Assembly: GCA_022354845.1 (NCBI GenBank)
Contig: CP031970.1
Span: 744,001 to 808,000, forward strand
Length of the DNA: 64,000 nt
Direction: 5' to 3'
From: Streptococcus suis
GTDB taxonomy: Bacteria > Bacillota > Bacilli > Lactobacillales > Streptococcaceae
Shown here: piece after piece, positions 1 to 64,000 of the stretch
Layout of the letters: each line of letters begins with the position of its first letter
Position numbering within the stretch: position 1 is the stretch's first letter
Notes under the pieces: model-generated
The model's database searches: none
Told to the model about the DNA's origin: nothing
The model's input: only the letters and a program-made list of their open reading frames with translations
Program-made: the position numbers and the translations under genes

Positions 1-736
1 AATACCCAAAGGCCAAAACAATATTTAATAATACAAAGAACGGATTTGGATATAAAGAGCTAATGGTATCTGCATATACATCTCCTTGGTTAATATAATT
101 GAACATACTGATTGAGCCTGACAAAACACTGATACCGATGTAAGTTAAAATGGCAAATAGTAATCGATGATCTCGAAATAGTTGACCAACTGAAATAGAG
201 AAGTAGATAAGTAGGATTCCCCTTATACTCTCAATCAATGTACTAAGAGCATATGCGATGAATACACCGATATCAACTTGCTGAAACACGTATTGCAGTT
301 CAGGAATTAATAATTCATTCGTTGACATAAGTACGAAACTGATTACTATTCCAATAGCTAGGAGAGCAGTTATTCCTGCCAAGAAGTACCATACTAAAGA
401 GGCGACTAGTTTACTAAGGATCAGTTGGTGACTATTGACTGGAAGGGTCATGGTTAAGTATCCTTGTCTTCCGTAAATATTGCTTCTAAAACGGTTGATG
501 ACCAGAACGAAAGTTGATAGAAAGAGTGCTGCAATTAGAATACCGAATACCATTGATGAAGTGCCGAAAAGGAACATTTCTGCGTTTGCAGTACTCACAG
601 CAGATGTAGTTGATTTTAATACCAAAGCCTGTATCCAAAAACCTAATACGACTGAAAGAATAATGACTCCCAAGTAGATTCCTAAATACCATTTTCCAAC
701 GGATTTGAATTCATATTTTAATAGTTTTTTAAACAT
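1..736 (-). CDS. ABC-2 type transporter permease, partial
   Basis: The reading frame starts with ATG at 736-734 (MFKKLLKYEF...) and runs off the left edge, so the C-terminus is missing. The visible ~245 residues contain about five or six hydrophobic segments separated by short polar loops, typical of a membrane-spanning ABC-2 permease, with no ATPase motifs. Its ATG overlaps the TAA of the upstream ATPase gene by one base (TAATG), which indicates translational coupling. With the GntR regulator and ATPase upstream it forms a YtrA/YtrB-like three-gene exporter unit. The substrate cannot be told from sequence; cell-wall-active compounds are a common inducer in this family. Confidence 0.75.
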   Translation of the reverse strand, partial: MFKKLLKYEFKSVGKWYLGIYLGVIILSVVLGFWIQALVLKSTTSAVSTANAEMFLFGTSSMVFGILIAALFLSTFVLVINRFRSNIYGRQGYLTMTLPVNSHQLILSKLVASLVWYFLAGITALLAIGIVISFVLMSTNELLIPELQYVFQQVDIGVFIAYALSTLIESIRGILLIYFSISVGQLFRDHRLLFAILTYIGISVLSGSISMFNYINQGDVYADTISSLYPNPFFVLLNIVLAFGY

Positions 737-1461
737 TACAATCCCCTTACATGTTCTGCTTTAAAATCTTGACGGAAGAGTGAATCAATAGATTCTCCTG
801 TTTCAATTCTCAAATCATCTACGTTCCCTTGTCGGATAACACTACCGTACTGTAGGAAAATGACTTCATCTAATATTTGTTCAACATCAGCAATTAAATG
901 AGTAGAGATGATAACGGAAGCCATTGGAGAATAATTATTGATAATCGTACGTAAAATATAATCACGTGCTGCAGGATCAACTCCGCCAATTGGTTCATCT
1001 AATACATACAATTGCGCTTGTCGACTCATAACTAATATCAATTGAACTTTTTCTTTGTTCCCTTTTGAGAGATGTTTCATTCGACTATTCAAATCAATTT
1101 GCAACTCCGTTAAGAGGGTGCAGGCACGTTCTATATCAAAATCTTTGTAAAAATCTGCAAAAAAATGTACAGCTTCAATTACTTTCATTTGTTCGTCCAA
1201 ATAGGTTGTATCTGGAAGATAGGAAACGATAGCTTTTGTTTCTGGTGAGGGGGTAAGCCCATTAATGAGAACTTGACCATACTCAGGTTGAAGTAAGCCG
1301 TTGATAATCTTAATCATAGTTGTTTTTCCTGAACCATTTGGACCTAACAAGCCAATTATTTTTCCAGCTGGTAATTTCAAGTTAACATTGTTCAGTGCGA
1401 CAGCACCTCCATATGACTTGGAAACTTGTTGTAACTCGACCAGTGTAAACGCATTATTCAT
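736..1461 (-). CDS. ABC transporter ATP-binding protein (YtrB-like)
   Basis: A 241-residue ATPase. Walker A GPNGSGKT lies at residues 40-47, the signature is LSKGN at 131-135, Walker B and catalytic Glu are VLDEP ending at 157, and the D-loop GGVDP follows. The switch histidine lies in STH. It powers the membrane protein encoded next. Its start overlaps the GntR gene by 8 bases and its stop overlaps the permease start, so the three genes are one operon. Family assignment is firm; the transported compound is unknown. Confidence 0.85.
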   Translation of the reverse strand: MNNAFTLVELQQVSKSYGGAVALNNVNLKLPAGKIIGLLGPNGSGKTTMIKIINGLLQPEYGQVLINGLTPSPETKAIVSYLPDTTYLDEQMKVIEAVHFFADFYKDFDIERACTLLTELQIDLNSRMKHLSKGNKEKVQLILVMSRQAQLYVLDEPIGGVDPAARDYILRTIINNYSPMASVIISTHLIADVEQILDEVIFLQYGSVIRQGNVDDLRIETGESIDSLFRQDFKAEHVRGL

Positions 1462-1828
1462 AAGAAACTCCCTTCAAGAAATCATCTAGTTGTTTAACTA
1501 ATTCGTCTTGCTTGAAACCTAAATCAAGCATATTTGTAACAAAATTATCTAATTCATTCTGTGCTAATTGGAGACGAGTTCGTCGGATTAGTTCTTCGTT
1601 ATCTGTCACATATCTGCCAGTGGTTCTAACGGAGTAAACGAATCCCTCTATTTCTAGGTCAGACAAGGCCCGTTGGACTGTGTTCGGGTTTACACCAGCA
1701 GTCTCAGCTAAATCTCGGACAGTAGGAAGTTTGTCTCCTGATTTTAATTGGTTTGTTACTATTTGCAATTTTATGGTATTACTTATCTGGATGTATATTG
1801 GGATGTTATTATCAAATTTCCAAGCCAT
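1454..1828 (-). CDS. GntR-family transcriptional regulator (YtrA subfamily)
   Basis: A 124-residue protein starting MAWKFDNNIPIYIQI. The start at 1828 is chosen because AAAGG lies about 8 bases upstream and the domain begins here; the same frame is open further upstream to 2113 but that extension looks non-coding. Residues ~8-72 form the winged helix-turn-helix (GDKLPTVRDLAETAGVNPNT), followed by a short ~50-residue C-terminal helical tail rather than a large effector domain, as in the YtrA group. Such regulators usually repress their own operon, here the downstream ABC exporter. Confidence 0.85.
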   Translation of the reverse strand: MAWKFDNNIPIYIQISNTIKLQIVTNQLKSGDKLPTVRDLAETAGVNPNTVQRALSDLEIEGFVYSVRTTGRYVTDNEELIRRTRLQLAQNELDNFVTNMLDLGFKQDELVKQLDDFLKGVSYE

Positions 1829-1859
1829 GATTTGTGCCTTTCTATAGGTTAGGTTGTGT

Positions 1860-1889
1860 TTGTATTTTTGTTCTATATACATAATACAA
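1860..1889. promoter_or_regulatory. Candidate GntR operator (inverted repeat)
   Basis: A perfect 7-base inverted repeat TTGTATT (1860-1866) and AATACAA (1883-1889) with a 16-base spacer lies about 30 bases upstream of the GntR gene start, over the expected promoter. YtrA-type regulators bind widely spaced inverted repeats of this general layout. Assignment is by position and symmetry only. Confidence 0.4.
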
Positions 1890-2056
1890 TAAAAATTCTT
1901 GGACTGCAAGAGAAATGTTACATCAAGATGTATTTTTGACAAAAAATATGAGGTTAGAATGATTTTTGAATTGAAAATCAGGTGAAGATAGGTTGTAAAA
2001 CTTGAACTCTGAATTTTGGAATTACCGAACCACGCAATGCGTGCTATCGATATTTT

Positions 2057-2065
2057 TGGTATAAT
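2057..2065 (+). promoter_or_regulatory. Extended -10 promoter of dnaE
   Basis: TGGTATAAT (TGn plus perfect TATAAT at 2060-2065) stands 27 bases before the dnaE start. No good -35 hexamer is visible, as is common with extended -10 promoters. Confidence 0.65.
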
Positions 2066-2091
2066 GTATATAATAATAAAAGGAGAACACC

Positions 2092-5000
2092 ATGCTAGCG
2101 CAATTAGATACAAAAACCGTCTATACCTTTATGGATAGCATGGTTACAATTGAAGAATACGTTAAACGTGCAAAAAATCTCGGCTATCAAACTATAGGAA
2201 TCATGGATATTCATTCTTTGTACGCTGCATATGGATTTTTGGAAGCCTGTCAAAAAGAAGGGCTCAGACCCATCATTGGTTGTGAATTGGACTGGAAATA
2301 TAATAATGGCCAGTCAGAAATTTTAACGAAACTGATTGCATTATCGACAAAGGGTTACCAAAACCTGATGAAAATTTCTACCGCAAAAATGACCGGTCAA
2401 GATGATTTTGATTCGATTCGTCAATTCCTTCAAGATATTGCAGTTATTGTCCCTTTTAAAGATGGTGTCGATAAACTTGATTTAGGGGTAGACTATTATA
2501 TAGGTATTTATTCAGATACACCAGTTCAGTCTTTTGACCATCCTGTCCTTCCGTTACATACAGTGCGTTATTTTCAAGAAAATCAACTAGAGAGTCTACA
2601 AGTTTTACGTGCTATCAAAGACAACATTCCTCTTAATCAAGTAAACGAAATTGAACACCAACAAGTTTTACTATCTGCTGAAAGATTGACGATGAGCTTC
2701 ATGGGCCGATATCCTCAGGCAATCTCCAATCTTGCACAATTAGTGGAGAATGTTTCTTATCATCTTGATAAAAAAGTTAAACTTCCTCGATTTAATCGTC
2801 AGCGACCTGCAGTTGAGGAATTGAGAGAAAAAGCACAGGCAGGCTTAGTGGAAAAACAATTGGATTTCCCCCTTTATCAAGAACGTTTGGATAAGGAATT
2901 GGCCATCATACATCAGATGGGATTTGATGATTATTTCCTGATTGTATGGGACTTACTTCGATTTGGTCGTACCCAGGGTTACTATATGGGAATGGGACGA
3001 GGATCAGCTGTAGGAAGTTTGGTTGCTTATGCATTAAATATTACAGGTATTGATCCTGTCAAACACAACTTGCTATTTGAACGGTTTCTAAATAGTGAAC
3101 GGTATTCTATGCCTGATATAGATATTGATATACCGGATGTCCATCGCTCGGATTTTATCCGTTATGTTCGTGATCGCTATGGTACGACGCATGCAGCTCA
3201 AATTGTGACCTATTCTACTTTTGGAGCCAAGCAAGCTATCCGCGATGTCTTTAAGCGTTTTGGAACACCGGAATATGAACTGACCAATATTACTAAAAAA
3301 ATTTCTTTTCGTGATAGTCTGGAGTCCGCTTATCAGAGAAACGCCGCATTTCGCCAAATCATCAATAGTAAAATAGAGTATCAAAAAGCCTTTGCTATTG
3401 CAAGACAAATTGAAGGCCAGCCAAGGCAAACATCAATTCATGCTGCGGGTGTTGTGGTTAGTGACGAGGACTTGACGGATACTATTCCATTAAAAATCGG
3501 CGACGATATGCTGATAACGCAGTATGATGCTCACGCGGTAGAAGCTAATGGACTTCTAAAGATGGATTTTCTGGGGTTAAGAAACCTGACATTTGTTCAG
3601 AAAATGGCGGAATTGGTAAAGAAGAAATATAATAAAACGATTGATATTGCTGCAATTGATTTGGAGGATTCGGCAACTTTAGAATTATTTGCCAAAGGGC
3701 TGACCAAAGGTATTTTTCAATTTGAACAGCCAGGTGCTATTAGCTTATTAAAACGTGTAAAACCTACTCGTTTTGAGGATATCGTAGCTACTACAAGTTT
3801 GAACCGCCCTGGTGCGAGTGATTATTCAGAGAATTTTGTTCAACGAAAACAGGGCAAAGAAGCAGTCGTCTTGTTAGATCCATCAATTGCTTCCATTCTT
3901 GAACCGACCTACGGGATTATGCTTTATCAAGAACAGGTCATGCAGATTGCTCAAGTGTATGCTGGATTTACACTTGGGAAAGCCGACTTGCTCCGTCGAG
4001 CCATGTCTAAGAAAAATGCTCAGGAGATGCAAGCGATGGAGGCTGATTTTTTAATAGGAGCTGAAAAGAATGGCCATGAGAAGTCAAAAACCAAAGATAT
4101 TTTTGCGATGATGGCCAAGTTTGCTGGCTATGGTTTTAATAGAAGTCATGCCTATGCGTATTCAGCCCTTGCCTTTCAGATGGCCTTTTTTAAAACTCAT
4201 TATCCAGATGTATTTTTTGAAGTAATGTTGAATTATTCGAATGTAGGTTATATTCATGATGCCTTGCAATTTGAATTTCAGATTGCCCCATTGTACATCA
4301 ATACCATTCCCTACCATGATAAATTTGAGAAAGATAAAATCTACATGGGTCTAAAAACTATTAAAGGATTATCTAAAGATTTCGCTATTTGGATAATAGA
4401 AAATCGACCATTCATTACATTCGAAGATTTTATTCTACGACTACCTCATCAATATAGAAAAAAAGAACAGTTATTGCCGTTGATACAACTTGGTTTATTT
4501 GATGAGATTGAGTCGAATCGGAAGAAAATAGTTGAGAATCTTGAAAATCTGTTCGTTTTTGCGGAAGCATTTGGGACATTTTTTGCGGAGGAAGCCTATA
4601 GTTGGAAGCATGTGGATGACTATTCCAATATAGAGAAATACAACATGGAACAAGAAATAATTGGTTTGGGAATTAGTCCACACCCTCTCATTCAATTACG
4701 AAAACAATCTTCCCAACGACTTACTGACATTGTAGATTTAGAAACTGAAAGCAAGGCAACAGTTTTGGTTCAAATTCAATCTGTGCGTGTTATTCGAACC
4801 AAAAAAACTGGGGAGCAGATGGCCTTTTTACAGGTGACTGATACGAAACAGAAATTAGATGTTACCTTGTTTCCTGAAACTTACAGGAAGTATCAGTCAT
4901 TATTAAAGGAAAATAGTTTCTGTTATATCACGGGAAGGGTTCAAGAAAGAGAGGGACAGCACCAACTTGTACTAGACCAGTTGGAATTGGTTTCTCAGGA

Positions 5001-5202
5001 AAAATGTTGGATTTTGATAGAAAATCGGGAAAATGATTTTGCGATTGCTCGAATCTTAGACAGATACAAAGGCCCCATCCCAGTTATATTACACTATCAA
5101 GATCGGAACGAAACAATAAAAGTTGAGCAATTTAGCGTTGTAAAGTCACCACAATTAGTAGAAGAGTTGGCAGAATTTGTTATGAAAACGGTTTTTCATT
5201 GA
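2092..5202 (+). CDS. dnaE: DNA polymerase III subunit alpha (DnaE type)
   Basis: A 1036-residue replicative polymerase starting after AAGGAGAACACC. Order of domains: N-terminal PHP domain (1-200), palm/thumb with the catalytic aspartates in PDIDIDI at 341-347, fingers, tandem HhH region, and an OB-fold near residues 885-945. The length fits the short DnaE group of Firmicutes, which works beside PolC in lagging-strand synthesis and repair. The PHP entry motif reads LDTKT where active PHP domains have HxH, so its phosphoesterase site looks lost. It precedes pfkA, a conserved streptococcal order. Confidence 0.95.
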   Translation: MLAQLDTKTVYTFMDSMVTIEEYVKRAKNLGYQTIGIMDIHSLYAAYGFLEACQKEGLRPIIGCELDWKYNNGQSEILTKLIALSTKGYQNLMKISTAKMTGQDDFDSIRQFLQDIAVIVPFKDGVDKLDLGVDYYIGIYSDTPVQSFDHPVLPLHTVRYFQENQLESLQVLRAIKDNIPLNQVNEIEHQQVLLSAERLTMSFMGRYPQAISNLAQLVENVSYHLDKKVKLPRFNRQRPAVEELREKAQAGLVEKQLDFPLYQERLDKELAIIHQMGFDDYFLIVWDLLRFGRTQGYYMGMGRGSAVGSLVAYALNITGIDPVKHNLLFERFLNSERYSMPDIDIDIPDVHRSDFIRYVRDRYGTTHAAQIVTYSTFGAKQAIRDVFKRFGTPEYELTNITKKISFRDSLESAYQRNAAFRQIINSKIEYQKAFAIARQIEGQPRQTSIHAAGVVVSDEDLTDTIPLKIGDDMLITQYDAHAVEANGLLKMDFLGLRNLTFVQKMAELVKKKYNKTIDIAAIDLEDSATLELFAKGLTKGIFQFEQPGAISLLKRVKPTRFEDIVATTSLNRPGASDYSENFVQRKQGKEAVVLLDPSIASILEPTYGIMLYQEQVMQIAQVYAGFTLGKADLLRRAMSKKNAQEMQAMEADFLIGAEKNGHEKSKTKDIFAMMAKFAGYGFNRSHAYAYSALAFQMAFFKTHYPDVFFEVMLNYSNVGYIHDALQFEFQIAPLYINTIPYHDKFEKDKIYMGLKTIKGLSKDFAIWIIENRPFITFEDFILRLPHQYRKKEQLLPLIQLGLFDEIESNRKKIVENLENLFVFAEAFGTFFAEEAYSWKHVDDYSNIEKYNMEQEIIGLGISPHPLIQLRKQSSQRLTDIVDLETESKATVLVQIQSVRVIRTKKTGEQMAFLQVTDTKQKLDVTLFPETYRKYQSLLKENSFCYITGRVQEREGQHQLVLDQLELVSQEKCWILIENRENDFAIARILDRYKGPIPVILHYQDRNETIKVEQFSVVKSPQLVEELAEFVMKTVFH
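5182..5199. promoter_or_regulatory. Candidate CcpA (cre) site upstream of pfkA
   Basis: ATGAAAACGGTTTTTCAT is a near-palindrome matching the TGAAANCGNTT core of catabolite-responsive elements, with a mismatch at the right end. It lies across the last codons of dnaE, centred about 63 bases before the predicted pfkA transcription start. This position fits CcpA activation, as known for the lactococcal las operon. Confidence 0.45.
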
Positions 5203-5238
5203 AAAATAGCAAAAAGTCAAGCATCTTCCTTGCAAGTA

Positions 5239-5247
5239 TGTTATAAT
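5239..5247 (+). promoter_or_regulatory. Extended -10 promoter of pfkA-pyk
   Basis: TGTTATAAT (TATAAT at 5242-5247) lies 38 bases before the pfkA start and downstream of the candidate cre site. The -35 region is poor. Confidence 0.65.
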
Positions 5248-5263
5248 AAGGCAGTTAAAATGA

Positions 5264-6295
<1,032 letters not shown>

Positions 6296-6365
6296 TAAGT
6301 CACACATCATAGATTGTAAACAAGGGTCATAAGACCAGTTATTTATAAAAGGAGTTTTATTTATC

Positions 6366-7871
6366 ATGAACAAACGTGTCAAAATCGTTGCAACTCTTGG
6401 TCCTGCGGTTGAAATCCGCGGTGGTAAAAAATTTGGTGACGATGGTTACTGGGGCGAAAAATTAGATGTTGAAGCATCTGCTCAAAAAATTGCCCAATTG
6501 ATTACTGAAGGTGCTAACGTATTCCGTTTCAACTTCTCACATGGTGACCACCAAGAGCAAGGGGAACGTATGGCAACTGTACGTCGAGCTGAAGAAATTG
6601 CTGGTAAAAAAGTAGCTTTCTTGTTGGATACAAAAGGTCCTGAAATCCGTACTGAGTTATTCGAAGGTGATGCAAAAGAGTATTCTTATACCACTGGTGA
6701 CCAACTGCGTGTAGCAACAAAACAAGGTATTAAATCAACTAAAGAAGTGATTGCTTTGAACGTTGCAGGTGGTTTGGATGTGTTCGACGACGTTGAAGTT
6801 GGTAAACAAATTCTTGTTGATGATGGTAAGCTTGGATTGACTGTTATCGCAAAAGACGAAGAAACTCGTGAATTCATCGTTGGTGTTGAAAATGATGGTG
6901 TTATCGCAAAACAAAAAGGTGTAAACATTCCTTACACTAAAATTCCTTTCCCAGCTCTTGCAGATCGTGATAATGCAGATATTCGTTTTGGTCTTGAGCA
7001 AGGTTTGAACTTCATCGCAATTTCATTTGTACGTACTGCAAAAGACGTTGAAGAAGTTCGTAACATCTGTAAAGAAACTGGTAACGATCATGTTCAATTG
7101 TTCGCAAAAATTGAAAACCAACAAGGTATCGATAATATTGATGAAATCATCGAAGCAGCTGATGGTATTATGATTGCGCGTGGTGACATGGGTATTGAAG
7201 TACCGTTTGAAATGGTTCCAGTGTACCAAAAAATGATTATCACTAAAGTGAATGCGGCTGGTAAAGCAGTTATTACGGCAACAAACATGTTGGAAACAAT
7301 GACTGAAAAACCACGTGCAACTCGTTCAGAAGTTTCAGACGTGTTCAACGCAGTTATCGATGGTACAGATGCCACAATGCTTTCTGGGGAGTCAGCAAAT
7401 GGTAAATACCCTGTTGAATCAGTACACACAATGGCAACTATTGCTAAGAATGCTCAAACATTGTTGAATGAATACGGTCGTTTGACTTCAGATCACTTTA
7501 ACCGTGCTTCTAAAACTGAAGTTATCGCATCTGCAGTTAAAGATGCTTGTCATTCAATGAACATCAAATTGGTGGTAACTGTGACAGAAACTGGTTTCTC
7601 AGCTCGTCAAATTTCTAAATACCGCCCAGATGCAGACATTCTTGCAATTACTTTCACAGAGAAAGTTCAAAAATCATTGATGGTAAACTGGGGTGTTATT
7701 CCAGTAGTAACTGAAAGACCAGACTCAACTGATGATATGTTTGAATTGGCAGAACAAGTTGCTTTAGAGCAAGGTCTTGTTGAATCCGGAGATAATATTG
7801 TGATTGTTGCTGGTGTACCAGTTGGTGTATCAGGTTCAACAAATACAATGCGTGTTCGCACTGTAAAATAA
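6366..7871 (+). CDS. pyk: Pyruvate kinase
   Basis: A 501-residue enzyme converting phosphoenolpyruvate and ADP to pyruvate and ATP in the cytosol. Visible motifs include KIVATLGPA near the N-terminus, FRFNFSHGD, the KIENQQGI lysine motif, the metal site MIARGDMGIEVP and the TATNMLETM..PRATRSE signature, followed by the C-terminal allosteric domain. It starts after AAAGGAG. A strong hairpin terminator follows. Codon choice looks highly biased, as expected of an abundant glycolytic enzyme. Confidence 0.97.
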   Translation: MNKRVKIVATLGPAVEIRGGKKFGDDGYWGEKLDVEASAQKIAQLITEGANVFRFNFSHGDHQEQGERMATVRRAEEIAGKKVAFLLDTKGPEIRTELFEGDAKEYSYTTGDQLRVATKQGIKSTKEVIALNVAGGLDVFDDVEVGKQILVDDGKLGLTVIAKDEETREFIVGVENDGVIAKQKGVNIPYTKIPFPALADRDNADIRFGLEQGLNFIAISFVRTAKDVEEVRNICKETGNDHVQLFAKIENQQGIDNIDEIIEAADGIMIARGDMGIEVPFEMVPVYQKMIITKVNAAGKAVITATNMLETMTEKPRATRSEVSDVFNAVIDGTDATMLSGESANGKYPVESVHTMATIAKNAQTLLNEYGRLTSDHFNRASKTEVIASAVKDACHSMNIKLVVTVTETGFSARQISKYRPDADILAITFTEKVQKSLMVNWGVIPVVTERPDSTDDMFELAEQVALEQGLVESGDNIVIVAGVPVGVSGSTNTMRVRTVK

Positions 7872-7883
7872 TCTATAAAGAAA

Positions 7884-7927
7884 AAGCCTATTGTATCAAC
7901 GATTATTCGTTGTACAGTAGGTTTTTA
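7884..7927 (+). terminator. Terminator of pfkA-pyk
   Basis: GCCTATTGTATCAACG pairs imperfectly with CGTTGTACAGTAGGT around an ATTATT loop and is followed by a T run. It lies just after the pyk stop. Confidence 0.8.
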
Positions 7928-7989
7928 TATGTTTAGCAATTTTAAGTAGTATGAATCAGTTCTCAAATATATTAAATAAAGGGAAAAAT

Positions 7990-8024
7990 AAAAGAGTCAA
8001 AGGCTAGCTTTTGACTCTTTTTAT
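7990..8024. terminator. Bidirectional terminator over the oxidoreductase stop codon
   Basis: AAAGAGTCAAAGG/CTTTTGACTCTTT forms a stem with T runs on both strands. The last codons and TAG of the minus-strand oxidoreductase gene lie inside the stem. Confidence 0.75.
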
Positions 8025-9119
8025 ATAATTATTAGGTGAGTATGGTGTACGATCAAAGTTTGTTTCGTATCCAAGAATTTCATTTGCGATTTGCCAACCG
8101 ATAATTGGCCCATTTGTTAAACCAGTCGAACCTAGACCGCTAGCAACCCAGACATTAGGCATATCCTCAATATTTCCGTAGAATGGAGAATAAGTTGAAG
8201 TATAGGCTCGCGTTCCAATGCGAGTTCTTGCTACAGGATAATTTGCCAAATCAGGCATGAATTCGGCTATTTTATCATGCATGGCTTGGATTTTTTCAGG
8301 GTCTAGTTCTAAATCGTACCCCATATCATCTTCATGAGTTGCACCAATAATGATTTTTCCATTTTCAAATGGTAGGATGTCAATCTCTCCGTAAGGCATA
8401 CAAACTGGCCAATCATCTGTATCGAATTCAGTATCTAATTCTAACAATTGTCCTTTTTGTGGTCGAACATCCACTTGATAACCAAGAGGTTCAAGAATAT
8501 GTGGCAACCAGGCCCCTGTGGCTAAGATTATATGGTCAGCACTAAGCACTTGATGTTCTACTTCGACTGTATTAGCATCTAACAGTTTTGCCTGTCCCTG
8601 TAGAAGCGCTCCGCCATTTTTTAACACTTGCTCTTGAAGGATATCGATTAAACGACCGCCATCTATACGACCGCCACCTTCTAAATGAATTCCAAAAAAA
8701 TCGGGTTTGAGCGGTGGAAGGTACTGGCTGATTTCTGCGCCAATTAAAGGGGTGATTTTCCCAATAGTTGGAGTGTCAACACGACGGTCCTCCGCTATTT
8801 TTTGGATTTTATCAAGTAGTTCAGGCTTGCTTTTTAGGCCGATAGTTCCAGTCTGTTTGAAGGGAATCTCAGCAGCACCCGATTTTTCCAAATCGGCTAC
8901 CAATTGACGGTAGAAAACAGCACCATCGGATGTTAACTTATACCAGTCTTTATTTTTCTTTTGAGCCATCCATGGGCAAATGATACCAGCAGCAGCTCGA
9001 GTAGCTGTTCCTACTCCAAAGTCTATTAGTGTAAGCTCAATTTGTTCTTCTTGGGAGAGATAGAAGGCAGCTGTTGAACCGACTATTCCTCCGCCTATAA
9101 TAATAACTTGTTTTTTCAT
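8004..9119 (-). CDS. FAD-dependent amino-acid oxidoreductase (DadA/ThiO-like)
   Basis: A 371-residue protein beginning MKKQVIIIGGGIVGSTAA, the Rossmann GxGxxG site for the FAD ADP moiety. A second FAD contact GSTGLTNGPIIGWQIA lies near the C-terminus, and the body has the glycine/D-amino-acid oxidase fold. It probably oxidises a small amino acid or imine substrate in the cytosol; the substrate is not defined by sequence. It is divergent from the SGNH hydrolase. Its start codon lies exactly where an extended -10 (TGATATAAT at 9134-9126) predicts transcription to begin, with no ribosome binding site. Confidence 0.85.
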   Translation of the reverse strand: MKKQVIIIGGGIVGSTAAFYLSQEEQIELTLIDFGVGTATRAAAGIICPWMAQKKNKDWYKLTSDGAVFYRQLVADLEKSGAAEIPFKQTGTIGLKSKPELLDKIQKIAEDRRVDTPTIGKITPLIGAEISQYLPPLKPDFFGIHLEGGGRIDGGRLIDILQEQVLKNGGALLQGQAKLLDANTVEVEHQVLSADHIILATGAWLPHILEPLGYQVDVRPQKGQLLELDTEFDTDDWPVCMPYGEIDILPFENGKIIIGATHEDDMGYDLELDPEKIQAMHDKIAEFMPDLANYPVARTRIGTRAYTSTYSPFYGNIEDMPNVWVASGLGSTGLTNGPIIGWQIANEILGYETNFDRTPYSPNNYIKRVKS

Positions 9120-9125
9120 AAGTTA

Positions 9126-9134
9126 ATTATATCA
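9126..9134 (-). promoter_or_regulatory. Extended -10 promoter, predicted leaderless
   Basis: Reading the minus strand, TGATATAAT is followed by TAACTT and then the ATG of the oxidoreductase. The predicted +1 is the A of the start codon and there is no Shine-Dalgarno sequence. Confidence 0.6.
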
Positions 9135-9166
9135 CAAATTCATAAGTTTATTTATTTTTTTCAACA

Positions 9167-9175
9167 TGATACAAT
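9167..9175 (+). promoter_or_regulatory. Extended -10 promoter of the SGNH hydrolase gene
   Basis: TGATACAAT (TACAAT at 9170-9175) lies 28 bases upstream of the GTG start of the SGNH hydrolase, divergent from the oxidoreductase promoter. Confidence 0.5.
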
Positions 9176-9203
9176 AGGAAATAAGAAAAATTGAGGAGTT
9201 CGT

Positions 9204-9830
9204 GTGTCAGATATAATGTATCCTGAGGTCCTAACCGTTGGAAGTGGGGCCGTAAAAGTTGCAACAGTCGGAGATAGTTTGACTTATGGATATGGCTTAG
9301 AGAATCGTGAAAAAGATGCCTATCCTTTTATTCTAGCTGAGAAACTTGGCTCACATTATCAAGTTTCAAATTATGGTTTGAGTGGGCGTTCACTTCAGTC
9401 AACTGCAGATTTTCCTTATTTTAATGAGAAAAATGCTCAGTTATCTTTGGATAGCGAAGCGGATATTGTGATCATCATGATAGGCAGTAATGATAGCCGA
9501 GCGCCTTATTGGAATAGAGAACAGTTTGTCCGGGAGTATAAAGAAATGGCAGAGCGTTATGCTAATCTCTCAAGTCAGCCAGATGTATATCTTGTTATTC
9601 CACCTTTCGTTCCAACCAGTCGCTTTGGATTGAATAATCAAATTGTTGAAGCAGAACTTCAAACAATTATTGCTGAAATAGGGAATCAATTGGATCTTCC
9701 AGTTATAAATCTCTATTCGGTAACAAAAGGTCATAATGAGTATTATAGTGATGGGCTCCATTTGAATCCACTAGGAAACCAAGTAATTGCTTCTGAAATT
9801 TACCGTCATCTCGTCAATGAAATAGTTTGA
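9204..9830 (+). CDS. SGNH/GDSL-family hydrolase
   Basis: A 208-residue lipase/esterase-fold protein. Start is GTG at 9204, seven bases after GAGGAG. The four family blocks are visible: GDS with nucleophile S25, the NYGLSGR glycine block, GSND with N96, and the D183-G-L-H186 dyad. No signal peptide is evident, so it should act in the cytosol, probably as an esterase or thioesterase related to TesA/YxeA-type acyl hydrolases. The substrate is unknown. It is followed closely by the signal-peptidase-like gene, which has its own promoter. Confidence 0.85.
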   Translation: MSDIMYPEVLTVGSGAVKVATVGDSLTYGYGLENREKDAYPFILAEKLGSHYQVSNYGLSGRSLQSTADFPYFNEKNAQLSLDSEADIVIIMIGSNDSRAPYWNREQFVREYKEMAERYANLSSQPDVYLVIPPFVPTSRFGLNNQIVEAELQTIIAEIGNQLDLPVINLYSVTKGHNEYYSDGLHLNPLGNQVIASEIYRHLVNEIV

Positions 9831-9834
9831 AATA

Positions 9835-9843
9835 TGATATAAT
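9835..9843 (+). promoter_or_regulatory. Extended -10 promoter of the signal-peptidase-like gene
   Basis: TGATATAAT (TATAAT at 9838-9843) stands 21 bases before the ATG at 9865, with GAAAGGG as ribosome binding site between them. Confidence 0.6.
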
Positions 9844-9864
9844 GTTAAGTGAAAGGGTGAGATT

Positions 9865-10413
9865 ATGGTTAAAAGAGATTTTGTAAAACACATTGTATTG
9901 TTATTATTGTTACTAACGGGAATCATTGGTTTACGTGTTTGGTTTTTTGAGCCAGTAACAATTACCAAAGATGAATCAAACACTTATTTACATGAAAATG
10001 ATTCCATTATTGCATTTAAAAATGCAACGATTGAACATGGAGATTTCATTTTGTATGAGATTGATGGTCACGAATATGTCAGCAGAGTCATTGCGATGAC
10101 TAATGAGAGAGTTACTTATATGGATGATGTATTATATCGAAATGATGTCGTAGTGGATGAAACTTATTTGGATGATCCTCAATTTCAAGAATATTATACG
10201 GAGGATTTAACGGTGGCTACCATCACAGATGGAAAGTTTCAAGTAATTCCAAGGGATTATTTTTTGGTTTTGAATGATAATCGCACGAATAAAGATGATA
10301 GTAGGACTTTTGGATTGATTCCTAAAAAAAATGTTATTGGTCGATTAACGTTTAGGATTAGTCCGCTTTCAGATTTTGGTTTTATAAAAACAGGATTAGT
10401 AAACGAAAACTAG
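9865..10413 (+). CDS. Signal peptidase I-like membrane protein, catalytic residues missing
   Basis: A 182-residue protein with an N-terminal membrane anchor (residues 8-28) and the S26 signal-peptidase core. Box E survives as NDNRTNKDDSR and the C-terminal FRISP block is recognisable. The catalytic-serine box (SMxPTL) reads KDESNTYL at 35-42, and the general-base lysine of the YVKRVIG box is replaced by serine (YVSRVIAM, S73). It is therefore probably not a working signal peptidase. A homologous degenerate protein sits between pyk and glmS in other streptococci as I recall. It could act as a chaperone-like or scaffolding paralog, like SipA-type pilus factors. Confidence 0.75.
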   Translation: MVKRDFVKHIVLLLLLLTGIIGLRVWFFEPVTITKDESNTYLHENDSIIAFKNATIEHGDFILYEIDGHEYVSRVIAMTNERVTYMDDVLYRNDVVVDETYLDDPQFQEYYTEDLTVATITDGKFQVIPRDYFLVLNDNRTNKDDSRTFGLIPKKNVIGRLTFRISPLSDFGFIKTGLVNEN

Positions 10414-10424
10414 TCCTATTTTTT
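10392..10424 (+). terminator. Terminator overlapping the signal-peptidase-like gene end
   Basis: AGGATTAGT/ACTAGTCCT stem followed by ATTTTTTT; the TAG stop codon is inside the right arm. Confidence 0.75.
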
Positions 10425-10440
10425 TGCTTACATAAAGAAA

Positions 10441-10457
10441 AGGGCTATACCAATTTT
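10441..10457. promoter_or_regulatory. Operator-like repeat 1 upstream of glmS (NagR/dre type)
   Basis: AGGGCTATACCAATTTT, whose reverse complement carries TTGGTATAG, the core of GntR/HutC-type NagR (dre) operators. It ends four bases before the -35 hexamer. Confidence 0.55.
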
Positions 10458-10461
10458 TGTG

Positions 10462-10490
10462 TTGACAAAAAGAAACGCTTATTGTATACT
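10462..10490 (+). promoter_or_regulatory. glmS promoter
   Basis: Perfect TTGACA at 10462-10467, 17-base spacer, TATACT at 10485-10490. It is flanked on both sides by identical 17-base operator-like repeats. Confidence 0.85.
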
Positions 10491-10517
10491 GTTTTTACTG
10501 GTTTATTGACCTGAAAT

Positions 10518-10534
10518 AGGGCTATACCAATTTT
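10518..10534. promoter_or_regulatory. Operator-like repeat 2 upstream of glmS (NagR/dre type)
   Basis: An exact second copy of the 17-base sequence at 10441-10457, placed about 20 bases downstream of the predicted transcription start. Confidence 0.55.
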
Positions 10535-10579
10535 ATTGATAATGAAAGAATATGTTAGTAAACATCTTAGGTAAATAAT

Positions 10580-12391
10580 ATGTGTGGAATCGTTGGTGTC
10601 GTGGGTAATGCAAATGCAACTGATATCTTAATCCAAGGTCTTGAAAAATTGGAATATCGCGGTTATGATTCAGCAGGTATTTTTGTAGCAGATGGGGACC
10701 AAGCGCATCTTGTAAAAGCAGTCGGCCGTATTGCTGAACTATCAGCAAAGCTTGGCGATAAGACTGAAGGAACAACAGGAATTGGTCATACACGTTGGGC
10801 AACACATGGAAAACCGACTGAAGACAATGCTCACCCTCATACATCACAAACTGGTCGTTTTGTTCTCGTACACAATGGTGTGATTGAAAACTATCTAGAA
10901 ATGAAGAATGATTTTTTAGAAGGCCACAGTTTCAAAGGACAAACAGATACTGAGATTGCTGTCCACTTGATTGGTCAATTTGTTGAGGAAGGTTTGTCAA
11001 CTCTAGAAGCCTTCAAAAAAGCATTGAAGATTATTCAAGGTTCATATGCCTTTGCCTTGATTGATGCTACGGATGCAGATACTATCTATGTTGCCAAAAA
11101 TAAATCTCCGCTTTTGATTGGATTGGGCGATGACTATAACATGGTTTGCTCAGATGCCATGGCTATGATTCGTGAGACAAGTGAATATATGGAAATTCAC
11201 GATAAGGAATTGGTTGTCGTGAAAAAAGATAGTGTTGAAGTCATGGACTATGATGGCAATACGATTGAACGTGGAAGTTATACAGCTGAGCTTGATTTGT
11301 CAGATATTGGTAAGGGAACTTATCCATACTATATGCTCAAGGAAATTGATGAGCAACCAACTGTTATGCGTAAATTGATTAGCGCATATACTAATGAAGC
11401 TGGTCAGGTAACGGTTGATGCGGATATTATAAAGGCAGTACAAGAAGCTGACCGTATCTATATATTGGCTGCTGGAACTTCCTATCACGCAGGATTTGCC
11501 TCAAAAGACTTCTTGGAAAAATTGACGGATACACCAGTAGAGCTTGGAATTTCATCAGAGTGGGGCTACAATATGCCGCTTTTGAGTAAAAAGCCGCTCT
11601 TTGTCATGATTAGCCAGTCAGGGGAAACTGCTGATAGCCGTCAGGTATTGGTTAAAGCTAATGAAATGGGCATTCCAAGCTTGACAGTAACCAATGTACC
11701 AGGATCAACACTGTCACGCGAAGCAACTTACACTATGTTGCTCCATGCAGGTCCAGAAATTGCGGTAGCTTCTACAAAAGCCTATACTGCCCAAATTGCT
11801 ACCTTGGCAGTTTTGGCTAAGGCTGTCGGTGATGCAAATGGCAATGCCTACGCAAAAGATTTTGATTTGGTACATGAATTGTCAATCGTTGCACAATCCA
11901 TCGAGGCTAGCTTGTCAGAAAAAGATGTGATTGCTGAAAAAGTGGAAAAATTGTTAGCTACAACTCGTAATGCATTTTACATTGGACGTGGAAGTGACTA
12001 TTACGTTTCTATGGAAGCAAGCTTGAAATTGAAAGAAATTTCATACATCCAATGTGAAGGTTTTGCGGCAGGTGAATTGAAACACGGTACCATTTCATTG
12101 ATTGAAGATGGTGTTCCAGTTTTGGCCTTGATTTCAAATCATCCACATCTCGCAAGTCATACTCGAGGCAATATCCAGGAAGTAGTGGCGCGTGGTGCCA
12201 ATGTCTTGACAATAGTAGATGAAGCAGTAGCTAAGGAAGAAGATGACATCACTGTTACAACTGTTCATCCATTCTTGTCAGCGATTGCTATGGTCGTTCC
12301 AACACAGTTGATTGCTTACTATGCAACATTACAGCGCGGTTTGGACGTCGATAAACCACGTAATTTGGCGAAATCAGTAACAGTTGAATAA
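10580..12391 (+). CDS. glmS: Glutamine--fructose-6-phosphate aminotransferase (isomerizing)
   Basis: A 603-residue cytosolic enzyme making glucosamine 6-phosphate for peptidoglycan and other amino sugars. The N-terminal glutaminase domain starts [10 protein letters not shown] with nucleophile Cys2; the two SIS isomerase domains follow (about 285-420 and 455-590, with SQSGETADS and STKAYTAQ) and the C-terminus ends [12 protein letters not shown], as in all full-length GlmS. The ribosome binding site is weak (AGG). The promoter is bracketed by two NagR-like operators, fitting repression or induction by amino-sugar phosphates. Confidence 0.97.
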
Positions 12392-12423
12392 TTTGTAGAG
12401 GAGGTTTGGTGAATCCAAATCTT

Positions 12424-12449
12424 CGGCTCTTTGTCAACTGTAGTGGGTA
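12424..12449. repeat. Possible ISL3-family terminal repeat remnant
   Basis: GGCTCTTTGTCAACTGTAGT and following bases resemble the ends of ISL3-family insertion sequences (GGnTCTTTnnnCAA). No transposase or opposite end is present nearby, so this would be a solo relic. Identification is from memory of the end sequence. Confidence 0.3.
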
Positions 12450-12467
12450 GATGAAAAGCTAACACCT

Positions 12468-12492
12468 AGAGAGGACGAACTTCGTTCTCTCT
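12468..12492 (+). terminator. Hairpin downstream of glmS
   Basis: AGAGAGGACGAA/TTCGTTCTCTCT forms a 12-base stem followed by an interrupted T-rich tail. It probably ends glmS transcripts, though it may belong to the IS relic. Confidence 0.5.
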
Positions 12493-12526
12493 TTCTTTAT
12501 CTCTTTCTTGTTTTTAGGAGATAAGC

Positions 12527-12554
12527 TGAAAAGGGCTCTCCGCAGCCCTTTTCA
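12527..12554. terminator. Second hairpin in the glmS downstream gap
   Basis: TGAAAAGGGCT/AGCCCTTTTCA, 11 base pairs with a six-base loop. The T run is within the stem, so it may act as a terminator on either strand. The rest of 12392-12640 shows no coding potential. Confidence 0.45.
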
Positions 12555-12644
12555 CTGTTCAAAGCAATCAAAATCCGTTTTTTAAAGTTTTCAGGCTCTT
12601 TTTGCAAAAATATACAATCCGATGGAGAATTTATTAAAAATTCT

Positions 12645-12673
12645 TTGAAATAAAGGATATTTTTTGATATACT
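12645..12673 (+). promoter_or_regulatory. Promoter of the amino-acid ABC importer operon
   Basis: TTGAAA at 12645-12650, 17-base spacer and TATACT at 12668-12673, about 30 bases before the permease start. Confidence 0.7.
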
Positions 12674-12703
12674 AGAACCTACTAATTCTTTTAGGAGAGC
12701 TCT

Positions 12704-13345
12704 ATGGATTATGTTTTGGAAGTCCTACCCAGCCTATTGAGTGGGGCGGTTGTCTCCTTGCAGGTATTTTTTTTCGTATTAATTTTATCCCTGCCTTTAG
12801 GAGCAGTTTTTGCGTTTTTGATGCAGATTCGATTTAAACCCTTGCAGTGGTTATTGCATATCTATGTACTAATTATGCGTGGAACACCATTGCTGTTACA
12901 ATTAATCTTTGTTTACTACGTTTTACCAAGTGTGGGTATTACTTTTGATCGAATGCCAGCGGTTATTCTTGCTTTCACCCTAAATTATGCGGCTTATTTC
13001 TCAGAAATTTTCCGAGGGGGGATTGAAGCCATCCCTGCCGGCCAATACGAAGCCGCTAAAGTATTAAAATTTACACCCGTTCAGACGATTCGATATATTG
13101 TTTTACCACAGGTAGTAAAAATAGTACTACCTAGTGTTTTCAATGAAGTAATGACATTAGTGAAGGACACTTCATTGGTTTATGCTCTTGGGGTGAGCGA
13201 TCTCTTGCTAGCTAGTCGAACGGCTGCCAACCGAGATGCTAGCCTAGCACCAATGTTTATTGCAGGTGCTATCTACCTTTTGATGATTGGAGTTGTGACT
13301 CTCGTTTCTAAACAGGTAGAAAAGAAATTTGACTACTATAGATAG
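12704..13345 (+). CDS. Polar amino-acid ABC transporter permease
   Basis: A 213-residue membrane protein of the His/Glu/Gln/Arg permease family. About five transmembrane segments are seen, with the conserved cytoplasmic EAA loop (IPAGQYEAAKVLKFTPVQ, ~115-135) that contacts the ATPase. It starts after TTAGGAGAGC. It forms an operon with the ATPase 9 bases downstream and the binding lipoprotein after it. The substrate is an amino acid not defined by sequence. Confidence 0.9.
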   Translation: MDYVLEVLPSLLSGAVVSLQVFFFVLILSLPLGAVFAFLMQIRFKPLQWLLHIYVLIMRGTPLLLQLIFVYYVLPSVGITFDRMPAVILAFTLNYAAYFSEIFRGGIEAIPAGQYEAAKVLKFTPVQTIRYIVLPQVVKIVLPSVFNEVMTLVKDTSLVYALGVSDLLLASRTAANRDASLAPMFIAGAIYLLMIGVVTLVSKQVEKKFDYYR

Positions 13346-13354
13346 GAGGAAGCC

Positions 13355-13987
13355 ATGTTAGAATTACGTAATCTTACAAAACGTTTTGGTAACAAACAGA
13401 TTTTCTCCAACTATGATTTAGTTATTCCTGAGGGGAAAATTGTAGCTGTTGTTGGTCAATCAGGTGGTGGTAAAACGACCTTATTGAGGATGTTGGCAGG
13501 ATTGGAAACAATTGATTCAGGAACATTGATTTACAATGGTCAAACTCTACCGCTTGAAGAATTAGAGAAACGACATTTGCTGGGCTTTGTCTTTCAAGAT
13601 TTCCAGCTTTTTCCACACTTATCCGTTTTGGAAAATTTGATTCTTTCACCAATAAAGACACAGAACATGTCTCGTTCAGATGCGGAAGACAAGGCCCGTA
13701 AACTATTGGATACTCTTGGGTTGGCCAACCATGCGACTGCTTATCCATTTTCCTTATCGGGTGGACAAAAGCAACGAGTGGCCCTAGCCCGTGCTATGAT
13801 GATTGATCCTGAGATTATTGGTTATGATGAACCAACTTCAGCCTTGGACCCCGAATTGAGAAAAGAAGTTGAAAAACTGATTCTTGAAAATCGGGCGACA
13901 GGTATAACGCAAATCGTGGTGACTCACGATATGCAGTTTGCTGAAAATATCGCAGATGAAATCATCAAAATTGAACCAAAACATTGA
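13355..13987 (+). CDS. Amino-acid ABC transporter ATP-binding protein
   Basis: A 210-residue ATPase. Walker A is GQSGGGKT, Q-loop FVFQDFQLFPH, signature LSGGQKQRVALARA, Walker B IIGYDEP and switch VTHD. It is shorter than many relatives but contains every catalytic motif. It sits between the permease and the binding protein, ten bases before the latter's start, and energises their uptake system. Confidence 0.92.
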   Translation: MLELRNLTKRFGNKQIFSNYDLVIPEGKIVAVVGQSGGGKTTLLRMLAGLETIDSGTLIYNGQTLPLEELEKRHLLGFVFQDFQLFPHLSVLENLILSPIKTQNMSRSDAEDKARKLLDTLGLANHATAYPFSLSGGQKQRVALARAMMIDPEIIGYDEPTSALDPELRKEVEKLILENRATGITQIVVTHDMQFAENIADEIIKIEPKH

Positions 13988-13997
13988 GGTAATTAAA

Positions 13998-14837
13998 ATG
14001 ATGAATATGAAAAAGATTGTTTTAGGAGCAGTTGCTCTCGTATCGAGTCTCGCTTTAGTAGCATGTGGGTCTAGCGACTCAGCAACCAAATCAGATAACT
14101 GGTCTACCTACGAATCTGAAAAATCTATTACGATTGGGTTTGATAAAACCTTCGTTCCTATGGGATTTGAACAAACAGATGGTTCTTACACAGGTTTTGA
14201 TATTGATTTAGCAAATGCTGTTTTTGAAAAATATGGAATAACTGTTGAATGGCAGCCAATTGACTGGGACTTGAAGGAAACGGAATTAACGAATGGCAAT
14301 ATCGATTTAATTTGGAATGGGTATTCAATTACTGACGAACGGAAAGATAAAGTTCTTTTCACCAATCCTTACATGGACAATCAACAAGTTCTTGTCACCA
14401 AAAAATCTTCCAACATCAGTAAGGTATCTGATATGAAAGACAAGGTGTTGGGTGCGCAAGCCGGTTCCTCAGGATATTCAGTATTTGAAGGCCAGCCTGC
14501 TTTCCTAAAAGATATTGTGCAAAATAATGATGCGAGCCAATATGCAACATTCAATGAAGCCTTGATTGACTTGAAAAATGATCGTATTGATGGTCTCTTG
14601 ATTGACCGAGTATATGCTAATTATTACTTGCAACAAGAGGGAATCATTGATGACTATAATATCATTGATGCTGGTTTTGAAAATGAAGCATTCGCTGTCG
14701 GAGCTCGTCAGTCAGATACGACACTTGTAGAAAATATCAATAAAGCATTTACTGAATTGTACAAAGAAGGTCAGTTCCAAGAAATCTCTCAAAAATGGTT
14801 TGGAGATGATGTGGCAACTGATGCAGTAAAAAACTAA
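13998..14837 (+). CDS. Amino-acid ABC transporter substrate-binding lipoprotein
   Basis: A 279-residue lipoprotein. The start at 13998 (MMNMKKIVLG) follows GAGGTAATTAAA and gives a proper signal peptide; the open frame extends upstream into the ATPase gene but lacks a ribosome binding site there. Lipobox LVAC precedes the mature Cys. The rest is a SBP_bac_3 domain (ITIGFDKTFVPMGF..., NGNIDLIWNGYSIT..., VGARQSDT) that binds polar amino acids outside the cell. It completes the importer operon and is followed by a terminator. Confidence 0.92.
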   Translation: MMNMKKIVLGAVALVSSLALVACGSSDSATKSDNWSTYESEKSITIGFDKTFVPMGFEQTDGSYTGFDIDLANAVFEKYGITVEWQPIDWDLKETELTNGNIDLIWNGYSITDERKDKVLFTNPYMDNQQVLVTKKSSNISKVSDMKDKVLGAQAGSSGYSVFEGQPAFLKDIVQNNDASQYATFNEALIDLKNDRIDGLLIDRVYANYYLQQEGIIDDYNIIDAGFENEAFAVGARQSDTTLVENINKAFTELYKEGQFQEISQKWFGDDVATDAVKN

Positions 14838-14846
14838 AAATATAAA

Positions 14847-14870
14847 TAAAAGAGCCTAGTGCTCTTTTTT
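14847..14870 (+). terminator. Terminator of the amino-acid importer operon
   Basis: AAGAGC/GCTCTT stem with CTAGT loop and a six-T run, 10 bases after the binding-protein stop. Confidence 0.75.
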
Positions 14871-14879
14871 GGTGCAAAA

Positions 14880-14905
14880 GAAAAGCCAGTCGTTCGACTA
14901 GGCTT
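14880..14905 (-). terminator. Terminator of mntE
   Basis: On the minus strand AAGCCTAGTCG pairs with CGACTGGCTT (one bulge) and is followed by TTTTCTTTT. The arm overlaps the last codons of the CDF gene. Confidence 0.7.
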
Positions 14906-16091
14906 GTTTCTTTGAAATCTGGTGGAATATGACAGTCCAATTTTCATGACGACGCCAGAGGGATGCGTGAACAAAGTCGCCAATTTCAAATGTAACTAGT
15001 TTAGACTTTTGACTAATAGAAATCATCTGATAGTTGGAAAGATAGTTTGTTTGAATAGGGTGACTTTCAAGCATTTGAGTTTTATCTTGATACCGACCTT
15101 TGGCATCGATGAGAAGGTAGTTCTCATCAATTAAAGTCTCATATCCAGTTGCATGTGCTTGTATCTCTGTTTCAAATCGGAAGAGTTTATCATAGACGTG
15201 TTCATACATCTCATCGTGTGGAATTTCAGATGGTTCTACGTGTATATCTACATCAAAAACACCATGTTTGAATGTTAGGAGTTGCTCAACCTGTTCGGTT
15301 ATTTCATGACTTTCATAAACTGACAGATCCGGATTCATTTCGAGGACAATATCCAGATAGATATTTGCACCATAGGTGCGACCACGTTGTGAATTGACAG
15401 AAACAATTTTAGGAAGTTTGAGAACATCCTCTTCGTATTTTTTCAATAAGTTTTCATCAAAACCATCTGAGAGTGTGAAGAAGCTCTCCATAAAAATATC
15501 ATATGCAGTTTTTAGAATGAAAAAGGTGATGATGATAGCAGCAATTTTATCAACAATTGGGAAGTTAAAGGCTGCAGCAAAGATTGCCATAGAAGTTCCA
15601 ATGGAGGTGACAGCGTCAGATAGATTGTCCTTAGCAGCAGCTTCAAGTGCTTTAGAATGAACTCTTTTCGCTAGGCGATTATTATAAAAATATACGGCCA
15701 ACATAACGAGTGCGGAGAAAATACCTACTATTGCCCCCATTATGTCTACCTCGACTGGAGAATTACTAATTATTTTTTGTAAGGTATCATAGAGGACTTG
15801 AAAACCAACGACGAACATGATGAAAGAAGTCATCAAACTAGCAAGGTCTTCCATTTTCCAATGTCCGAATTTATGGTCAGTGTCAGCAGGTTTTTGGGCC
15901 ATTTTCAATCCAACCAGTACGGCGACATTTCCAATAATATCGGAAATATTATTGAAGGCATCTGCTCGCAGGGCATCTGAATGAAAGACTTGACCTGCAG
16001 TCAGTTTGATGATTGACAAGACAATATAGGTACCTATCGATAGTAAGGCACCACGTTCGGCAAGTTTTAGATTGGAAACAGTTTGGTTCAT
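14898..16091 (-). CDS. mntE: Cation diffusion facilitator, manganese efflux type
   Basis: A 397-residue membrane exporter. Six transmembrane segments occupy residues ~15-205 and a cytoplasmic metal-sensing domain follows. The transport site reads NxxxD in TM2 (N47, D51) and DxxxD in TM5 (D155, D159), the N/D-rich combination found in manganese CDF proteins rather than the His-containing zinc type. The extra C-terminal extension past residue 300 matches the length of streptococcal MntE. It starts after AAAGGAGATGCC. Role: export of excess Mn2+. Confidence 0.88.
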   Translation of the reverse strand: MNQTVSNLKLAERGALLSIGTYIVLSIIKLTAGQVFHSDALRADAFNNISDIIGNVAVLVGLKMAQKPADTDHKFGHWKMEDLASLMTSFIMFVVGFQVLYDTLQKIISNSPVEVDIMGAIVGIFSALVMLAVYFYNNRLAKRVHSKALEAAAKDNLSDAVTSIGTSMAIFAAAFNFPIVDKIAAIIITFFILKTAYDIFMESFFTLSDGFDENLLKKYEEDVLKLPKIVSVNSQRGRTYGANIYLDIVLEMNPDLSVYESHEITEQVEQLLTFKHGVFDVDIHVEPSEIPHDEMYEHVYDKLFRFETEIQAHATGYETLIDENYLLIDAKGRYQDKTQMLESHPIQTNYLSNYQMISISQKSKLVTFEIGDFVHASLWRRHENWTVIFHQISKKQA

Positions 16092-16147
16092 GGCATCTCC
16101 TTTAATAAGTTTTCATTGTAACAAAAAGCCCCCCTGTTTTCAAGGAG

Positions 16148-16600
16148 TTAGATTAAATTTTTATGAGCATTCATGACCTTATAAAGGCGTAATAAGATAG
16201 TGCCACTTGCCATACCAATTGGTATAACCAAAGCTAGTGTTAATACGGTTGTAATATTGGTGAGGGCTTGAGCATATTCGCCTGATACAAAATAGGTAGT
16301 AGACATGTATGCGTGGTAACCCGGAACAAGTGGAGCAAGTATAGCCAATGAAAAGATGACGGAGGGTGTTTTTAACCAAATACTCATGATCTGACTGACA
16401 CAGGATCCGATAATTGCTGCGAAAAAGGTAGCAATCAAGACATTTGTTGGTTCCAATAGTAAAAGATAAATAAGCCAAACAAGCATACCTAGAAGACCAC
16501 CCGGAATCAACATATTCTTTTGAACATTGAGAACAACTAAAAAAGTAGCAATAGCGATATAAGATGCAATCGCCTGAAATAAAAAATTAATGGAAGTCAT
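16148..16600 (-). CDS. ThrE-family exporter, C-terminal half (YjjB/DUF3815)
   Basis: A 150-residue membrane protein with about four to five hydrophobic helices and the PGGLLGM and APLVPGYHAY motifs of the YjjB half of threonine/serine exporters. It begins three bases after the stop of the YjjP-like gene, so the two halves are made together and probably form one two-component exporter for small amino acids or dicarboxylates. Confidence 0.82.
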   Translation of the reverse strand: MTSINFLFQAIASYIAIATFLVVLNVQKNMLIPGGLLGMLVWLIYLLLLEPTNVLIATFFAAIIGSCVSQIMSIWLKTPSVIFSLAILAPLVPGYHAYMSTTYFVSGEYAQALTNITTVLTLALVIPIGMASGTILLRLYKVMNAHKNLI

Positions 16601-16603
16601 ACC

Positions 16604-17362
16604 TTACCTCACAAGCATCAGGGCGACTGTAGTTCCAGCACCAAGTGATAAAATAATCAGCGCAGTTTGAAAGAACTTAGTCATACCAGTATTAATATGG
16701 TTGGTCATCAGGTCCCTCACAGCATTTGTGAATGCAATGCCAGGTACAAATGGCATGACCGCACCAGCGTTAATCAGGTTTGGATTGATGGCAAGGTTCG
16801 TATGGCTACTTAGTATGTAGGATGTGAGCGAGAACACAAAAGCGCCAACAAAAGTTGTGACAAAGTCAATACTAATATAGCGATCTACTATGAGAGAAAG
16901 AGGAAAAGCTAGGGCTGTAGCAAGGACCGCGCCTGCAGCATCTAAAAGCGATCCACCAAACATAATAGTAAAAAAAGGAGCAGCGACCACTGCAGCCAAG
17001 GTTACTTGGATTTTATTATATGGTGGTTTTTGTTGTTTAATTCGATTTAGCTCTTGCCAAGCCTCTTCCAAACTAATTTCTTCATTGGCAAGAGAGCGAG
17101 AGACCTGATTGACATCACAAACTTTCTGCATATCGTATTGTGATTTGACAATACGTTTCATGCGGGAAATGTTTGTATGATCAATGGAGAAAAAGATTGC
17201 GGCTGGTATAGCTAGTACATTTGCCTGTTCAATTCCTTGTGAATGTGCAATCCGAATCATTGTATCCTCTACTCGATGAATTTCAGCTCCGCTTTGCGCT
17301 AAAATAGCACCAGCAAGCATGAGTACATCTATGACCAAATTTAGTCTAGGAGTGTTTTCCAT
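16604..17362 (-). CDS. ThrE-family exporter, N-terminal half (YjjP/DUF1212)
   Basis: A 252-residue protein starting MENTPRLNLV at 17362, placed eight bases after GAAGGA. An upstream ATG at 17391 is rejected because a TATAAT box overlaps it. The cytoplasmic N-terminal region (GAEIHRVEDTMIRIA) is typical of YjjP, followed by about five transmembrane helices and the GAVMPFVPGIAFTNAVRDL motif. It works with the downstream YjjB half. Confidence 0.85.
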   Translation of the reverse strand: MENTPRLNLVIDVLMLAGAILAQSGAEIHRVEDTMIRIAHSQGIEQANVLAIPAAIFFSIDHTNISRMKRIVKSQYDMQKVCDVNQVSRSLANEEISLEEAWQELNRIKQQKPPYNKIQVTLAAVVAAPFFTIMFGGSLLDAAGAVLATALAFPLSLIVDRYISIDFVTTFVGAFVFSLTSYILSSHTNLAINPNLINAGAVMPFVPGIAFTNAVRDLMTNHINTGMTKFFQTALIILSLGAGTTVALMLVR

Positions 17363-17390
17363 CAATGCATCCTTCCGCTTGTTTTCCTTC

Positions 17391-17396
17391 ATTATA
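17391..17396 (-). promoter_or_regulatory. -10 box of the ThrE-type operon
   Basis: TGTTATAAT on the minus strand (TATAAT 17396-17391) gives a transcript starting near 17384, 22 bases before the chosen start codon. Confidence 0.55.
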
Positions 17397-17446
17397 ACAA
17401 AATATAGGTATAGGAAACACATTTTTTTGATAGATAAGCAAATAAA

Positions 17447-17504
17447 TTGCAAATTAGTCGGATTGTAGTATAATTGATTTATCAATGATTGACGAATCAA
17501 TCAA
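17447..17504 (+). promoter_or_regulatory. marR promoter with palindromic operators
   Basis: TTGCAA (17447-17452), 16-base spacer, TATAAT (17469-17474). Two palindromes overlap and follow the -10: ATTGATTTATCAAT at about 17473-17486, and TGATTGACGAATCAATCA shortly downstream. Their placement suits autorepression by the MarR protein encoded next. Confidence 0.6.
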
Positions 17505-17517
17505 ATGAGGTAAATCT

Positions 17518-17943
17518 ATGCAAGAAATGGAAGATTTGTTATACAGATTGAAAGTGGCTGATGAATCGATTTCTAATCTATTTGAAAAGCAATTGGGAAT
17601 CAGCTTGACACGCTACACGATATTAGGGATATTGTTGGAGGATGCCCCGATGCATCAATTAGCATTACAGCAGCGACTTCAGATTGATCGGGCAGCCATT
17701 ACTAGGCATCTGAAATTGTTAGAAGAACAAGGCTATATTAGTCGTGAACGAAATCCTAAGAATCAGAGAGAAGTACTTGTATGGCCGACTGAGCAGGCTC
17801 GAGAAGCACTGATTTCTGCCCCTCCAGCGCATCATCTTGAGATCAAGGAAGCAATGAACCAAGTACTGACTCTCGAAGAGAGGAATCAATTTCTTGCCAT
17901 GCTTGACAAACTACTAATTGGCTTGCAAGAGTTACCTATTTAA
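17518..17943 (+). CDS. MarR-family transcriptional regulator
   Basis: A 141-residue winged-helix regulator. The recognition region is [40 protein letters not shown] (~residues 45-85), with flanking dimerisation helices. It starts after GAGGTAAATCT. Palindromes around its promoter suggest autoregulation. The DUF1304 membrane protein 19 bases downstream is the likely co-regulated target. The effector is unknown. Confidence 0.88.
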
Positions 17944-17962
17944 TTTTTATAGAGGAGACATT

Positions 17963-18322
17963 ATGTCTATTTTTACCATTATTCTAGCTAGTATCGTAGC
18001 TATTGAACATTTATATATCATGTATTTGGAAACCTTTGCGACCCATTCAAATTCTACAAGCCGTGTCTTCAATATGGCCAAGGATGAGTTGCAACGTAAA
18101 TCTGTGACCACTCTATTTAAGAATCAAGGAATCTATAATGGTTTATTAGCTGTCTTTCTCTTGTATGGAATTTTCACAGGCAACCTTGAAGTGACAACTA
18201 TTTTTGTCTTGTTTGTTATTGGAGCGGCAGGCTACGGAGCAGCGACTTCTAGTCCTAAAATCCTTTTGACCCAGGGAGGGCCAGCAATCCTAACCCTCAT
18301 TTCAATCTTATTATTCAACTAA
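17963..18322 (+). CDS. DUF1304 family membrane protein
   Basis: A 119-residue protein with four predicted transmembrane helices. The start MSIFTIILAS at 17963 follows GAGGAGACATT; an in-frame ATG upstream lies inside the marR gene. The motif HLYIMYLETFATHS and the KNQGIYNGLLA segment identify DUF1304, a family of unknown function often paired with MarR regulators. It is probably co-transcribed with marR. Confidence 0.82.
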   Translation: MSIFTIILASIVAIEHLYIMYLETFATHSNSTSRVFNMAKDELQRKSVTTLFKNQGIYNGLLAVFLLYGIFTGNLEVTTIFVLFVIGAAGYGAATSSPKILLTQGGPAILTLISILLFN

Positions 18323-18325
18323 GCT

Positions 18326-18353
18326 AAAAAGCCTTCCGTGAGGAGGGCTTTTT
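18326..18353 (+). terminator. Terminator of marR-DUF1304
   Basis: AAAAGCCTTCC/GGAGGGCTTTT stem with a GTGA-type loop and T run. Confidence 0.8.
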
Positions 18354-18357
18354 GCAA

Positions 18358-18450
18358 TTATCGAATAGTCAGTTCTTCATCTAGTGTAGAGATGTAGAGG
18401 TAATCTGTGGCTTTTGGAATATAATAGTTTGGAAGGTCAATTTCTATCAT
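18358..18450 (-). other. Possible 30-codon ORF, unassigned
   Basis: ATG at 18450 opens MIEIDLPNYYIPKATDYLYI and ends TAA at 18358; AGGA lies only three bases before the ATG. It has a plausible composition but could equally be the relic of a longer gene. I do not recognise it. Confidence 0.2.
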
Positions 18451-18494
18451 TTCCTAAATCAAGTGTTTATATATTATCAGAATGAACTTCTCTA

Positions 18495-18503
18495 TGCTAT
18501 ACT
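18495..18503 (+). promoter_or_regulatory. Extended -10 promoter, predicted leaderless
   Basis: TGCTATACT is followed by ATATCC and the ATG of the AEC gene at 18510, so the predicted +1 is the start codon itself. No Shine-Dalgarno sequence is present. Confidence 0.55.
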
Positions 18504-18509
18504 ATATCC

Positions 18510-19424
18510 ATGAAAGAACTTGAATTATTAACACGCGCTTTTAGTTTTATTTGCGTAATAGGTCTCGGTTACATTTTAAAAATCCAGGGAATAGTCCGAA
18601 GAGAAGATGCCACTATTTTTTCCACTCTGGTCATGAATGTAACTTTGCCAGCTTCCTTATTCATCGCCTCCTCAACAGCACAAGTATCACTCAGTCTCTA
18701 TCTCCCATTCCTTTTAGGAATTTTGTGTAATCTTCTTTTGAATCTAGTGGGATACTGGGACGCTAAACACTCTGGACATCAAGCCTCAGTCGGGCTAATG
18801 CAATTATCTGGATACAATATAGGTACTTTCACCCTACCTTTTGTTCAAGCCTTCTTTCCAGCGAGCAGTTTGCTAAGTGTTATCGTCTTTGATGCAGGAA
18901 ATGCAATTATGGTTTTAGGAGGAAATTACAGTATTGCAACTGGAATTGATGTAGAAAAAGAAGGGATGTCTGTTACATCATTTATAAAAAACATTACTCG
19001 CTCAATTCCGCTAATGGTATACTTAGTCAGTCTTTTACTAGCTAGTTTATCCATACAACTTCCACAAGAAATTCTCTCTACTTTGACGATTGCTAGCAAT
19101 GCCAATCCATTTTTAGCGATGCTGATGTTGGGAATCCTCCTTGATTTAAAACTGAATTGGAAGGAAATTGGTCGATTGTCCTACCTCTTGTTTCTGCGAG
19201 TAGGGGCCAATATCTTGATGGGGGCCCTCATCTATTTTCTATTCCCAATTGAGCAGTCTATGAAAATGATGCTTCTGGTGTGCTTAGCATCTCCAATTTC
19301 GGTCATGTCACCAATTTATGCATTAAAATTAGGAAGCCGTTCTGCAGAACCTGCGAATGTCAATTCCTTATCTATACTGGTTAGTCTTGCTGTGATGGTA
19401 CTTCTGATTTTTCTATTCGTATAA
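18510..19424 (+). CDS. AEC family transporter (auxin efflux carrier-like)
   Basis: A 304-residue membrane protein with ten predicted helices in two five-helix repeats. The GYNIGTFTLPFVQAFFP motif near residue 98 and the C-terminal region (SPISVMSPIYALKLG) match the AEC/malate permease family. Substrates in bacteria include malate and other organic acids; the one here is not defined. It stands alone, with the extended -10 directly before its ATG. Confidence 0.85.
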   Translation: MKELELLTRAFSFICVIGLGYILKIQGIVRREDATIFSTLVMNVTLPASLFIASSTAQVSLSLYLPFLLGILCNLLLNLVGYWDAKHSGHQASVGLMQLSGYNIGTFTLPFVQAFFPASSLLSVIVFDAGNAIMVLGGNYSIATGIDVEKEGMSVTSFIKNITRSIPLMVYLVSLLLASLSIQLPQEILSTLTIASNANPFLAMLMLGILLDLKLNWKEIGRLSYLLFLRVGANILMGALIYFLFPIEQSMKMMLLVCLASPISVMSPIYALKLGSRSAEPANVNSLSILVSLAVMVLLIFLFV

Positions 19425-19450
19425 AAAAGCCTTTGCTTGTGCGAGGGCTT
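19423..19450 (-). terminator. Terminator downstream of the DUF5684 gene
   Basis: On the minus strand AAGCCCTCGC-ACAA-GCAAAGGCTTTTTT forms a short stem with a T6 tail. It would end minus-strand transcripts that have crossed the BOX-like repeat. Confidence 0.45.
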
Positions 19451-19461
19451 AAAATCTATCT

Positions 19462-19678
19462 TGTACTCAATGAAAATCAAAAGTAGCCTAGTTTCAGCTA
19501 TCTGGGAGATCTTGAAGGTTGGAAATAGGGAGAACTGTGTTTGCGTCATTAAGCTATAGATATAGCTCTGTTACTTTCTCATTTCAAGGTTTAGTCATTT
19601 GATTTGGCTTTGATACATCGTCACTTTCGGCTTGTCGTACTCTACGATAGTGACTTGTTTCGCAAGTCTTATTTCCAA
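19462..19678. repeat. BOX-like extragenic repeat, copy 1
   Basis: TACTCAATGAAAATCAAA at the left end matches the reverse complement of pneumococcal boxC as I recall it. The right part (about 19589-19678) is nearly identical in reverse complement to 39692-39779. No coding potential. Such elements are widespread non-autonomous streptococcal repeats. Confidence 0.6.
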
Positions 19679-19682
19679 TATA

Positions 19683-20081
19683 TTAATCAATAAAGAATTC
19701 CTGCGGGCCTTGGTAACGACTTCCGTCATTGAAGGCTAGGAAGAGGTTGAAGATTGGTGTAAAGAAAACATACAAGACAGCTTGTAGGGCTGATAGTCCA
19801 AAACTACGGCCAAAAGAGTAAACCAGATAGATGCCGTATAGAGGTCCTACTAGTGGAATCAGTAAAAGGAGGATGAACCATCTTTTTTCATAGCCAAATG
19901 TGATACATTGTTGGATATAGAGATTGTAAAATGGAATCAATGATTTCCAACCTGCATAGCCTGCTTTTTTAAAAAGGAGGTAGTTTGAAATAGCAACCAA
20001 GATATACCAAATAACTGAGAAAAGAAGTGCTGTTCCCCAAATACCGATAAGAATACCTTGTAGTAATGTTTCGTCTGTCAT
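19683..20081 (-). CDS. DUF5684 domain membrane protein
   Basis: A 132-residue protein with about three to four transmembrane helices and the motif KKAGYAGWKSLIPFYNLYIQ, diagnostic of DUF5684. The C-terminal FNDGSRYQGPQ tail is also typical. The function of the family is unknown. It is single, flanked by pepT and the BOX-like repeat. Confidence 0.75.
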   Translation of the reverse strand: MTDETLLQGILIGIWGTALLFSVIWYILVAISNYLLFKKAGYAGWKSLIPFYNLYIQQCITFGYEKRWFILLLLIPLVGPLYGIYLVYSFGRSFGLSALQAVLYVFFTPIFNLFLAFNDGSRYQGPQEFFID

Positions 20082-20182
20082 AATAATTCTCCATTTCTAT
20101 TTGATAATTCCATTATAATAGTATTAGTTCAATAATACAATATATTTTTGCATTTTTTATATATTTTTTTAAACATTTTAAA

Positions 20183-20212
20183 AAATCGGCTATCATTTGA
20201 TAACCGATTTAA
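20183..20212 (-). terminator. Terminator of pepT
   Basis: Minus strand AAATCGGTTATC-AAAT-GATAGCCGATTTTTT: 12-base stem plus T run just after the pepT stop. Confidence 0.8.
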
Positions 20213-20215
20213 ATC

Positions 20216-21436
20216 TTATTTAGAAGTAACAATTCCAAGGATGACGTCAACAGCTTGTTCCATGGTTTCAAGACTAACGAATTCGAAACGGCCATGCATG
20301 TTTTCACCACCTGCGAAGATATTTGGCGTTGGAATGCCCATGAAAGAAATCTTAGACCCATCTGTTCCCCCGCGAACAGGTTCAATGAGAGGTTTGATAC
20401 CAAGATTTTCCATAACTTCTTTAGCAATGTTGATTGGAGTCATGTCTTTTTCGATGATTTTCTTCATATTATAGTACTGATCATGCAAGTGGACAATGAC
20501 GCGTGGAGTGTCAAAGTTGGCATTCATTTCCTCAGCAATGTCCAGCATGAGTTGTTTACGTGCCTTAAAATCTTTTTCCTCAAAGTCACGGATGATGTAG
20601 CTAGTTGAAGCGGTGTCAACACTACCTTCCATGTTCATCAAGTGGAAGAAGCCTTGATAGCCTTCCGTTTTTTCAGGGCGGTCTTCTTCAGGAAGAGCAT
20701 TGTGGAAGTCGATAGCTAGTTGGAAAGCGTTGATCATTTGATCTTTGGCTGAACCTGGGTGCACATTGCGTCCTAGAAAATCAACTTTAGCAGCTGCAGC
20801 TGAGAAGGTCTCGTACTGGAGCTCGCCTAGCGGTCCACCATCCATCGTATAGGCGAAGTCTACATCAAAATCTTCCACATCAAACTTGTCTGCACCGACA
20901 CCGATTTCTTCGTCAGGACCAAATCCGACACGGATTTCACAGTGTTTGATGTCAGGGTTCTGCACCAAGTACTCAATTGCTGTCATGATTTCTGCAATTC
21001 CTGACTTGTCATCAGATCCTAGCAAGGTAGTACCGTCTGTGGTAATCAGGGTTTGACCCTGGTAGTTGGCAAGTTGTGGGAAGTCTTTTGGATGCAATTC
21101 ATAGCCAGAAGTGCCCAAGGCAATTGAATTGCCGTCGTAGTTTTCGATGATTTGTGGGTTGACACCTTCTGCGTTGAAATCAGCCGTATCCATGTGGGCA
21201 ATGAAACCAATTTTGCGTGTTAAACTTGGATCAGTGGCAGGTAGTGTTCCTACCGCAAAACCATTTGGTAGATAGTGAACATTCTGTAAACCAATGCGTT
21301 CCATTTCAGGCAAGAGAATGTTTTGTGCAAACTCAACTTGATTATAGGTAGAAGGTGTAGTTGTTGAGCTTTCATCAGAGCGTGTATTTTCTTTGACATA
21401 AACTAAAAAACGGTCTAAAAGTGTAGGGTATTTCAT
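20216..21436 (-). CDS. pepT: Peptidase T (tripeptide aminopeptidase)
   Basis: A 406-residue M20 metallopeptidase releasing N-terminal residues from tripeptides in the cytosol. Zinc and catalytic motifs are intact: [40 protein letters not shown] and the C-terminal [23 protein letters not shown]. Starts after AAGGAGACAAC. It lies 9 bases downstream of the HAD gene and may be co-transcribed with it. Confidence 0.95.
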
Positions 21437-21445
21437 GTTGTCTCC

Positions 21446-22261
21446 TTATTTGTTCAAAATATGTTTTTCAATGGCTTTTGCTACACCATTGTTTTCATTG
21501 GTATCTGTAATGTCTTGGGCAGTAGCCTTGACTTGTTCATTGGCGTTGCCCATGGCGATTCCCAGACCTGCAAATGCTATCATTTCAAGGTCGTTGTTGG
21601 CATCACCTATTGCCATAATTTCCTCAGGAAGAATACTGAGGCGGTCCGCTAGCTTTTTCAAACCAGATGCTTTGCTTGCTCCATCTGGTAGAATTTCCAA
21701 GAGATAGTCCTGTGAACGAACGGTGGAATAGCGTTGGCTGAGCAAAGTGTGATATTGATTTTCAAATGCATCAATGGCATTTTTTTCACCAACAAACATG
21801 GCTTGGAAGAAACGATGTTTACCTGATGTAGCCTCTGTAAGATCAATTGGTAATGGTTTCATACCAACTAATCCAGCATCTAAGGACACTGTCGCATTTG
21901 CTTGTCCTGCTAATACAAAGTAATCCTCTTCATCAAAAAGGGAGATTTGGACAGCATCACTAGTTGTGAAGGTACTGAGATATTCAACGTCTGAAATAGC
22001 TAATTCCTCCCAGTCAACTAAGGCCCAATTTTTTGTAGCATGTGTCGAACAACCATTATTGACAATGATATATTCTTCTTCCGTATCAAACCCTAGTTGT
22101 TTGACAAAGGGTTTGACGCCAACTAAAGGACGTCCTGTGCATAAAACCACTGTGACACCAGCTTTAACAGCTTTATGTATAGCGTCAATCTCTGCTTGTT
22201 TCAACTCTTTTTTTTCATTTAAAAGCGTTCCGTCCATATCAAGGGCGATGAGTTTTATCAT
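21446..22261 (-). CDS. Cof-type HAD-family phosphatase
   Basis: A 271-residue HAD hydrolase. The start at 22261 (MIKLIALDMDGTLL, nucleophile D8 and acid D10) follows a perfect AAGGAGG; the frame is open far upstream but without signals. Motif IV is GDANNDLEMIAFAG and the lysine lies before it. The large C2 cap (residues ~85-190) marks the Cof group, which dephosphorylates sugar phosphates or similar metabolites. Its exact substrate is unknown. Confidence 0.9.
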   Translation of the reverse strand: MIKLIALDMDGTLLNEKKELKQAEIDAIHKAVKAGVTVVLCTGRPLVGVKPFVKQLGFDTEEEYIIVNNGCSTHATKNWALVDWEELAISDVEYLSTFTTSDAVQISLFDEEDYFVLAGQANATVSLDAGLVGMKPLPIDLTEATSGKHRFFQAMFVGEKNAIDAFENQYHTLLSQRYSTVRSQDYLLEILPDGASKASGLKKLADRLSILPEEIMAIGDANNDLEMIAFAGLGIAMGNANEQVKATAQDITDTNENNGVAKAIEKHILNK

Positions 22262-22618
22262 AATATCCTCCTTGTATTCAATAAGACTAGTATAGCACAA
22301 ATCGGGAGAGGAATGATTGAAATAGTTAATCCTATTCTGTATAGTAAAATAGATTAGGTGATAAATGATTGAAATAAAAGTATTAATAAATAGAGCTATA
22401 GCAAAGATAGCAATGTTCATTGTGTGCCAAGAGAATCTAGCTTCACTTGGAAAACAAATCTTGGAGCATGGGCCACGTAAACCGTGTTTCAATAGGTAGA
22501 AATAGTTGATGAAGGAAAGAGAACAGATTGTCGCTTTTATCAAGATATTATTTCTTCAATCCTTTGGAATGAATAGCTCCCTTGTTTGGACATGATTAAA
22601 AAATTATAGACAGCTAAT
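22262..22618. other. Gap without a recognisable gene
   Basis: About 350 bases holding short open stretches on both strands, including a 28-codon frame at 22509-22595 (MKEREQIVAF...) and a hydrophobic minus-strand stretch (MNIAIFAIALFI...) that is open into the HAD gene. These could be relics of a membrane-protein gene; I cannot assign them. Confidence 0.4.
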
Positions 22619-22646
22619 GAACATCGGTTATTGGCCGGTGTTTTTT
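22619..22646 (+). terminator. Hairpin terminator before the SRPBCC gene
   Basis: ACATCGG/CCGGTGT stem followed by TTTTTT, directly abutting the next promoter. Confidence 0.6.
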
Positions 22647-22654
22647 GGTATAAT
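22646..22654 (+). promoter_or_regulatory. Extended -10 promoter of the SRPBCC gene
   Basis: TGGTATAAT with TATAAT at 22649-22654, 25 bases before the TTG start. Confidence 0.6.
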
Positions 22655-22678
22655 AAGAAAATAGAAGAGGAGTCACGT

Positions 22679-23149
22679 TTGAAGATTAATGTCCAGAAAG
22701 AATTAGATACCTATTTACTAACTATCTCTTATATTGTTCCAGCTGGTTTGGCTGAAACGTGGAATCTGCTAGCGACCGATTCTGGTTTTGTACGCTGGTT
22801 TCCACAGTTGAGAGTTGAGGGCGATAAGATGGTTTTTGAAATGGAAGGATTCTGTGAAGTGATGGTTCTTCTTGACTATCGAGAAAACCAGAAAATTGCC
22901 TACACGTGGGATTCAGCAATTGTTTCATTTACAATGTCTCAACTAGAAAATCGGACCTTGATTTCTTTTGAGGAACGAATTCCAGAAGATTTTGGTAATG
23001 AATTTGCGAACGCTCAAAAAGACATGACTGGTTGGCTCGTTCAGAACGAATGCATACAGGCGCTCTTACATCTAGAGGACTTACCTGAGCGCAAAAACTT
23101 ACGGGAGAAGTGGATATTGTTTTTAGAAGAAAAATTGAAAGATTACTGA
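22679..23149 (+). CDS. SRPBCC (AHSA1-like) domain protein
   Basis: A 156-residue protein. The start is TTG at 22679, preceded by GAGGAG; no ATG with a binding site exists upstream. The pattern (IVPAGLAETWNLLATDSGFVRWFPQL...) is that of an SRPBCC/START-like ligand-binding fold related to the Hsp90 activator AHA1 C-terminus. Ligand and role are unknown. The DUF2130 gene follows 15 bases later. Confidence 0.75.
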   Translation: MKINVQKELDTYLLTISYIVPAGLAETWNLLATDSGFVRWFPQLRVEGDKMVFEMEGFCEVMVLLDYRENQKIAYTWDSAIVSFTMSQLENRTLISFEERIPEDFGNEFANAQKDMTGWLVQNECIQALLHLEDLPERKNLREKWILFLEEKLKDY

Positions 23150-23164
23150 TTAGAGGAGAAAAAG

Positions 23165-24427
23165 ATGACTCATAATATTACCTGCCCTCATTGTGGGACG
23201 GCCTTTCAGGTCAATGAAACAGAATACAGTCAACTCTTAGCTCAGGTGCGTGGTGCGGAATTTGATAAAGAAATCCATGAACGATTGGCGCGTGAGACAG
23301 AACTATTGGCTCAGCGGGCTGAAAATGATTTGCAGGCTAGATTGAGTGATAAGGATAAGGAGATTCTGGAACTGACCGCAAAACTTGATACATTTGCTAG
23401 TCAGACGGAACTCGAACTCAGCTCTGCCATTTCTAAAAAAGACCAAGAAATCCAAGAACTTAAGGCTCAGTTGGGGCAAATCGGTCTTGCCAAGGACTTG
23501 GAGTTGCAGCAGGCGGTAGCTCAGGTGGAGAAGGAGCGGGATGCGGCGCAAAATGCTTTGGTTTTGCAGGAACAAAAGCAAGAGTTAGCCCTGGCAACCA
23601 CTCGTCAGGAGTACGAAGTACGGCTTAAGGCCGCGGATGAGCAGGTGGAATTTTACAAAAATTTCAAGGCCCAGCAGTCTACAAAGGCAATTGGAGAGAG
23701 CTTGGAGCAATTTGCTGAGGCGGAGTTTAACAAGGTTCGTTCCTATGCTTTTCCTCGAGCCAAATTTGCGAAGGACAACGATGTATCAGTGTCCGGTTCA
23801 AAAGGAGATTTCATCTTCCGTGATTTTGACGAGTCGGGTTTGGAATTTATTTCCATCATGTTCGAAATGAAAAATGAGGCGGATACGACCAAGACCAAGC
23901 ATAAAAACGCTGATTTCTTTAAGGAGTTGGATAAGGACCGTAGGGAGAAAAAATGCGAATATGCTGTATTAGTTAGCATGTTAGAGGCGGACAATGACTA
24001 TTACAATACAGGGATTGTGGATGTTAGTCATGAATATGAGAAGATGTATGTTATTCGACCACAGTTCTTTATCCAATTAATCGGAATTTTACGAAATGCT
24101 GCGCTTAATAGTCTGCAATACCAGCAGGAGTTAGCCTTGGTTAAGGAGCAGAATATCGATATTACTCATTTTGAAGAAGATTTGGAAATATTCAAGAATG
24201 CTTTTGCAAAAAACTATCAATCGGCCAGCAACAATTTCCAAAAAGCTATTGATGAAATCGACAAGGCAATCAAGCGAATGGAAGCTGTCAAGGCAGCCCT
24301 GACCACCAGCGAAAACCAGCTTCGCCTAGCCAATAATAAACTAGACGACGTCTCCGTCAAAAAACTAACCCGCAATAACCCAACCATGAAAGCTAAGTTT
24401 GAGGCGTTGAAAGGAGAACATAAATGA
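23165..24427 (+). CDS. DUF2130 domain-containing coiled-coil protein
   Basis: A 420-residue protein. CPHCG at residues 7-11 looks like half a zinc ribbon, residues ~30-190 form a long Glu/Gln/Lys-rich coiled coil, and the conserved DUF2130 block (GSKGDFIFRDF..FEMKNE..KNADFFKELDKDR) covers ~215-330. That block has the spacing of a restriction-endonuclease-like fold, so a nucleic-acid role is possible but unproven. The stop overlaps the next start (ATGA). Confidence 0.8.
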   Translation: MTHNITCPHCGTAFQVNETEYSQLLAQVRGAEFDKEIHERLARETELLAQRAENDLQARLSDKDKEILELTAKLDTFASQTELELSSAISKKDQEIQELKAQLGQIGLAKDLELQQAVAQVEKERDAAQNALVLQEQKQELALATTRQEYEVRLKAADEQVEFYKNFKAQQSTKAIGESLEQFAEAEFNKVRSYAFPRAKFAKDNDVSVSGSKGDFIFRDFDESGLEFISIMFEMKNEADTTKTKHKNADFFKELDKDRREKKCEYAVLVSMLEADNDYYNTGIVDVSHEYEKMYVIRPQFFIQLIGILRNAALNSLQYQQELALVKEQNIDITHFEEDLEIFKNAFAKNYQSASNNFQKAIDEIDKAIKRMEAVKAALTTSENQLRLANNKLDDVSVKKLTRNNPTMKAKFEALKGEHK

Positions 24428-24657
24428 ACACCATTGACCTAAATCTGCCTGTTGCAGAGATTATCAACCAGCACCCAGAAGTCAAGGAGATTCTGCTAGA
24501 GCTTGGTTTCAAGCCCTTGGCTAATCCAGCCATGCTCAACACAGTTGGTAAGGTGACTAGTCTGAGGACAGGATCTAAGATGACCAAGATTTCGCTAGAC
24601 CGTATTCAACAGGTCTTGGAATGCAACGGCTATGAGGTAATAGGAGGAGAAGTATGA
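24424..24657 (+). CDS. DUF1858 domain protein
   Basis: A 77-residue protein. NLPVAEIINQHPEVKEILLELGFKPLANPAMLNTVG is the DUF1858 core, also found fused to hemerythrin-like or radical enzymes. It overlaps both neighbours by four bases and so is translationally coupled to the DUF438 protein, its usual partner. GC content is visibly higher than in the surrounding genes. Confidence 0.8.
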   Translation: MNTIDLNLPVAEIINQHPEVKEILLELGFKPLANPAMLNTVGKVTSLRTGSKMTKISLDRIQQVLECNGYEVIGGEV

Positions 24658-25979
24658 AAGACCAACGGATTGATATTTTGAAGAATATTCTCTTAGAACT
24701 GCACAATGGTGCCAGTCCGGAGTCTGTTCAAGACCAGTTTAATCAGCATTTCACGGGAGTTTCTGCCCTGGAAATATCCATGATGGAGCATGAACTTATG
24801 TCCAGCGACACGGGGATCACCTTTGAAGATGTCATGGGCCTTTGCAATATCCACGCTAACCTCTTCAAAGGAGCCATTGCGGATGTGGAAGTGGCGGATA
24901 TGGACCAGGAGGGGCACCCTGTCTATGTCTTTAAGCAGGAAAACCTGGCACTGCGGGCAGCTCTTTTACGTATTCGCCGTATCATCGACCAGTATGGGCA
25001 GACAGAGGATGCGGAGCTGAAAGACCAGCTTCTGCAAGGTTTGACACGCCAGTTTGACCTTTTGGGGCAGTTTGAAAACCACTACACGCGCAAGGAAAAG
25101 GTCTTCTTTCCGATTATGGAGCGGTACGGTCATGATTCACCGCCTAAGGTCATGTGGGGTGTGGACGACGAGATTCGCGATCTCTTCAAGACGGCTCGAA
25201 AAACTCTCGAAAGCGGCGACCTAGTGGCAACAAAGGCCCATTTTGAAGTCTTTACCAAGGAATTTGAAGAGATGATTTTCAAGGAAGAGGCCATTCTCCT
25301 CATGATTCTGCTGGAGATTTTCACTCAGGACGACTGGCTCCAAGTGGCAGCGGACAGCGACGCCTACGGCTACGCCATTGTCAAGCCGACAGCCAAGTGG
25401 GTGCCCCATCGGGAGACTTTTGGGGAAATAGCAGAGCAGGCAGCAGACAGAGTTTCTCCGCAGCCAGCAGGGTCAAACCAGCAGATTATTGATACACCAG
25501 AAGGCCACTTCACCATTACCTTCACACCCAAGGAGAAATCGGAAACTGTTCAGGATAGGACCAGCCCGCAGACCTTTGGCAATGGTTACTTGTCTGTCGA
25601 GCAGGCCAATCTCATTCTCAACCATTTACCGCTGGAACTTACCTTTGTCAACAAGGACGACATTTTCCAATACTATAATGACAGCCACCCTGTTGAAGAC
25701 ATGATTTTCAAACGAACGCCAAGCCAGATTGGACGCCGTGTGGAGCTCTGCCATCCACCCAAAATCTTAGACAAGGTCAAGAAGATTTTTGAATTGCTCC
25801 GCACAGGGCAAAAAGACCAGGTCACCATGTGGTTCAAGTCCGAGAGCATGGGCAAGTTTGTCTATGTGGTCTATAAGGCAGTGCGTGATGACCAAGGAGA
25901 GTTTCAAGGCGTTTTGGAGTATGTCCAGGATATTCAACCATTTTTTGAGATTGATAGCGATTTTCATCGGGATATTTAG
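24654..25979 (+). CDS. DUF438/hemerythrin/PAS domain protein
   Basis: A 441-residue protein in three parts: an N-terminal DUF438 helical domain (1-80), a hemerythrin-like helical domain with metal-ligand pattern (FENHYTRKEKVFFP..E.YGHD.., and FTKEFEEMIFKEE, ~90-225) and a C-terminal PAS-type sensor (LSVEQANLILNHLPLELTFVNKDD..., ~320-435). It probably senses oxygen, NO or redox state through iron and a PAS ligand. It pairs with DUF1858. The gene is GC-rich relative to the window. Confidence 0.82.
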   Translation: MKDQRIDILKNILLELHNGASPESVQDQFNQHFTGVSALEISMMEHELMSSDTGITFEDVMGLCNIHANLFKGAIADVEVADMDQEGHPVYVFKQENLALRAALLRIRRIIDQYGQTEDAELKDQLLQGLTRQFDLLGQFENHYTRKEKVFFPIMERYGHDSPPKVMWGVDDEIRDLFKTARKTLESGDLVATKAHFEVFTKEFEEMIFKEEAILLMILLEIFTQDDWLQVAADSDAYGYAIVKPTAKWVPHRETFGEIAEQAADRVSPQPAGSNQQIIDTPEGHFTITFTPKEKSETVQDRTSPQTFGNGYLSVEQANLILNHLPLELTFVNKDDIFQYYNDSHPVEDMIFKRTPSQIGRRVELCHPPKILDKVKKIFELLRTGQKDQVTMWFKSESMGKFVYVVYKAVRDDQGEFQGVLEYVQDIQPFFEIDSDFHRDI

Positions 25980-26000
25980 TATATCTAGTTTTTATCATCA

Positions 26001-26320
26001 TTGAGGAGAAAAATAGGTAAAGATGGACTAGTTGAGGATTCAGTAGATTTTACTCCCATTCGTAAAAGCAAGGTGAATAAATATAGAGAGTTTTTGAAAG
26101 AAATTAAATTATTGGAATGCTCTACTCTAAAATTAGGAGATAAAGATTATCATGACGCGCCGTTGATATTCTCTTATGATATGATGAAGAGGAAGAGGTC
26201 GGTATTGATGAGGCGGTTACATATGAAGCAGCACCTTCTGGAACCATGCGACGTATTCACAAGGAACTTGAGAATTTGATAGGTACAACCTTTGGTAGTT
26301 ATCGTTTCTACGATGAGTGA
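26001..26320 (+). pseudogene. Frameshifted small gene, unassigned
   Basis: One frame reads RKIGKDGLVEDSVDFTPIRK... to about 26175, and a different frame continues as EAVTYEAAPSGTMRRIHKEL... ending TGA at 26320, as if a base was lost or gained near 26175-26185. Together they would encode roughly 105 residues. I do not recognise the family and no clear start codon with a binding site is seen. Confidence 0.4.
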
Positions 26321-26328
26321 TTGATAGC

Positions 26329-26354
26329 GGACCGCCCACTAGAGCGGTCTTTTG
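26329..26354 (+). terminator. Terminator upstream of truB
   Basis: GACCGC/GCGGTC stem with CCACTAGA loop and TTTT tail; it also overlaps the start of the truB promoter. Confidence 0.65.
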
Positions 26355-26363
26355 TGTTATAAT
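26355..26363 (+). promoter_or_regulatory. Extended -10 promoter of truB, predicted leaderless
   Basis: TGTTATAAT, then GAGAAC, then ATG at 26370; the predicted +1 coincides with the start codon. No Shine-Dalgarno sequence is present. Confidence 0.6.
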
Positions 26364-26369
26364 GAGAAC

Positions 26370-27248
26370 ATGATTTCAGGAATTATTAACGTTAATAAAG
26401 AAGCAGGTATGACCTCGCACGATGTTGTTTTTAAGCTCCGCAAGATTTTGCAGGAGAAGAAGATTGGTCACGGGGGGACCTTGGACCCAGATGTGACAGG
26501 CGTTCTGCCCATCGCAGTCGGCAAGGCCACGCGTATGATTGAGTATATGCAGGAAGAGGGCAAGATTTACGAGGGGGAGATTACCCTCGGCTACTCAACC
26601 ACGACCGAAGATGCGTCGGGCGACCTTGTTGAGCGGACGCCTGTTTTGGACATAGCAGAGCAGGCAGTGGATGAGGCTATGGCCAGTTTTGTCGGAAGGA
26701 TTACCCAGATTCCGCCTATGTATTCAGCTGTCAAGGTCAATGGCCGCAAACTCTACGAATACGCACGGGCAGGTGAAGAAGTTGAGCGTCCTCAACGCCA
26801 AATTGAGATTTACAGTTTTGAACGTACCAGCCAAATTGAGTTGGCAGATGACTGTGCACGTTTTACCTTCCGAGTTCGTTGTGGAAAGGGCACCTATGTC
26901 CGTACTCTTTCTGTTGACTTAGGGGCTAAGTTAGGCTACGCCAGCCACATGTCCAAGCTGGAACGAACTGGTTCAGCAGGAATGGACCTAGCGGACGCCT
27001 TGACTTTGGAAGAAATTTCTTCGATGGTAGCTGAAAATGATTTTTCATTTCTCCAACCTATTGAACGTGGTATCGGGGATTTACCTGTTGTAGAATTGAA
27101 AGAAGAGCAGGTGCAAGATGCTACATTTGGTCGATTTGTAGAATTGAATGCAGAAGCAGAGCGCTTAGCAGGCTTTCATGATGGTCAGTTGATTGCTATT
27201 TTTGAAAAACGCGACCAGCTGTACAAACCGAGCAAGGTTTTGGTCTAA
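26370..27248 (+). CDS. truB: tRNA pseudouridine(55) synthase TruB
   Basis: A 292-residue enzyme forming pseudouridine 55 in the T-loop of tRNAs. Start chosen at [13 protein letters not shown] (26370); the upstream in-frame TTG lies within the promoter. [15 protein letters not shown] carries the catalytic aspartate near residue 39, followed by [18 protein letters not shown] and the [11 protein letters not shown] binding motif. The first two thirds are GC-rich like the upstream genes, and the last part returns to low GC near 27005. Confidence 0.95.
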
Positions 27249-27266
27249 GAAATTTCTCAATAACTG

Positions 27267-27275
27267 TGATAAAAT
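27267..27275 (+). promoter_or_regulatory. Extended -10 promoter of ribF, nearly leaderless
   Basis: TGATAAAAT (TAAAAT 27270-27275) is followed by seven bases and the ribF ATG at 27283, so the transcript leader would be zero to one base. No binding site is visible. Confidence 0.5.
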
Positions 27276-27282
27276 AAAAGAC

Positions 27283-28203
27283 ATGAATATAAGAATAATT
27301 AAAGATTTTAACGAATTGCAAAAAGAAGAACCAACTGTTTTGGTACTTGGCTATTTTGACGGAATTCACCTGGGGCATAAAGCCCTTTTTGAACGTGCAC
27401 GAAAGGTTGCAGATGAGCGAGGGCTGACGGTAACTGTTTTGACCTATCCAGAATCGCCTAGGTTGGCATTTTCTCGTTTTACTCCAGAACTATTGCTACA
27501 TTTAACAAGTCAGGAACAGCGCTATCTCTTATTGGAGAAAAATGGTGTGGATCAACTGGTTATGACGCCATTTACTAGCGAATTTGCCAGTAATACTCCA
27601 GAAGAATTTATTGAGCGGTATGTGAAAGGGTTAAATGCTCAGGCCTTGGTTGCTGGATTTGATTATCATTTTGGAAATTGCAGAGCAGATGTTCAGGACT
27701 TGATGGAACTGTTTGATGGTCAGGTAGAAATTGTAAGTGAAGTGAGCTTAAGGGGAGAAAAAGTTTCTTCAACTCGTATTCGTCAGGCTATCCAGTCAGG
27801 GGATGTCTCTCTAGCTAATCAACTTTTAGGTTATCCATTTATGACGGAGGGAATTGTTGTTCATGGAGATGCCAGAGGACGCACTATTGGTTATCCGACT
27901 GCAAATCTGGCTCCTTTTGACCGTGTCCATTTACCATCTGAGGGAGTCTACGTCGCTGAAGTCGAAGTAGATGGAAAACGCTATCGAGCTATGACAAGCG
28001 TTGGGAAAAATGTGACCTTTGATGGAACTGAGCTGCGGATAGAAGCCCATATTTTTGGGTTTGACCGCTTTATCTACGGAGAAAAAATGACGATTTTTTG
28101 GCTTGAAAAAATTCGAGATATGGTCAAGTTTGATGGGATTGAAGGTTTGATGGAGCAGATGAAGTCCGATGAAAGCTACGCCTTGCATTGGACAAGTAAG
28201 TAA
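27283..28203 (+). CDS. ribF: Bifunctional riboflavin kinase/FAD synthetase
   Basis: A 306-residue enzyme making FMN and FAD from riboflavin. Start at MNIRIIKDFNEL; the longer frame upstream overlaps truB. The N-terminal adenylyltransferase has GYFDGIHLGHK and the SSTRIR motif (~160); the C-terminal flavokinase has GRTIGYPTANL and VGKNVTFDG. It follows truB by 34 bases, a conserved streptococcal order. Confidence 0.95.
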   Translation: MNIRIIKDFNELQKEEPTVLVLGYFDGIHLGHKALFERARKVADERGLTVTVLTYPESPRLAFSRFTPELLLHLTSQEQRYLLLEKNGVDQLVMTPFTSEFASNTPEEFIERYVKGLNAQALVAGFDYHFGNCRADVQDLMELFDGQVEIVSEVSLRGEKVSSTRIRQAIQSGDVSLANQLLGYPFMTEGIVVHGDARGRTIGYPTANLAPFDRVHLPSEGVYVAEVEVDGKRYRAMTSVGKNVTFDGTELRIEAHIFGFDRFIYGEKMTIFWLEKIRDMVKFDGIEGLMEQMKSDESYALHWTSK

Positions 28204-28292
28204 ACCTATAGATTTCAAAGAATTTGCTAATAAATTTGTGTTAAAAGTCATTAAATTTTATGAAAAATTAATATAATCCCTTTGATTCCCTA

Positions 28293-28321
28293 TTGAAAAA
28301 AACAACAAAATAAGATATAAT
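28293..28321 (+). promoter_or_regulatory. spxA promoter
   Basis: TTGAAA (28293-28298), 17-base spacer, TATAAT (28316-28321), 37 bases before the spxA start. Confidence 0.75.
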
Positions 28322-28358
28322 ATATTAGAAAAGCTTGCATAGAAGGGAATGGACGGGC

Positions 28359-28760
28359 ATGATAACCTTATTTTTGTCACCAAGTTGTACGAGTTGTCGT
28401 AAGGCTAGAGCATGGCTGACTAGCCACGAGGTGCCTTTTAATGAGCATAACATTATGACTAGTCCGTTAACTGCAGATGAATTACAGCAAATTTTATCAC
28501 TGACAGAAAATGGCACCGATGATTTAATTTCAACACGATCAAAAGTGTTTCAAAAGTTAGATATTGACCTGGATGAACTGTCCGTGAGACAGCTCATTGA
28601 GTTAATCGAGCTATATCCGAGTTTACTTCGGCGTCCGATTATCCTTGATGAAAAACGGATGCAGATAGGGTTTAATGAGGATGAAATTCGGGCATTTCTA
28701 CCGCGAAACTATCGCAAGCAAGAATTAAAGAATGCAACATTACGAGCAGAAATAGGATAG
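28359..28760 (+). CDS. spxA: Spx-family transcriptional regulator
   Basis: A 133-residue ArsC-fold protein that binds the RNA polymerase alpha C-terminal domain and redirects transcription in oxidative stress. The redox switch CTSC lies at residues 10-13 ([12 protein letters not shown]). [21 protein letters not shown] is the typical C-terminal block. Start at 28359; AAGGG lies 11 bases upstream. Its place after truB-ribF suggests the SpxA1 paralog of streptococci, a positional inference. Confidence 0.9.
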
Positions 28761-28764
28761 AGAC

Positions 28765-29043
28765 ATGGATAAACAATACTCATATCCGCTTGATTTTTCA
28801 TGGAGCACAGAGGAAATTTCCTCAGTGCTTTCTTTTTTGAATAGAGTGGAAGAAGCATATGAAAAGGGTGTAGAAGCAAGACTCGTTCTTGAACAGTATA
28901 AAAAGTTTAAAGAAGTTGTAAGAAGCAAAGGGCAAGAAAGACAAATTGATCGAGATTTCGAGGAAGCGTCAGGTTACTCTAGCTATCGAGTTGTAAAGGC
29001 TGCCCAAGAAAAACAGAAAGGAATGATCCGATTTGGAAACTAA
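28765..29043 (+). CDS. UPF0223 family protein
   Basis: A 92-residue protein starting [18 protein letters not shown], the signature of UPF0223 (YktA-like), a small helical family of unknown function. It sits between spxA and the inositol monophosphatase gene and overlaps the latter by 11 bases, a conserved arrangement in Firmicutes. Confidence 0.85.
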
Positions 29044-29791
29044 ATATCATTTTGCTAAGCAGATTATTCTTGAAGCGGGTGAGTTCTTACGTGATCATTT
29101 AGATGACCCTCTTGTTATAGATGAAAAAACCAATCCTCAAGATTTAGTCACGCACTTAGATAAACAGGTACAAGACCAATTGAGCCAAAAGATTCTTTCG
29201 GAATTTCCAATGGATAGCGTATTTGGTGAAGAAGGTGGACAAACTGGTTCCATAAAAGAGGGAAAGGTATGGGTGCTGGATCCGATTGATGGGACAACGA
29301 ATTTTATCGCTCAAAAGAATGACTTTTCCATACTTTTGGCATATTTTGAAGATGGTGTAGGTCAATTCGCAATCATATATGATGTGATGCAAGATAAATT
29401 ATTTCATGGTGGAGGGCAATTTCCAGTTTATCTCAATCATCAACTACTTGAGATTCCCACAGCTACATCTTTGATAAGAAGCTTGATTGGTTTAAATGCA
29501 ACCTTATATGCTACAAATCAGTATGGCTTAGGTGACTTGGCCAATCATTCATTAGGGACTCGTTCTGTTGGTAGTGCTGGAATTGGTTTCTCTCACGTCT
29601 TAGAAGGACGCTTATTAGCTTATGCTTCGAATCTTTATCCATGGGATTATGCGGCGGCGAGCATCTTAGGGGAAGCTTTAGATTGTCAGTTATTGAGCTT
29701 AGAAGGTGATGCTCCCCAGTTTTCTGGTAGAGAACATGTGATGTTGGTCCCAAAAGCTAGTTTGAGTGAGATTAAGAGGTTTATCCATTGA
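29033..29791 (+). CDS. Inositol monophosphatase family protein
   Basis: A 252-residue Mg2+-dependent phosphatase. Start is TTG at 29033 inside the UPF0223 gene, after AAAGGA. Metal ligands are in GEEGG and [11 protein letters not shown], and the C-terminal motif [10 protein letters not shown] is present. It hydrolyses inositol phosphate or related sugar phosphates or nucleotides. The rsmF-like pseudogene begins within its stop codon. Confidence 0.9.
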
Positions 29792-31091
29792 TACAATTAC
29801 CACAGGAATTTATTGAAAAATATACGCACTTGCTTGGCCCTGATGCCAAGCATTTTTTGAGAGTTTTGAATCTTCTGCAGTTTCTGGCTTTCGTACGAAT
29901 CCTTTAAAAGAACAACAGAAGGAATTCCCAGATGCAATACCGAATATGCCTTGGTCTTACTACGGTAAGGTTTCTGGAAAGTCCATCGAACATGTGACAG
30001 GTTTGGTTTATTCTCAAGAACCCGCTGCACAGATTGTTGGGCAAGTTGCTGCTCCTGAAAAAGGGATGAAGGTACTGGATTTAGCAGCGGCTCCTGGAGG
30101 AAAGACCACCCATTTACTTTCATATTTAGAGAATACAGGGATTTTAGTTAGTAATTAGATTTCAGCCACAAGATCCAAAATTCTTGCCGATAATATCGAG
30201 AGATTCGGAGCAAGGAATGTGGTTGTCACAAATGAGTCAGCTCAGCGATTAGCAAGCGTTTTTTCAGATTATTTTGATATGATTGTCTTGGGTGCACCTT
30301 GTTCTAGCGAAGGAATGTTTAGAAAAGACCCGGATGCTATTCAGTATTGGTCTAAAAACTATCTTGCTCTGTGATCGCAGTTGCAAAAGGAAATCTTGGA
30401 ATCAGCTCTTGAAATGCTTGCACCTAATGGACAACTCATCTACTCTACCTGTACGTGGTCGCTTGAAGAAAATGAAGATATTGTTCGATGGTTATTGGAG
30501 CAATATGCTTTAGAATTAATTGATATTCCGAAACAAAATGGTATGGTTGAAGGTATTGGCTATCCTGAGACGGCTCGGATGTATCCTCATCGTTTTAAAG
30601 GAGAAGGACAGTTTGTAGCGAAATTTCGATATAAAGGGGAAGGTTCCACGAAAAAAAGGAAATTTGGGAAGTCAAATTTAAATCGTGAACAGCAACAATT
30701 ATGGCAGTCTTTCAAACAAGAACACCTGACAATACAGTTTTACGGTGTTCTACAAGCGTTTGGAGATAATCTCTATTTATTACCTAAAGAGCTTCCTAAT
30801 TTATCTAAAATTTAAATTGCACGTAATGGTTTACATCTGGGTGTGTTTAAGAAAAAGCGTTTTGAACCCAGTTTTGCTCTCGGCCTTGCATTACAGAGTG
30901 ATAAAGTGATGAAGCGAGTTGAAATTTCAGCGGAAGATTTTTAAAAATATACTGCAGGTCAGACGATTGTGGTGCCTAAAGAATTACCAAATGGTTGGTA
31001 TCAAGTTGCCGTTGCTGGAAATGGGCTAGGCTTTTCAAAAATCGTTTCTGAAGTATTGAAAAATAGCTTCCCCAAAGGACTAAGATTTTAA
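29788..31091 (+). pseudogene. Decayed RsmF-like rRNA cytosine-C5 methyltransferase (NOP2/Sun)
   Basis: The full-length family pattern can be followed over ~430 codons but is broken. A T6 run at 29853-29858 appears one T short and shifts the frame (FLRVLN where FFESFE is expected). Stop codons interrupt it at 30156 (TAG), 30372 (TGA), 30813 (TAA) and near 30942 (TAA), each one base away from a sense codon. The SAM motif DLAAAPGGKT is intact; the catalytic DAPCSGEG motif has changed to GAPCSSEG. Downstream parts YSTCTWSLEENE and PHRFKGEG remain clear. Confidence 0.9.
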
Positions 31092-31112
31092 GTCGGAAGA
31101 AGCAAATTATTT

Positions 31113-31141
31113 TTGCAACTTATCTTGTTATATGTTATAGT
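31113..31141 (+). promoter_or_regulatory. Upstream promoter of the pst operon
   Basis: TTGCAA (31113-31118), 17-base spacer and TATAGT (31136-31141). Confidence 0.55.
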
Positions 31142-31159
31142 GGATAAGTGGAAATTTCT

Positions 31160-31188
31160 TGTAAATACTATGTAAAAATCAAGTAAAA
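31160..31188 (+). promoter_or_regulatory. Pho box (PhoB/PnpR-type) upstream of pstS
   Basis: Three direct repeats TGTAAA, TGTAAA and AGTAAA at 31160, 31171 and 31182, spaced exactly 11 bases apart, as in response-regulator Pho boxes. They would serve a phosphate-starvation-induced promoter in front of pstS. Confidence 0.6.
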
Positions 31189-31228
31189 AACTAGGAATTC
31201 CACTGAAAAACGTAAAGGAATATTTGAT

Positions 31229-32098
31229 ATGAAAACAAAGCATAAGCTAGGAATTGCAGCTTTATTTCTCATCTCTAGCATGGCTTTATCTGCCTGCTCT
31301 GCTTGGATTGATCGTGGAGAATCCATTACCGCAGTTGGATCAACAGCACTGCAACCCTTGGTTGAAGCAGCAGCCGATGAGTTCGGTTCGACAAACCTAG
31401 GAAAAACGATTAACGTCCAAGGTGGGGGGTCTGGTACTGGTCTTTCGCAAGTTCAATCTGGTGCGGTTCAGATTGGGAACTCAGATGTCTTCGCAGAGGA
31501 AAAAGAAGGAATTGACGCTAGTCAGCTCGTAGATCACCAAGTTGCTGTTGCAGGTCTAGCAGTTATTGTTAATGAGCAAGTAACAGTTGATGACATTTCA
31601 ACGGAAAATCTTCGTAAGATTTTCACTGGTGAAATTACGAACTGGAAAGAGTTGGGTGGTAGTGCTCTACCAATTTCAATCATTAACCGTGCAGCTAGTT
31701 CAGGGTCTCGAGCAACCTTTGATGCCATTATCATGAATGGTGAACAAGCTATTCAAAGTCAAGAACAAGATTCAAATGGGATGGTCAAATCAATTGTAGC
31801 TCAAACACCAGGAGCTATTTCCTACTTGGCTTTTGCCTATTTGGATGATTCTATCAAAACAATAAAGTTGAATGGTTTTGAGCCAACGACTGAAAATGTA
31901 TCAACAAATGATTGGCCGATTTGGTCCTACGAACACATGTATACGAAGGGTGAAGCTGATGGTTTAACCAAGGAATTTCTTGATTACATGTACTCGGATG
32001 AAGTGCAAGAAAGTATTGTTGTGAGCATGGGCTATATTTCCATCAACCAAATGAAAGTAGAAAAATCTGCTGATGGTGTGGTAACAGTGAAGGAGTAG
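31229..32098 (+). CDS. pstS: Phosphate ABC transporter substrate-binding lipoprotein
   Basis: A 289-residue lipoprotein with signal peptide and lipobox LSAC, then a phosphate-binding domain: [35 protein letters not shown] and the ASSGSRATF block. It captures inorganic phosphate outside the cell and passes it to PstCA. First gene of the six-gene pst-phoU operon; pstC starts two bases after its stop. Start follows AAAGGA. Confidence 0.96.
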
Positions 32099-32100
32099 GG

Positions 32101-33018
32101 ATGAAAAACGAACAACTCGAAAAAGAATTATCGGCGCCTTCCAAAAACTCTCGTTTGGAAAAGTTTGGACAGGTATTGACGTTTCTTTGCCTTAGTTTGA
32201 TTGTATTTATTGTGGCTATGATTTTAATTTTTGTAGCTCAACGCGGGCTGTCAACTTTCTTTGTAGATGGTGTAAACATAACAGATTTTTTATTTGGTGA
32301 TAAGTGGGAACCAAACTCTAAAACTTTTGGTGCCTTACCCATGATTGCTGGTTCATTCATCGTTACCATCTTATCAGCCATTATCGCTACTCCGATAGCG
32401 ATTGGAGCAGCTGTTTTTATGATTGAAATTTCTCCAAAGCGTGGTGCAAAAATTTTACAACCTGTTATTGAACTTTTGGTAGGTATTCCATCAGTAGTCT
32501 ATGGTTTCATTGGACTCCAAGTTGTTGTACCATTTGTACGTTCTATTTTTGGTGGTACTGGTTTTGGTATCTTATCAGGGGTATGTGTTCTCTTTGTTAT
32601 GATTTTACCGACAGTAACATTTATGACCGTTGATAGTTTGCGAGCTGTACCTCGTCATTATCGTGAAGCTAGTCTTGCGATGGGTGCGACGCGTTGGCAA
32701 ACAATTTGGCGTGTTATCTTGAATGCAGCTAAGCCAGGTATTTTTACCGCTGTTATTTTTGGTATGGCTCGTGCATTCGGTGAGGCTCTTGCAATTCAAA
32801 TGGTAGTTGGTAACTCAGCAGTTATTCCTACGTCATTGACTACACCAGCAGCGACATTGACCTCAGTCTTAACGATGGGTATCGGTAACACTGTTATGGG
32901 TACCGTCCAAAATAATGTGCTCTGGTCATTGGCTCTTGTCTTGCTCTTGATGAGCCTTGTCTTTAACATGATTATGAAATTTATTACAAGAGAGGGTAAG
33001 AAAAACTATGCACGCTAA
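32101..33018 (+). CDS. pstC: Phosphate ABC transporter permease PstC
   Basis: A 305-residue membrane protein with six transmembrane helices. The EAA loop reads YREASLAMGATRWQTIWRVILNAAKPGI, and IPSVVYGFIGL is a family hallmark. It pairs with PstA to form the pore. Its end overlaps the pstA start by 11 bases. Confidence 0.95.
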   Translation: MKNEQLEKELSAPSKNSRLEKFGQVLTFLCLSLIVFIVAMILIFVAQRGLSTFFVDGVNITDFLFGDKWEPNSKTFGALPMIAGSFIVTILSAIIATPIAIGAAVFMIEISPKRGAKILQPVIELLVGIPSVVYGFIGLQVVVPFVRSIFGGTGFGILSGVCVLFVMILPTVTFMTVDSLRAVPRHYREASLAMGATRWQTIWRVILNAAKPGIFTAVIFGMARAFGEALAIQMVVGNSAVIPTSLTTPAATLTSVLTMGIGNTVMGTVQNNVLWSLALVLLLMSLVFNMIMKFITREGKKNYAR

Positions 33019-33895
33019 GAAAATGGATAAACTTGCGACAGGAGTTCTATACTCAATCGCAACAGTGATTGTTATTATCTTAACAGCGCTTATCCTCTTT
33101 ATCCTTGTGAGAGGGTTGCCACATGTCAACTGGCATTTTTTGACAAGCAAGTCATCTTCCTATAAAGCTGGAGGAGGGGTTGGAATTCAGTTATACAACT
33201 CATTTTTCCTCTTAATCATTACGCTGTTGATTTCTGTGCCTCTATCAACTGGAGCAGGTATCTATTTAGCTGAATATGCAAAAAAAGGACTTTTGACAAA
33301 CTTTATTCGCACCTGTATTGAGATTTTGTCTTCTCTGCCATCTGTAGTAGTTGGTTTGTTTGGTTACTTAATCTTTGTTGTACAATTTGAATATGGTTTC
33401 TCTATTTTATCAGGCGCTTTGGCACTAACAGTCTTTAATTTACCACAGATGACACGTAATGTAGAGGATAGCCTTCGTCATGTGCATCATACACAACGTG
33501 AAGCAGGATTAGCACTCGGCTTATCTCGTTGGGAAACTGTACTTCATGTTGTTATCCCAGAAGCCCTTCCAGGTATCGTTACAGGTATCGTATTGGCATC
33601 TGGTCGTATTTTTGGTGAAGCTGCTGCTCTAATTTACACAGCTGGTCAGTCTGCACCAGCTCTTGACTGGTCTAACTGGAATCCATTAAGTGTTACAAGT
33701 CCGATTTCAATCTTCCGTCAATCAGAAACCCTAGCGGTACATATTTGGAAGGTAAACAGTGAGGGTACAATTCCTGATGCGACTCAAGTTTCTGCTGGAT
33801 CTGCAGCAATTCTCTTGATTTTCATCTTACTCTTTAACCTCTCTGCACGATATATCGGTAAAAAACTTCATGCGAAAATGACTTCTGCAGCGTAG
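33008..33895 (+). CDS. pstA: Phosphate ABC transporter permease PstA
   Basis: A 295-residue membrane protein, start MHAKKMDKLATG within the pstC 3' end. LPSVVVGLFGYLIFV and the EAA loop QREAGLALGLSRWETVLHVVIPEALPGI are diagnostic. It forms the phosphate channel with PstC. Confidence 0.95.
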   Translation: MHAKKMDKLATGVLYSIATVIVIILTALILFILVRGLPHVNWHFLTSKSSSYKAGGGVGIQLYNSFFLLIITLLISVPLSTGAGIYLAEYAKKGLLTNFIRTCIEILSSLPSVVVGLFGYLIFVVQFEYGFSILSGALALTVFNLPQMTRNVEDSLRHVHHTQREAGLALGLSRWETVLHVVIPEALPGIVTGIVLASGRIFGEAAALIYTAGQSAPALDWSNWNPLSVTSPISIFRQSETLAVHIWKVNSEGTIPDATQVSAGSAAILLIFILLFNLSARYIGKKLHAKMTSAA

Positions 33896-33919
33896 AAGTT
33901 GGCATAATAAGGAGAAAAA

Positions 33920-34723
33920 ATGGCAGATTACAACTGGAATGAACGCCATATCATTACATTTCCAGAGGAAAAAATAGCCCTTTCAACAAAAGATGTTCAT
34001 GTTTACTATGGTAAAAATGAAGCAATCAAGGGCATTGATATGCAGTTCGAGAAAAATAAAATCACAGCTTTGATTGGACCATCGGGTTGTGGGAAATCAA
34101 CTTATCTTCGCAGTTTGAATCGAATGAATGATACGATTGATATTGCAAAAGTAACTGGTCAAATCCTCTATGAGGGAATTGATATCAATAAACCAAACAT
34201 GAATGTCTACGAGATTCGTAAGCATGTTGGAATGGTTTTCCAACGTCCAAATCCTTTTGCGAAATCCATTTATCGTAATATCACTTTTGCACATGAGCGT
34301 GCAGGTGTAAAAGATAAGAAAGTTTTGGATGAAATTGTTGAGACATCATTGAAACAAGCTGCACTTTGGGATCAGGTAAAAGATGATTTGCACAAGTCAG
34401 CCTTCACCTTATCAGGTGGTCAACAACAACGTTTGTGTATTGCCCGAGCTATCTCAGTGAAGCCTCAAATTTTGCTCATGGATGAACCGGCGTCAGCACT
34501 TGATCCGATAGCGACAATGCAATTGGAAGAAACCATGTTCGAGTTGAAGAAGAATTATACCATTATTATCGTGACACACAACATGCAACAAGCAGCACGT
34601 GCGAGTGATTATACAGCGTTCTTCTATTTAGGCGATTTAATTGAGTATGATAAGACGGCAAATATCTTTCAAAATGCGAAACTTAAATCTACTAGCGACT
34701 ATGTTTCAGGTCATTTCGGATAG
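33920..34723 (+). CDS. pstB1: Phosphate ABC transporter ATP-binding protein PstB (copy 1)
   Basis: A 267-residue ATPase with Walker [11 protein letters not shown]-loop [14 protein letters not shown], signature [14 protein letters not shown], Walker [13 protein letters not shown] and switch histidine H220 in VTHNMQQA. All catalytic elements are intact. It has a short N-terminal extension compared with copy 2. Tandem pstB genes are normal in streptococci. Confidence 0.95.
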
Positions 34724-34734
34724 AAAGGAAAACT

Positions 34735-35493
34735 ATGACATCCCCTATTTTACAAGTAAAAGATTTGTCTGTTTACTACAATAAGAAAAAGGCCTTAAAT
34801 AGTGTTTCAATTGACTTCTATCCAAATGAAATTACAGCCTTGATTGGTCCTTCTGGTTCAGGAAAATCAACACTTTTACGGTCTGTAAACCGTATGGGAG
34901 ATTTAAATCCTGAAGTGACTCTGACGGGTGCGATTGATTATAATGGGAAAAACATCTATAGTCCACGTACAGATACTGTTGATTTGCGTAAGGAAATTGG
35001 AATGGTTTTCCAACAGCCAAACCCATTTCCAATGTCAATTTATGAGAACGTTGTCTATGGGCTTAGAATCAATGGTATTAAAGACAAGCATGTTTTAGAC
35101 GAAGCTGTTGAAAAATCCTTGATTGGTGCATCCATTTGGGATGAGGTAAAGGATCGTCTCCATGATTCAGCATTAGGTCTTTCAGGTGGTCAGCAGCAGC
35201 GTGTATGTGTTGCTCGTGTATTGGCAACTAGTCCCAAAATCATTTTGTTAGATGAACCGACTTCAGCCCTAGACCCTATTTCAGCAGGTAAGATTGAAGA
35301 TACACTCTACGGATTGAAAGAACGGTATACAATGATTTTAGTGACGCGTTCTATGCAACAAGCTTCACGTGTTTCAGATCGTACAGGCTTCTTCTTAGAT
35401 GGCGACTTAATTGAGTACAATGACACCAAAGAAATGTTCCTAAACCCTATTCACAAAGAGACTGAAGATTATATCACAGGTAAATTTGGATAA
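34735..35493 (+). CDS. pstB2: Phosphate ABC transporter ATP-binding protein PstB (copy 2)
   Basis: A 252-residue ATPase with Walker [11 protein letters not shown]-loop [14 protein letters not shown], signature [14 protein letters not shown] and Walker [13 protein letters not shown]. The switch histidine is replaced by arginine: VTRSMQQA, R205. In a heterodimer with copy 1 this would give one complete and one weakened ATP site. It lies 11 bases after pstB1. Confidence 0.95.
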
Positions 35494-35538
35494 ACCATCT
35501 AACCAGAGCGTTTAAAAAGATATAGAAAAGAGATTCAT

Positions 35539-36195
35539 ATGCTAAGAACACAATTTGAAGTAGAACTAGGCAAGCTTCACAATCAATTTTATGCTATGGG
35601 TAATGAAGTATTAGGACAGATTAACAATACTGTTCGTGCATTCACGACTCATGATCGCGAATTAGCGAAGGAAGTAATTGAAGCAGACAAAAAAATTAAT
35701 GAGTTTGAAGTAAAACTCGAGAAAAAATCTCTTGAGATTATTGCGCTTCAACAACCCGTTTCAACTGACCTACGTCGAGTGATTACAGTCTTAAAAGCAA
35801 CCAGTGATATAGAAAGAATGGGCGATCATGCTGTTTCAATTGCAAAAGCAGCCATTCGGATGAAAGGTGAAATTCGTATTCCTATAGTCGAGGAAGAAAT
35901 TAAGAATATGGGCAAAGAAGCCCGTCGTTTAGTTGAGTCCTCACTCGATTTGTATTTAAATTCTGGTGATATTGAAACTGCTTACGAAGTTGCGGCCAGT
36001 GACGAAATTATCAATGAATATTATTCTAAAATTCAAGAATTGACAACTGAAGAGATTAAAAAGAATCCAGATTCACTTATTGCAGGTAGAGATTACTTCC
36101 AAGTGATAACTTATTTGGAACGTATTGGTGACTATGCGAAAAACATTTGTGAATGGGTTGTGTATCTTCGTACTGGTGATATCACTGAGTTGTAA
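35539..36195 (+). CDS. phoU: Phosphate signalling regulator PhoU
   Basis: A 218-residue all-helical protein of two repeated three-helix bundles. The metal-binding patterns are E..RMGDHA..I at ~95 and YLERIGDYAKNI at ~195. It senses Pst activity and restrains the phosphate two-component system. Last gene of the pst operon. No histidine kinase or response regulator gene lies in the window. Confidence 0.95.
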   Translation: MLRTQFEVELGKLHNQFYAMGNEVLGQINNTVRAFTTHDRELAKEVIEADKKINEFEVKLEKKSLEIIALQQPVSTDLRRVITVLKATSDIERMGDHAVSIAKAAIRMKGEIRIPIVEEEIKNMGKEARRLVESSLDLYLNSGDIETAYEVAASDEIINEYYSKIQELTTEEIKKNPDSLIAGRDYFQVITYLERIGDYAKNICEWVVYLRTGDITEL

Positions 36196-36263
36196 AACCA
36201 GTTATTCTTCAAGAAGTTAAAGAAGGAAAAATGTTACTAATTGGTTACATTTATGCTAAAATT

Positions 36264-36280
36264 TGTAATGAAAATGTAAT
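36264..36280 (+). promoter_or_regulatory. Possible second Pho box upstream of ebsA
   Basis: TGTAAT at 36264 and TGTAAT at 36275, exactly 11 bases apart in an A-rich context, like the pst Pho box. It lies about 90 bases before ebsA. Confidence 0.35.
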
Positions 36281-36355
36281 AAAAATTACCAAATGTTGGA
36301 GATTTTCATAGGAAAATCTCTTTTTTTATGCTAGAATAATAGTTGGAGGATAGCA

Positions 36356-36841
36356 ATGATAAAAATTTTTGGGAAAATACGTTATCACTGGCAACCAGAA
36401 TTTTCGTGGGGAATCATATATTGGACAATGGCATTTACCCCGCTATTTATCGCTTTGTCGCTTCTATTAGAAAAGCTAAAAATGTCCACCTTATTTTTTG
36501 TGTTAGTCAGCCTTTCTGTTTTAATGTGCCTTCTTGGGACAAGACGGTATTTTGAAATAAAAGAATATCATTTAAGAATTTCCACAGCTAATCCTTTTAA
36601 AACAAAAAAACTACTGATGAAGGATATCAGTAGAATCGAAGTGTCCTATTTGGCGATTCGTATTTATACAATAACCTCTCCTGAGGGAGAACTCTATCAT
36701 ATGCGTAAATGGCCAAAAAAATATTTTGTGAATCACATAGCACTACATCCAGAGTTTTCAGGGGAGGTAGTATTAGTTGATCACCTAATCAAACAGGACT
36801 ATTTTGAGGAATATTATAGTAAGCAAGCAACCTCAGTCTAA
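36356..36841 (+). CDS. ebsA: EbsA-family membrane protein
   Basis: A 161-residue protein with two transmembrane helices (about 20-42 and 45-63) and a soluble C-terminal domain. It resembles EbsA of enterococci (often annotated as pore-forming), and its position next to a ferredoxin gene, a LysM gene and cmk is the usual streptococcal one. Start follows GGAGG. Its last nine bases overlap the end of the convergent ferredoxin gene. Molecular function is not established. Confidence 0.7.
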   Translation: MIKIFGKIRYHWQPEFSWGIIYWTMAFTPLFIALSLLLEKLKMSTLFFVLVSLSVLMCLLGTRRYFEIKEYHLRISTANPFKTKKLLMKDISRIEVSYLAIRIYTITSPEGELYHMRKWPKKYFVNHIALHPEFSGEVVLVDHLIKQDYFEEYYSKQATSV

Positions 36842-37027
36842 TCGAATCGCTTTAGTGGGACATGATTTTGCTGCTTTCAAGATGCTATCTGTTAGTGGGT
36901 GTTCTTTTTCTAAAGCTTCGCTATCAGAAAAGATGACAATACCGTCATCATTGTAATCAAAAAGTTCTGAGTAGGTTTGGCAAAGACCACATGCAATACA
37001 TCTTTCCGGAATTAATTTTATATTCAT
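36833..37027 (-). CDS. fer: Ferredoxin (single 4Fe-4S cluster)
   Basis: A 64-residue protein. CIACGLC at residues 10-16 plus C56 in SCPTKAI provide four cluster ligands, as in monocluster bacterial ferredoxins. It is a low-potential electron carrier in the cytosol. It is divergent from the LysM gene and convergent with ebsA. No clear ribosome binding site is seen before its ATG. Confidence 0.9.
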   Translation of the reverse strand: MNIKLIPERCIACGLCQTYSELFDYNDDGIVIFSDSEALEKEHPLTDSILKAAKSCPTKAIRLD

Positions 37028-37077
37028 ATTGATATTTTAATCGTATTGTACTAAAAACACAAGGAGAAACTAGGCTC

Positions 37078-37557
37078 ATGTCAAAAGAACCATGGAATGA
37101 AGAAGTTTATACCTCACAATCTGCGAGTCGCAAAGATCGAATAAAAAATGGTGTTGCGAGTACGCGAATTTTCACAGTACTGGCTATTATTTTCTTTATC
37201 ATTATGCTTGTTGTTTTAGTGATTGCCATCTACCTATCAACAGGTGGTAGTTCAACTAATTCAAATCAAGAATTTTACAATGCAAGCAATGCTAGTAGTG
37301 CCGTTTCCTCTTCTTCAACAACGAGTGAGGAAAGTACAACATCTGAAAGTACTACAGATTCTAGCACTGAAACGACGACTTCGTCAGAAGCAGGAGATGG
37401 TTCAACCATTACTGTTGAAGCTGGAGAAGGAATTGGGAGTATCGCGGCCCGTGCTGGTATTTCAATTTCAGAGCTAGAACGTTTAAATCCGGATAAAATG
37501 GTCGGACCTGGTGGAACATGGTGGGCCAATCCTGGTGACATTGTTCGTATTAGATAA
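37078..37557 (+). CDS. LysM domain membrane-anchored protein
   Basis: A 159-residue protein with a cytoplasmic N-terminus (1-30), one transmembrane helix (31-53), an extracellular Ser/Thr-rich linker (56-108) and a C-terminal LysM domain (110-159, [20 protein letters not shown]) that should bind peptidoglycan. Start follows AAGGAG. It is 8 bases before cmk. Related to the SAG1386/EF1546 group. Confidence 0.85.
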
Positions 37558-37565
37558 GAGGAGTT

Positions 37566-38243
37566 ATGAAATCAATTCAAATCGCTATTGATGGTCCTGC
37601 TTCGAGCGGGAAATCAACAGTAGCTAAAATTATTGCAAAACAATTAGGATATACCTATTTAGACACTGGGGCCATGTATCGTTCAGCTACATTTCTAGCG
37701 TTGAAGAATGGTATAGAGGTGTCAAATCAAGAGAAAATCGTTGAGTTGCTTGAATCCAATCCGATTCGATTTGGCAGGGATGAGAATGGAGTGCAACTTG
37801 TATTTGTTGGTGAATGTGACGTGACGTTACCTATACGCGATAACCAAGTGACTAATAATGTTTCGGCAGTAGCGGCACTTCCTTTGGTAAGGGAAAAAAT
37901 GGTTCATTTACAACAGGAAATTGCACAAGCTGGTGGTATCGTCATGGATGGTCGTGATATTGGCACTGTTGTACTTCCTCAAGCGGAGTTAAAAATCTTT
38001 CTCATTGCATCGGTTGAGGAACGGGCTTTACGTCGTTTTAAGGAAAATACGGAACGTGGCATCGAAACTGATTTGGAAACCTTAAAGGAGGAGATTGCAG
38101 CTCGTGATTTTAAAGATTCAAACCGAGCAATTTCGCCATTAAAAGCAGCAGATGATGCAATCACTTTTGATACGACCGGTGTATCCATTGAAGGTGTTGT
38201 GAAATTTATTTCAGAAAAAGCGAAAGAAATGCTTGACAAGTAG
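37566..38243 (+). CDS. cmk: Cytidylate kinase
   Basis: A 225-residue enzyme phosphorylating CMP and dCMP. P-loop GPASSGKST (10-18), YLDTGAMYR, and [21 protein letters not shown] are intact, as is the ERALRRFKE lid. Start after AGAGGAGTT. The infC promoter lies inside its last codons. Confidence 0.96.
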
Positions 38244-38261
38244 TTGGAGAGATGATAAAAT
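38233..38261 (+). promoter_or_regulatory. infC operon promoter within the cmk 3' end
   Basis: TTGACA (38233-38238), 17-base spacer, TAAAAT (38256-38261) with a TGA extension. The predicted start is near 38268, giving a ~156-base leader. Confidence 0.8.
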
Positions 38262-38267
38262 AGTCGT

Positions 38268-38423
38268 ATTGAGAAAAGCAGAAGTGAGAGCTTCTCGCCT
38301 TGCGACTAACGTTGTCTGGCTCTACGATTTAAGATTTCTTCGGAAAGAATAATTGTGTAGTGCGGACTTGTTTAGCAGGTCCGTTTTGTTTTTCTCGAAA
38401 AAAATAAAATGAGGTGAAAAGCC
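38268..38423 (+). promoter_or_regulatory. infC-rpmI-rplT leader (L20-type)
   Basis: An untranslated leader containing GAGAGCTTCTC, conserved-looking GCCTTGCGACTAACG segments and a terminator. Position and layout match the ribosomal protein L20 autoregulatory leaders of Firmicutes, in which L20 binding favours termination. Confidence 0.65.
38362..38396 (+). terminator. Attenuator in the infC leader
   Basis: CGGACTTG/CAGGTCCG eight-pair stem, loop TTTAG, tail TTTTGTTTTT. It ends 28 bases before the infC start and so can shut off the operon. Confidence 0.75.
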
Positions 38424-38945
38424 ATAGCAAAGCAAGATTTGTTCATCAATGATGAAATTCGAGTGCGTGAAGTTCGTCTTATCGGTCTTGAGGGTGAACA
38501 GTTGGGAATCAAACCGCTCAATGAGGCTCAGGCCATTGCTGATAATTCAAATGTGGATTTAGTATTGATTCAACCACAAGCTAAACCGCCAGTAGCTAAA
38601 GTCATGGACTACGGTAAGTTTAAGTTTGAATATCAGAAAAAACAGAAAGACCAACGCAAGAAACAAAGTGTTGTTACTGTAAAAGAAGTACGTCTAAGTC
38701 CAGTAATTGATAAAGGGGATTTTGAGACAAAACTTCGTAATGCCCGTAAATTCCTTGAAAAAGGAAATAAAGTCAAGGTTTCGATCCGTTTTAAGGGTCG
38801 TATGATTACCCACAAAGAAGTTGGAGCGAAAGTATTAGCTGAGTTCGCCGAAGCAACCCAAGATATTGCGATTATTGAACAACGTGCTAAGATGGACGGT
38901 CGTCAAATGTTTATGCAATTGGCCCCAGCTTCAGAAAAAAAATAA
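38424..38945 (+). CDS. infC: Translation initiation factor IF-3
   Basis: A 173-residue protein. The start is assigned to ATA at 38424, giving [18 protein letters not shown], with GAGGTG eight bases upstream; the next in-frame start would remove family-conserved residues, and a TGA blocks longer forms. Rare AUU/AUA starts are a known IF-3 autoregulation device, because IF-3 itself rejects non-standard starts. N-domain 1-75, linker ([10 protein letters not shown]), C-domain to the end. Confidence 0.93.
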
Positions 38946-38972
38946 GCTTTTTACGCTAAAAGGAGAATTAAA

Positions 38973-39173
38973 ATGCCAAAACAAAAAACTCACCGCGCAT
39001 CAGCTAAACGTTTTAAACGTACAGGTTCTGGTGGATTGAAACGCTTCCGCGCTTATACTTCACACCGTTTCCACGGTAAAACTAAAAAACAACGTCGTCA
39101 CCTTCGTAAAGCAGGTTTGGTGCATTCTGGTGACTTTAAGCGTATAAAATCAATGCTTACTGGTTTGAAATAA
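38973..39173 (+). CDS. rpmI: 50S ribosomal protein L35
   Basis: A 66-residue basic protein starting [15 protein letters not shown], the L35 signature, ending IKSMLTGLK. Second gene of infC-rpmI-rplT, after AAAGGAG. Confidence 0.97.
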
Positions 39174-39212
39174 GCCGATTACTAGAATTTAAATTATTTG
39201 GAGGAAAATTAA

Positions 39213-39572
39213 ATGGCACGTGTTAAAGGTGGCGTTGTTTCTCGTAAACGCCGTAAACGTATTTTAAAATTATCTAAAGGTTACTATGGAGCTAAACATC
39301 TCTTGTTCCGCACTGCGAAAGAACAAGTTATGAACTCTTACTACTATGCATACCGTGACCGCCGTCAGAAAAAACGTGATTTCCGTAAATTGTGGATCAC
39401 TCGTATCAATGCGGCTGCTCGTTTGAATGGTTTGTCTTACTCACAATTGATGCACGGTTTGAAATTGGCTGAAATTGAAGTGAACCGTAAAATGCTTGCT
39501 GATTTAGCAGTAAACGATGCAGCAGCTTTCACAGCTCTTGCAGATGCTGCTAAAGCAAAACTTGCTAAATAA
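39213..39572 (+). CDS. rplT: 50S ribosomal protein L20
   Basis: A 119-residue rRNA-binding protein ([20 protein letters not shown]..., [23 protein letters not shown]). It assembles 23S rRNA and is the likely regulator acting on the infC leader. A terminator follows. Confidence 0.97.
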
Positions 39573-39588
39573 GCATATAGGATTTGAA

Positions 39589-39617
39589 AAAAGCTTGGAA
39601 AACTTCCAAGTTTTTTC
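39589..39617 (+). terminator. Terminator of infC-rpmI-rplT
   Basis: AGCTTGGAA/TTCCAAGTT stem, short loop, TTTTTT tail. Confidence 0.85.
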
Positions 39618-39665
39618 TTTACATTTTTTTGTACATTTTGAAGATAATGGAGGAGGTGCAGGTAG

Positions 39666-39691
39666 CTAGAACAGCCTAAAGGCTGTTCTAG
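39666..39691. repeat. Perfect hairpin in BOX-like copy 2
   Basis: CTAGAACAGCC-TAAA-GGCTGTTCTAG, 11-pair stem with a four-base loop, immediately before the shared repeat segment. Confidence 0.7.
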
Positions 39692-39779
39692 GTTGGAAAT
39701 AAGACTTGCGAAACAAGTCACTTTCGTAGAGTAGGGCAAGCTGAAAATGACGATGTATCAAAGCTAATTCAAATGACCA
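39692..39779. repeat. BOX-like extragenic repeat, copy 2
   Basis: About 88 bases (TTGGAAATAAGACTTGCGAA to CAAATGACCA) that match the reverse complement of 19589-19678 with only a handful of differences. Non-coding. Confidence 0.75.
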
Positions 39780-40075
39780 TACTTTTAAAAATTCAATATT
39801 TTTCAGTGTCACCGCAATGCTGATTGAAGGTTCATAGTGGAGTTTTCAAGCATTTTATTGAAATATAAAACAAATATTGGCCTATTCTCTGCATGGGGAC
39901 GAGGTTGAGCAAAAAGCATTAGTATAACTTCTCAGAGTATATGGCACAACATAGCGATATGCTTGATAGGGGGTTTATTAGTCTGTGAGAGTGATGCTGT
40001 TTGAAGCTAAACTGCTTTTCATTTTATGAGTATGCGTGAGGTTGTCAAGGTAATGAGAAATTATTCTAGAAGCAA
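39780..40075. other. Gap without a recognisable gene
   Basis: About 300 bases downstream of the repeat. One frame shows a short gene-like stretch (ILAYSLHGDEVEQKALV) broken by several stops, perhaps a relic. No promoter or RNA structure stands out. Confidence 0.35.
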
Positions 40076-40112
40076 AAGGACACTGACGTGTGATTGGTCA
40101 ATGTCCTATTTT
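40076..40112 (-). terminator. Terminator of ltaS
   Basis: Minus strand AGGACATTGAC/GTCAGTGTCCT stem followed by TTTT, directly after the ltaS stop. Confidence 0.75.
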
Positions 40113-40114
40113 TA

Positions 40115-42301
40115 TTATTCACTAGAGCTAGTCTTTGTTGATGAACTTGTGGAAGTAGTAGTGCTTGAGCTCGAGGCATCACTGGATGATGAACTACTGT
40201 GTAATTCCAGATAACTTGGAGCTTTAAAGAGGTCAACAGTTGATTGATTATTGTTTTTGCTATATAAGCTTGTTGATTTGGTTCCAAGTTCTTTTTCTAA
40301 AGCTAATTCAGTTGCGAGTGATTCTAAGTAATTGTATTGACTTGCATCTAAGGCAGTTAAACCATTGTCATAGAATCGGATAAGATCCCCAGTTTGAATG
40401 GCGTCACTAGCAGATAATTGCGCCGCAGCAGAGGCTTTTATATCATCAATTTCTTTTTGAGTAACTTCATCTGGATTGGTTATTTCAACTCCAGTTTCAG
40501 TATAGTATATTTTTCCGCCATAACTGGTATATTTTGGTGTGATAAAGTTTCCTGCGGTTCTGAGAGCAACGACTTGACTGTGTTCGCTAGAGAGCATATC
40601 TTGTCCAACTTGAAGATAATTGTTTGCTTCAATTCCTAAGAGGTGTTCGAGAGTTGGTAAGGCATCTATTTCACCACCAAAAGTATCGCTAATTCCGCCA
40701 TTTGTCATTCCAGGTACTACAATCATATATGGAACTCGTTGCATCATTGCATTGTCAAAATCTGACCAAGTTTGAGAATCTTTTCCGATTAATGGAGCTA
40801 AGTCAGGGTTGCGAGAATTTGAAATCCCGTAGTGGTCGCCATATAGAACAATGATTGAATTTTCATACAAACCAGTAGCTTTCAAATAGTCAAAGAATGC
40901 CTTGATTGAGTCATCTAAATAGTTAGCTGTAGCAAAGTACCCGTTGATAGTTTCATCAGGTGTATCTGCCAAAGGGAAGCCAATTTCATCGCCAATTAGA
41001 CTGGAAGTGTAGGGATAGTGGTTTGACACCGTGATAAATTTTGCGTAGAAAGGTTGTTGCAAATGTTCGAGATACTGAATCGAGTCTGCGAACATGATTT
41101 TATCATTCAAACCATACTGGAATGAGTTTTCAGCAGTCGCCTCAGAGAAATATGACTGGTCAAAGAAGTAATTGTAGCCCCATTGTTTATAGGTATTATT
41201 TCGGTTCCAGAAGCTGGCTGAGTTACCGTGGAAAACAGCGGAAGTATAGCCTCCATTCTGAGAAAGGATATAAGGCGCAGCCTGCTGTGTATTGCTTCCT
41301 CCATATTGAACCATGAATGAGCCTTGATTGAGACCAAAAAGTGATGTCTCAATCATAATTTCAGCATCAGAAGTCTTTCCTGCTTTAACTTGATTAAAGA
41401 AATTTGAAAAGGCCAAAGTAGACTGTGAATGGTAGAGAGAGTTGAGAAATGGTGTTACTTCATATTCAACGCCATCAACATTCAGTTTATAATCAATTAC
41501 AAATTGTTGCAAACTTTCTAAGTGTAGATAAATAACATTCCGTCCTTTTGCGATTCCAAAATAGTCACTATTGGGTGAGGCGTAATGTTCTTGAACGTAC
41601 TCTTCTACAGGAACAAGGTCCTCTGCTGTTGCATCAGAACGATCCTTTTCCGTAGTGTAAGTCTGATGTGCATTATAAGTAAAGAATGCAGGTAAACCTA
41701 AAGCCCGTACGATATACGTATTTGAAAATCCACGAGTTAGTAATTCTGGGCGATCAATCTCAGCAGTAAAAAGGTTTACTGAAAATAATAAAATTGCTAA
41801 AGAAGAGACTGCAAAACTAGCTCTTTTTGAGAAAGGTTTAGGGTTTAGTTTGTATTGTTTTTTTCTTAATACTATTGCAATGATAATAAAATCCGCAAAA
41901 TAGACTAAATCCCATAAATTGAATAACTCGAGTGCTGTTTCACCAAGACCAGTGGAAACACTCGAAGTTGCCATCATTGTAGAAACTGAAATGTAATCAG
42001 CAAATTCTCTATAATAGACGACATTTGAGAAAAGCCATAGGAACAAAACAAGATAGATGGTTATGGCAATTCCATAAAATAGCTTAGTATTTTTTATATA
42101 AAGTGCTAGTCCGAGTAAAAGAAAAGCTAGTGGAATTGGATTAAAAATAGCAATTAAATATTGCAATAAACTAGATAAATCCAAATGGAAATCAACAAAA
42201 TAGGCCCAAAGGGATTTTGTCCAATAACTTAATAATAGTAAAACTATGAATCCAATACGAGTCTGATAGTTCTTTTTTATGATATCAATTAGTTTTTTCA
42301 C
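40115..42301 (-). CDS. ltaS: LTA synthase family protein (phosphoglycerol transferase)
   Basis: A 728-residue membrane enzyme that polymerises lipoteichoic acid from phosphatidylglycerol outside the cell. Five N-terminal transmembrane helices (to ~190) precede an extracellular sulfatase-fold domain: NVIYLHLESLQQF (metal), KAGKTSDAE with the nucleophilic threonine, TVSNHYPY and LYGDHYGISN. The C-terminus is an unusual run of Ser/Thr. GTG at 42301 is preferred, ten bases after GGAG; ATG at 42319 touches its AAAGGA and is too close. Confidence 0.9.
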   Translation of the reverse strand: MKKLIDIIKKNYQTRIGFIVLLLLSYWTKSLWAYFVDFHLDLSSLLQYLIAIFNPIPLAFLLLGLALYIKNTKLFYGIAITIYLVLFLWLFSNVVYYREFADYISVSTMMATSSVSTGLGETALELFNLWDLVYFADFIIIAIVLRKKQYKLNPKPFSKRASFAVSSLAILLFSVNLFTAEIDRPELLTRGFSNTYIVRALGLPAFFTYNAHQTYTTEKDRSDATAEDLVPVEEYVQEHYASPNSDYFGIAKGRNVIYLHLESLQQFVIDYKLNVDGVEYEVTPFLNSLYHSQSTLAFSNFFNQVKAGKTSDAEIMIETSLFGLNQGSFMVQYGGSNTQQAAPYILSQNGGYTSAVFHGNSASFWNRNNTYKQWGYNYFFDQSYFSEATAENSFQYGLNDKIMFADSIQYLEHLQQPFYAKFITVSNHYPYTSSLIGDEIGFPLADTPDETINGYFATANYLDDSIKAFFDYLKATGLYENSIIVLYGDHYGISNSRNPDLAPLIGKDSQTWSDFDNAMMQRVPYMIVVPGMTNGGISDTFGGEIDALPTLEHLLGIEANNYLQVGQDMLSSEHSQVVALRTAGNFITPKYTSYGGKIYYTETGVEITNPDEVTQKEIDDIKASAAAQLSASDAIQTGDLIRFYDNGLTALDASQYNYLESLATELALEKELGTKSTSLYSKNNNQSTVDLFKAPSYLELHSSSSSSDASSSSTTTSTSSSTKTSSSE

Positions 42302-42405
42302 AAGTAGTAGTCTCCACATTCCTTTCTAAAATCTTTGTACATTATATCATATTTTATAAAATAAACTGCAATAATACGAGTTTTTTTGGCATATAGTTTA
42401 ATTCA

Positions 42406-42414
42406 TGATATAAT
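42406..42414 (+). promoter_or_regulatory. Extended -10 promoter, nearly leaderless
   Basis: TGATATAAT (42409-42414 hexamer) ends nine bases before the ATG at 42424; the predicted leader is about three bases and has no ribosome binding site. Confidence 0.55.
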
Positions 42415-42423
42415 AGAAAATGT

Positions 42424-43587
42424 ATGAAAATAATAGTTAGTACCATTGCAGAAAAAAAGATTAATAAAGGAATCAGCCTTTTAGACAGTTCAGATTTCAA
42501 GGAAAACCAAAACCTACCTGATGGTCAAGTGTCATTGTTTTCCAAGAGTAGAAGATATTTAGGCGAGGCTTACTTGTCTCCACAAAATAAGGGAATTGGT
42601 TGGCTTTTTAGTCGTAATAAAATAGCATTGTCTGTTGATTTTTTTACTAATCTCTTTAAAAAGGCAAAAACAGTACGCCAGCCGTTCTACCATTCAAATT
42701 TGACAACAGCTTTTCGCTTATTTAACCAAGATGGTGACGGTTTTGGTGGATTGACAATTGATTTATATGGAGATTACGCTGTTTTTTCTTGGTATAATAC
42801 TTTTGTCTATTCCATTAGGCAGTTAGTTATTGAGGCCTTTCAAATTGTATTTCCTGAGGTAGTTGGAGCTTACGAGAAAATTCGTTTTCAGTCAGAATTA
42901 AGAGATTCTAATTTCCTGTATGGAGATCAGGCCCCGGAAACATTCACTGTTTACGAAAATGGTGTTGCTTATCAGGTATTTTTAAATGATGGATTGATGA
43001 CTGGAATTTTCTTGGATCAACATGATGTTAGAGCTTCACTGGTTGATGGACTTGCTAGCGGTAAAAAAGTGCTAAATATGTTTTCATATACAGCTGCTTT
43101 TTCGGTTGCGGCAGCTATGGGTGGTGCGAGTGAGACTGTCTCAGTTGATTTGGCGAAACGATCACGTGATCTATCTAAAGCTCATTTTATGGCAAATGGT
43201 TTACCTCTTGATCACCATCAATTCGTTGTAATGGATGTTTTTGAATATTTTAATTATGCAAAGAGAAAGGGATTGAAGTTTGATATGATCATTCTGGATC
43301 CACCTAGCTTTGCTCGAAATAAAAAGCATACATTCACAGTGGCAAAAGATTATTACAAACTGATTGAACAATCACTTGAAATCTTACATTCAGATGGCAT
43401 GATTATTGCCTCAACCAATGCTGCAAACATTTCGATAGACAAGTTTAAACAGCAAGTTCAGAAGGGACTTGGAAAAGTTAAGTATCGCTTTTTACAAACT
43501 TATCGCTTGCCAAACGATTTTACAGTTAATAAAAATGATGAAAGTAGTAATTACCTTAAGGTCTTTACAATACAGGTGCAAAAATGA
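42424..43587 (+). CDS. Class I SAM-dependent 23S rRNA methyltransferase (RlmI/RlmK-like)
   Basis: A 387-residue protein: N-terminal PUA-like domain (1-80, [18 protein letters not shown]), a middle EEHEE domain, and a SAM-binding domain with [32 protein letters not shown] and the catalytic-like [11 protein letters not shown]. Family members methylate cytosine C5 in 23S rRNA. Its stop overlaps aroD by four bases, so it leads the aromatic operon. Confidence 0.85.
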
Positions 43588-44258
43588 AAATTGTTGTTCC
43601 AATAATTCCTAAAAATTTAGAAGAAATAGAAGCAATTGATAGAGAACGATTATCTGAAGCTGACATTGTTGAATGGAGAGCTGATTTTCTTCCAAAAGCT
43701 GAGATATTGAAAGTTGCACCTGCCGTTTTTGAAGTATGTAATGGTAAAGAGGTATTATTTACGCTTCGAACCACACGTGAGGGTGGACACCTAGATTTAG
43801 AAGATCAAGAATATGTCAATCTAATTAAGGAAGTTGCAGCAATTTACCAACCAGACTATATTGATTTTGAGTACTATTCTTTTCAGTCTGTATTTGATCA
43901 AATGTTGGATTTCCCTAACTTAGTTTTAAGTTACCACAATTTCACGGAAACACCTTCCAATTATTTGGAAATCATTTCTGAGCTTACACGTCTATCTCCT
44001 GCGGTTGTGAAAATTGCTGTTATGGCAAACTCCGAGCAGGATGTACTTGATGTGATGAATTATACTCGTGGGTTTAAAACATTGAATTCTGAGCAAGAGT
44101 TTGCTACAATTTCAATGGGGGCATTAGGAAAATTATCTCGGATATCAGGATTTGTAACGGGTTCAAGTTGGACTTTTGCAAGTTTAGATGAAGCTTCTGC
44201 CCCTGGCCAGATCTCATTGGCCAATACACGAAAATTTTTAGATATATTGGAGAACTAG
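43584..44258 (+). CDS. aroD: 3-dehydroquinate dehydratase, type I
   Basis: A 224-residue class I aldolase-type enzyme for step three of the shikimate pathway. It has EWRADF near residue 30, LRTTREGG, the Schiff-base lysine in VVKIAVMA and the GALGKLSRI motif. Overlaps the methyltransferase gene and lies one base before aroC. Confidence 0.94.
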
Positions 44259-44259
44259 T

Positions 44260-45426
44260 ATGAGGTATTTAACAGCAGGCGAGTCGCATGGCCCACGTTT
44301 AACAGCCATCATTGAGGGAGTTCCAGCAGGTCTTCCTTTAACAGCTGAAGATATTAATAAAGACTTGAAACGCCGTCAAGGTGGTTATGGTCGAGGAAGT
44401 CGTATGCAAATTGAAACGGACCGTGTGGAAATTACTGCTGGAGTTCGTCATGGTAAAACAACAGGTGCACCAATCACTCTTAATGTAACAAACAAAGATC
44501 ATCAGAAGTGGTTGGATATTATGGCTGTTGAGGATATTGAAGAGAAACTCAAAAGCAAGCGTCGCATCAAACACCCACGTCCAGGACATGCCGATTTGGT
44601 CGGTGGGATGAAATACCGTTTTAGTGATTTACGAAACTCTTTAGAGCGTTCAAGTGCCCGTGAAACCACAATGAGAGTGGCAGTTGGGGCTGTGGCAAAA
44701 CGTATTTTGGAAGAACTTGATATTGAGATTGCAAATCATGTTGTTGTTTTTGGTGGGAAAGAAATTGATGTACCAGATGGATTAACTATTGCTCAGATTC
44801 GTGACCGCGCGGCCGCATCAGAAGTTTCCATTGTCAATCAAGAGCGTGAAGAGGAAATCAAGGCTTACATTGACCAAGTGAAACGTGATGGTGATACGAT
44901 TGGTGGAGTCGTTGAAACAATCGTTGGCGGTGTTCCAGCTGGTTTGGGTTCCTATGTACAATGGGACCGGAAACTAGATGCGAAACTAGCACAGGCTGTT
45001 GTGTCAATTAATGCCTTTAAAGGTGCCGAATTTGGTCTTGGTTTTAAAACTGGCTATCTCCAAGGTAGTCAAGTAATGGACGAAATACTTTGGACAGAAG
45101 AGGATGGCTATACACGACGGACAAACCATTTGGGTGGTTTTGAAGGTGGTATGACAAACGGTCAACCATTAATTATCAGAGGGGTGATGAAACCAATTCC
45201 AACCCTTTACAAACCGCTTATGTCAGTCGATATTGATACTCACGAGCCTTATAAAGCTACTGTAGAGCGCTCGGATCCAACAGCTCTACCTGCTGCGGGT
45301 GTTGTGATGGAATCTGTTGTTGCAACGGTTATTGCAAATGAAATGTTGGAAAAATTCTCTTCAGATAATTTAGAGGAATTAAAAGCTGCGGTTGCTAGTC
45401 ACCGTGACTATGTTAAGAATTTCTAG
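44260..45426 (+). CDS. aroC: Chorismate synthase
   Basis: A 388-residue FMN-dependent enzyme converting EPSP to chorismate. Signatures: GESHGP at the start, [33 protein letters not shown] and the C-terminal [14 protein letters not shown]. Starts two bases after aroD. Confidence 0.97.
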
Positions 45427-45434
45427 GTGATAAG

Positions 45435-46538
45435 ATGACTAAGACAGTATATATTGCCGGTCTCGGTCTAATCGGTGGCTCTCTAGCACTCGGTATACGA
45501 AAATACCATCCAGATTACACCATACTTGGTTATAATCGAGGAGAAAAATCTCGTCATATAGCTTTACAAAGAAATATGGTAGATGAGGTGACTGATGATT
45601 TCTCACTATTTGCGGGTCGTGCAGATGTTATCATTTTATGCGTGCCAATTCAGCAAACCATTGAGTTTATCAAACAGTTAGGTCAAATCGATTTAAAACC
45701 AAACGTATTGGTGACAGATGCTGGTTCCACCAAAACAGAGATTATTCAAGCTGCGGAGGCTTATCTCTCAGAAAAAAGAATTAACTTTATCGGAAGTCAT
45801 CCAATGGCTGGTAGTCATAAATCTGGTGCGGAAGCTGGAGATATTTTATTATTTGAAAATGCATATTACATTATGACACCTTGTTCATTGACCCAGGCAG
45901 ACGCAGTTCCTAGACTAACTGACCTCCTTTCGGGAACTGGTGCGCGATTCGTACAGATTGATGCCCGGGAACATGATTTTGTAACGAGTCAAATATCGCA
46001 TTTTCCCCATGTGCTAGCTTCAAGCCTGATGAATCAGGCGGGTGATTATGCCTTAGAACACCCCTTTACAAATAACTTTGCAGCAGGTGGATTTCGAGAT
46101 ATGACTCGAATTGCAGAGAGTGAACCAGGTATGTGGACGAGTATCTTGATGACAAATGCAGAGCCAATTATTGAACGTATAGAAGATTTTAAAGATCGGC
46201 TAACTTATATTAGTCAACTTTTAATAGAAAAACGACAGGATGATATTTGGGACTTTTTTGCTAGAGGTGGTCAAACACGTAAAGAGATGGAAATCCATAA
46301 GCGTGGTGGTATTGATTCATTTTTCGATATATTTATCAATGTGCCTGACGAAGAGGACTCTGTTCTAAAAGTTTTAGAGGTCCTGAGAGGAATCTCTATC
46401 GTAAATATTCGTATTAACGAAGAAAACCGTGAAGACACATATGGTATCTTACAGATCACATTTAAAAATAAGGAACATTTAGATGAAGCTGCAAAGCGTT
46501 TAACTGCGCAGACTTCTTATCAAATATACTTAAATTAG
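45435..46538 (+). CDS. tyrA: Prephenate dehydrogenase with ACT domain
   Basis: A 367-residue enzyme committing prephenate to tyrosine. The NAD-binding GLGLIGGSLALG is at residues 9-20, SHPMAGSHKSG and the FPHVLASSL region follow, and a C-terminal ACT domain (~295-365) probably senses tyrosine. Lies eight bases after aroC. Confidence 0.95.
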   Translation: MTKTVYIAGLGLIGGSLALGIRKYHPDYTILGYNRGEKSRHIALQRNMVDEVTDDFSLFAGRADVIILCVPIQQTIEFIKQLGQIDLKPNVLVTDAGSTKTEIIQAAEAYLSEKRINFIGSHPMAGSHKSGAEAGDILLFENAYYIMTPCSLTQADAVPRLTDLLSGTGARFVQIDAREHDFVTSQISHFPHVLASSLMNQAGDYALEHPFTNNFAAGGFRDMTRIAESEPGMWTSILMTNAEPIIERIEDFKDRLTYISQLLIEKRQDDIWDFFARGGQTRKEMEIHKRGGIDSFFDIFINVPDEEDSVLKVLEVLRGISIVNIRINEENREDTYGILQITFKNKEHLDEAAKRLTAQTSYQIYLN

Positions 46539-46548
46539 GAGGTTGTTT

Positions 46549-46890
46549 ATGACCACAAATATCTATGATATTGCCAATCAATTGGAGCGCGCTATTCGCA
46601 ATCTACCGGAATATAAGGCAGTAGAAGCAGTGAAAGTATCTGTTGAAGCGAATGCAGAAGCTAAAAGTACCCTAGATGCCTATATTTCTTTCCAAAAAGA
46701 TATTCAGGAAAAATTGCAAGCAGGTGAAATTCCAACTGAAGCTGACCAAAAGAAAATGGTTGATTTCAATAAAAAGGTTCAAGCCAATCCATTGTTGACA
46801 GAGTATTTTACGAAGCAACAACAATTAGGAACCTATGTGGCAGATTTGGAACGGATTATCTTTAAACCATTAAATGAATTGCTTCAATAA
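46549..46890 (+). CDS. YlbF family protein (UPF0342)
   Basis: A 113-residue helical protein starting MTTNIYDIANQLERAIR at 46549, seven bases after GGAGG. EYKAVEAVK...NAEAKSTLDAYISFQKDIQ is the YlbF/YmcA pattern. Relatives in Bacillus form the Y-complex that stimulates RNase Y and sporulation or biofilm phosphorelay; the streptococcal role is less clear. Last gene of this operon. Confidence 0.85.
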   Translation: MTTNIYDIANQLERAIRNLPEYKAVEAVKVSVEANAEAKSTLDAYISFQKDIQEKLQAGEIPTEADQKKMVDFNKKVQANPLLTEYFTKQQQLGTYVADLERIIFKPLNELLQ

Positions 46891-46917
46891 ACGGCTCAAG
46901 TAGTCGTTTATTTTTTG
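46888..46917 (+). terminator. Terminator of the aroD-aroC-tyrA operon
   Basis: AAACGGCT/AGTCGTTT stem, CAAGT loop, TATTTTTT tail. Confidence 0.75.
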
Positions 46918-46974
46918 AATTTCATCAATTGTATGAATTTTATTGAAAAATCTGAAAATTTACGCAATTATCTA

Positions 46975-47003
46975 TTGACAAATGATTTTAAAACAGTTAT
47001 CAT
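46975..47003 (+). promoter_or_regulatory. Promoter of the aromatic transporter leader
   Basis: TTGACA (46975-46980), 17-base spacer, TATCAT (46998-47003). Predicted start near 47010, giving a 318-base leader before the first binding protein. Confidence 0.8.
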
Positions 47004-47036
47004 AGTTACAAATCAAAAAATGAAAGGAAAACAGAT

Positions 47037-47099
47037 ATGCCACGTATGTGTCGAAAACAAACAGTTACTCGTACATATTTCTACAGCTATTTTAGATAG
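47037..47099 (+). CDS. Putative leader peptide, Tyr/Phe-rich (20 residues)
   Basis: ATG at 47037, nine bases after AAAGGA, opens a 20-codon frame ending TAG. Codons 14-19 read TAT TTC TAC AGC TAT TTT (YFYSYF): five aromatic codons in six. The peptide precedes an intrinsic terminator and an aromatic-amino-acid-type ABC transporter, so it looks like an attenuation control peptide in which ribosome stalling at Tyr/Phe codons reports shortage. No protein homolog is known to me. Confidence 0.65.
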   Translation: MPRMCRKQTVTRTYFYSYFR

Positions 47100-47208
47100 T
47101 GTTTGTAGGCATGGAAGACATGGATGCAAACACGGGAACGTAAAGTTTGTATCTATGTGGCTGTAGTCATTTTGACATGTGCCTCATAGATGAATACATC
47201 TAAATGGC
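47099..47208 (+). promoter_or_regulatory. Competing helices of the aromatic leader
   Basis: Visible pairings: GTGTTTG 47099-47105 with CAAACAC 47127-47133; alternative CAAAC 47127-47131 with GTTTG 47145-47149; long-range CTACAGC 47081-47087 (within the Tyr/Phe codons) with GCTGTAG 47160-47166; TAGATG 47187-47192 with CATCTA 47197-47202; and antiterminator TCTAAATGGC 47199-47208 with GTCGTTTAGA 47253-47262. The last competes with the terminator stem and with the small hairpin before it. Confidence 0.6.
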
Positions 47209-47249
47209 GCGAGTTGTTCAGTCTGTTTTTATTATACAGTTGAAGCATT

Positions 47250-47293
47250 GGGGTCGTTTAGAATGTCATCTTCTAGACGGTCCCTTTCTTTTT
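47250..47293 (+). terminator. Attenuator terminator before the aromatic transporter
   Basis: GGGGTCGTTTAGA pairs with TCTAGACGGTCCC over about 13 positions (three wobbles), loop ATGTCATCT, tail TTTCTTTTT. It lies 35 bases before the first binding-protein start. Confidence 0.75.
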
Positions 47294-47327
47294 GGCTTAA
47301 CTACTTATACATTTAAAGGAGATTGAA

Positions 47328-48290
47328 GTGTTTAGATTTAAAAAAATTATTCTTAGCTCGGTTGTAGCACTATCAGCGCTAACATTGGCAGCATGTAGTT
47401 CTAATAGTGAAGATTCTGGATCAGTTCGGGTTGGTATTATCCAATATGCAGAACATGAGGCATTAACGTCAGCTCGTGAAGGATTTATAGAAGCATTGGA
47501 AGATGCGGGATACAAGGAAGGCGAGAATCTGACAATTGATTTACAAAATTCCCAAGGAGATCAAGCCAATTTACAAACAATGGTAGGACAGCTTGCAGGG
47601 AAAAATGATTTGAACTTTGCAATTGCAACACCTGCTGCCCAAGCATTGTTAAATGCGGATGGTGAGACACCAAGTGTGTTTACAGCTGTAACGGATCCAG
47701 TTGAAGCAGGACTGGTTGAAAGTTTGGATGCACCCGGCGGTTCTATGACAGGATCTACTGATGCAACAGATGTAGAAGGGCAAATTGACATGTTACTCAA
47801 AGTGGTTCCTTCAGCTAAAACGGTTGGTATCTTCTACAATTCAAGTGAAGTTAATTCTGAGGTGCAAGCTGACCAAGCTAAACAAGCCCTTGAAGCGAAA
47901 GGAGTCAAAGTAGAGGTAGCAACTGTTACTTCAACAAATGACGTTCAACAAACAATGACCTCTTTGGCAGCTAAGGTCGATGCTATCTATCTCCCGACAG
48001 ATAATACAGTTGCTTCAACTGCTTCAACGATTGGTGAAATTTTACAAGAAGCAAAAGTTCCAGCAATGGGAAGTGATGCCGCAGTTATTGATGCTACTCT
48101 ATTTACTTATGGAGTTGACTATCATGCAATTGGTGTACAGGCTGGTGAACTAGCTGTGAAAATCTTGAAAGGTGATAAGCCAGCTGACTTGCCAGTTGAA
48201 AAACCAAATACAGCTGCTGTTACTGTGAATGAAGAAATGGCGACAGCTCTCGGTTTTGATGCTGAAACTATTAAAGCATTGGAAAAATAA
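47328..48290 (+). CDS. ABC transporter substrate-binding lipoprotein, TrpX-like (copy 1)
   Basis: A 320-residue lipoprotein (lipobox LAAC) of the ABC_sub_bind family (PF04392): VGIIQYAEHEALTSAREGF..., LQNSQGDQANLQTM, IATPAAQALL and PTDNTVAST. A pneumococcal homolog was crystallised with tryptophan, as I recall, so aromatic amino acids are the likely ligands. Start is GTG at 47328 after AAAGGAGATTGAA. First gene of a four-gene importer operon. Confidence 0.88.
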   Translation: MFRFKKIILSSVVALSALTLAACSSNSEDSGSVRVGIIQYAEHEALTSAREGFIEALEDAGYKEGENLTIDLQNSQGDQANLQTMVGQLAGKNDLNFAIATPAAQALLNADGETPSVFTAVTDPVEAGLVESLDAPGGSMTGSTDATDVEGQIDMLLKVVPSAKTVGIFYNSSEVNSEVQADQAKQALEAKGVKVEVATVTSTNDVQQTMTSLAAKVDAIYLPTDNTVASTASTIGEILQEAKVPAMGSDAAVIDATLFTYGVDYHAIGVQAGELAVKILKGDKPADLPVEKPNTAAVTVNEEMATALGFDAETIKALEK

Positions 48291-48314
48291 AAGTTGGAAA
48301 GATAGGAGTATCAT

Positions 48315-49295
48315 ATGATGAAAACTAAATTCATGAAAAAAATAGCTGCGATTTCCCTGGTTAGTGTAGGAATTTTGACGCTTGCAGCTTGCTCTTCCGC
48401 AAGTTCAGACAAATCTTCTTCTGAAACAGTTAAAGTTGGGATTCTACAATATATGGAACATGAATCCTTGACTGCAGCGCGTGAAGGATTTGTAGCAGAG
48501 TTAGAGGCGAACGGCTACAAAGAAGGAGAAAAATTAGTCTTAGATTATCAGAATGCACAAGGTGATCAAGCAAACCTACAAACTATATCAGAACAATTAA
48601 TCGATGGAAATGATATTGTGTTAGCTATTGCAACACCTGCTGCACAAAGTTTGGCAACCGTATCAACTGAAACTCCCATCCTATTCACTGCCGTTACGGA
48701 TCCATTATCAGCGGATTTGGTAGAGTCTATTGAAAAACCAGGGGGACTCTTGACTGGAACCTCAGACCAAGCTCCAATTGATAAACAAGTTGAATTATTA
48801 GGCCAGGCCGTTCCAGATGCGAAAACAGTTGGTATCCTATATACCACTAGCGAGCGGAACTCTGAGGTTCAAGTAGAACAAGCTAAAGAATTGTTTGAAA
48901 AAGCAGGCTATAAGGTGGTTGTAAAGGGAATCACTTCAACAAATGAAGTGCAAGATGCCACTAAAAGCTTGATGAAGGATGTAGATGCTATTTTTGTTCC
49001 AACTGATAACACTATTGCCTCAACAATGACCATGATTGGTGAATTGTCTGTTGAGCATCAAATACCAGTTATAGGTGGTTCAACAGATATGGTGGATGAA
49101 GGTGGTTTACTAACTTATGGTACTAATTATGAGGCTTTAGGACGTCAAACCGCAAAAATGGCAATCAAAATTATTGAGGGTGCGGATGTTTCTGAAACCG
49201 CAGTGGAATACCCTGAAACAGTTAGTCTTCATATAAATGAGGACATTGCCAAACAACTCGGAATTGATACTAGCAAACTTTCTATATCTGAGTAA
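48315..49295 (+). CDS. ABC transporter substrate-binding lipoprotein, TrpX-like (copy 2)
   Basis: A 326-residue paralog of the preceding protein, with lipobox LAAC and the same motif series (VGILQYMEHESLTAAREGF, LDYQNAQGDQANLQT, VPTDNTIAST). The two differ enough to suggest different ligand preference, for example Trp versus Tyr/Phe. Start after AGGAGTATC. Shares the permease and ATPase downstream. Confidence 0.88.
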   Translation: MMKTKFMKKIAAISLVSVGILTLAACSSASSDKSSSETVKVGILQYMEHESLTAAREGFVAELEANGYKEGEKLVLDYQNAQGDQANLQTISEQLIDGNDIVLAIATPAAQSLATVSTETPILFTAVTDPLSADLVESIEKPGGLLTGTSDQAPIDKQVELLGQAVPDAKTVGILYTTSERNSEVQVEQAKELFEKAGYKVVVKGITSTNEVQDATKSLMKDVDAIFVPTDNTIASTMTMIGELSVEHQIPVIGGSTDMVDEGGLLTYGTNYEALGRQTAKMAIKIIEGADVSETAVEYPETVSLHINEDIAKQLGIDTSKLSISE

Positions 49296-49342
49296 ACGGT
49301 GCAAGAAGAGAGATTCTTCAATAACCTACAAAGGAGAAAATC

Positions 49343-50236
49343 GTGGATATTATTTTATCAAGTATTTCGCAAGGCTTGCTTTGGTCAGTCATGGCGATTG
49401 GTGTTTACTTGACTTTTCGTATTTTGGATATCGCAGATATGACAGCAGAGGGATCTTATCCCCTTGGAGCCGCTGTTTGTGCAACAGGAATTGTAAATGG
49501 TCTAAACCCTTTACTTGCAACTTTCCTTGCAATGATAGCTGGTATGGGAGCTGGATTAATTTCTGGCTTACTCCACACAAAGTTAAAAATTCCTGCTCTC
49601 TTGACAGGTATTGTCACCTTGACAGGTCTTTATTCGATTAACTTGAAAATATTAGGTAAGGCCAATGTGGCTTTGCTTAAGCAGGAGACCTTGGTCACTC
49701 AATTGCAGGATTTTGGTTTGGCTAAAACGAATGCTGTACTGGTGATTGGTATCATCTTTGTTTTAGCAGTTGTCGGAGTGTTAACGCTTTTACTCAATAC
49801 ACAAATTGGTTTGGCTATTCGTTCAACAGGGGATAATATTCCAATGAGTGAAGCAAATGGCATTAACGTAGACAGAATGAAAATCTATGGCTATATGATA
49901 TCAAATGGGTTAATTGCTCTCTGTGGTGCCTTGTTGACCCAAAATAATGGTTATGCAGATTTGAACTCTGGTACGGGAACTATCGTTATCGGTTTGGCAT
50001 CTGTCATTATTGCTGAAGTCATATTACGGAATCTCCGTTTGGGTTGGAGATTACTGTCAATTGTACTGGGTGCAGTCGTATACCGCTTGATTATTCTTGC
50101 GATTTTGGAAATACCTGGGATGGATGCGGACCTTGTTAAACTCTTCTCTGCAATTCTATTGGCAACTGTACTTTATGTTCCTGAATTACAGAAAAAACTC
50201 AATATTCGTCGTCCCAAATTAAATGGACATGCTTAG
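49343..50236 (+). CDS. ABC transporter permease, TrpY-like
   Basis: A 297-residue membrane protein of the BPD_transp_2 family with about eight hydrophobic helices (DIADMTAEGSYPLGAAV, GIVTLTGLYSINL, AIRSTGDNIPMSEANGIN). Start is GTG at 49343 after AAGGAG. It forms the channel of the aromatic-type importer. Confidence 0.88.
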   Translation: MDIILSSISQGLLWSVMAIGVYLTFRILDIADMTAEGSYPLGAAVCATGIVNGLNPLLATFLAMIAGMGAGLISGLLHTKLKIPALLTGIVTLTGLYSINLKILGKANVALLKQETLVTQLQDFGLAKTNAVLVIGIIFVLAVVGVLTLLLNTQIGLAIRSTGDNIPMSEANGINVDRMKIYGYMISNGLIALCGALLTQNNGYADLNSGTGTIVIGLASVIIAEVILRNLRLGWRLLSIVLGAVVYRLIILAILEIPGMDADLVKLFSAILLATVLYVPELQKKLNIRRPKLNGHA

Positions 50237-50245
50237 GAGGAAATA

Positions 50246-51046
50246 ATGACAACAATTTTATCAATAGAAAATATTCATAAAACCTTCGAAGCAGGGACTG
50301 TCAATGAAAATCATGTTCTTCGTGGGTTAAGCATAGATGTGAAAGAAGGAGACTTTATCTCTATTATCGGTGGTAATGGTGCTGGTAAGTCAACATTTAT
50401 GAACTCACTTGCTGGAGCACTAACGGTTGATTCGGGTGATATTTTACTTGAAGGGAAATCCATCAAGCATGTCTCAGCTGCAAAACGTTCTAAGGACATT
50501 AGCCGTGTTTTCCAAGATCCGAAGATGGGAACTGCTTCTCGCCTAACTATTGAAGAAAACATGGCCATTGCTTATCGTCGTGGATTATCACGTGGTCTCG
50601 GTTGGGGTGTAAAAGATAGTGAACGTGCTATTTTTAAGGAAGCATTGAAAGAGCTTGGTCTGGGATTGGAAAACCGTATGAAAATTGATACTCAATTTCT
50701 TTCAGGTGGCCAACGTCAAGCTTTGACTTTGATGATGGCTTCACTTGTTAAGCCCAAGGTACTCTTGCTAGATGAACATACTGCTGCTCTTGATCCAAAA
50801 ACCAGTGATATGGTAATGGAATTGACGAAGAAAATCGTTGAAGGACACCAATTAACGGCGTTGATGATTACGCACAATATGGAAAACGCTATTGTATATG
50901 GCAATCGATTAGTGATGTTGCATCGTGGTCAAATCGTTGTTGATGTTGAGGGTGAAGAGAAGAAGAATTTAACTGTTAAAGACTTGATGGATCTTTTCTA
51001 CCAGAATAGTGGCGAAAAATTGACTGATGATGATATGATATTATAA
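50246..51046 (+). CDS. ABC transporter ATP-binding protein, TrpZ-like
   Basis: A 266-residue ATPase with Walker A GGNGAGKST, Q-loop RVFQDPKMGTASRLTI, signature LSGGQRQALTLMMA, Walker B LLLDEHTAALDP (His in place of the usual Pro) and switch MITHNMENA. The DEHTAALDP form is typical of this TrpZ-like group. Closes the operon; a bidirectional terminator follows. Confidence 0.9.
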   Translation: MTTILSIENIHKTFEAGTVNENHVLRGLSIDVKEGDFISIIGGNGAGKSTFMNSLAGALTVDSGDILLEGKSIKHVSAAKRSKDISRVFQDPKMGTASRLTIEENMAIAYRRGLSRGLGWGVKDSERAIFKEALKELGLGLENRMKIDTQFLSGGQRQALTLMMASLVKPKVLLLDEHTAALDPKTSDMVMELTKKIVEGHQLTALMITHNMENAIVYGNRLVMLHRGQIVVDVEGEEKKNLTVKDLMDLFYQNSGEKLTDDDMIL

Positions 51047-51048
51047 AA

Positions 51049-51092
51049 AAAAAGGCTACTGAGTTTATTGCTTCAACTCAGTAGCCTTTTGT
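51049..51092. terminator. Bidirectional terminator between the transporter and aroB
   Basis: AAAGGCTACTGAGTT/AACTCAGTAGCCTTT, 15-pair perfect stem with A run before and T run after. Confidence 0.9.
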
Positions 51093-51100
51093 TATATGTT

Positions 51101-52165
51101 CTATTGCAAGAACTCTTTCATTTCTTCTAATGGAATGTGATGGATTGCAGCCTGTCCAAGCTGTGGCACGATAACAAGCTTAATAGTTTTTCCTCTTGCT
51201 TTCTTATCGTGAGTTAAGGCTGTATATAATTCCTCGCTATTCCAAGGTTGATGTGCAGTTGGTAAACCAAACTTCTCACACATAGCGATAATTTTTTCAG
51301 TTATACCTGCTGGCATCAATCCTTTTTTCTCAGAAGCACGTGAGATTTGAACCATTCCGATAGCGACAGCTTCACCGTGCATGACTTGACCATAGCCAGC
51401 GGTAGCTTCAATCGCATGACCGATTGTGTGTCCAAAGTTTAGATATAAGCGGACTCCATTGTCCAACTCATCTTCGACTACAACCTTGCGTTTAACTTCG
51501 CAGGAGTGGTAGATGATATAGTCGGCATTCTCCAAAATACTTTCTACAGATCCATCTAATCGGTCAAGTGTATCCCAGAGTTCCACATCATCGATCAAGC
51601 CATATTTAACGACTTCGCCCATTCCTTCAATCAATTCACGTTTGCCAAGTGTTTTTAGGGTATTAGGGTCAATGAGGACGCCATCAGGTTGGTAGAAGCT
51701 ACCGACCATATTCTTAGCGAATGGTGTATTCACGCCAGTTTTCCCACCAATTGAAGAATCAACTTGGGCAGTTAGACTCGTTGGAACCTGGAGAAAATGG
51801 ATACCCCGCATATAAGTTGAAGCAACGTAGCCAGCTAAATCTCCAACCACACCACCACCAAGAGCTAAAATTCCATCACTCCGTGTCATCCCATTTTTTA
51901 CGAGAAATTCGTAGGCTTGATAAACAGTTTCAAGATTTTTTGATGCTTCACCTTCTGGGAATTCAAATACAATAGTGTCAAAACCAGCTTGTTCTAAACT
52001 AGCTTGGACCGTTTGACTATACAGTCTACCAACCAGGTCATCTGTAATGATGGCAATTTTTTGAGGGTTCCAGAGTCCTTTGACCCAGGAACCAACCTGT
52101 GACAAGCTACCTCTTTCAATGAGGATGTCATATGGATTGTGGGGAAGGTTAACAGTTAGTTTCAT
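51101..52165 (-). CDS. aroB: 3-dehydroquinate synthase
   Basis: A 354-residue NAD- and metal-dependent enzyme for shikimate step two. Motifs: [51 protein letters not shown] and the metal-binding [12 protein letters not shown]. It lies 12 bases downstream of aroE in the minus-strand operon aroG-aroG-aroE-aroB. Confidence 0.97.
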
Positions 52166-52177
52166 ACCCGTTCCTCT

Positions 52178-53047
52178 CTATTTGATGTCGTATTTCTGTA
52201 CTAATAGTTGCCAAATCAAATCTGTCGGCATTTCTTTTCCCGTCCAGAGTTCAAAGGCTTCCGCTGCTTGAAAGAGTAGCATACCCAGACCGTTGATGGT
52301 GGGATTTCCTTGTGAATTTGCCATTTTCAATAAAGGTGTTTCAAATGGTTGATATATCACATCCGCGACCAATAGTTCCTCTGGAAAACGAATGGTAGCT
52401 GGGAGTGGTAGGGAAGTGCCATCCATTCCCACACTGGTTCCATTGATGAGTAAGTCTGAATTGTTTATGTGCTCTGCGAGTAACTGGCTATCATTGTTGG
52501 GGAGTACTTGTAGGGAAACTCCAGTAGATTGTGCAATAGTTTGGACTGTTACAACAGTCCTTTCCACACTTTGTGGGCGACAAAAAATGGTGATTTCCTT
52601 TGCGCCATCTATTGCAGCTTGGGCGACAATGGCAGTTGAAGCACCACCTCCACCTAAGATTGTCAGCCGTTTGTTTCTTACATGGAATGCTCTAAGAGTT
52701 TCCAAACTTTTAAAAAATCCGATGCCGTCTGTATTGTGACCAATAAGCAGGCCGTCTTGATGAAGAACAGTATTAACGGCACCAATCAAGCGAGCAGACT
52801 CTGTTAAATCATCTAGGTAGGGTATTACAGCCTGTTTATAAGGCATGGAAAGATTAATTCCAAACATGTTATATCGTTTGATATTTTCAAGTGTGACTGC
52901 TAGATCATCTTCTGGAATTTCCCATGCTAGGTAGACTCCATTTACACCCGTTTCCTCAAAAGCAAGATTGTGGATGAAGGGTGAAATGGAATGTTTTATT
53001 GGCTTTGCAACTACAGCTGCTAGGCGAGTATATCCATCAATATTCAC
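52178..53047 (-). CDS. aroE: Shikimate dehydrogenase
   Basis: A 289-residue NADPH-dependent enzyme reducing 3-dehydroshikimate. [11 protein letters not shown] and [13 protein letters not shown] hold the substrate and catalytic lysine; the nucleotide loop is [22 protein letters not shown] is also conserved. Third in the minus-strand aromatic operon. Confidence 0.95.
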
Positions 53048-53094
53048 AAAATGTCTCCAATTCTAATCAATCTTGCGTTGCAATTATAAAATAA

Positions 53095-54123
53095 TTATAG
53101 TGTCTGATGAATTTCACGGATGAGTGCTTCGGTTTTTTCCCATCCCAAGCAAGGATCAGTGATGGATTTGCCATAGACTTCGGGGCTATCTTGACGGCCG
53201 TCTTCTAAGTAGGATTCAATCATGAAACCACGGACGTATTTACGAATGGATTCGTTCCAATCACGATTAATAAGCGTTTGGCGAACGATGCGAATTTGCT
53301 CCAAGTAATTTTTACCAGAATTATCATGGTTAGTATCGATGACAATGAATGGATTTTCAAGACCAAATTGCTCATATTGCTTGATGGTTTTCAAAAGAAT
53401 GTCATAGTAGTAGTTCGGTTCATAACCACCTTTTTCAGTATTGGCACCGCGAAGAATAGCGTGGGCAAGTGGATTGCCGTCCGTATCAACTTCCGCATCT
53501 CGGTAGATAAAATTTTGTTTATTTTGTGCAGCATAGATACCATTGAACATGACAGTCAAATTGCCTGAAGTCGGGTTTTTCATGCCTGTAGGCATATCGA
53601 TTCCAGAAGCAACGAAACGGTGTTCTTGGTCTTCGACGGAGCGAGCTCCGATGGCATGATAAGATACCAAATCTTCTACCAATGGATAATTTGCGGAATA
53701 AAGCATTTCGTCCGCCGTTGTCAAACCTGTCTCAGTAATAACACGGTAATGCAGATGACGTACAGCAGCAATACCATTAATTAAATCAGGTAGTTTAGAC
53801 GTATCTGGTTGATGCATCAAACCCTTGTATCCCTCGCCATTTGTTCGAGGTTTGGCTGTATAGACACGCATGACGATAAAGATTTTATCTTTAACCTCTT
53901 CCTGGAGTTTTGACAAACGGTGTGCATAATCTAAAACAGCATCTTCATTATCAGAAGAGCAAGGTCCGATGACGAGGAGAAGACGTTGATCTTCCCCCCT
54001 AATCACTCGTTTTAGTTCTTCATCACGCTGGTTTTTTGCTACTAAAAATTCGCCTTCAAGTTTTGAAAGTTCTTTAATTTGTTCTACATCAATACTAGTA
54101 CCTTTTCTATGTATTCCCATCAT
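53095..54123 (-). CDS. aroG2: 3-deoxy-7-phosphoheptulonate synthase (copy 2)
   Basis: A 342-residue class I DAHP synthase. LLVIGPCSSDN, MRVYTAKPRTNGEGYKGL, EMLYSANYPLVEDLVSY, GARSVEDQEHRFVASG and DTNHDNSGK hold the PEP, E4P and metal sites. It is a tandem paralog of the next gene; each probably has its own feedback specificity. Start after AGGAAATA. Confidence 0.95.
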   Translation of the reverse strand: MMGIHRKGTSIDVEQIKELSKLEGEFLVAKNQRDEELKRVIRGEDQRLLLVIGPCSSDNEDAVLDYAHRLSKLQEEVKDKIFIVMRVYTAKPRTNGEGYKGLMHQPDTSKLPDLINGIAAVRHLHYRVITETGLTTADEMLYSANYPLVEDLVSYHAIGARSVEDQEHRFVASGIDMPTGMKNPTSGNLTVMFNGIYAAQNKQNFIYRDAEVDTDGNPLAHAILRGANTEKGGYEPNYYYDILLKTIKQYEQFGLENPFIVIDTNHDNSGKNYLEQIRIVRQTLINRDWNESIRKYVRGFMIESYLEDGRQDSPEVYGKSITDPCLGWEKTEALIREIHQTL

Positions 54124-54129
54124 TATTTC

Positions 54130-55167
54130 CTATCTATTATATATTTCTTGGATTAATTCTTGTGTTTTTTCCCATCCTAAACATGGATCAGTGATTGATT
54201 TTCCATAAATGTCTGGATTGTCCTGACGACCGTCCTCAATATAGGATTCAATCATAAATCCACGGACATAGTTGCGGATGGACTCGTTCCAGTCTCGGTT
54301 GATCAAGGTTTGGCGTACGATTCGTATTTGTTCTAAATAGTTTTTACCAGAGTTATCATGGTTTGTATCAATCAAAATAAATGGATTTTTTAAGCCGAAT
54401 TGTTGATAAATCTCAATCGTTTCCAAAAGGTTATCATAGTAGTAGTTCGGCAGGTATTTTCCATTTTCGTTCACTGCTCCGCGGAGAATAACATGGGCAA
54501 GTGGGTTACCAGAAGTTTCAACTTCCGTATTATTGAAAAGGAAGGACTGCTTTTTCTGAGCTGCAAAGATTCCATTAAACATAACTTTTAGGTTTCCAGA
54601 TGTTGGATTTTTCAAGCCAGTTGGAACATCAATACCAGAAGCAACAAAGCGGTGTTGCTGGTTTTCAACAGAGCGAGCACCAATCGCAATATAGGAAACT
54701 AGATCATCTACAAGCGGGAGATTTTCAGGATACAGCATTTCGTCAGCGGTCGTTAAACCAGTTTCCGTAATCACACGATAGTGCAGGTTACGAACGGCTT
54801 TAATTCCATTAATAAGACTAGGGGCGGCATCTGTATCAGGCTGATGCATGAGTCCCTTGTAGCCATCTCCATTAGTACGTGGCTTGGCAGTATATACACG
54901 CATGACCATGAAGATTTTATCCTTGACTTCCTCTTGGAGTTTAGCCAAGCGATGCGCATAATCAAGAACAGCTTCCTCATTATCAGATGAACAAGGACCG
55001 ATGACCAATAATAGACGATCGTCTTCACCTTTGAGAATTGCTTCGAGCTCACGGTCTCGTGCTTGTTTTTTTGCAAGTGTTTCAGGTGCTAATTTAGAAT
55101 GTTCTCGAACCTGTTCGATATTAATTTTTTCGCTGATTGGAGTAAACAATAGATCTTCCTCTTTCAT
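54130..55167 (-). CDS. aroG1: 3-deoxy-7-phosphoheptulonate synthase (copy 1)
   Basis: A 345-residue class I DAHP synthase with the same motif set as its neighbour (IGPCSSDN, KPRTNGDGYKGL, GARSVENQQHRFVASG, DTNHDNSGK). First gene of the minus-strand operon; copy 2 follows after six bases. The predicted mRNA leader is only ~8 bases and lacks a ribosome binding site. Confidence 0.95.
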   Translation of the reverse strand: MKEEDLLFTPISEKINIEQVREHSKLAPETLAKKQARDRELEAILKGEDDRLLLVIGPCSSDNEEAVLDYAHRLAKLQEEVKDKIFMVMRVYTAKPRTNGDGYKGLMHQPDTDAAPSLINGIKAVRNLHYRVITETGLTTADEMLYPENLPLVDDLVSYIAIGARSVENQQHRFVASGIDVPTGLKNPTSGNLKVMFNGIFAAQKKQSFLFNNTEVETSGNPLAHVILRGAVNENGKYLPNYYYDNLLETIEIYQQFGLKNPFILIDTNHDNSGKNYLEQIRIVRQTLINRDWNESIRNYVRGFMIESYIEDGRQDNPDIYGKSITDPCLGWEKTQELIQEIYNR

Positions 55168-55181
55168 TAGTAGATTTTCTA

Positions 55182-55190
55182 ATTATATCA
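55182..55190 (-). promoter_or_regulatory. Extended -10 promoter of the aroG-aroG-aroE-aroB operon
   Basis: Minus-strand TGATATAAT (hexamer 55187-55182) ends 14 bases before the ATG at 55167, predicting a leader of about eight bases. Confidence 0.55.
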
Positions 55191-55465
55191 TTATTCTGAC
55201 GATTTTTAAATATAGATTAGTGAATTTACGGTAAATTTACAGCAAATTCAGAATATTTCTTTTCTAGATTATGAAAATCTGAGATACTGACCGATTTTGA
55301 ATCGATTTCGAAATGAAGATTTAAAACATGTAGTTTGGTAAACGATGTCTAAAACCGATAAAAATAGACTTGATCAGCTACTATTTATACATTTTAACGT
55401 TTGTTTTAAATCACGAATAATCGTATTTTTCCTACGAATTGTCAAAAAAATCAGAAAATATTCTG
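55191..55465. promoter_or_regulatory. Divergent aroG/aroA control region
   Basis: About 275 AT-rich bases without genes. CAGAATATTTCTTT at 55249-55262 and, on the opposite strand, CAGAATATTTTCTG at 55465-55452 are related motifs, each next to one of the two divergent promoters. Both resemble CodY boxes with about four mismatches. Confidence 0.35.
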
Positions 55466-55471
55466 TAAGTA

Positions 55472-55480
55472 TGGTAAAAT
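55472..55480 (+). promoter_or_regulatory. Extended -10 promoter of aroA-aroK-pheA
   Basis: TGGTAAAAT (TAAAAT at 55475-55480), 28 bases before aroA. GAGGTAAGG serves as ribosome binding site. Confidence 0.6.
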
Positions 55481-55499
55481 GGAAATGAAACTATTTTGA

Positions 55500-56789
<1,290 letters not shown>

Positions 56790-56797
56790 GAGTAAAT

Positions 56798-57289
56798 ATG
56801 CCAATCGTATTGCTAGGATTTATGGGGGTTGGGAAAACTACAACTGCCAGTTTGTTAGAACTCCCAGTCTATGATATGGACCAGATCATAGAGGAACGGA
56901 TTGGTATGTCAATCGCTGATTATTTTAGTCTGAAGGGAGAAATGGCTTTTCGACAGATCGAGACAGAGGTGCTAAAAGAATTATTAACATTACCAGCAGA
57001 TTGCATTGTTTCAACGGGTGGTGGTGTTGTAAAATCTGAAGTAAACAGGAAGTTATTGCTGGAAAATAAGGATAATAATGTACTTCTTACAGCCTCCTTT
57101 GAGGTTGCTTATCAGAGAATTAGCATGGATGACCAATCTCCAAGGCCACTCTTTTTGCAACATAGCAAAGATGAATTTAAAGCCATTTATCAAGAGCGGA
57201 TGTCACTTTATCAAGGATTGGCAACAACAGTTATTGATACAGATCATGTACGTCCAGAACAAGTAGCAAGGAAAATTCTATGCAAGTAG
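56798..57289 (+). CDS. aroK: Shikimate kinase
   Basis: A 163-residue enzyme phosphorylating shikimate. Walker A GFMGVGKTT is at residues 7-15, followed by YDMDQIIEERIGMSIADYF, FRQIETEVL and STGGGVV; RPLF is the lid arginine. Its end overlaps pheA by 10 bases. Confidence 0.95.
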   Translation: MPIVLLGFMGVGKTTTASLLELPVYDMDQIIEERIGMSIADYFSLKGEMAFRQIETEVLKELLTLPADCIVSTGGGVVKSEVNRKLLLENKDNNVLLTASFEVAYQRISMDDQSPRPLFLQHSKDEFKAIYQERMSLYQGLATTVIDTDHVRPEQVARKILCK

Positions 57290-58107
57290 CCTATTTGGGA
57301 CCTCGTGGTTCCTTCACCCATCAAGTTGCCCAGGAGGCATTTCCAACTGCTGATTTGAAGGCCTTCGGTACGATTACAGAAGTGATTAAAGCTTATGAAA
57401 ATGGAAAAGTTACCTATTCCGTCATTCCAGTAGAAAACTCGATTGAAGGAAGTGTTCATGAGACCATAGACTATCTTTTTCATCAGGCAGAAATACATGC
57501 AGTTGCAGAAATTGTTCAGCCAATTGCTCAGCAGTTATTGGCAACCGATGCACATAAATCAATTGAAGTGATTTATTCCCATCCTCAAGCTATTGCTCAG
57601 GGGAAAAAATACATTCAGGAGCATTTTCCTCAGGCTCGGATTGAAGTTACGGCAAGTACTGCTTACGCGGCTCGATTTGTCGCTGAACATGCGGACCAAC
57701 CATTCGCTGCCATTGCTCCTCATGCTGCTGCAGATGAGTATGGTTTGGTGGTGATTGGACAAGATATCCAGGAAATTAGTGAAAACTTTACCCGCTTTTG
57801 GATCTTGGGAACAGTAGCTCCAGATGTACAGTTGAGAAAGGTGGCACAAAAAGTTAGCTTAGCACTGACCTTGCCAGATAATTTACCGGGTGCCCTCTAT
57901 AAAGCAATGTCTGTTTTTTCATGGCGCGGGATTAACCTGACAAAAATAGAAAGTCGTCCTTTAAAAACAGCACTGGGAGAGTATTTTTTCATATTAGATA
58001 TTGATCATCAATCCGATGAATTGCTGGCTTATTCACAAGATGAATTGACTAGTTTAGGAATATCATGTAAAATACTAGGGAATTACCTGGTTTATATGAC
58101 CAGCTAG
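57280..58107 (+). CDS. pheA: Prephenate dehydratase with ACT domain
   Basis: A 275-residue monofunctional enzyme making phenylpyruvate. YLGPRGSFTHQVA at the start, PVENSIEGSVHETIDYL, and the catalytic ENFTRFWILG; the C-terminal ACT domain has PGALYKAMSVF and the Phe-binding ESRP. No chorismate mutase domain is fused. Terminal aromatic gene in the window. Confidence 0.96.
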   Translation: MQVAYLGPRGSFTHQVAQEAFPTADLKAFGTITEVIKAYENGKVTYSVIPVENSIEGSVHETIDYLFHQAEIHAVAEIVQPIAQQLLATDAHKSIEVIYSHPQAIAQGKKYIQEHFPQARIEVTASTAYAARFVAEHADQPFAAIAPHAAADEYGLVVIGQDIQEISENFTRFWILGTVAPDVQLRKVAQKVSLALTLPDNLPGALYKAMSVFSWRGINLTKIESRPLKTALGEYFFILDIDHQSDELLAYSQDELTSLGISCKILGNYLVYMTS

Positions 58108-58113
58108 GATGAA

Positions 58114-60865
<2,752 letters not shown>

Positions 60866-60871
60866 GTTGTC

Positions 60872-60926
60872 CAGCTTGCGTACCTGTTTTCTGGCAAGCT
60901 GCTTCAAAGGTCCACTGGACCTTTGA
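60872..60926. repeat. Twin hairpins after rlmD
   Basis: CAGCTTGC/GCAAGCTG and then TTCAAAGGTCC-ACT-GGACCTTTGAA (11-pair stem, three-base loop) lie head to tail within 55 bases. No T run follows, so they are not classic terminators. Confidence 0.65.
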
Positions 60927-60927
60927 A

Positions 60928-61014
60928 CTCCCAAATACGCATCATGTGGAGTGCGTTGCTTTGCTCGTAAAAGCCTATAAACCTTTGAACGAAAGGGATA
61001 ATGAAAAGCCTTGA
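60928..61014 (+). pseudogene. Orphan rlmD-type C-terminus (candidate att site)
   Basis: A 28-codon open stretch reading LPNTHHVECVALLVKAYK... to TGA at 61012. It duplicates the end of rlmD and has the HVECV motif usual for streptococcal Rum/RlmCD proteins. The 3' end of rum is a known integration hot spot for streptococcal ICEs, so this may be one attachment junction. Confidence 0.55.
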
Positions 61015-61030
61015 TTGCAAGGCTTTTTGC
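61001..61030 (+). terminator. Terminator downstream of rlmD
   Basis: AAAAGCCTTG-ATTG-CAAGGCTTTTT, nine-pair stem with T run. Confidence 0.85.
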
Positions 61031-61222
61031 TTTATAGTGGGGAAGTATCAGAGTGAGTAAATTTTTGGAGTGAGTAGAAGTGATAGCTAGAAATTATCAA
61101 AATCTATTTCCATTTACCCTGTGGGTATGTGTTTATTTCCATTGACAAGGAGTTTGTGGGAATAGAAATATACCCACCATCCAAAGTCGTCTAAATGGTT
61201 GCTATGGAAATAGTGGTAACAA
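61031..61222. other. Gap between the rlmD scar and the WYL relic
   Basis: About 190 non-coding bases. CTATTTCCAT near 61104 and ATGGAAATAG near 61204 form a 10-base inverted repeat about 100 bases apart, and a shorter internal TACCC/GGGTA pairing is present. Possibly a small inverted-repeat element; no gene is seen. Confidence 0.35.
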
Positions 61223-61252
61223 TTGAATATAAACTGTTAGAGATGTTATAAT
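61223..61252 (+). promoter_or_regulatory. Promoter of the WYL regulator relic
   Basis: TTGAAT (61223-61228), 18-base spacer with TG extension, TATAAT (61247-61252). Confidence 0.6.
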
Positions 61253-61273
61253 TTTTTTAGAATTGAGGTGAAT

Positions 61274-61992
61274 ATGAACAATCAAGAATGCTTACTAACG
61301 ATTTTTCTGCGTTTGCAGTCAGGTGCTCATCTTTCTAAGTTACGGCTAGCAGATGAGTTTGGAGTTAGTGAAAAAACGATACATAGAGATTTTTCTCTCC
61401 TTGGTAGTTTCTTAGAAACGCAAACTACTCTTGCAGCAAAACTTGCATCTGATGCAAAATACCATACACGTTATCTAAAAGGAAAATCCTTATTTAATAA
61501 AAAGGACATTTTGGTTATATAAAAGATTTTATTAGGAAACCGTTCTTTGAACAAAGAGGAAAATCAGTCTCTAATCGATAGTTTGTTAGCTTTAATTTCT
61601 AAAGAGGAACAAAAAGAGGTTTATCAAATTATTGCGAGTGAACTACTAAATTATTCGCCATTATCTGATACTCAAAATCGAATTGATAAAATCTGAGAAT
61701 GGTCGGAAATGATACGAAAAGAGCTAGTTCTAGATATTCGATATCAATCGCCTTATAATACTGAAAAACAACATACGATTCTTCCCACCTCCTTTACTAT
61801 GATGCACATTATTTTTATGTTGTGGCATTTAACTTAACATTTGAGTCGTATATGACCCTAAAATTGGATAGAATAATAGATTGGAAAGTATCAAAAGAAA
61901 AGAAACCACTGACAAGTAATTACTTTCAAGTACATATAAAGGTTGAAATAAGAGCTGTAAAATGTTATGATAAAAAGAGAAGGGACATTTAG
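61274..61992 (+). pseudogene. Decayed HTH/WYL-domain transcriptional regulator
   Basis: Begins MNNQECLLTIFLRLQSGAHL after GAGGTG, with an N-terminal DeoR-type helix-turn-helix (LADEFGVSEKTIHRDF). TAA at 61520 and TGA near 61694 interrupt the frame, and a shift near 61795 restores YFYVVAFNLTFESYMTLKLDRIIDW, the WYL-domain end, finishing RRDI-TAG. The promoter is still intact. Length and order fit a ~240-residue WYL regulator. Confidence 0.75.
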
Positions 61993-62080
61993 GTATGGAT
62001 AATGAAGATAAAACACTTCGTCATAGCCTTCAAATCAGGTTTCGAAATGGAAGCATGAGATACATTTGATTATTTTTGTA

Positions 62081-62124
62081 TTGAATACATCGTTTTGTTG
62101 TGTTATTCTATAGGTTGATATAAA
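62081..62124 (+). promoter_or_regulatory. Candidate mef promoter region
   Basis: Two overlapping possibilities: TTGAAT (62081) with TATTCT (62104) at 17 bases, or TTGTTG (62095) with TATAAA (62119) at 18 bases. Both lie before the leader peptide. Confidence 0.45.
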
Positions 62125-62149
62125 TAAAGATGTAGGAGGAACCGAAACT

Positions 62150-62176
62150 ATGACAGCCTCAATGCGTTTAAGATAA
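62150..62176 (+). CDS. mef leader peptide MTASMRLR
   Basis: ATG ACA GCC TCA ATG CGT TTA AGA TAA after TAGGAGGA encodes MTASMRLR. This eight-residue peptide is described upstream of mef/msr(D) elements as part of macrolide-inducible transcriptional attenuation. Confidence 0.85.
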   Translation: MTASMRLR

Positions 62177-62184
62177 GCTGGCAA

Positions 62185-62226
62185 TAAAAAAAGCAGAATC
62201 AATCCCCGATGATAGGCTTTTTTGTT
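62185..62226 (+). terminator. First hairpin of the mef leader
   Basis: AAAAAAGC... GGCTTTTTTG pairing around an imperfect middle, with T run, just after the leader peptide. Likely part of the attenuator. Confidence 0.5.
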
Positions 62227-62338
62227 GTGCTTATTTATACGATATTGAGCATTCATTAGTTACGGTGAGGATATTGGTTATTTAAGTATACCTTTATTTA
62301 ACTATGTCTTTAATATGAATGTTTCCAAATTGTATGTA

Positions 62339-62381
62339 TGCAGACCAAAAGCCACATTGTGGGGTTTGGCCTGCATTTTTT
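62339..62381 (+). terminator. Attenuator terminator before mef
   Basis: TGCAGACCAAAAGCCAC pairs with GTGGGGTTTGGCCTGCA, then TTTTTT; a long strong stem 60 bases before mef. The rest of 61993-62443 has only a 24-codon frame (61995-62069, MDNEDKTLRH...) I cannot assign. Confidence 0.8.
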
Positions 62382-62443
62382 ATTGCCTAGAATGCTATTC
62401 AAAATAGAAATTTAAGCAAAATAATATGCAGGAGATAATATAA

Positions 62444-63661
62444 ATGGAAAAATACAACAATTGGAAACGAAAATTTTATGCAATATGGGCAGGGCAAGCA
62501 GTATCATTAATCACTAGTGCCATCCTGCAAATGGCGATTATTTTTTACCTTACAGAAAAAACAGGATCTGCGTTGGTCTTGTCTATGGCTTCATTAGTAG
62601 GTTTTTTACCCTATGCGATTTTGGGGCCTGCCATTGGTGTGCTAGTGGATCGTCATGATAGGAAGAAGATAATGATTGGTGCCGATTTAATTATCGCAGC
62701 AGCTGGTGCAATGCTTGCTATTGTTGCATTCTATATGGAGCTACCTGTCTGGATGGTTATGATAGTATTGTTTATCCGTAGCATTGGAACAGCTTTTCAT
62801 ACCCCAGCGCTCAATGCGGTTACACCACTTTTAGTACCAGAAGAACAGCTAACGAAATGCGCAGGCTATAGTCAGTCTTTGCAGTCTATAAGCTATATTG
62901 TTAGTCCGGCAGTTGCAGCACTCTTATACTCCGTTTGGGATTTAAATGCTATTATTGCCATCGACGTATTGGGTGCTGTGATTGCATCTATTACGGTAGC
63001 AATTGTACGTATACCTAAGCTGGGTAATCAAGTGCAAAGTTTGGAACCAAATTTCATAAGAGAAATGAAAGAAGGAATTGTCGTTCTGAGACAAAACAAA
63101 GGATTGTTTGCCTTATTACTCTTAGGAACACTATATACTTTTGTTTATATGCCAATTAATGCACTATTCCCTTTAATAAGCATGGAATACTTTAATGGAA
63201 CACCTGTGCATATTTCTATTACGGAAATTTCCTTTGCATTTGGAATGCTAGCAGGAGGCTTATTGTTAGGAAGATTAGGGAGCTTCGAAAAGCCTGTATT
63301 ACTAATAACTAGTTCATTTTTTATAATGGGGGCCAGTTTAGCCGTTTCGGGAATACTTCCTCCAAATGGATTTGTAATATTTGTAGTTTGCTGTGCAATA
63401 ATGGGGCTTTCGGTGCCATTTTATAGCGGCGTGCAAATAGCTCTTTATCAGGAGAAAATTAAACCTGAATATTTAGGACGTGTATTTTCTTTGACCGGAA
63501 GTATCATGTCACTTGCTATGCCAATTGGGTTAATTCTTTCTGGATTCTTTGCTGATAAAATCGGTGTAAATCATTGGTTTTTACTATCAGGTATTTTAAT
63601 TATTGGCATTGCTATAGTTTGCCCAATGATAACTGAGGTTAGAAGATTAGATTTAAAATAA
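62444..63661 (+). CDS. mef: Mef-family macrolide efflux MFS transporter
   Basis: A 405-residue, 12-helix major facilitator protein starting MEKYNNWKRKFYAIWAGQAV, close to Mef(A)/Mef(E). Most of the N-terminal half agrees with Mef(A) as I remember it, but residues ~265-320 (GRLGSFEKPVLLITSSFF...) and scattered sites differ, so it may be a divergent or mosaic allele. It exports 14- and 15-membered macrolides together with the ABC-F protein encoded next. Start after CAGGAGATA. Confidence 0.92.
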   Translation: MEKYNNWKRKFYAIWAGQAVSLITSAILQMAIIFYLTEKTGSALVLSMASLVGFLPYAILGPAIGVLVDRHDRKKIMIGADLIIAAAGAMLAIVAFYMELPVWMVMIVLFIRSIGTAFHTPALNAVTPLLVPEEQLTKCAGYSQSLQSISYIVSPAVAALLYSVWDLNAIIAIDVLGAVIASITVAIVRIPKLGNQVQSLEPNFIREMKEGIVVLRQNKGLFALLLLGTLYTFVYMPINALFPLISMEYFNGTPVHISITEISFAFGMLAGGLLLGRLGSFEKPVLLITSSFFIMGASLAVSGILPPNGFVIFVVCCAIMGLSVPFYSGVQIALYQEKIKPEYLGRVFSLTGSIMSLAMPIGLILSGFFADKIGVNHWFLLSGILIIGIAIVCPMITEVRRLDLK

Positions 63662-63681
63662 ACAATATTGGAGGGATATTT

Positions 63682-63702
63682 ATGTATCTTATTTTCATGT
63701 AA
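63682..63702 (+). CDS. msrDL: msr(D) leader peptide MYLIFM
   Basis: ATG TAT CTT ATT TTC ATG TAA after GGAGGG encodes MYLIFM, the six-residue MsrDL peptide reported to stall ribosomes with macrolides and induce msr(D). It lies between mef and msr(D), 79 bases before the latter. Confidence 0.88.
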   Translation: MYLIFM

Positions 63703-63715
63703 TTCTTCCTGCTAA

Positions 63716-63737
63716 AATCGCAGGGTTTTCCCTGCGT
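63716..63737 (+). terminator. Hairpin of the msr(D) leader
   Basis: CGCAGGG-TTTT-CCCTGCG follows the MYLIFM peptide. It is probably one arm of the attenuation switch described for msr(D). Confidence 0.6.
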
Positions 63738-63780
63738 ACAAGCAAATGAAAGCATGCGATTATAGACAGGAGGAAATGTT

Positions 63781-64000
63781 ATGGAATTAATATTAAAAGC
63801 AAAAGACATTCGTGTGGAATTCAAAGGACGCGATGTTTTAGATATAAATGAATTAGAAGTATATGATTATGACCGTATTGGTTTAGTAGGAGTAAATGGT
63901 GCTGGAAAAAGCACTTTACTCAGGGTACTTTTAGGAGAATTAACTCCCCCAGGATGTAAAATGAATCGTCTGGGTGAACTTGCCTATATTCCCCAGTTGG
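63781..64000 (+). CDS. msrD: ABC-F ribosomal protection protein Msr(D), partial
   Basis: The first ~73 residues ([20 protein letters not shown]...) of an ABC-F ATPase; the gene runs off the right edge. Walker [10 protein letters not shown] is visible and the sequence agrees with Msr(D) as remembered, apart from Val for Ala in that motif. ABC-F proteins of this kind displace macrolides from the ribosome. Starts after CAGGAGGAAATGTT. Confidence 0.92.

Follow-up and report, generated by a model that had tools for sequence, protein, structure and literature searches.

What controls an ABC importer operon of Streptococcus suis that is preceded by a short reading frame rich in tyrosine and phenylalanine codons? 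The locus (46975-47327) lies in a window of 64,000 nucleotides, by which we mean the whole stretch of DNA that was analysed, from a genome assembled as one 2.03-Mb contig. Leader-peptide attenuation is a textbook device of Proteobacteria, and Firmicutes are thought to rely mainly on T-boxes. A preliminary description of the locus had proposed that ribosomes stalling on the Tyr/Phe codons of this frame release an antiterminator. Based on comparative and folding evidence, the leader is very probably a ribosome-mediated transcription (leader-peptide) attenuator. 'Aromatic' in this leader means Tyr/Phe; Trp codons occur in other copies of the scaffold.

Leader, operon and neighbourhood in the window

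All parts of the leader lie on the forward strand. Promoter-like hexamers, TTGACA (-35, 46975-46980) and TATCAT (-10, 46998-47003), are separated by a 17-nt spacer and can be read directly, as can the ribosome-binding site AAAGGA (47023-47028), 8 nt ahead of the leader ATG at 47037. The reading frame (47037-47099, 20 codons) encodes MPRMCRKQTVTRTYFYSYFR followed by a stop codon and is kept in relatives. Its control codons are Y14, F15, Y16, (S17), Y18 and F19, codons 14-19 being TAT TTC TAC AGC TAT TTT. Promoter, ribosome-binding site and the YFYSYF frame agree base for base with the preliminary description. A 43-base stretch elsewhere in the genome (G000:C1:2015129-2015171 in L002, minus strand) is 82% identical to the leader's promoter region (window about 46974-47017).

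The leader forms a cascade of six alternating segments, A-F, with an inner hairpin. Segment A (47081-47098), the 5' arm of helix A:B, runs from the last control codons into the stop codon, and the inner hairpin consists of a left arm, P2L (47099-47113), which begins at the last base of the stop codon, and a right arm, P2R (47119-47133). Segment B (GTTTGTATCTATGTGGCTGTAG, 47145-47166) has A, P2R or C as partner. By direct reading, CTACAGC (47081-47087) is complementary to GCTGTAG (47160-47166), and in the leader fold the A:B helix reaches 16 pairs, more than had been described. Folding gives the arm 47119-47131 two alternative partners, 47101-47113 or B, and these P2R bases would be able to pair with 47145-47157 of B once P2L is covered. 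Segment C (47181-47192) can by folding pair with B in the predicted readthrough state or, in the termination state, with D, through TAGATG (47187-47192) and CATCTA (47197-47202). Segment D (CATCTAAATGGC..., 47197-47214), the 5' arm of the antiterminator, has C or E as partner, and in D:E TCTAAATGGC (47199-47208) pairs with GTCGTTTAGA (47253-47262). Segment E (47250-47262) is both the left arm of the terminator and the 3' arm of the antiterminator, and segment F, the right arm of the terminator (47272-47284), together with the T-rich run behind it occupies 47272-47293. In the terminator, GGGGTCGTTTAGA (47250-47262) and TCTAGACGGTCCC (47272-47284) form 13 pairs, some of them G-U. Each of the pairings named in the preliminary description, and its 13-pair terminator ahead of the first binding protein, can be found in the sequence. 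The 281-nt leader fold has a z-score of -6.1, with 0/200 shuffles equally stable, and shuffles matched the window's helix in 0/100 cases for D:E, 0/100 for A:B and 4/100 for B:C.

The first regulated gene (47328-48290, plus strand, GTG start) encodes a TrpX-family ABC substrate-binding lipoprotein (SBP) that is 98% identical to an SBP of Streptococcus suis HCJ31. It is followed on the same strand by a paralogous second TrpX-family SBP (48315-49295, 52% identity to the first), an ABC permease (49343-50236), for which all matches fall below curated cut-offs, and an ABC ATP-binding protein (50246-51046), which likewise matches below cut-offs. Both SBPs miss the curated cut-off of 390 for NF041285 (TrpX tryptophan SBP, equivalog), with 294.6 and 338.5 bits, respectively; this cut-off alone does not tell the substrate, because SBPs behind Trp-coded leaders also score below it (306-358 bits). 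Genes of the aroD, aroC and tyrA types and ylbF lie 5' of the leader, and aroB-, aroE- and DAHP-synthase-type genes lie 3' of the operon on the opposite strand (aroD, aroC, aroB and aroE assigned by eye). We predict Tyr/Phe rather than Trp as the substrate of the importer. The window also holds an L20 ribosomal protein leader (RF00558, 38270-38398, plus strand, 75.1 bits).

Distribution, peptide conservation and covariation

In a relaxed Rfam scan, window positions 47083-47239 matched RF02863, 'Enterococcus sRNA 2410', with 35.9 bits (E 2.6e-4), below the gathering score of 61; by alignment, the leader is homologous with copies that pass this score. Matches to RF02863 were found in 158 of 295 sampled Lactobacillales genomes (71 above the cut-off) and in 0 of 14 control genomes. 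Our own model, built on 90 non-redundant copies of which many come from the same genomes that were searched, matched 179 of the 295 genomes, representing 54 of 74 genera. Across the phylum, four of 398 sampled genomes matched it, three of them Lactobacillales; RF02863, in a sample of 398, matched five genomes outside the order yet within the class. Judged by homology, the predicted switch is widespread across Lactobacillales and not a streptococcal curiosity: a device matched in 54-61% of the sampled genomes of the order, under names (sRNA, riboswitch) that would hide its mechanism. A second RNA from the same Enterococcus study as sRNA_2410 (PMC5593968), RF02862 'Enterococcus sRNA 1300', has a full-length and strongly conserved match in the window (62153-62383, plus strand, 270.6 bits; gathering score 48.8), adjoining an MFS-like transporter gene (by eye) that starts at 62444.

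Across 160 loci, the first downstream gene belonged to a TrpX-SBP cluster (114), an aroE cluster (33), DAHP synthase (7), pheA (3) or singletons (3), the clusters being named from identified representatives. Since 30 of the 114 TrpX loci had been picked for preceding TrpX, the unbiased count is that of the 130 copies found by the RNA model alone (not de-replicated): TrpX-type SBP 84, aroE 33, DAHP synthase 7, pheA 3 and other 3. Thus 127 of 130 such copies sit before a TrpX-type, aroE, DAHP-synthase or pheA gene. Viewed from the gene, the element stands upstream of the first SBP's relatives in 36 of 39 named loci, 29 by pattern and the remainder by reading (L025, L027, L034, L035 and L038, with L029 and L030; L034 and L035 are without the final Arg). 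The exceptions among the 39 are L032, with no clear copy, L036, with too little upstream sequence, and L041 of Oenococcus kitaharae, with a different leader containing WWW. In L041 (2313-2360) a separate small leader, MKIVFKNNSAWWWLG, and terminator-like hairpins precede the TrpX-family gene, apparently another Trp attenuator without this scaffold. Leader and leader-type importer were both present in 6 and both absent in 12 of 18 Streptococcus genomes tested. The six positive genomes, checked from 34 that have the leader, carry this importer directly behind it; of the 12 negative genomes, 11 possess a more distant paralogue alone (36-41% identity) and the twelfth lacks even that.

We read the encoded peptide in 110 RF02863 copies (30 plus 80 picked among the matches listed); the Rfam model starts inside codon -1, and codons -3 and -2 lie outside it. 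In all 110, three or more of codons -3, -2, -1, +1 and +2 are aromatic, the central residue is Ser (109) or Gly (1), and Arg follows, with YYFSYFR (39), FYFSYFR (32) and AYFSYFR (12) among the endings. The aromatic codons singled out in the window are therefore conserved across relatives. Our set of 90 loci includes 15 chosen by aromatic peptide pattern or gene (the window and 14 named loci), and peptide counts use the other 75. In these 75 non-redundant copies, codon -3 is aromatic in 66 and codon -2 in 74, written TAT, TAC, TTT or TTC. An in-frame start with a Shine-Dalgarno-like site is present in 68 of the 75, the other 7 being without a recognisable one, and several streptococcal starts and Shine-Dalgarno sites are weak. 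Over all 90 loci, Ser is kept in 83 and the terminal Arg in 88. The stop codon immediately follows the Arg position in 74 of them; it is displaced by one codon upstream in 1 and by three codons downstream in 15. A chance reading frame was ruled out by this conservation in relatives.

Of 140 loci, 136 had the terminator where it was expected; left out were L011, where the picker found no terminator, and L031, L076 and L126, where it picked another hairpin. These 136 loci were de-replicated to 90, four of which were dropped for C:D, leaving 86. Segment D was derived from the terminator arm, E being taken from the terminator alone and its partner searched freely. A locus's own D:E duplex beat arms swapped between loci in 80 of 90 cases (p=5e-13), and at most 5% of shuffles equalled it in 69 of 90 loci, compared with 7 of 90 for a control interval. 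Own arms were also better than swapped arms for C:D (77 of 86) and A:B (80 of 90), compared with 38 of 90 in a control region. B:C is equalled by no more than 5% of shuffles in 70 of 90 loci, but the own pair is better than swapped arms in 45 of 90, without covariation, so that this step is plausible only. The mutually exclusive helices of the preliminary description are accordingly borne out for A:B, C:D, D:E and the terminator, and covariation fails for B:C.

Covariation reaches into the control codons. Codon -1 switches from TTT to TAC jointly with the paired bases of B, at pairs 8-108 (UA 36, UG 34, AU 17) and 9-107 (UA 69, CG 15), with double-sided change in 17 and 15 of 90 sequences, respectively. 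Of the 70 loci with Phe (TTT) at codon -1, 61 have GCT plus AAA, AGA, AAG or AGG in B, some of the remainder being printed one base short or at a neighbouring GCT; of the 16 with Tyr (TAC), 10 have GCT plus GTA or GTG. Taken together, A:B and P2 have double changes at 16 of 26 pairs (shuffled mean 6.7; 0/500 shuffles with as many), and sliding the partners by 1-3 columns lowers the paired cells of A:B and the inner hairpin from 92% to 35-47%. The alternative P2R:B helix has 94.5% of cells paired and 4 of 10 pairs double-changed, with a less clear covariation score (9/500 shuffles as high). As far as sequence comparison can establish them, helices A:B, C:D and D:E, the terminator, the conserved coding region and the link to aromatic genes are in place.

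Recoded copies and ribosome position

Among 50 further, mostly divergent copies read from our own model, 13, from nine genomes and one family (f4), are recoded and keep both the scaffold and the in-frame Arg-stop (AGA then TAG or TGA). Leaders with Ile/Val codons precede branched-chain amino-acid binding proteins (IISIIIR in L192, L231 and L236; IISIVIR in L194), a branched-chain aminotransferase (ilvE; IISIIR in L232 and L233) and threonine ammonia-lyase (ilvA; IIISIIR in L185, where the frame ending in Arg-stop opens with GTG and competes with an ATG frame that lacks a Shine-Dalgarno site). A Leu-coded leader (LLLLSLIIR, L238) precedes a branched-chain binding protein, and Trp-coded leaders (NIWQSWHR in L237 and L240, RWQGWHR in L239, NWQSWHR in L241, NWQIWHR in L242) precede TrpX-family proteins. 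Family profile matches back 10 of the 13 genes, and those of L233, L236 and L240 were assigned by eye. The threonine ammonia-lyase and aminotransferase genes score above curated cut-offs; the four branched-chain binding proteins, at 151-187 bits against a cut-off of 477, and the four TrpX relatives, at 306-358 bits against 390, match their families but fall short of these limits. The remaining copies among the 50 have Tyr/Phe or Phe codons, bar a few unclear ones; L200 has no Pfam match and lacks the leader stop at the usual place.

By eye, B tracks A in the recoded copies: ATT-AGC faces GCT-AAT in L194, ATC-AGC faces GCT-GAT in L185 and CTT-AGC faces GCT-AAG in L238. The match in L231 needs a wobble pair, and that in L232 is partial. 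The D:E helix is retained in five Ile/Leu copies examined (-10 to -20.5 kcal/mol) and is weak or doubtful in four Trp copies examined by automatic search (-5.3, -6.5 and -10.2 kcal/mol, and none in one). An Ile-form pattern with at most one mismatch was found in 5 of 295 genomes, the backward control giving none among the matches listed. Five copies occur in each of two genomes (G220 and G244), and their codon types include Tyr/Phe, Phe and Ile.

Recoding to Ile/Val, Leu and Trp before matching genes is, in our reading of these sequences, the strongest evidence for leader-peptide attenuation, and the recurrence of the same RNA switch, recoded, before such genes points to a reusable amino-acid gauge. 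Together with the conserved aromatic codons and the aromatic gene partners it supports the proposal that Tyr/Phe codons govern attenuation in the window; readthrough would follow starvation. Copies recoded between amino acids amount to natural mutants that test the mechanism, and they indicate how such switches may gain new specificity. Leader codons may also predict transporter cargo, Tyr/Phe for the window's importer and Trp for TrpX relatives behind Trp-coded leaders.

Several single copies lie before other kinds of gene. A Tyr/Phe-type leader, YYFGLVYFR (L244), precedes a fusion of an MFS transporter and a chorismate mutase domain, and MYFSYFR (L228) and VYFSYFR (L229) precede a CitMHS/Na-sulphate-symporter-like permease (L229 by similarity). 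Leaders with SFYFWYFR ends (L201, L203 and L204), which have a Trp codon at the Ser position, stand before a possibly aromatic aminotransferase of class I/II. Outside Lactobacillales, NIWYSYRR (L157) and IFFNNHFR (L195) precede SNF/NSS-kind sodium-dependent transporters. L157 (sodium symporter; Trp/Tyr codons) and L163 (transketolase) are doubtful members.

Ribosome positions were modelled with a mask, only uncovered RNA being folded, up to the 3' edge of E. Over 90 loci, E had a median probability of 0.14 of being bound in the antiterminator in free RNA; with the A site of a ribosome at codons -12 to -5 the value was 0.20-0.34, at codons -3 to 0 it was 0.53-0.68, and between codon +1 and the stop 0.27-0.33. 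The median change in free energy relative to free RNA was near -1.4 kcal/mol on codons -3 to 0 and -0.3 kcal/mol at the stop, for a footprint extending 12 nt past the A-site start; the codon numbers shift by about one codon with the footprint assumed. The shift exceeded -1 kcal/mol in 47-53 of 90 loci on codons -3 to 0 and in 22 of 90 still at the stop codon, and a shuffled-sequence control was flat (median -0.17 kcal/mol, p=0.31). According to the folding model, the antiterminator would be promoted more strongly by a ribosome located at the aromatic codons than by one at the stop codon.

In the window itself, the change was about -10 kcal/mol on codons -3 to 0 (Y14, F15, Y16 and S17), -3.9 kcal/mol at codon -8 and -5.5 kcal/mol at the stop, and the minimum-energy fold with A masked was B:C with D:E. 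For a window transcript ending at E, the probability that E is sequestered was 0.82-0.84 in every ribosome state, with no switch; only the free-energy measure switches here, and some of its change is seen as early as codon -8. E was predicted to be sequestered even without a ribosome in 19 of the 90 loci. In transcripts ending before E, B:C was not favoured when A was masked, and the switch appears only with E present.

These features suggest the following mechanism. RNA polymerase would start near 47010 and a ribosome would begin the 20-codon leader. With ample charged tRNA-Tyr and tRNA-Phe, the ribosome would pass the aromatic codons and A:B would pair; at the stop codon, it would cover A and P2L, and P2R would hold B instead. 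In this state of plenty, C:D would pair and the terminator E:F form, giving a transcript of ~285 nt. Under scarcity, the ribosome would stall on the YFY-S-Y codons and hide A while P2L:P2R stays folded; B:C could then form, leaving D free for E, so that the terminator would be blocked and the importer operon transcribed. We infer both starvation as the signal and this sign of regulation.

Beyond the window, we consider it likely that the homologous scaffold is a modular, T-box-like amino-acid gauge across Lactobacillales. It would have been copied among operons and retargeted through a few codons of segment A (Tyr/Phe, Phe, Ile/Val, Leu or Trp), with B compensating. Three ribosome states would be told apart: before arrival (off), over the control codons (on) and at the stop (off, through P2R:B). 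On the same likely reading, this element is what has been catalogued as the Rfam sRNA and proposed as a riboswitch, and the substrate of importers at present named TrpX can be predicted from its codons.

Alternative explanations and known systems

For the probably homologous gbs2033 element of S. agalactiae, a riboswitch was proposed in 2015 (PMC4448216). A metabolite riboswitch that directly binds an aromatic amino acid or precursor would suit a conserved, structured RNA with an intrinsic terminator at its end and aromatic genes behind it. However, conservation extends to a reading frame that has a start and a ribosome-binding site, Phe and Tyr codons interchange with the opposite arm compensating, and Ile, Leu or Trp codons occur on the same scaffold before the corresponding genes, which direct ligand binding does not predict; we regard this explanation as very unlikely. 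An arrest peptide, whose nascent YFSYFR chain would detect free Tyr/Phe or a drug from within the exit tunnel without reliance on slowly read codons, would account for the near invariance of Ser and the terminal Arg. Yet the Ser and Arg bases are also constrained by A:B pairing, and the residues around Ser swap to Ile, Leu or Trp along with the regulated gene, in keeping with codon sensing. If an abundant end product were the inducer, moreover, the sign would be wrong for import and biosynthesis genes, and we hold an arrest peptide to be slightly less probable again than a riboswitch.

The RF02863 annotation implies a trans-acting small RNA, sRNA_2410 of Enterococcus faecium, for which a 195-nt transcript was reported by RNA-seq and Northern blot, as two transcripts (PMC5593968). 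At 157 of 160 loci (30 of them chosen for the gene), the element is nevertheless followed, on its own strand, by a TrpX-type or aromatic-pathway gene, has a terminator at its end and encodes a conserved peptide, and attenuation itself leaves a short transcript. A trans-acting RNA thus appears highly improbable as the explanation of the locus, and the short RNA may have a second role in trans beside attenuation. T-boxes usually control such amino-acid genes in Firmicutes, and a T-box core lies upstream of 10 of 13 paralogous streptococcal importers that were checked, with one more by covariance model. That the window leader is itself a T-box reading uncharged tRNA directly has next to no probability, as it gave no RF00230 match at the gathering score or at E up to 10 and the same model finds the paralogue's T-box; T-box identity was ruled out on this ground. 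A third TrpX-family gene in the genome (L154, about 2480-3241, minus strand; G000:C1:1315794-1316753), 40% identical to the second SBP, has a T-box upstream by covariance model (61.8 bits, below gathering), and a short Trp-rich reading frame, MMKRWRWWNSILMM, stands after that T-box, ~30 nt before the gene.

Leader-peptide attenuation, our preferred reading, is a known kind of control; the widespread scaffold, its recoding and the correction of two labels are new as far as we searched, no description of the element as a leader peptide or of its recoding being found in the passages of open-licence papers that were consulted. The his-operon and phe-type attenuators of Proteobacteria combine control codons, alternating segments and a terminator set by ribosome position. 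The window leader resembles them in its control codons, its alternating segments A-F and the predicted choice of the terminator by ribosome position. In contrast to them, its control codons extend into segment A, P2R can, by folding, hold B at the stop, and the scaffold is widespread in Lactobacillales and recoded among copies; we claim no sequence relation. T-boxes, as generally understood, likewise retarget one scaffold through codon-reading bases and overlap in target genes, but they read uncharged tRNA directly, whereas here the ribosome would read the codons.

Closer to Streptococcus, His leader peptides have been described in Bacillus, Erysipelotrichales and others (PMC2965389, PMC9413887) and a leucine-rich ilv attenuator in S. 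aureus (PMC5794164). Going by the descriptions in these sources, the former are likewise leader-peptide attenuation in Firmicutes but concern a single amino acid in narrow groups, and the latter is the same device in a Firmicute with another amino acid and operon. RF02863 is a homologous RNA whose best-scoring matches encode ...AYFSYFR, ...FFFSYFR or similar endings, followed by a stop codon, before TrpX-type SBP genes; it is annotated as an sRNA, and the terms 'leader peptide' and 'attenuat' are absent from the main text of its source (PMC5593968). The gbs2033 element is described as ~270 nt long by RNA-seq, upstream of an ABC operon and of aroFBC-tyrA in E. faecium, conserved in Lactobacillales and apparently giving short and long transcripts from one start site (PMC4448216). 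The main text of that study, from which 'leader peptide' is absent, reads it as a riboswitch for aromatic amino acids or their precursors; from its length, genes and distribution as given there, it is probably the same element as the window leader.
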